Assembly: GCA_024699595.1 (NCBI GenBank)
Contig: JAILPG010000039.1
Coordinates: 1-22,202 of the forward strand
Length of the DNA: 22,202 bases
Source of the DNA: Lachnospiraceae bacterium
Lineage (GTDB): Bacteria > Bacillota_A > Clostridia > Lachnospirales > Lachnospiraceae
Direction of reading: 5' to 3'
A program made the translations under genes and the position numbers. The notes beneath the pieces were generated by a model. The model had not been told where the DNA came from. It saw nothing but the letters and a program-made list of their open reading frames with translations, and did no database searches. Numbering within the stretch: position 1 is the first letter of the stretch; each line of letters opens with the position of its first letter. This document shows positions 1 to 22,202 of this stretch, piece after piece.

Positions 1-1137
1 GATCTTCACAGAGCCATAAGGCTCTTTGAGCAGTACTTAAAGATCTGCAATAAGGGACGGTCAGAGGCCGGGGAAGAGGACATCGCGGCCACCCTAAATG
101 CTACGCCGTTTCTGATACAGTGCTACTACGAGGATATTTTACAGACGAGATCCTTCAGAAGCCTTGAGAAGCTTGCCGAGCTTGCGGATGTTGGCGGATG
201 GAGAATGGCACAGAAGTATCTTGTGTCCTATTATTCGGACACGGAAAGCGATCATGGCAACGAGTTTCTGGCCTCAAAATATAAAAAGAAGCTTGCAAAG
301 AACAGGGAAAATCCTTATCTGCAGCTTGGCAGGATAAGAGGAGGCATGAATTCCCTGCTCATGAACCTGAGGGTCACGGGAGCCCTTTACGGTTTTTCGG
401 ACGGGAAACATGTAAAGAGCGCGCTTGCCCTCAGAGATCATCTGCTGTTAGGAGAGGAGCTCAATGAAACAGGGTTTGAAGACAATGCGGCTCTCTGCTA
501 TCTGCTTATGGGGGAGATGCTTTTTACCACAAGAGCAATGGAGAACAACCTCTTACGGGCTGAGATATACATAAAGAATTACCTTGACAGGGTATCGAGT
601 GAAAAGGACAAAAAGAATTATTCCAAGGCGCTTGTCATATATTCAAAGCTGCTGCTTGACGGAAAGCTTGGAAACAGCAGATCCGGAAGCGCAGATGAAT
701 GCATAAGACTTGCCGAGAAGCTGACCGGGGAGTCCATCAGGGAAGAGATATTGGAGGACATGTTAAAAAGGGTTAGGTATTTCGGCAAGAGAGGGGAACA
801 GGGGAAGGCCGTGTTTTATCTGGAAAAAGCCGTCGAGTACGGCTACCAGGATGATTACAGCATAATAGGTACGGTCTATCTAAACGGCGATGAGGGTATT
901 ACAAAAGATGAGATGAAGGGGTTCTACTGGCTCAAGAGATTCTATGACGATTACATGATGGAGAGGCTAAAACTTAGCTCGCCCGTTGACATAGGCTCCA
1001 TCGAGTACAGGCTCGGAGAGTGTTACAGATACGGGACAGGGGTAAAAAAGAGCGAGGATGACGCAATGCTCTATTACGAAAGAGCCTCGGATCACGGCTG
1101 CGTCAAGGCTAAGGAGATCGTGGATCTGCTTGCGTAA
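1..1137 (+). CDS. Sel1/TPR-like repeat protein, 5' end outside the window
   Basis: The reading frame is open from base 1, so the ATG at 205 is probably internal and the protein starts upstream. The visible part is helical throughout. Near the C-terminus there is a clear Sel1-type repeat: LGECYRYGTG, then a DAMLYYERASDHG block ending in VKAKEIV. A more divergent copy precedes it (GKAVFYLEKAVEYGYQ, then a short loop and GFYWLKRF). No signal peptide or membrane segment is visible, so a cytoplasmic protein-binding role is likely. Sel1 repeats are scaffolds for protein-protein contacts; no enzymatic motif is seen. It lies 85 bases upstream of the kinase gene on the same strand and may act as an adaptor or substrate for that signalling module. 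That link rests on position only. Confidence 0.8.
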   Translation, partial: DLHRAIRLFEQYLKICNKGRSEAGEEDIAATLNATPFLIQCYYEDILQTRSFRSLEKLAELADVGGWRMAQKYLVSYYSDTESDHGNEFLASKYKKKLAKNRENPYLQLGRIRGGMNSLLMNLRVTGALYGFSDGKHVKSALALRDHLLLGEELNETGFEDNAALCYLLMGEMLFTTRAMENNLLRAEIYIKNYLDRVSSEKDKKNYSKALVIYSKLLLDGKLGNSRSGSADECIRLAEKLTGESIREEILEDMLKRVRYFGKRGEQGKAVFYLEKAVEYGYQDDYSIIGTVYLNGDEGITKDEMKGFYWLKRFYDDYMMERLKLSSPVDIGSIEYRLGECYRYGTGVKKSEDDAMLYYERASDHGCVKAKEIVDLLA

Positions 1138-1222
1138 GGAATTGTTATCAAAGGTCTCTAGCGGGGCTGTAAGCAGACTCAGGGATCAGTAAGATAGCTC
1201 ATACACGGGAGGACACTCTTAT

Positions 1223-2521
1223 ATGGAAGGAATGCTCAGATCGGGAACCGTCCTGACTTCTACAGGAAAAAATGAGTACACTGTGAAAAAAATGCTCGGC
1301 CAGGGCGGCCAGGGAGAGGTATATGAGGTCACCTGCAACGGGGACAAATATGCTCTGAAGTGGTACTACAAGCACACCGCCACCCCGAGGCAGAAAAAGA
1401 TCCTTGAAAGGCTGATAGAGAAGGGCAGGCCGGATGACTGTTTTTTATGGCCGAGCGATATCATCAAAAAAAGAGGGGCATCCTTTGGCTACATAATGCC
1501 CTTAAGACCAAAGCATTACAAGAGCATAGTGGATCTGATGAAGAGAAAGGCAGAGCCTTCTTTTTACAATCTCTGCAAAGCTGCATATAACCTTACAAGA
1601 GGCTACCAGCTGCTGCATAAGGCCGGTTACCAGTACAGGGACATATCCTTTGGAAACGTGTTTTTCGATCCGGACACCGGCGAAGTGATGATCTGCGATA
1701 ACGACAACGTGGTACCAAACGGCACGCTTGACGGAGGAGTGTACGGAACGCCGAGATTCATGGCCCCGGAGATCGTCAGGGGCGAAAAGACATCATCGAG
1801 GAACACGGATCTGTATTCCCTCGCGGTACTTCTTTTTTACATGTTCATGCTCAATCATCCGCTTGAGGGCGAGCTGGAGGCAAGGATAAGATGCATGGAC
1901 ATACACGCGATGAACAGGCTGTACGGATTCGATCCGCTGTTCATCTGGGATCCGGATGATGATGCAAACAGGCCGCTTGCGGGCTATCAGGATAATGCGA
2001 TCATATACTGGGATCTGTATCCCGAACACTTAAAGGAGCTTTTCACCAAGTCCTTTACGATCGGGTTAAAAGAACCTGCAAAAAGGGTCACCGAGAACAA
2101 ATGGCTTGAGACCTTTGCAAACATGATGAGCGGCATCATCATCTGTCCGGACTGTCACGCGGAGATACTCTATGACAAGGACAAGGATGAGAGAGGAGAG
2201 CCGCATGTATGCTGGAACTGCAAAAAGCAGGTGAAGGTGCCCTCAAAGATCGTGATCGGAAAGAACCGCATAATCATCACCTCAAGGACAAAGCTCTACA
2301 TGCATCATATCAACAACGATTTTGACATGAGAACGGTGATAGGCGAGGTGATCATCAATCCTAACGATCCAAATAAGTGGGGTATAAAGAATACATCAAA
2401 GCGCGAATGGAAATATATAAAGGGCGATGGCAGCGTGATATCCGTATCACCCAGCCGCGCCGCCACCATCGCAAGAAACGCAAAGATAGACTTCGGGGAG
2501 ATAACAGGGGAATTTGTGTGA
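1223..2521 (+). CDS. Ser/Thr protein kinase with C-terminal zinc ribbon (TerY-P-type kinase)
   Basis: A eukaryotic-type kinase domain spans roughly residues 18-300. Visible are the glycine loop GQGGQG (26-31), the ATP lysine in ALKW (K46), the catalytic loop YRDISFGN (D140, N145) and GTPRFMAPE (176-183). The usual DFG is replaced by a CDND segment (D159-N-D161), but all phosphotransfer residues appear present, so it is probably active. After the kinase comes a zinc-ribbon pattern CPDC (308-311) with CWNC (330-333), then a beta-rich C-terminal module to residue 432. No membrane segment is seen, so it should be cytosolic, unlike PASTA kinases. The start has GGGAGGA nine bases upstream. It is followed by vWA and PP2C genes; this set matches the TerY-P triad described for Ter-associated stress signalling. 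The substrate is unknown; the vWA protein or the upstream Sel1 protein are candidates by inference. Confidence 0.88.
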   Translation: MEGMLRSGTVLTSTGKNEYTVKKMLGQGGQGEVYEVTCNGDKYALKWYYKHTATPRQKKILERLIEKGRPDDCFLWPSDIIKKRGASFGYIMPLRPKHYKSIVDLMKRKAEPSFYNLCKAAYNLTRGYQLLHKAGYQYRDISFGNVFFDPDTGEVMICDNDNVVPNGTLDGGVYGTPRFMAPEIVRGEKTSSRNTDLYSLAVLLFYMFMLNHPLEGELEARIRCMDIHAMNRLYGFDPLFIWDPDDDANRPLAGYQDNAIIYWDLYPEHLKELFTKSFTIGLKEPAKRVTENKWLETFANMMSGIIICPDCHAEILYDKDKDERGEPHVCWNCKKQVKVPSKIVIGKNRIIITSRTKLYMHHINNDFDMRTVIGEVIINPNDPNKWGIKNTSKREWKYIKGDGSVISVSPSRAATIARNAKIDFGEITGEFV

Positions 2522-2533
2522 TATAAATAACGA

Positions 2534-2548
2534 TCAGGTTTGACCTGA
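2534..2548. repeat. Small perfect inverted repeat upstream of the vWA gene
   Basis: TCAGGT-TTG-ACCTGA: six-base arms around a three-base centre, in the 88-base gap between kinase and vWA genes. It could be an operator or a small mRNA hairpin. It contains TTGACC, but no good -10 hexamer follows at normal spacing, so a promoter is not claimed. Confidence 0.4.
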
Positions 2549-2609
2549 AAATGTCTGAATTTACGTATGGAAAACGCAAAATGTTTCAATGAAAAAGGAG
2601 GATGGCTTA

Positions 2610-3350
2610 ATGGATGTTAATGAGGAGATCAAAATGGAATTAAAGAGACCCGGGGCGGAGCTTGTCAGCAGGCCTCTGCATTTTTTCTGGGTAGTAGATT
2701 GTTCGGGCTCGATGTTTGGGGAGAAGATGGGGACAGTTAACAATGCAATACAGGAAACGATTCCTGAGATGCAGGAGGCAGCAGAGGGAAATCCCAATGC
2801 AAAGCTTCTTGTAAGAACCTTAAAGTTTTCATCCGGGGCATCCTGGGTAAATCCCGATCCGGTCGATGTGGAAGATTTTTCCTGGGAAGATCTTGTGGCG
2901 GTAGGCGTTACGGATATGGGCAAAGCCTTTGATCTGCTTGCTTCGCAGCTTACCATACCTCCGATGTCAGACAGGGCGCTTCCGCCTGTGATAGTGCTGC
3001 TTTCGGACGGGAGACCCACAGACAATTACAAGCCGGCTCTTGACAAGATGTTAAAGCTTCCCTGGGGCAAAAAGGCCGTGAGGATCGCGATCTCCATTGG
3101 ACAGGATGCGGACAATGACGTTCTGACCGAGTTCACGGGCAGCCGCGATCTGGTGCTGCAGGCCAACAATGCGACCACGCTTACAAAGATGATCAAGTGG
3201 GCATCGACGGTAGCCTCAGTCGTGTCGGCTCCCGCATCAAGGCCGGACATGACCACCAAGACAGCGGACGGCGACAACAACGGGCTGCTGATGCTTGACA
3301 TGGACAACATTCCGGATCCGGACGATATCGATACTACGGATGTGTGGTAA
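2610..3350 (+). CDS. TerY-like von Willebrand factor A domain protein
   Basis: This is a single vWA domain with an intact metal-ion-dependent adhesion site: DCSGS (D30-S32-S34 from the chosen start), T101 in GVTDMG, and D133 in LLSDGRPTD. No signal peptide is present, so it is intracellular, as is TerY. An in-frame ATG at 2589 would add seven residues, but AAAAAGGAGG at 2592-2601 lies inside that extension and sits eight bases before the ATG at 2610, so 2610 is chosen. The last ~30 residues are Asp/Thr-rich and acidic, probably a disordered tail. In TerY-P triads the vWA protein is thought to be a metal-dependent scaffold or substrate controlled by the neighbouring kinase and phosphatase. That role is family knowledge; partners here are inferred from gene order. 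Confidence 0.88.
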   Translation: MDVNEEIKMELKRPGAELVSRPLHFFWVVDCSGSMFGEKMGTVNNAIQETIPEMQEAAEGNPNAKLLVRTLKFSSGASWVNPDPVDVEDFSWEDLVAVGVTDMGKAFDLLASQLTIPPMSDRALPPVIVLLSDGRPTDNYKPALDKMLKLPWGKKAVRIAISIGQDADNDVLTEFTGSRDLVLQANNATTLTKMIKWASTVASVVSAPASRPDMTTKTADGDNNGLLMLDMDNIPDPDDIDTTDVW

Positions 3351-3369
3351 CTTAGGAAAGAAAAAATAA

Positions 3370-3406
3370 TGCACCCTGAGAAGGAAGAAGTGGCCGTGGG
3401 GGTGCA
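3370..3406 (+). other. Possible intergenic mRNA hairpin between vWA and PP2C genes
   Basis: TGCACCC at 3370-3376 and GGGTGCA at 3400-3406 form seven perfect pairs around a 23-base purine-rich loop. There is no T run after it, so it is not a classical terminator. It may tune mRNA processing or the vWA/PP2C expression ratio. The function is unknown. Confidence 0.35.
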
Positions 3407-3456
3407 ATAGAAATAATAAATGCAGATAAGAGCGGCAGGTTTAAGCCAGGTGAACT

Positions 3457-4254
3457 ATGGGAATAACTGTGTTTGGGGAATGGACCCAGGGCGCGTCGCA
3501 CAATCGCCTTGGAATAGAATGGCAGGATCATTACAGGAAGATAGATTACATTAAGGGGATCAAGGTTCTGTCGGTGGCAGACGGACACGGCTCCGACAAG
3601 TGCCCCTACAGCGCGGACGGAGCCAAGCTTGCCACAAAGGTGTTCTGTAACCTGATGGTCGAATATTATAAGAGCTACCCGGATCTGAATTCCCTGATGA
3701 CTTTCCTAACAAGAGAAGGTGAGATCAAGCTTCCGAGGACCATAGACATGGCCTGGAAGGAGGAGGTTCTTGACCTTAACAAGAGGGAAAAAAGAGACGA
3801 CTCACTAAGTGATGAGGAGATCATCATGATGTACGGGACAACGCTGCTTGGGCTTATGATAACCGACACCTTTGTGTTTGCGCTGCAGATCGGTGACGGG
3901 GACATTATCTACGTGGATAAGGATACGGTCACGCCTGTCATAGATGCTGACAAGCTCCTTGGAGTCGAGACCCACTCGCTTTCATCAAAGGACGCCTGGA
4001 AAAAAGCTGTTACGGCTGTTTCAGGCAGGGAAGCCGACGCTGATCTGCCCTATATGTACCTGCTCTCGACGGATGGATTTGCAAACAGTTTTTTAAATAC
4101 AGAAGCTCACTACAAGACATGCAGAGAATATTATGATATGATAAGACAGCATGGTATCAGGACAGTCAGGGAGCATTTGAAGGACTGGCTCAGTGAAACA
4201 AGTGCCTATGGCTGTGGAGATGATATCACGACTTTGTTTGCATACGCGCAGTAG
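3457..4254 (+). CDS. PP2C-family Ser/Thr protein phosphatase
   Basis: A 265-residue PP2C/PPM phosphatase. Visible motifs are GASHNRLG...Q23D24 at the N-terminus (the form found in triad phosphatases), VADGHG with metal ligand D42, GTTLLG (127-132), IGDGD (145-149), LLSTDGF with D206, and GCGDD with D255/D256 near the C-terminus. All metal-binding aspartates are present, so activity is expected. There is no membrane segment or extra domain, so the protein is cytosolic. The start is preceded by CCAGGTGAACT, a modest ribosome binding site. It is the third member of the kinase-vWA-PP2C set and is expected to reverse the kinase's phosphorylations. A 106-base gap to the vWA gene contains a small hairpin. 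Confidence 0.9.
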   Translation: MGITVFGEWTQGASHNRLGIEWQDHYRKIDYIKGIKVLSVADGHGSDKCPYSADGAKLATKVFCNLMVEYYKSYPDLNSLMTFLTREGEIKLPRTIDMAWKEEVLDLNKREKRDDSLSDEEIIMMYGTTLLGLMITDTFVFALQIGDGDIIYVDKDTVTPVIDADKLLGVETHSLSSKDAWKKAVTAVSGREADADLPYMYLLSTDGFANSFLNTEAHYKTCREYYDMIRQHGIRTVREHLKDWLSETSAYGCGDDITTLFAYAQ

Positions 4255-4265
4255 CGTGATCGATC

Positions 4266-4337
4266 ATCGTAACGAAAATGATCATTCTGCCCGGAATACA
4301 GCGGAGAAGAGAGACAGGCGATCGTTTCGTTTACGAT
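4266..4337 (+). repeat. Long imperfect inverted repeat between PP2C gene and aroC
   Basis: The left arm 4266-4283 (ATCGTAACGAAAATGATC) and right arm 4320-4337 (GATCGTTTCGTTTACGAT) are near-perfect reverse complements, with one bulged base on each side and one G-T pair. They enclose a 36-base purine-rich loop. The right arm ends five bases before the GGAG ribosome binding site of aroC. As RNA it would form a stem of about 16 pairs; no U run follows, so it is not a simple terminator. It may insulate or attenuate aroC. That is inference. Confidence 0.6.
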
Positions 4338-4353
4338 TAAGCGGAGTAGTGAG

Positions 4354-5520
4354 ATGGGCAATCATTTCGGAAGCAGGCTTTCGATAAACATATTCGGGCA
4401 GTCACATTCGGATGCCATAGGCGTTACGATAGAGGGACTGCCTGCCGGCTTTTCCATAGACACGGATGAGCTTTCGGGATTTTTAAAAAGAAGAGCTCCC
4501 GGGCAGAGTGAGCTTACGACTGCCAGGAAGGAAACCGATGCATACGAGATAATATGCGGGGTCTGCGATCCTGCCTATGCACCCGGTGAAACTGCATCTG
4601 CCGGGGATATACCTGACGAGTCTGTATCCGGTGAGGCTGCATCTTCCAAGGTCGCATCTGCTGAAACTGGCAGTGTGGTGACCTGCGGGGCACCCCTGAC
4701 CGTTCTTATCAGGAATTCCGATCAGCATTCCAAAGATTATTCAAACATTAAAGACATGCCGCGTCCCGGGCATGCCGACTATACCGCGTCCGTAAAGTAT
4801 GACAGCTATAACGACATACGCGGCGGCGGACAGTTTTCGGGAAGACTTACGGCTCCGCTATGCATAGCAGGCGGCATCGTAAAGCAGCTTCTGAAAAAAC
4901 AGGGAATAGACATATATTCACATATCTACAGCATAAAGGATATAAAGGATACACCCTATCCGCTTACGGGACCGTTTGAGGATGTAAGTGAAAAAGAACT
5001 TCCGGTCATGGATAACAATGTTATCGAACCCATGAAACAACTGATAAGTAAGGCAAAGGCTGACCTCGATTCCGTCGGGGGCATCATTGAATGCGCTGTC
5101 TGCGGGGTCGGCGCAGGTTTTGGAGAGCCTATGTTTGGCGGGGTTGAGAACGTGATATCACAGGCTGTCTTTGCAATACCCGCAGTCAAGGGAATAGAGT
5201 TCGGAAGAGGCTTTGAAGCGGCCGCGCTTTTTGGGAGCGAAAATAACGACAGCTTCATTATAAGAAATGACAGGATATGTACTGAGACTAACAATCACGG
5301 CGGAAGCCTCGGAGGGATCACCTCCGGCATGCCGATAGTCTTCAGGGCTGCCTTTAAGCCCACGCCCTCCATTGCAAGGCCGCAGAAGAGCGTGTCTTTG
5401 TCGAAGATGGAGGAAGGGATCCTTGAGATAAAGGGCCGCCATGACCCCTGCATAGTGTTAAGGGCTCTGCCTTGTGTGGAGGCCGCCGCAGCACTTGCCG
5501 TGTGGGAGCTTATGGGGTAG
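4354..5520 (+). CDS. aroC: Chorismate synthase with a low-complexity insertion
   Basis: This enzyme converts 5-enolpyruvylshikimate-3-phosphate to chorismate, the last step of the shikimate pathway, using reduced FMN; it is cytosolic and usually tetrameric. Family motifs are clear: N-terminal GNHFGSRL and FGQSHSDAIG (His18), LKRRAPGQSELTTARKE (44-60), NSDQHSKDYS, MPRPGHADYT (His140), RGGGQFSGRLTAP, then EFGRGF and the ITSGMPI region. At 388 residues it is longer than usual because of about 34 extra Ala/Ser/Glu/Pro-rich residues at ~71-112, between the EIICGV strand and APLTVLIRN, where the family normally has a short turn. Catalytic motifs on both sides are intact, so the insert is probably a tolerated surface loop. 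The start has GGAG seven bases upstream. No other shikimate genes are in the window. Confidence 0.93.
   Translation: MGNHFGSRLSINIFGQSHSDAIGVTIEGLPAGFSIDTDELSGFLKRRAPGQSELTTARKETDAYEIICGVCDPAYAPGETASAGDIPDESVSGEAASSKVASAETGSVVTCGAPLTVLIRNSDQHSKDYSNIKDMPRPGHADYTASVKYDSYNDIRGGGQFSGRLTAPLCIAGGIVKQLLKKQGIDIYSHIYSIKDIKDTPYPLTGPFEDVSEKELPVMDNNVIEPMKQLISKAKADLDSVGGIIECAVCGVGAGFGEPMFGGVENVISQAVFAIPAVKGIEFGRGFEAAALFGSENNDSFIIRNDRICTETNNHGGSLGGITSGMPIVFRAAFKPTPSIARPQKSVSLSKMEEGILEIKGRHDPCIVLRALPCVEAAAALAVWELMG
4583..4672 (+). repeat. Degenerate 45-base tandem duplication within the aroC insertion
   Basis: CCGGTGAAACTGCATCTGCC at 4583 recurs as CCGGTGAGGCTGCATCTTCC at 4628, exactly 45 bases (15 codons) later, keeping frame. 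A further GCATCTGCTGAAACTGG follows in the second unit. The duplicated peptide is P/S-G-E-T/A-A-S-A/S. This suggests the loop grew by in-frame repeat expansion. Confidence 0.6.
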
Positions 5521-5620
5521 TCAGTGGTGATCAGTGGTGACCGATGGTGATCAGGGTTGATCGGTGGTGAATTGTGGTGTTTTGGAGTGATATATGGTGA
5601 TGTGTGGTGATCAATGGGTG
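5521..5620 (+). repeat. Decamer tandem array directly after aroC
   Basis: Ten consecutive 10-base units start at the base after the aroC stop. The first two are identical (TCAGTGGTGA); the rest decay around TNNGTGGTGA (for example CCGATGGTGA, TCGGTGGTGA, TATATGGTGA, TGTGTGGTGA). The 10-base period rotates through all frames, so the array is not coding. It matches one DNA helical turn. No terminator is seen between aroC and this array. Confidence 0.75.
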
Positions 5621-5641
5621 TTCCGGGTCATCAGCATCCGT

Positions 5642-5670
5642 TTGACGAGGTTTCCCGCATCTGATATATT
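5642..5670 (+). promoter_or_regulatory. Predicted sigma-A promoter of the AGCS symporter operon
   Basis: TTGACG (-35, 5642-5647), a 17-base spacer, then TATATT (-10, 5665-5670), with TG one base before the -10 (extended -10). The predicted start near 5677 gives a 5' leader of about 350 bases that includes the four hairpin modules before the AUG at 6028. Confidence 0.65.
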
Positions 5671-5703
5671 TTATCTCGGTTGGACAACACACTTTTCATA
5701 CTT

Positions 5704-5914
5704 CATACCCACCGGACAGGAGAAAAAAGAGAGTTAGTGGGTATGGAAGAAAGAGAGCATACCTACCAGACTTGAAAAAAACCGAATTAGTAGGTAGAGA
5801 ATTAGCGGAGAATTGGGAAGCATACCCACCAGTCAGCAGAAAAGATAGAATTAGTGGGTATGGAAGAAGAAGAGCATACCTACCGGACCGGCAAAACGAA
5901 CAGATTAATGGGTA
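5704..5914 (+). repeat. Four tandem hairpin modules in the AGCS leader (two ~117-base duplicates)
   Basis: Left arms CATACCCACC or CATACCTACC start at 5704, 5758, 5821 and 5875; matching right arms are GTGGGTATG (5737-5745), GTAGGTAG (5790-5797), GTGGGTATG (5854-5862) and ATGGGTA (5908-5914). Loops are 23-24 bases, A/G-rich and mostly end in ATTAG or GTTAG. Where the left arm changes CCC to CCT, the right arm changes GGG to AGG (copy 2) or pairs T-G (copy 4), so pairing is preserved. Spacing alternates 54, 63, 54 bases; copies 1 and 3, and 2 and 4, are each 117 bases apart, indicating duplication of a two-hairpin unit. It does not match a glycine riboswitch that I can recognise. Confidence 0.75.
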
Positions 5915-6027
5915 AGAATCTGAAAAAAAGCAGAAAAAGAAGATTAGGAAATAAGAAGATAAGAAGAATAATCAGCCAACTAGAGAATAGATGAGAGTAT
6001 AAACAGCAGCAAAAAGAGGAAGAAATT

Positions 6028-7560
6028 ATGGAAGAGTTTATCAGCAATCTGACAAGTATCAACGACAGCATCAACAGCTTTGTGTGGGTGAAGATCGGAC
6101 TTGCGCTCCTTATAGGAACGGGAATCCTGCTTACCATCCTGCTTGGATTTTTCCAGGTAAAGTATATAAAGCACTGGATGCAGAAGACAATCGGCGGAGT
6201 CTTCAAAAAAGACTCTCACAACAAGAATGAGGCCGGATCGGTATCCCAGTTCCAGGCCCTGTGTACCGCACTTGCGGCAACGATCGGAACAGGTAACATC
6301 GCAGGTGTATCGGCAGCTATCTGTCTCGGAGGACCGGGAGCAGTATTCTGGATGTGGGTTGCGGCATTTTTCGGAATGATGACCAACTTCTCAGAAAACG
6401 TACTCGGAATCTATTACAGAAGACGTAATAAAGACGGCGAGTGGTCAGGCGGCGCAATGTACTATTTAAGGGATGGTCTCGGAAACATCCCGGGCTATGA
6501 GAAGCTTGGAAAGATACTTGCCGTGCTGTTCTCACTGTTTGCAGTCCTTGCATCCTTCGGTATCGGAAACATGGGACAGGTAAACAAGATAACGCTTAAC
6601 CTTGAGTCAGCATTCTTCTCAAATGTTAATTCACCGAAGCTCTTTGGCGATGTATCGATGATAAGCTTTATAATCGGCGTGGTGCTGATGCTTGTAGCAG
6701 GTATCATAATAATCGGCGGACTTAAGAGGATCGCAGCCGTTGCAGAGAAGGTCGTACCCTTCATGGCAGTGCTGTATGTACTCGGTGCACTCATCATCTT
6801 CCTGATGCATATCACCAGAGTAGGAGAGATGTTTGCGGCGATCTTCAGATTCGCATTCGGGATCAAAGCAGTTGCAGGCGGTGCAGCAGGCGTGGCGATC
6901 TCACAGGTAGTTACCCAGGGATGTAAGAGAGGTGTGTTCTCCAACGAAGCAGGTCTCGGTTCATCCGTTATGGTACATTCCAATTCAAATGTAAAAGAGC
7001 CTGTAAAGCAGGGACTGTGGGGAATCTTTGAGGTATTCGCAGACACCATGATAGTGTGTACGATGACCGCAGTAGTAGTGCTTTCATCAGGATTTATAGA
7101 TCTTCAGACAGGACTTCCGGTTGAGGGAGTTGACGACGCGACTCTGGTAGCCAAGGCATTCGGATCGGTATTCGGAAAGGCCGGAGAAGGCTTTGTGGCA
7201 CTTGCCGTACTGCTGTTTGCCTTTACGACAGTGCTCGGCTGGTCGCACTACGGCAGCAAGTCGGTTGAGTATCTCTTCGGAGAGACAGGGGTCAGGATAT
7301 ACAGATTCCTCTTTACCATCATGATGGTTTCGGGTGCGGTAATGACTTCATCCCTTGCATGGGATATCTCAGATACCTTTAACGGACTGATGATGATCCC
7401 CAACCTTATCGGTGTGCTGGCGCTGTCGCCGGTTGTTGTAAAGATCACCAGAAACTATATTGACCGTAAGCTAAACGGCAAGGATGTAACGCCTGTTCTG
7501 TCCTATTTCGAGGAGATCCAGACAGAGCATGCCAATGCCGTGGCAAACGGGGAAGAATGA
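6028..7560 (+). CDS. Sodium:alanine/glycine symporter, AGCS family
   Basis: A 510-residue polytopic membrane protein, about eleven hydrophobic segments, of usual length for the alanine or glycine:cation symporter family, which imports small neutral amino acids with Na+ or H+. The signature region TALAATIGTGNIAGVSAAI lies around residues 78-96, followed by GGPGAVFWMW and the FSENVLGIYYR segment. The start is supported by AGAGGAAG upstream. It heads a run of four genes with gaps of at most 15 bases (3 bases to the next gene). A strong promoter and a structured ~350-base leader precede it, so regulation through the leader is likely. Exact substrate (Ala, Gly, Ser) cannot be told from sequence alone. 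Confidence 0.93.
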   Translation: MEEFISNLTSINDSINSFVWVKIGLALLIGTGILLTILLGFFQVKYIKHWMQKTIGGVFKKDSHNKNEAGSVSQFQALCTALAATIGTGNIAGVSAAICLGGPGAVFWMWVAAFFGMMTNFSENVLGIYYRRRNKDGEWSGGAMYYLRDGLGNIPGYEKLGKILAVLFSLFAVLASFGIGNMGQVNKITLNLESAFFSNVNSPKLFGDVSMISFIIGVVLMLVAGIIIIGGLKRIAAVAEKVVPFMAVLYVLGALIIFLMHITRVGEMFAAIFRFAFGIKAVAGGAAGVAISQVVTQGCKRGVFSNEAGLGSSVMVHSNSNVKEPVKQGLWGIFEVFADTMIVCTMTAVVVLSSGFIDLQTGLPVEGVDDATLVAKAFGSVFGKAGEGFVALAVLLFAFTTVLGWSHYGSKSVEYLFGETGVRIYRFLFTIMMVSGAVMTSSLAWDISDTFNGLMMIPNLIGVLALSPVVVKITRNYIDRKLNGKDVTPVLSYFEEIQTEHANAVANGEE

Positions 7561-7563
7561 TAA

Positions 7564-9696
7564 ATGTTTCTTAACAGAAATCAGATAAAAACAGGTAAGA
7601 GCAGAAAATTCGAGCATTGGCAGTATGTGATGGCATTCCTTCTAGTCTACGATGCCATAGCTGTCAATCTCGCTTATTTTCTGGCTCTGTGGGTAAGATT
7701 TGATGCAAAGGTGAAAAATATCCCAGAGTGGTATTTGACACCTTTTTTAAAGTTCATACCGATATATACGGTATTTTCTCTGATCGTCTTCGGCGTACTC
7801 AAGCTCTACCGCAGCATCTGGAGATTTGCAAGCTACAGAGAGCTGTCAAGATCGACGATAGCTTCCGTCATCACTTCTTTTTTCCATACATGCTTAATAA
7901 CGCTCTTATACAGACGTATGCCCATTTCGTACTATACCTTCGGAATGGTCTTTCAGTTCATGTTCATCGTCGGCATCCGTTTTTCCTACAGGTTCATCCT
8001 GCTGCAGCAGGGGCTTGTCGCAGGGATACTGGGACGTACGAGGGTTGAAAAAACAGGCCGCGTGATGCTCATCGGTGCAGGAAGCGCGGGACAGATGATA
8101 GTAAGGGACGTAAACCACGGAAGAGAGACCGAGGACAGGGTCCTTTGCATCATAGATGACGATCCCAACAAATGGAACCGCTACATTGATGATGTGCCGG
8201 TAGTGGGCGGAAGAGACGATATTTTTTCCAATGTGGAAAAATATAAGATCAACAAGATCTACGTGGCGTTGCCCAACTCAACTGTGTCCGAAAAAAGGGA
8301 CATATTGAACATCTGCAAGGAAACGGGCTGCGAGCTTAAGAACCTTCCGGGTATGTATCAGCTCGTAAACGGCGAGGTAACGGTAAGCTCCATGAGGAGC
8401 GTTGCGATAGAGGATCTGCTCGGCAGGGAGCCTATCAAGGTCAATCTCGATGAGATCTTTGAATATCTGCAGGGCAAGGTCATACTCGTGACCGGCGGCG
8501 GCGGATCCATCGGATCGGAGCTGTGCAGACAGATCGCGGGACGCGGACCCAAAAAGCTCGTCGTATTTGATATCTATGAAAACAATGCATATGACATAGA
8601 GCAGGAGCTTCGGACCGATTATCCGGGGCTTGACCTGACCGTGCTGATCGGATCCGTCAGGGATTCGAGGAGGGTCAATCAGGTATTTGAGACTTATCAT
8701 CCCGATATCGTATATCACGCGGCTGCGCACAAGCATGTGCCTCTTATGGAGGACAGCCCCTGCGAGGCTGTAAAGAACAATGCGATAGGAACTTACAAGA
8801 CAGCTTATGCCGCAATGGTATACGGCTGTAAACGATTTGTGCTGATAAGCACCGACAAGGCGGTAAATCCCACCAATGTGATGGGTGCTTCGAAGAGACT
8901 GTGCGAGATGGTGATCCAGTCCTTTGATAAAAAGATCAAGGAAGGGAAGGCCTATGAGATCCCGCCTCTTTACGAGCACGGGGATGACGATACCGATATC
9001 CTGGAGTCGCTTCTTAAGTTAAGCGGCACCGATCCGTCGGAGACTGATCCGATGAGGTATGTAAACAAAGCGGGGAACAGGGATGCGGACACCCCGGATA
9101 ACGGCAGCTTGAACGGGGTTTCAAGAAAAGATGCCATAAACGTAAGGAGCAATGTCAAGACGGAGTTCGTGGCCGTACGGTTCGGAAATGTCCTTGGCTC
9201 CAACGGTTCCGTGGTGCCGAAGTTCAAGAAACAGATCGCAAACGGCGGACCTGTGACGGTTACGCATCCTGATATCATCAGATATTTCATGACTATTCCC
9301 GAGGCCGTAAGCCTCGTGCTGCAGGCAGGAGTATACGCAAAGGGCGGAGAGATATTCGTGCTCGAGATGGGAACGCCCGTAAAGATCGATACGCTTGCAA
9401 GGAATCTGATAAAGCTCTCGGGCTTCAAGCCTGACGTGGACATCCAGATAGAATATACGGGACTGCGCCCGGGCGAAAAGCTGTATGAGGAAAAACTGAT
9501 GGCTGAGGAGGGCATGAAGACCACGCCCAACAAGCTCATATATATAGGAAAGCCGATAGATTTCGATCACGACAGGTTTTTACGTGATATCAATATCCTT
9601 ATGAGAATGTGCTACTCAAACAGAGACGACATCCGTGAATATCTGCAGACTGTCGTCGACACCTTCCACCCAGCAGACACCGGAGATGAGGAGTAA
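7564..9696 (+). CDS. Membrane-anchored nucleotide-sugar 4,6-dehydratase (CapD/PglF/WbpM-like) with insertion
   Basis: Converts a UDP-N-acetyl-hexosamine to the 4-keto-6-deoxy form for surface polysaccharide or glycoprotein glycans. The N-terminus has about four membrane segments (residues ~22-44, 64-80, 100-117, 122-146), then a first Rossmann-like domain (LIGAGSAGQ, 169-177) and a catalytic SDR domain with GGGGSIGSE (311-319). The active site is S429-T-D with MGASK (M440, K444), the Met-for-Tyr form known for WbpM-type long dehydratases. About 75 extra residues (~457-532, bases ~8932-9159), Asp/Gly/Asn-rich, separate this from TEFVAVRFGNVLGS, which normally follows closely. Downstream motifs (GGPVTVTHPDIIRYFMTI, LRPGEKLYEE) are intact. 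Its start is 3 bases after the symporter stop, suggesting coupled translation. Confidence 0.92.
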   Translation: MFLNRNQIKTGKSRKFEHWQYVMAFLLVYDAIAVNLAYFLALWVRFDAKVKNIPEWYLTPFLKFIPIYTVFSLIVFGVLKLYRSIWRFASYRELSRSTIASVITSFFHTCLITLLYRRMPISYYTFGMVFQFMFIVGIRFSYRFILLQQGLVAGILGRTRVEKTGRVMLIGAGSAGQMIVRDVNHGRETEDRVLCIIDDDPNKWNRYIDDVPVVGGRDDIFSNVEKYKINKIYVALPNSTVSEKRDILNICKETGCELKNLPGMYQLVNGEVTVSSMRSVAIEDLLGREPIKVNLDEIFEYLQGKVILVTGGGGSIGSELCRQIAGRGPKKLVVFDIYENNAYDIEQELRTDYPGLDLTVLIGSVRDSRRVNQVFETYHPDIVYHAAAHKHVPLMEDSPCEAVKNNAIGTYKTAYAAMVYGCKRFVLISTDKAVNPTNVMGASKRLCEMVIQSFDKKIKEGKAYEIPPLYEHGDDDTDILESLLKLSGTDPSETDPMRYVNKAGNRDADTPDNGSLNGVSRKDAINVRSNVKTEFVAVRFGNVLGSNGSVVPKFKKQIANGGPVTVTHPDIIRYFMTIPEAVSLVLQAGVYAKGGEIFVLEMGTPVKIDTLARNLIKLSGFKPDVDIQIEYTGLRPGEKLYEEKLMAEEGMKTTPNKLIYIGKPIDFDHDRFLRDINILMRMCYSNRDDIREYLQTVVDTFHPADTGDEE

Positions 9697-9711
9697 GATC
9701 GAAAATATAAA

Positions 9712-10464
9712 ATGGATACCACAGATCAGGTAAAAGTGCTGATGATAGACGATGACGAGCTTATCGCCAGGTCTACATCGGATTATTTTAATATCGTGGG
9801 TGTAAAGACTGCCTATGTTACAAGCTACGACGATGCCGTAGAGTTTCTTGACAACAACGAGGTGTCGCTTCTGCTGCTTGACATTAATCTCGGAGATAAG
9901 TCGGGATTTGATCTGTGCAGAAAGATCCGCGAAAACTATGATATGCCTATCCTCTTCATCAGCGCGCGCACAAGCGATGATGATGTCCTTATAGCACTTA
10001 ACATCGGCGGTGATGATTATATCAAGAAGCCGTATACGCTTAACATCCTCCTTGCCAAGGTAAAAGCTGTCCTTGACAGATATGAAAAGGCAAGAGAGGC
10101 CGCAAACAGTGCAGCTTTAGCAGAGAGAGCGGAGAAAAAAAGCCCCGGTCCCGCAGACGGTAAGATCCTCATAAGAGAGGATCTGTATCTTGATACGGCG
10201 CTTCACAAGCTTATCGATCACGGAAAACAGGAAGAGCTTCGGGCCATGGAGTACAAGCTCTTACTGTATCTTTTGGAAAATGCGGGAAGAGTCATTACCA
10301 GAGACGAGCTTCTTGATAATGTCTGGGGTGATGAGAATACCTGCGACGGGACCATAACCGTGCATATCAGACATATCAGGGAAAAAGTCGAGTCTGATCC
10401 GAAAAACCCCGAGATAATCAAGACGGCTTACGGAGTCGGGTACGTGGTAGAGAATATAATATGA
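9712..10464 (+). CDS. OmpR/PhoB-family response regulator
   Basis: DNA-binding response regulator: receiver domain at residues 1-~122 with acidic pocket DDDE (~16-19), phospho-acceptor D57 in LLLLDINLG, the switch Ser in FISARTS and KKP lysine, then an Ala/Lys/Glu linker of about 25 residues and a winged-helix domain (~150-250) with AMEYKLLLYLLENAGRVITRDELL and the ITVHIRHIREKVE recognition region ending in YGVGYV. Its stop overlaps the kinase start by four bases (ATGA), so the pair is translationally coupled. It follows the dehydratase by 15 bases; the nearest GGAG-like motif is about 18 bases upstream, so translation may rely on reinitiation. The likely target is the repeat region upstream of the ABC genes at 12054 (inference). 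Confidence 0.94.
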   Translation: MDTTDQVKVLMIDDDELIARSTSDYFNIVGVKTAYVTSYDDAVEFLDNNEVSLLLLDINLGDKSGFDLCRKIRENYDMPILFISARTSDDDVLIALNIGGDDYIKKPYTLNILLAKVKAVLDRYEKAREAANSAALAERAEKKSPGPADGKILIREDLYLDTALHKLIDHGKQEELRAMEYKLLLYLLENAGRVITRDELLDNVWGDENTCDGTITVHIRHIREKVESDPKNPEIIKTAYGVGYVVENII

Positions 10465-11867
10465 AGAACTATTTCAGATTACTGACCGTGATCGCACTTA
10501 TCCTGCTTATCGCGGTCGTTTCTTTCATTATCATAACGAATAAGACCGATACCGGTTCGTATGGTGTGTCAAACGAAAACATCGTCACATTAAACCGCAT
10601 TGCTGACTATGCCGAAAAGCACAGAAACGACCTGAATTCGTTTGACGATGCCGGATTTGATGTTAACTTTGCGATAGTCGATGATGACAACAACCTGCTC
10701 TATTCCCATTTTGATGCAGCAGTTAATTCCGGTGATGAAACAGACACAGATATCATTTCGATAGAAAAAGCCATTAAGAGACGTTACCCTTACAGGTATC
10801 TTACGGACAACAACAGGCTGTGGGGCGCAGCGATACTGCTTGACGAGGGAACGGAGAGGTACAGATCTCTGGTAAAAAGCCTTACGGCAGCGATCATCAT
10901 CTTTTGCCTGACCGTTCTGATCATAGCCGCCTGTTACGGGATCTATGTTCACAAAAACATAATCGCACCCTTTAATAATCTCAAGGATTTTGCCGTAAGG
11001 ATCGCGCAGGGAAATCTTGACGATCCCCTCGAAATGAATCGTAACAATATGTTCGGGGCATTCACGCAGAGCTTCGATATCATGAGAGAGGAGCTTAATG
11101 AATCAAGAAAAAGAGAGCTCGCTCTTCAGAAAAAAGAGAAGGAGCTTGTCGCATCCCTAAGCCATGACTTAAAGACACCGGTTACGGGAATAAAGGTTAC
11201 GGCCGAGCTCATGCAGATGCGCCTGTCCGTTAAAGCGGACAGTATAAAAGACGGAGAAAACAAAAACAGCGGACAAAGCGGTACAGCTGAGACCGGAGAA
11301 GCAAAAATATCCGCAGACGAACTAAGACTCCTTAATGAAGATGCTGCAGGTATCCTTAACAAGGCCGAGCAGATCGACACCCTGTTAAGCGATCTGTTTA
11401 CATCGACCCTGGATGATCTCGGCGAGATCAGGGTTAACTGTCAGGATGAGGAGTCGAGGATACTCGGCGATATCGTGGAAAGCTTTGATGACAGAGGGCT
11501 TGCCGTATCAGAAGAAATACCTGCCGTCATCATACATACGGATAAGAAACGTATGTCGCAGGTCATCGGAAATATTTTTTCCAATTCATATAAATATGCG
11601 AATACGAGGATACATATAAGTTACCGGATATCGGATCATTATCTGGAGATGCGGATCGAAGATCACGGCCCGGGAGTGCCTGCCGGTGAGATCGATCTGA
11701 TCACCAACAAGTTCTACCGGGGAAAAGACTGGGTAAATACCGACAAGGACGGCCATGGCCTTGGATTATACATTTCTAAGACACTTATGAACATGATGAA
11801 CGGCGATCTGATCGCCGAAAGTGACGGAGGAGGGCTTGCGATAACGCTCGTGATACCGCTTAGCTGA
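10461..11867 (+). CDS. Membrane sensor histidine kinase with enlarged DHp loop
   Basis: Partner of the response regulator. Two membrane segments (residues ~7-26 and ~142-162) flank an extracytoplasmic sensor of ~115 residues. Then come a HAMP-like segment (~165-215), a coiled stretch, the H-box SLSHDLKTPVTGIK (H235), the N-box GNIFSNSYKYAN (370-381), G1 EDHGPGVP (400-407), TNKFYRG, and G2 GHGLGLYISK (431-440). Between the two DHp helices there are roughly 30 extra polar residues (~255-285, rich in Lys, Gly, Ser, Glu), where most kinases have a short turn. The sensor domain is larger than in BceS-type kinases, so direct ligand sensing is possible. The downstream ABC exporter suggests envelope stress or peptides as signal. 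Confidence 0.93.
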   Translation: MKNYFRLLTVIALILLIAVVSFIIITNKTDTGSYGVSNENIVTLNRIADYAEKHRNDLNSFDDAGFDVNFAIVDDDNNLLYSHFDAAVNSGDETDTDIISIEKAIKRRYPYRYLTDNNRLWGAAILLDEGTERYRSLVKSLTAAIIIFCLTVLIIAACYGIYVHKNIIAPFNNLKDFAVRIAQGNLDDPLEMNRNNMFGAFTQSFDIMREELNESRKRELALQKKEKELVASLSHDLKTPVTGIKVTAELMQMRLSVKADSIKDGENKNSGQSGTAETGEAKISADELRLLNEDAAGILNKAEQIDTLLSDLFTSTLDDLGEIRVNCQDEESRILGDIVESFDDRGLAVSEEIPAVIIHTDKKRMSQVIGNIFSNSYKYANTRIHISYRISDHYLEMRIEDHGPGVPAGEIDLITNKFYRGKDWVNTDKDGHGLGLYISKTLMNMMNGDLIAESDGGGLAITLVIPLS

Positions 11868-11877
11868 GACTGTATAT

Positions 11878-11908
11878 GATGCCTGCGTATGGCTATGAAG
11901 CAGGCATC
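11878..11908 (+). other. Perfect hairpin after the histidine kinase gene
   Basis: GATGCCTGC (11878-11886) and GCAGGCATC (11900-11908) pair perfectly over nine bases with a 13-base loop, ten bases after the kinase stop. No T run follows, so it is at best a Rho-dependent or weak terminator or an mRNA-stabilising 3' stem. Confidence 0.5.
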
Positions 11909-11939
11909 TGTGTACCCCGGCATCATTTAATAACTATTT

Positions 11940-11991
11940 AACATTTTTACAACATCGTTTTAAGGATGTTATTTAAGAAGCCATATATAAT
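11940..11991 (+). promoter_or_regulatory. Candidate response-regulator operator and -10 box for the ABC operon
   Basis: AACAT at 11940 and 11951 form an 11-base direct repeat. AACATC (11951-11956) and GATGTT (11965-11970) form an inverted repeat with an eight-base centre. A perfect TATAAT follows at 11986-11991 with no recognisable -35 at the right distance. The repeats would sit near -35 relative to the start of transcription, a typical place for an OmpR-family activator. The adjacent two-component system is the obvious candidate regulator; this is inference. Confidence 0.5.
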
Positions 11992-12053
11992 GCCATTAAG
12001 CTGATGGGAAACCGCGCCAAAAGCGCAGATTGATCAGAGAAAGGATATTATAT

Positions 12054-12815
12054 ATGGCTTCTTCTATTTTAAGAACGGAAAAACTCAGCAAATCTTTTTC
12101 AAATGGCGGCATACAGCAGCATGTGATCAAGAATCTGGATCTTGAGATCATCGAAGGCGACTTCACGGTCATCATGGGAGCCTCGGGCTCCGGAAAATCC
12201 ACCCTTCTCTATGCACTCTCCGGAATGGACAAGCCGTCCATGGGAAAAATATTTTTCGGTAATACACAGATACAGGATTATTCCAATGATGAGCTTGCGG
12301 TCTTCAGACGCGGAAATTGCGGATTCGTATTCCAGAGCATCTATCTGCTTGAAAACCAGACGGTGCTTGACAACATACTCACAGGAGCACTGATCGCGCA
12401 GCCCAATTCACCCGAGCTTGTAAAAAAGGCAAAGGACCTTCTGAAAAAGACGGGGCTTACGGAGGAAGATTTTAACAAATATCCAAGTCAGCTCTCAGGA
12501 GGCGAGGCTCAGCGCGTGGGCATCGTAAGGGCGATAATAAACGATCCGAAGATCCTTTTTGCGGATGAACCCACGGGACAGCTTAACTCCTCATCGGGTC
12601 AGGATGTACTTAATATATTCACCAAGGTCCATGAAAACGGCCAGAGCATAGTGATGGTAACGCACGATCTAAAGACTGCGCTCAGGGGCACCAGAGTACT
12701 CTTTTTAAGAGACGGAAACGTGGTCGGGCAGTACAGGATGAAGAACTACGCAGAAGATGATCTGAAGGAAAGAAGAGCAGGGCTTCAGAGCTTTCTCGAT
12801 GAGATGGGATGGTAA
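12054..12815 (+). CDS. ABC transporter ATP-binding protein (MacB/LolD/BceA type)
   Basis: A 253-residue ATPase with Walker A GASGSGKST (42-50), Q-loop Q94 in FVFQS, signature LSGGEAQRV (148-156), Walker B ILFADEPTG (167-175) and switch H204 in MVTHD. The GQLNSSSG stretch after Walker B is typical of the MacB/LolD/BceA group, which works with FtsX-type permeases and powers mechanotransmission or export rather than uptake. The ATG at 12054 is chosen because AGGA lies eight bases upstream; a TTG 24 bases earlier has no such site. It overlaps or abuts the permease gene and lies just after a two-component system, an arrangement known for antimicrobial-peptide detoxification modules in Firmicutes. 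Confidence 0.95.
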   Translation: MASSILRTEKLSKSFSNGGIQQHVIKNLDLEIIEGDFTVIMGASGSGKSTLLYALSGMDKPSMGKIFFGNTQIQDYSNDELAVFRRGNCGFVFQSIYLLENQTVLDNILTGALIAQPNSPELVKKAKDLLKKTGLTEEDFNKYPSQLSGGEAQRVGIVRAIINDPKILFADEPTGQLNSSSGQDVLNIFTKVHENGQSIVMVTHDLKTALRGTRVLFLRDGNVVGQYRMKNYAEDDLKERRAGLQSFLDEMGW

Positions 12816-12817
12816 TC

Positions 12818-15322
12818 ATGGAAAAGATATTAAGACTATCAGTGTTTAACCTGAGGAAAAACAGAAGAGAAGCGGCGGCGATAATCTTTCTTACGTTTGT
12901 CACGGTCCTTCTCATGGGTACGTCGGTCACCAATATCCTCGGCATGTCGGATACCTACGATGAATGCTTCAGGGCGACAGGCAGCTGTGAATATTATATG
13001 GAATTCGAAGACGATATATACAGGTCGTTATACAGGGATATTCTTGAAGAGGATTTCGGGATCACGGATAACGTGAAATTCAATATGCTGTTTGGTCTTA
13101 ACATAAACGTGGAAGATGAGGACGGTGAGCGTCTTGCGTACCATTTTATGTTTATGACCGAAGAGTCGGAGAAAAAGACTGAAGACTTTGTCATAGAGGA
13201 AAGTCTTCCCGATGATCAGATACAGGATCTTGCCCATCCCGTCTGGATCCCTGTGGGTGTCAATAAGAGCGGAGGGTATAAGCCCGGTGATGCATTTACC
13301 CTGGTCATAGGCGGAAGGGATTATCCCTTTGTTGTAGCGGGTATTTTTGATACGGGACTCGGAAATAATTCGGGATACGGCTATAAGCTTATCATCTCTG
13401 ACAGGGATTATGAACTTTTGCGCGGTATTATCGATGAACGGATATGCCTGGGCTTTGACGGAGTTGAAGGCTTTGATCCGGATGAATACACAAAGGAGTG
13501 TGAACTGAGATCATCTGAGAATCTCAGGACTGATCTGACGGAGATGTCATACTGGGCAGAAAGGGGTAATGAGACTTCTTTTTTCCAGCTGTTTATGTTC
13601 CTGTCGCTGATAATGGCAGGCATTACGATGACGGCCGCGATCTTCCTCATAAGACACAAGATCAGCAATGACATCGAGGATCAGATTCAGCAGATAGGTG
13701 TTCTGGAGGCATTGGGCTACAGGTCTTTTGAAATATCCGAATCCTATATCTTTGAATATGTGATCACCGCAGGTACGGGTGCGGTCCTTGGAGCTGCAGC
13801 TGCTTTTGCCTGCTCTCCTGTTATGGATTCGCTTATCGGAAACCTGATGGGACGTATCATACACAGGACTCCCGAATTACTTAAGATCTTCGCCGTAATG
13901 GTGTTTGTGGTTGCGGTTACCACGCTGTTTGCCCTGCTTAAGGCCGGAAGCATCAGGAAATATCCTCCCGTTACGGCCTTTAGGAAAGGAATTAAGACGC
14001 ACCATTTCAACAGGAATTTTGTTCCTCTTACAGGTGCGGGAAAAAACATCAACGTTACGCTTGCCTTTAAAAGCTTCTTTAAGAATATAAAGACGAATAT
14101 CGGAACCGGACTGTGTATTGTGCTTGCAGGCACGGCAATGATGTTTGGCGTCAGCGGATGGGATCATTTTAAGGGCGGCACGAGGTCTCTTATCGGCTTA
14201 ATGGGAATGGAAACAGCCGATGAGAGAATACAGCTTCTCGACGGGGTGAATGCATATGAGTTTGCTGATGAACTTATGACACTTCCCGAAGTCAGAAAGA
14301 CACTGGTCACTTATAAAAACGAATATCTGGTCGTAGAAGGCAGCCCCATGGAAACTACTGCGATCGTATATGATGATTACTCCCAGACCGAGAATATCTT
14401 TCTTAACGAAGGGAAATACCCCGAGCTTGACAACGAGGTGGCGATATCACTTAAGAGGAGCAGGGACTGTGGTCTTAATGTCGGCGACAGCGTGACGATC
14501 GAGGGAAACGGGACCAGAAAGAGCTTTATCATAACGGGGATCATTCCGGAAATGAGCAACAACAGATATAACATCTATCTGAATGCCGAAGGCTATTTAA
14601 GATGCGTACCGAATGCGCGGCCTGACACGGTAGAGGTATTTCTTGAGGACGGCGTTGACAGATATGATTTCGAGAGAAAGATGACAGAGATATACGGAGC
14701 CAGCGCCAAAGACACAGCAGAAGGGGTTCTGGTATCGGGCGATCTCAGAGACAGGATACAGGCCGTAGCAGAACAGCAGATGGCGACACTGATATCACGC
14801 TACGGTGTGACCGATATCGACTATGCCGTTGTGGCGGGAGGTCAGGTGATCACGGGAAAAAGCAGCAGATTTGTGATCAGGGAGATGAACTCATATTTGG
14901 AACTTGCCAAGATACAGTTAGAACCTATAGCAAGCCTGTTTACTGTATTCTGCGGAGGCGTAGCGATATTCGTTTCGATCGTCGTGGCAGCGATCCTTGC
15001 CATCATAGCGGCATCGAATGTAAGGAGGCAGCGAAAGGATCTTGGCATCATGAAGAGCATGGGATACACATCAAAGGACCTTATGAAGCAGCTTGCGATC
15101 TCGATGCTTCCGACTACACTTGTAGCTGTAATGATCTCTGCGTTTTTTGGAGCGTACCTGTACAGGATGTTCTGGCTGTTCGGATTCGGCATTATGAACG
15201 ATCCAAATATCCCCATGCTTGTGATAACATCGGCCGCACTTGTGATCTTCTGCTATATTGCGACATATCTTGCGGCAGGAAAAATAAGACAGGTATCTGC
15301 AACAGAGCTCATGACGGAATAA
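12818..15322 (+). CDS. FtsX-type ABC permease with two extracytoplasmic domains
   Basis: An 834-residue membrane protein partnering the ATPase. The N-terminal cytoplasmic stretch (LSVFNLRKNRREA) leads into one membrane segment (~20-40), a first external domain of ~200 residues, an FtsX block (~245-375, including IEDQIQQIGVLEALGYR), another segment near 425-445, a second external domain of ~245 residues, and a C-terminal FtsX block (~700-820, RRQRKDLGIMKSMGYTSKDL). The duplicated FtsX/external-domain layout resembles a LolC/LolE or MacB tandem fusion, not classical BceB with ten segments and one external loop. An overlapping ATG at 12809 would add MVI; 12818 is preferred by family N-termini but neither has a strong Shine-Dalgarno. 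Likely role: moving or releasing peptides or lipids at the outer membrane face (inference). Confidence 0.9.
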   Translation: MEKILRLSVFNLRKNRREAAAIIFLTFVTVLLMGTSVTNILGMSDTYDECFRATGSCEYYMEFEDDIYRSLYRDILEEDFGITDNVKFNMLFGLNINVEDEDGERLAYHFMFMTEESEKKTEDFVIEESLPDDQIQDLAHPVWIPVGVNKSGGYKPGDAFTLVIGGRDYPFVVAGIFDTGLGNNSGYGYKLIISDRDYELLRGIIDERICLGFDGVEGFDPDEYTKECELRSSENLRTDLTEMSYWAERGNETSFFQLFMFLSLIMAGITMTAAIFLIRHKISNDIEDQIQQIGVLEALGYRSFEISESYIFEYVITAGTGAVLGAAAAFACSPVMDSLIGNLMGRIIHRTPELLKIFAVMVFVVAVTTLFALLKAGSIRKYPPVTAFRKGIKTHHFNRNFVPLTGAGKNINVTLAFKSFFKNIKTNIGTGLCIVLAGTAMMFGVSGWDHFKGGTRSLIGLMGMETADERIQLLDGVNAYEFADELMTLPEVRKTLVTYKNEYLVVEGSPMETTAIVYDDYSQTENIFLNEGKYPELDNEVAISLKRSRDCGLNVGDSVTIEGNGTRKSFIITGIIPEMSNNRYNIYLNAEGYLRCVPNARPDTVEVFLEDGVDRYDFERKMTEIYGASAKDTAEGVLVSGDLRDRIQAVAEQQMATLISRYGVTDIDYAVVAGGQVITGKSSRFVIREMNSYLELAKIQLEPIASLFTVFCGGVAIFVSIVVAAILAIIAASNVRRQRKDLGIMKSMGYTSKDLMKQLAISMLPTTLVAVMISAFFGAYLYRMFWLFGFGIMNDPNIPMLVITSAALVIFCYIATYLAAGKIRQVSATELMTE

Positions 15323-15334
15323 GAGGTACTTAAG

Positions 15335-17398
15335 ATGAAAAAAGCGATAACAACTACACTTGCACTTATCCTTATAATATCAGCTTTCATGTACAGCGTT
15401 TCTGCTGAGCCGGGACTGTATAAAGAGAAGGCTTCGGCCGGAAGAAATATAAGAGTTGCGGACACGAGTGGAGCAGACGTAAAGACTGCGGATATTAAAT
15501 CTGATGATACGCAGGCAGCAGATGTGCAGTCTTCAGATACGAAATCTGCTGATACGCAGGGAACTGACGAGGAGCGCATATACTGCCTTGCATCCGTAAG
15601 CAAGGTATATGTGACGGCGGCAGTCATGCAGCTTGTCGATAATGGACTTGTGGATCTGGATACCCCGGTTACAGAATACATTCCGGACTTTAAGATGGCA
15701 GATCCGAGATATACCGATATCACGGTCAGGATGCTCATGAATCATACATCGGGCATCATGGGATCGACACTGCTTGATGAAATGCTGTATGCCGATAATG
15801 ATGTCGATGCGGGAAGCATTATGCTTGCAAATCTTGCGACCCAGAGATTAAAGGCCGATCCCGGAGAGTATGCGGCTTACTGCAACGACGGCTTCGGGCT
15901 GTTACAGATAATCGTCGAGAATGTAAGCGGCATGAGCTATACGGATTACATCGTAAATGAACTTGCGGCAAAGATCGGACTAAGCCATACGGGAACACCG
16001 ATGAATGCTGAAGCATTAGGCGTCCCCGTCTCTGTATACGTTGGCTGTCTTCCCAATGATTATGAGTACTGTATGGATATCGGATCCGGCGGGATCGAAG
16101 CATCGGCATCCGATGTGGCAGTCTTTGGGAGCTCTTTTTTCAGGGGAAATGGGAGTCTTATAAGCACAGAGCTTACTGCCGGGATGGAAAAATGCTGGAC
16201 TGACTCGGATGATGAGAGTCTCGATGGCTGCGGCCTCGGCTGGGATTATGTAGAAGACCTCAAGTATGAGCGGGAAGGCATAAAGATAGTCGGAAAGGGC
16301 GGCGATGTCGGAACGATGCATTCACAGCTTATGGTCGCTCCGGATAATGATATAAGCGTTGCTGTGTTATCAAGCGGCGGCGGCAGCCAGTACTGTAAGC
16401 TCATGTGTGAAGCTCTGCTTGATGAGGCGCTTAAGGAGCAGGGAGCAGAGGTAAAGACTCTTAAGCCTTCAGAGGTTCATATCGTTGATACTGTTCCTGA
16501 GGAATGTAAAGAGTATGAGGGATATTACAGTTATAACGCAGCTCCGGCCATGGGTCTTGCAAAAATAAGCTTTCCGGAAAGTGAGTCGATGCTCATTGAG
16601 GTAACCACGGTTGACGGCAGAACGACGGAAGCAGGATTCAGATACACGGACTGCGGAGGATTTGTGGAAGTAAACGACAGCGGCCTTATCAGAACGAACC
16701 GGAGAGTGCTGTATTTTACCCGGGGTGAGGATGGAAAAACATATATAAAAAGCGAAGAGTATACAGAGGTGCCCGAAGTGGGATCTTATATACAGAATGA
16801 ATACATCGCTGAGCGTATCGAGGCCAATCCGATAAGCGATGAGCTTAAGGCAGTATGGGAAGGCTACTGCGAAGTTCCCGGGGCAGTTTATAACAATAAA
16901 TATTCTTCAACGGTTTACGATTCGCCCTTCGTATTTATGATGATGCCTGAAGAGCTTCCCGGATATGTCCTTACGGGAACCGGTCTCGGAAGCCGCCTGT
17001 TAAGGATAGAGGATGAGAAAAAAGCGGTCTTCTTCCAGACAATACCCTGTTCCGCAAACAGGGATCTGATAGATCTGCATGTAAATGATGACGGCACTAT
17101 TGATGTGTCCACCGGCAATTCATATGTATCACTTGCCAAGGTGCCTGAGTTTACTTCGGATATAACAGAGGTAACGCTTACAGACGGCAAAGCATCCTGG
17201 TACCGTATCGGTGATGCCATGGCATATGAGGTGATAAATGTTGAGCGTCCTGAAGATTCGGTGATCTATGTCTACAACAAGTTCTTTGAGCCTGTATATA
17301 CAACTCACTACACGGATGCCCGTGATGAGATCAACCTTCCGGCCGACGGATATATCGTTTTCCTGGGAAAAACAGGAGAGAGCGTGACCGTGAACTAG
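15335..17398 (+). CDS. Secreted serine hydrolase, beta-lactamase/PBP4* fold, with repeat-bearing N-terminus
   Basis: A 687-residue protein with a signal peptide (hydrophobic core ~7-22, likely cleaved after SVSA, residue 24). Penicillin-recognising motifs are visible: S87-V-S-K90, Y182-C-N184, and K321-G-G323 in place of KTG/HGG. Helix and loop landmarks typical of the class C/PBP4* family (VRMLMNHTSGI, DTPVTEYIPDF) are present. The residues that normally form the first strands before SxxK are missing; the mature N-terminus is a pentapeptide repeat (residues 42-78). The C-terminal ~300 residues are beta-rich and may be ancillary domains. It could be a peptidase or esterase acting on wall or peptide substrates. 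It begins 12 bases after the permease, so it is probably part of the export operon. Confidence 0.87.
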   Translation: MKKAITTTLALILIISAFMYSVSAEPGLYKEKASAGRNIRVADTSGADVKTADIKSDDTQAADVQSSDTKSADTQGTDEERIYCLASVSKVYVTAAVMQLVDNGLVDLDTPVTEYIPDFKMADPRYTDITVRMLMNHTSGIMGSTLLDEMLYADNDVDAGSIMLANLATQRLKADPGEYAAYCNDGFGLLQIIVENVSGMSYTDYIVNELAAKIGLSHTGTPMNAEALGVPVSVYVGCLPNDYEYCMDIGSGGIEASASDVAVFGSSFFRGNGSLISTELTAGMEKCWTDSDDESLDGCGLGWDYVEDLKYEREGIKIVGKGGDVGTMHSQLMVAPDNDISVAVLSSGGGSQYCKLMCEALLDEALKEQGAEVKTLKPSEVHIVDTVPEECKEYEGYYSYNAAPAMGLAKISFPESESMLIEVTTVDGRTTEAGFRYTDCGGFVEVNDSGLIRTNRRVLYFTRGEDGKTYIKSEEYTEVPEVGSYIQNEYIAERIEANPISDELKAVWEGYCEVPGAVYNNKYSSTVYDSPFVFMMMPEELPGYVLTGTGLGSRLLRIEDEKKAVFFQTIPCSANRDLIDLHVNDDGTIDVSTGNSYVSLAKVPEFTSDITEVTLTDGKASWYRIGDAMAYEVINVERPEDSVIYVYNKFFEPVYTTHYTDARDEINLPADGYIVFLGKTGESVTVN
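15458..15568 (+). repeat. 15-base/pentapeptide repeat in the beta-lactamase-like gene
   Basis: Seven to eight in-frame 15-base units encode (A/S/D)-D-(T/V/I)-(K/Q)-(S/T/A), with Asp at every fifth residue from 43 to 78. The DNA units TCTGATGATACGCAG and TCTGCTGATACGCAG differ by one base, indicating recent duplication. It lies between signal peptide and the SxxK motif. Confidence 0.8.
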
Positions 17399-18144
17399 AA
17401 GAGGCTTTTTACAGATTCTTTATCAAGTTTTATATAGTCTCCTGGCTTTAATGTTTCATCAAGTACAAGCGCACCGAATGCGGTGCGCTTTAAATATATG
17501 ACCTCCGCGCCTTTTACGGAAAACATCCGCTTGATCTGGTGGTATTTGCCTTCGCTTATCTTTATCTCGTATTTGTGAAGGACCAAAGCTGTGTCAGATG
17601 TTTCGTGTATATTATCAGTGACTTCTCCGAGATATTCGATCTTTGCGGGCAGGCAGGGCTTTTTTTCTCCTATGTCGACGCCGCTTCTTATATCATCAAG
17701 TGCCGTATCGTCAAGTTTCTTATCGGTGAGTGCGATATAGGTTTTCTCCACATGCTTTTTCGGAGATAGGAGATCGTGGGAAAGCTTTCCGTCATTTGTG
17801 ATGAGCAACAGTCCCTCAGTATCCTTATCAAGTCTTCCTACCGGAAAGAGATCCTTAGTGTTTACATCAGAGAGAAGATCGATCACAGTTGTGTCCTGTT
17901 TATCGGACACAGCGCTCACAACGCCCGCGGGCTTGTTGAGCATAAAGTATCTGAAAGGCTCACAGACCACTTTTTCACCCCTGTAGGTGATCACATCCGT
18001 TTCGGGATCTATCTTTTCACCTGGATCCTTTGCCATCCTTCCGTTTATCGTCACCTTGTGGTGGTATATGTATTTTTTCACATCCGCCCTCGTCCCTATC
18101 AGGGAGTCGGCGAGGTATTTGTCGAGTCGTATTTTTTTATCCAT
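17395..18144 (-). CDS. rsuA: 16S rRNA pseudouridine synthase, RsuA family
   Basis: A 249-residue enzyme that isomerises a uridine of small-subunit rRNA (U516 in E. coli RsuA). An N-terminal S4 RNA-binding domain (RLDKYLADSLIGTRADVKKY, ~6-25) is followed by the catalytic domain with PVGRLDKDTEGLLL (nucleophile D106), LNKPAGVVSA, HVEKTYIAL and the GKYHQIKRMF motif near the C-terminus. Length is normal. Its stop codon lies within CTAG shared with the stop of the convergent beta-lactamase-like gene. No clear Shine-Dalgarno precedes the ATG at 18144, and an in-frame stop lies a few codons upstream, so the start is either weakly translated or leaderless. It diverges from the HD-domain gene. Confidence 0.93.
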   Translation of the reverse strand: MDKKIRLDKYLADSLIGTRADVKKYIYHHKVTINGRMAKDPGEKIDPETDVITYRGEKVVCEPFRYFMLNKPAGVVSAVSDKQDTTVIDLLSDVNTKDLFPVGRLDKDTEGLLLITNDGKLSHDLLSPKKHVEKTYIALTDKKLDDTALDDIRSGVDIGEKKPCLPAKIEYLGEVTDNIHETSDTALVLHKYEIKISEGKYHQIKRMFSVKGAEVIYLKRTAFGALVLDETLKPGDYIKLDKESVKSLF

Positions 18145-18146
18145 GT

Positions 18147-18152
18147 TATAAT
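18147..18152 (+). promoter_or_regulatory. -10 box for the HD-domain gene
   Basis: A perfect TATAAT lies in the gap between the divergent rsuA and HD genes. Transcription would start near 18159, just before AAAAAAGGAG (18161-18170). No convincing -35 is seen. This rules out the TTG at 18152 as a translation start. Confidence 0.45.
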
Positions 18153-18184
18153 TGTACCATAAAAAAGGAGTGGAAACAGGTAAG

Positions 18185-18991
18185 GTGATAGACAGAATAG
18201 CCGCTAAACAGGCATTTATGGATTATACCGCTGAATATAACCCGGAGGATCCTCTGATACAAACAAAGATCGTTCATACCATGAGGGTGACGGAGAATGC
18301 GGACAGGATAGCAGAGAGCATCGGATTTACGGGAGATGACAGGGACCTTGCATGGCTGCTTGGTCTTTTGCATGATTTTGGCCGCTTCGAACAAGTCAGG
18401 CGGTTCGGAACCTATATAGACCATCAGTCCACTGATCACGCGGAGCTTGGCGCAGACATCCTCTTTAAGGACGGAAAGATCAGGCTTTTCGATGCTGCCG
18501 GTCTAAGGATGGCGGATCATCCGCTTCTTGAGACTGCCATAAGGACACATAATAAGTTAAAGCTTCCGGACGGACAGGATGAGAGGACAAGGGTCTTTGA
18601 AGATATCATCCGTGACGCTGACAAAGCAGACATCTTCCGGGTGTCCTATGAGACTCCTTTTTCCAAGCGAGCGGGAACAAGCATTGACAGATTCATAGAA
18701 AAAAATCAGGCGTCAGAGGAATGCATGGAATATATAATGAAACACCAATGCATCCCAAGATCGATCGTAGGCTCTGTCTTTGAAGGGCATCTGTCTCATG
18801 TAGGTCTCGCTTTTGAGCTTGTATATAACGAGACCCGCCGCATAGTCATTGAACAGGGATATCTGAAGAAACTTCTTGAAAAAACCGGCGAGGATGTTGG
18901 GCGGGGCTTTAACGAGCGGGAGCTTGAGCAGCTTGCACAGACGAGAGAAGAGTTGATCAGATGCTTTGGGGTTTCCAAAAAAGATTTGTGA
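18185..18991 (+). CDS. HD-domain metal-dependent phosphohydrolase
   Basis: About 268 residues with an N-terminal HD domain: H31 in IVHTMRV, H63-D64 in LLHDFGRFEQ, H122 in THNK and D144 in RDADKADIF, the usual metal-binding set. The HD superfamily hydrolyses phosphomonoesters, dNTPs or (di)nucleotides; substrate cannot be assigned here. It lacks the HD-GYP signature, so c-di-GMP hydrolysis is not supported. The C-terminus is helical (RIVIEQGYLKKLLEK and a Glu/Gln-rich end). The start is uncertain: GTG at 18185 is chosen because AAAAAAGGAG lies upstream (14 bases, rather long); a GTG at 18170 overlaps that motif and the TTG at 18152 lies in the promoter. Its stop codon overlaps the next promoter palindrome. 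Confidence 0.82.
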   Translation: MIDRIAAKQAFMDYTAEYNPEDPLIQTKIVHTMRVTENADRIAESIGFTGDDRDLAWLLGLLHDFGRFEQVRRFGTYIDHQSTDHAELGADILFKDGKIRLFDAAGLRMADHPLLETAIRTHNKLKLPDGQDERTRVFEDIIRDADKADIFRVSYETPFSKRAGTSIDRFIEKNQASEECMEYIMKHQCIPRSIVGSVFEGHLSHVGLAFELVYNETRRIVIEQGYLKKLLEKTGEDVGRGFNERELEQLAQTREELIRCFGVSKKDL

Positions 18992-19002
18992 TATAATTCA
19001 CA
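18987..19002 (+). promoter_or_regulatory. CRP/FNR-type palindrome enclosing a -10 box
   Basis: TGTGA-TATAAT-TCACA: perfect five-base arms with a six-base centre that is itself a consensus -10, with TG one base before it (extended -10). TGTGA-N6-TCACA is the consensus of CRP and Firmicutes FNR/CRP-family regulators (established). Overlap with the -10 suggests repression of the binding-protein/diguanylate-cyclase genes starting at 19065. The left arm includes the stop codon of the HD gene. Confidence 0.55.
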
Positions 19003-19064
19003 TGGTTGTAAGTCTGATATCTGAGCGGCTTATGAGCAATGTGGTAAGAAGGGGGGCATGACTC

Positions 19065-20197
19065 ATGATTACTGATATACGAAAGATAAAAAGGGCGGCC
19101 GTAATAATACTTGTGTCCGTTATTTTTACATGTGTGTTAGCCGCATGTTCCACGCAAGATGGCGGGCAGTCCGGAAACGCGGCGGAAACGGCATCTGAAA
19201 CTGGGATAAATAATTAGGACAGCCGGTCAGAAGATGTTCACGATACTGTCAGCAGTGCGGTGGATTTTGAGCACGAACTGGACGCTTATGTACCAAAGAA
19301 GAGCGAATACAGTTTTTATTTACATATAAGATAGTCCATCCCTGGTGGGATGCGGTGGCACTTGGCATGGAGGAAGCTCAGAGACAGTTCCTTGATAAGG
19401 GAGTGACAGTTACATACGAATATATGGCACCTGCGGAGGCATCAGCCGAAGATCAGAAGGAAAGACTGTCGCAGGCAAAACACGGTGATTACGATGTCAT
19501 CGGAGTAGATGTGGCAGATGAGGAGATCATTTCACCCGTCCTTGATGAGATGATAGATGATGGATACAAAGTCATGACTTTTTCAAGCTCAGATGCCGCA
19601 AAAGGCTGCAAGAGGATCGCCTATGTCGGAAATACGCACAACTATGAAGACGGAGCGGAGCTGACGGAGGCTCTGTGCGAAAAACTCGATCACAAGGGGC
19701 AGGTAGCAATACTCGTCGGAAGCAAGGGAGCACCCTGCCACGAGGACCGCGCACGGGGGGCAAAGGACACTGTTTCGAAATATCCCGATATGGAAATTAC
19801 AGCTGTGGAATATGACATGGATTCCATTGATAAGGCGTATGAGCTTACATTAGGCATTTTAAAGGAACATCCGCAGCTTGACGGGATCATCTGCTGCAAC
19901 ATGAGTAATCCGGTTGGAGCCGCAAGGGCGATAATCGAAACAGGGAGCGATACCGTGATAGTAGGAATGGACCACGACAGGGAGGCGCTTAAATATCTGA
20001 ACGATGGTGTTATTTACTGCCTCGGGGTGCAGGATTGCTATTCCATAGGTTTTGACACGCTGCAGGTTGCGGTAAAGATCGCTGACGGGAATCCACCCGG
20101 CGAACTGTTTGAGGAGAGAACGAATGAGAAAACCACGATAATCTACCAGGAAGACGCGGCATCGATTCTTGAGCTGCTCTATGGAGACATATTATGA
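19065..20197 (+). pseudogene. Sugar-binding-protein-like lipoprotein (Peripla_BP_4), broken by TAG and frameshift
   Basis: The ATG at 19065 has AAGGGGGG eight bases upstream and encodes a lipoprotein signal peptide with lipobox LAAC (cysteine ~27), then a Gly/Ala/Glu linker. An in-frame TAG at 19215-19217 stops it after 50 codons. The same frame continues sensibly to SEYSFYLHI, then hits a second TAG at 19332; homology resumes one frame over as KIVHPWWDAVALGMEEA. A single missing A near 19328 would restore it. The remaining 280 codons are an intact periplasmic sugar-binding fold (DVIGVDVADEEIISPVLDEM, VAILVGSKGA, LDGIICCNMSNPVGAA, VIVGMDHD). No ABC permease or ATPase is near; the downstream diguanylate cyclase overlaps by four bases, so a sensory role is likely. 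Either recent decay or two sequencing errors. Confidence 0.8.
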
Positions 20198-21702
20198 CGG
20201 ACGGAAAAGATAACTCAAATAAAAGATTTGTATATACCGCAGTGATCGGAAGCGCCGTAGTCATGATCATATTAACGCTCTGTACATTCTGGGCGTCAAG
20301 AAAAACCATATCAACAACGAATGAGGCGGTTTCGGCAGTGAGCAGCTTTTATCTGCAGGCAATGGCTGACCAGAGGGCTAAGACGATCGTAAATCTGATC
20401 AATAATAACTTTGAGCATATGGAAAAGGCTCTGACTTTTATTGAAGAGGAGAATGTCGGATCCCAGGAAGACCTGAGAAAGCTCATAGGCGAGATCAAGA
20501 CACTGCTTTCGCTCAACCGCTTTGCGCTGGTAGATGAAGATAATATAGTCTATACCCAGTACACTACTTTTACCGGAGGGAGCCGCTATGACTTTCTTAC
20601 GGCGCAGAAGCTTGATGAGAGGGTCATCAATACTGTATATCAGTATGGCTCGTCCAAACAGCTGTGTCTTGCCATTCCCGCAAACGGTGTTACTGTCATG
20701 GGAAAGCCCCTTAAGGCATGTTTTGTCCAGATAGACATCGATGAGATCACGGATCTGTTGGAATTTAAGGATCAGGAAAGGACATATTTCGGTCTGTATG
20801 TCAAAAACGGAGGCAATCTGTCCGATACCGATCTCGGTCATATTTCGGCGGGAGAGAATCTTTTGGATAATACAAAGGATTACCTGTCAGAAAAGTCATG
20901 GGAAAGGCTTTGTACGGATTTTAAAGAAGAAAATGAAGGCAGTCTTACACTTGTTTCGGAAGGAGTGCAGGAGGAGCTGTGCTATGTTCCCGTGCCTTAT
21001 ACGGGATGGATGATGGCCGTGCTGATCCGTGAAAGCATCATAGAACAGCAGATCCACGGTATCAGTGAAAGCAACCGTCTGATAAGCAGAGTGCTGACTA
21101 CAGTTGCGGTAATTTCAATGCTTTTGTTTGCCGTTGCCCTTATATTACAGCTTCGCAAGACATCAAAAGAAAAGCTTGAAGCTGAAAAAGAGACCAGCAA
21201 AATGTTTCGCAATATGGCCAATATAGATTCCCTGACCGGTGTCAGAAACAAGCATGCATTCTCCGATTATGAGCGCATGATCAACGGTAAGATACAGGAA
21301 GAGGGGAAAAGGGAAAAGATCGCTGTACTGGTATGCGATGTCAACGGACTGAAGCATGTTAACGATACGAAAGGACATGCTGCAGGGGATCAGTTAATAA
21401 AAGATGCGACTGCCCTGATATGTGAGCATTTTGTCCATGGAGCCGTATTCAGGATCGGCGGCGATGAGTTTGCTGTCGTACTCCAGGAAAAAGGCTTTGA
21501 TACGATGGAAGAGACTCTGGCTTCGATAAACCGTGAGGTAGAGGAAAATATTAGCAAGGACAAGGTCGTGATCTCCATCGGATATTCTGTATTAAAGGAA
21601 GAAGATACACAGCTGCACGACGTATTTGAAAGAGCAGATCAGATGATGTATGAGCGCAAAAAAGAGCTGAAGGCTATGGGAGCCAAGACCAGAAGTGACT
21701 GA
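20194..21702 (+). CDS. Membrane diguanylate cyclase with external Cache-like sensor
   Basis: Synthesises cyclic di-GMP from two GTP. Membrane segments at ~13-33 and ~297-319 flank a ~260-residue external region of Cache-like type (RFALVDEDNIVYTQYT, and YVPVPYTGWMMAVLI near the membrane). A short coiled linker leads to the GGDEF domain (~340-502) with DSLTGVRNK, the metal site CDVNGLKHVND (381-391), the motif GGDEF at 422-426 and the ISIGYS strand. The RxxD inhibitory site five residues before GGDEF is absent (FVHG instead), so product feedback is not expected. Its ATG overlaps the stop of the binding-protein gene (ATGA), pointing to a co-produced receptor pair in which the lipoprotein presents a ligand to the sensor (inference, compare LuxP/LuxQ logic). 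Confidence 0.93.
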   Translation: MTDGKDNSNKRFVYTAVIGSAVVMIILTLCTFWASRKTISTTNEAVSAVSSFYLQAMADQRAKTIVNLINNNFEHMEKALTFIEEENVGSQEDLRKLIGEIKTLLSLNRFALVDEDNIVYTQYTTFTGGSRYDFLTAQKLDERVINTVYQYGSSKQLCLAIPANGVTVMGKPLKACFVQIDIDEITDLLEFKDQERTYFGLYVKNGGNLSDTDLGHISAGENLLDNTKDYLSEKSWERLCTDFKEENEGSLTLVSEGVQEELCYVPVPYTGWMMAVLIRESIIEQQIHGISESNRLISRVLTTVAVISMLLFAVALILQLRKTSKEKLEAEKETSKMFRNMANIDSLTGVRNKHAFSDYERMINGKIQEEGKREKIAVLVCDVNGLKHVNDTKGHAAGDQLIKDATALICEHFVHGAVFRIGGDEFAVVLQEKGFDTMEETLASINREVEENISKDKVVISIGYSVLKEEDTQLHDVFERADQMMYERKKELKAMGAKTRSD

Positions 21703-21721
21703 TCAGCCGTTTTTTGAGCCA

Positions 21722-21733
21722 TAATCGTGATTA
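21722..21733. repeat. Small palindrome downstream of the diguanylate cyclase gene
   Basis: TAATC-GT-GATTA: perfect five-base arms. It looks like a protein-binding half-site pair in the 178-base gap before the secreted-protein gene. No matching regulator is identified. Confidence 0.35.
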
Positions 21734-21761
21734 ATCCCGTCTTTACTATTGGAGAGATATA

Positions 21762-21788
21762 CATCCGAAGGGTTATTTCCTTGGGATG
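21762..21788 (+). terminator. Weak hairpin, possible terminator after the diguanylate cyclase gene
   Basis: CATCCGAAGG and CCTTGGGATG pair with one G-G mismatch around a seven-base loop (GTTATTT). A loosely T-rich stretch (GGTTGTTAAGTTTT) follows. It could be a poor intrinsic terminator or a leader hairpin of the next gene. The rest of this 178-base gap shows no gene. Confidence 0.35.
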
Positions 21789-21880
21789 GTTGTTAAGTTT
21801 TCGCGGAAATATGCCGAAATAAATATATGGGTTATTTTGCCCGTTTTTGAGCTGTATCAGTAACAGGAGGATTGAGTATA

Positions 21881-22202
21881 ATGAGACATTTCGGAAAGGG
21901 ACTGAAGTTTCTCTTAAAGCTTTCATTGGCTATATATTGTATTGCACCGTGGATGGCGCAGGGTGTGTCGGCGGATCCGTTAGCTCTAAATATTTCCATG
22001 ACCGGGTGGGAATATGGAAACGCACCGGATAATCCGGCTCCAACCATAGATGATCCTGTTGGCTATTTTTCTGAACCTACAATTGAATATAAAACCAGCG
22101 GTGATGGTGACGAAAACTATTCGTCAAGTGTTCCTGCAGCTGTCGGAGATTATATTGTTCGTGTAAGCGCTACGGGTTCGGACAGTAATATATATCAGGG
22201 AA
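21881..22202 (+). CDS. Secreted surface protein with MBG/Ig-like repeat, 3' end outside the window
   Basis: The ATG at 21881 has ACAGGAGG ten bases upstream and the frame is open to the window end (107 codons). An N-terminal signal peptide (basic MRHFGKGLKF, hydrophobic core, likely cleavage after GVSA) is followed by MTGWEYGNAP and a beta-rich segment with YKTSGDGDENYSSSVP and AAVGDYIVRVSATGSDSN. This pattern (W-x-YG...P, then 'YK..G....Y....P..aGdY.V.a....' ) resembles the MBG-like immunoglobulin-fold repeats of large Clostridia cell-surface proteins. It is probably the first of several repeats, with a wall anchor outside the window; that part is inference. Confidence 0.78.
   Translation, partial: MRHFGKGLKFLLKLSLAIYCIAPWMAQGVSADPLALNISMTGWEYGNAPDNPAPTIDDPVGYFSEPTIEYKTSGDGDENYSSSVPAAVGDYIVRVSATGSDSNIYQG

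Follow-up and report, generated by a model that had tools for sequence, protein, structure and literature searches.

The four palindromic units between aroC and a Na+:alanine symporter gene in the window (here the whole 22,202-nt stretch of Lachnospiraceae DNA analysed) are probably a scattered copy, without a nuclease, of a class of tandem palindromes that has its home on the 5' side of a gene encoding a PD-(D/E)XK-like nuclease of about 260 aa. The window array fits this class in its arm, arm spacing, unit period and context; no nuclease gene was found within the 22-kb window itself. The arrays suggest a repeat-plus-nuclease system so far undescribed, and not a switch for the transporter. 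A literature search found no paper on such arrays or on the nuclease-like protein (open-access work only; subscription papers and preprints lay outside it).

The array in the window

The features of the array and its surroundings are listed in Table 1. Each unit consists of a CATACCYAC arm facing a GTRGGTATG-like arm, and the arm-to-arm distances are 31, 30, 31 and 31 nt. The units start (TACCYAC) at 5706, 5760, 5823 and 5877. The earlier note had described four inverted-repeat units and a 117-base duplication in this region. Both were recovered, the arms at 5704-5914 and the duplication at 5704-5919 (1.8 copies, 81% matches).

Table 1. Array units and neighbouring features in the window.
Feature	Position	Strand	Remarks
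Palindromic unit 1	5704..5745	.	CATACCCAC ... GTGGGTATG; arms 5704-5712/5737-5745
Palindromic unit 2	5758..5796	.	CATACCTAC ... GTAGGTA; arms 5758-5766/5790-5796
Palindromic unit 3	5821..5862	.	CATACCCAC ... GTGGGTATG; arms 5821-5829/5854-5862
Palindromic unit 4, right arm degenerate	5875..5914	.	CATACCTAC ... ATGGGTA; arms 5875-5883/5908-5914
Whole array	5704..5919	.	spacing between units 54, 63, 54 bp; two-unit 117-bp block duplicated
Degenerate 10-bp tandem repeats	5521..5611	+	TGGTGATCAG-like; between aroC and array
Promoter-like site	5642..5670	+	TTGACG-N17-TATATT; number of such matches not above chance
aroC, chorismate synthase	4354..5520	+	PF01264; left neighbour of array
Na+:alanine symporter (AGCS)	6028..7560	+	PF01235; right neighbour of array

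When related arms at a fixed spacing were required, positions 5642-6027 scored 4 units. This number was never reached in 1000 dinucleotide shuffles, which gave 0 units (868 shuffles), 1 unit (129) or 2 units (3), and the 109 other pieces of the window contained at most 2. A looser count that ignored the resemblance of the arms gave 3 units in the window, and 42 of 2000 shuffles scored as high. The 7-mer detector, which wants identical arms, recognized only 2 units in the window array.

Degenerate tandem repeats of short period (10-15 bp) adjoin the array in the window, and also those of the loci L267 (459-532 and 1657-1801) and L268 (1228-1356). In L267 and L268 they are placed between the array and the start of the nuclease. 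These repeats are perhaps a second component of the array loci.

Related arrays and the nuclease-like protein family

Similar units were searched for in 397 genomes, a sample from one family, the Lachnospiraceae, using the pattern TACCYACY-N(21-22)-RGTRGGTA and the same pattern written backwards as a control. The pattern was found in six of these genomes, with 36 sites in G403, 6 in G285, 3 in G307, and a single one in each of G237, G147 and G135. Written backwards, the pattern matched once in each of 13 of the 397 genomes and never more than once; therefore single sites mean little alone. The single sites of G237 and G147 have further units alongside. A first, strict arm pattern proved too narrow; it matched 2 of the 397 genomes, and one of these matches (L092) fell within a coding frame. 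By genus, the arm-pattern search was positive in none of the 20 genomes in the genus of G002, and in one of the two in the genus of G403.

Eight stretches of G403 were examined, and their sites form arrays with a 63-bp period. The interiors of the units are alike within an array and different between arrays; the arms, the 31-nt arm spacing (with rare exceptions of 30 or 32 nt) and the 63-bp period are constant. The earlier note had suggested checking whether hits sit upstream of AGCS or other transporters. Similar units are scattered across gaps with varied neighbours: one gap separates metG from tatD (gene names assigned by eye), another follows an L10-leader cluster of ribosomal-protein genes, and a third precedes the gene of a WYL regulator. 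The gaps holding arrays, in 22 stretches of three arm families, are co-directional in 9 cases, convergent in 4, divergent in 5 and undetermined in 4, with gene orientations taken from the longest open frames rather than from annotation. The fallback reading of the note, palindromic repeats scattered in the genome, is thus supported, and the arrays are moreover tied to a nuclease-like gene family.

Some further features of individual arrays were observed. Two genomes whose arms differ each have an array ahead of a WYL-domain regulator gene (L119 3662-4660 of G403, and L237 2830-3816 of G246). In L118, L119 and L120 of G403, one end of the array bears a cap-like hairpin of similar size with other arms (TTTACAGCCT...AGGCTGTAAA-like). 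The TACCTAC arrays in L128, L130 and L132 of G307 have a period of about 86 bp, and their linkers contain TTTACATAA-type words.

Two arrays in G403 enclose a frame of 262 aa. A homologue in G237, 54% identical to the G403 protein, is also enclosed by two arrays of the same arm type, which are partly degenerate. Two members of the family were compared with Pfam and NCBIfam: P0001 had no Pfam match, P0002 had one sub-threshold Pfam match at chance level, and neither matched NCBIfam. The C-terminal half (residues 138-262) matches the last ~120 positions of the PADLOC model PDC-S68, with an E value of 9.5e-23. The core fold is PD-(D/E)XK (EDxHD/Vsr-like) nuclease-like, and the protein contains invariant acidic residues. 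These features suggest that the array-associated protein is a putative PD-(D/E)XK-like nuclease. Residues 1-90 gave prefoldin-like helical matches, which were considered uninformative.

Homologues of this protein are present in 118 of the 397 sampled genomes (30%), often in several copies, with up to six matches per genome (six being also the number of candidates scored in each). In the protein database 2273 sequences reach an E value of 1e-10, and the three named entries among the 120 listed are all 'hypothetical protein'. A plasmid collection of 72,556 records gave two partial matches, and a phage collection of 50,697 records gave one match of 93% coverage, in an unverified 4.2-kb record that has no array, and one partial match; no nuclease-like protein was confirmed in viral contigs. 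Because of this scarcity in plasmid, phage and viral collections, the family looks chromosomal.

The association of arrays with nuclease genes was examined without using the TACCTAC arm, so that tandem palindromes of any arm were counted. At least 3 units were detected with the 7-mer detector in 31 of 70 nuclease loci (the best-ranked of the list, lower-ranked and unlisted places being outside the sample), versus none of 203 pieces around symporter genes. Elsewhere in nuclease-bearing genomes, 1 of 20 stretches scored (Fisher p 0.001 versus the 31 of 70 nuclease loci). The pieces compared were 2.4 to 5.8 kb long for the nuclease loci, 3.7 kb or slightly less for the symporter controls, and ~5.7 kb for the 20 other controls. 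The single scoring control stretch is itself an array, with TTGGGCA arms (L226 4870-5043, G231).

A tolerant detector, applied to up to 900 nt, found arrays upstream of the nuclease in 30 of 65 loci, versus none of 75 upstream of the symporter and 4 of 72 downstream of the nuclease (Fisher p 9e-13 and 2e-8, respectively). The 65 exclude 7 of 72 nuclease loci with less than 300 nt upstream, including the array-bearing L142. By both counts (31/70 and 30/65), over half of the nuclease loci are without an array at these thresholds. Of the 31 loci with arrays, 25 have them exclusively on the 5' side, 2 exclusively on the 3' side, and 4 on both. The distance between the start of nuclease homology and the closest unit is 50-300 nt in most cases and longer in a few, up to 943 nt.

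Ten genomes with symporter relatives were searched for the nuclease, and it was found in two, G002 and G003, which have the highest symporter identity (79%). In G002, an array of 53-bp period with other arms is located upstream of the nuclease; in G003, two units 63 bp apart are located upstream of a nuclease copy that has an internal stop. G285 has arrays and no detectable nuclease.

The arms differ between most nuclease arrays (TTACGGT, TACGCGC, CCGACTG, TTCCCTG and others), and some are common to two genomes, namely TACCTAC in G403 and G237, TACGCGC in G387 and G083, and TACGTAC in G307 and G017. The TTACGGT palindrome of the G246 nuclease array has 32 sites in several arrays of that genome, versus 0 or 1 in each of 11 other genomes. 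Likewise, TACGCGC has 43 sites in G387 and 48 in G083, and none in 10 other genomes; the nucleases beside the TACGCGC arrays of these two genomes are 81% identical. Nuclease paralogues within one genome have different arms (L149/L177 in G387, L145/L195 in G083, and L201/L203 in G166). One array is at the same place in G387 and G083. Another, on contig C45 of G387, is inside a 327-bp stretch whose flanks abut in G083, and this difference is a gain or loss of a whole array. No correlation was found between arm similarity and protein similarity among 27 arrays. This result and the arrays of G285 weaken a simple model of cognate arms and nucleases.

Helical periods and a possible mechanism

The median periods of 30 arrays are 51-54, 61-64 and 73 bp, with one at 86 bp. 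A common step of 10.4-10.5 bp with a phase near zero fits these arrays (R 0.86), and a fit as good was not seen in 5000 draws made uniformly over 48-90 bp. When one array was kept per group of proteins less than 45% identical, the remaining 20 arrays gave R 0.84, and again none of 5000 draws was as high. A wider scan of 31 arrays showed clusters at 51-54, 62-64 and 73-75 bp and one mixed array with a median of 56.5 bp. Spacings may also be mixed within one array: L201 has 52- and 62-bp spacings, and the window has 54 and 63 bp. The spacings of the window array (54, 63 and 54 bp) agree with the class periods of about 53, 63 and 73-75 bp. Its 4 related-arm units also agree with the class form, which comprises at least 3 units in tandem whose inverted arms measure 7-9 bp and stand at a fixed spacing. 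Because the units repeat at whole helical turns (5, 6 or 7), the half-sites face the same side of the helix. Such periods favour a protein that sits on one face of the DNA duplex over an RNA.

In the most likely mechanism, the nuclease would bind the double-stranded palindromes cooperatively and cut or nick at them. Repair of the breaks would then copy, expand, contract and transplant the arrays, much as is supposed for RAYT and REPs. The array in front of the nuclease gene would also act as an operator that limits the nuclease, and the genome of the window presumably has, or had, such a nuclease. The chances seem about even that the nuclease family and its own arrays form a two-part genetic system. 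In such a system, each nuclease would read its own arm on one DNA face, and would spread, maintain or be checked by helix-phased arrays across the chromosome; the window array would be an outpost before a transporter gene.

Alternatively, the arrays could be operators of a helix-phased regulator. The nuclease-like protein would have become a repressor, or would accompany one, and the dispersed arrays would act in regulation or sequestration and have no mobility. The whole-turn periods, the position mostly within 300 bp before the start of homology, and the occurrence of arrays ahead of WYL regulators in two genomes whose arms differ are all consistent with this reading. However, some arrays lie in convergent gaps, and copy numbers and one array position differ between related genomes. 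The invariant acidic residues and the nuclease-like fold also argue against it, and it is considered unlikely.

The symporter operon and known repeat systems

The earlier note proposed a tandem cis-regulatory RNA of the symporter operon, in which four transcript hairpins sense an amino acid or bind a protein. The array does lie between the promoter-like site and the symporter start codon. If transcribed from about 5677, the 351-nt leader folds better than 100 shuffles (z -4.96), and units 1, 2 and 3 fold well as RNA (z -5.27, -3.21 and -5.13). Unit 4, however, has one G-U and one C-A mismatch between its arms, and folds no better than chance (z 0.16; 112 of 200 shuffles as good). The compensated arm changes in the note do include a C-G versus T-A swap, but at one position only and within one locus. 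The covariation argument is thin because the compensation depends on one base pair; a two-sided DNA-protein site, too, would show such covariation. The observation of four units stands; the argument from covariation was overstated. The promoter sequence TTGACG-N17-TATATT is present as described, but the number of such matches is near chance (3 found, 1.6 expected, sd 1.4).

The array is not conserved upstream of the symporter. TACCYACC or TTARTRGGTA was absent within 700 nt upstream of all 81 symporter relatives, which were the best 80 of 582 genome matches (best identity 79%) and one viral contig; five of the 81 loci have less than 700 nt upstream. A lone GGTAGGTA- or GGYGGTA-type word was found upstream of eight of the 81. 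An arm-blind search, which left out five loci near contig ends, revealed no array of any arm upstream of 75 relatives. Rfam 15 gave no match at the gathering score in the window and none at E 1 or better in 5600-6040. Moreover, the kindred arrays occur in all gene orientations, and whole-turn DNA periods have no reason in RNA. Hits scattered with no gene association were also the outcome that the note itself had set against the RNA reading, which now appears very improbable. The window array may still have a secondary effect on symporter expression.

Immediately ahead of the symporter gene, three of the relatives (L002, L003 and L006) have a GGGCAGTAGC...GCTACCGCYCC-like hairpin in common, with T-rich sequence after it. 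This hairpin is possibly an attenuator unrelated to the window array.

REPs are extragenic palindromes of genome-typical sequence, which are clustered at many loci, with one copy beside a dedicated nuclease gene that is thought to mobilise them. The arrays resemble the REP/BIME and RAYT systems in these respects, as they are also extragenic, genome-typical and scattered in clusters, with one beside a nuclease-like gene. However, the arrays here are tandem with periods of whole helical turns, and the gene beside them is PD-(D/E)XK-like; whereas that of REPs is Y1/HUH (TnpA-REP). According to PMC3733652, the palindromes of REP/RAYT systems carry a fixed tag, GTAG or CGTC, at their foot. Compared with the tags given there, the arms here vary and have no fixed GTAG/CGTC tag.

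The arrays could nevertheless be REP elements mobilised by a Y1/HUH transposase (RAYT), a reading about as improbable as the RNA one. They are dispersed extragenic palindromes, GTAG is contained in the TACCTAC-type arm, and Y1_Tnp (PF01797) is present in four of nine array genomes (G403, G285, G387 and G083). However, no Y1_Tnp match was found in the draft assemblies of the other five (G237, G307, G246, G147 and G135), the gene beside the arrays does not belong to the Y1 type, and other arms are without GTAG. The missing Y1 transposase in five of nine genomes and the different tags indicate that the arrays are not a REP/RAYT system. The best explanation is a REP/RAYT-like economy run by an unrelated nuclease.

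The least probable reading is that of neutral local tandem duplications of chance palindromes, with the nuclease link due to a shared preference for AT-rich gaps: duplication (such as that of 117 bp) would make units alike within an array, but the controls (0/75 and 0/203 versus 30/65 and 31/70), the quantised periods, and the identical arms with different interiors in far-apart arrays of one genome all argue against it.

Other known systems are also somewhat similar to the proposed repeat-nuclease pair. The EDxHD/Vsr-like homing endonuclease I-Bth0305I differs in that the array protein was not seen in an intron, is tied to palindromic arrays, has a long helical N-terminal part, and has no sequence-family match. 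As for TnsA of Tn7 and other PD-(D/E)XK nucleases (Vsr, Hjc and Bax1), no TnsB/C-like partner lies beside the two array-enclosed genes (frames judged by eye). The PADLOC candidate PDC-S68 models ~1200 positions; whereas the array protein has 262 aa, a different N-terminus and a repeat array. CRISPR loci also have regular arrays, partly palindromic repeats and a nuclease-like gene near; however, the arrays here have no unique spacers, as the linkers repeat with the unit, and the protein is unrelated.

The proposed system gives a testable function to a multi-copy protein family that occurs in 30% of the sampled Lachnospiraceae genomes and whose two tested members match neither Pfam nor NCBIfam; it also gives a scattered class of intergenic repeats a probable agent. 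The whole-turn spacing sharply predicts a protein on one DNA face. As a caution, an RNA regulator should not be assumed wherever a leader contains stable tandem hairpins. Moreover, repeat-nuclease pairs whose arms change from gene to gene would be a natural set of sequence-specific DNA-reading nucleases.
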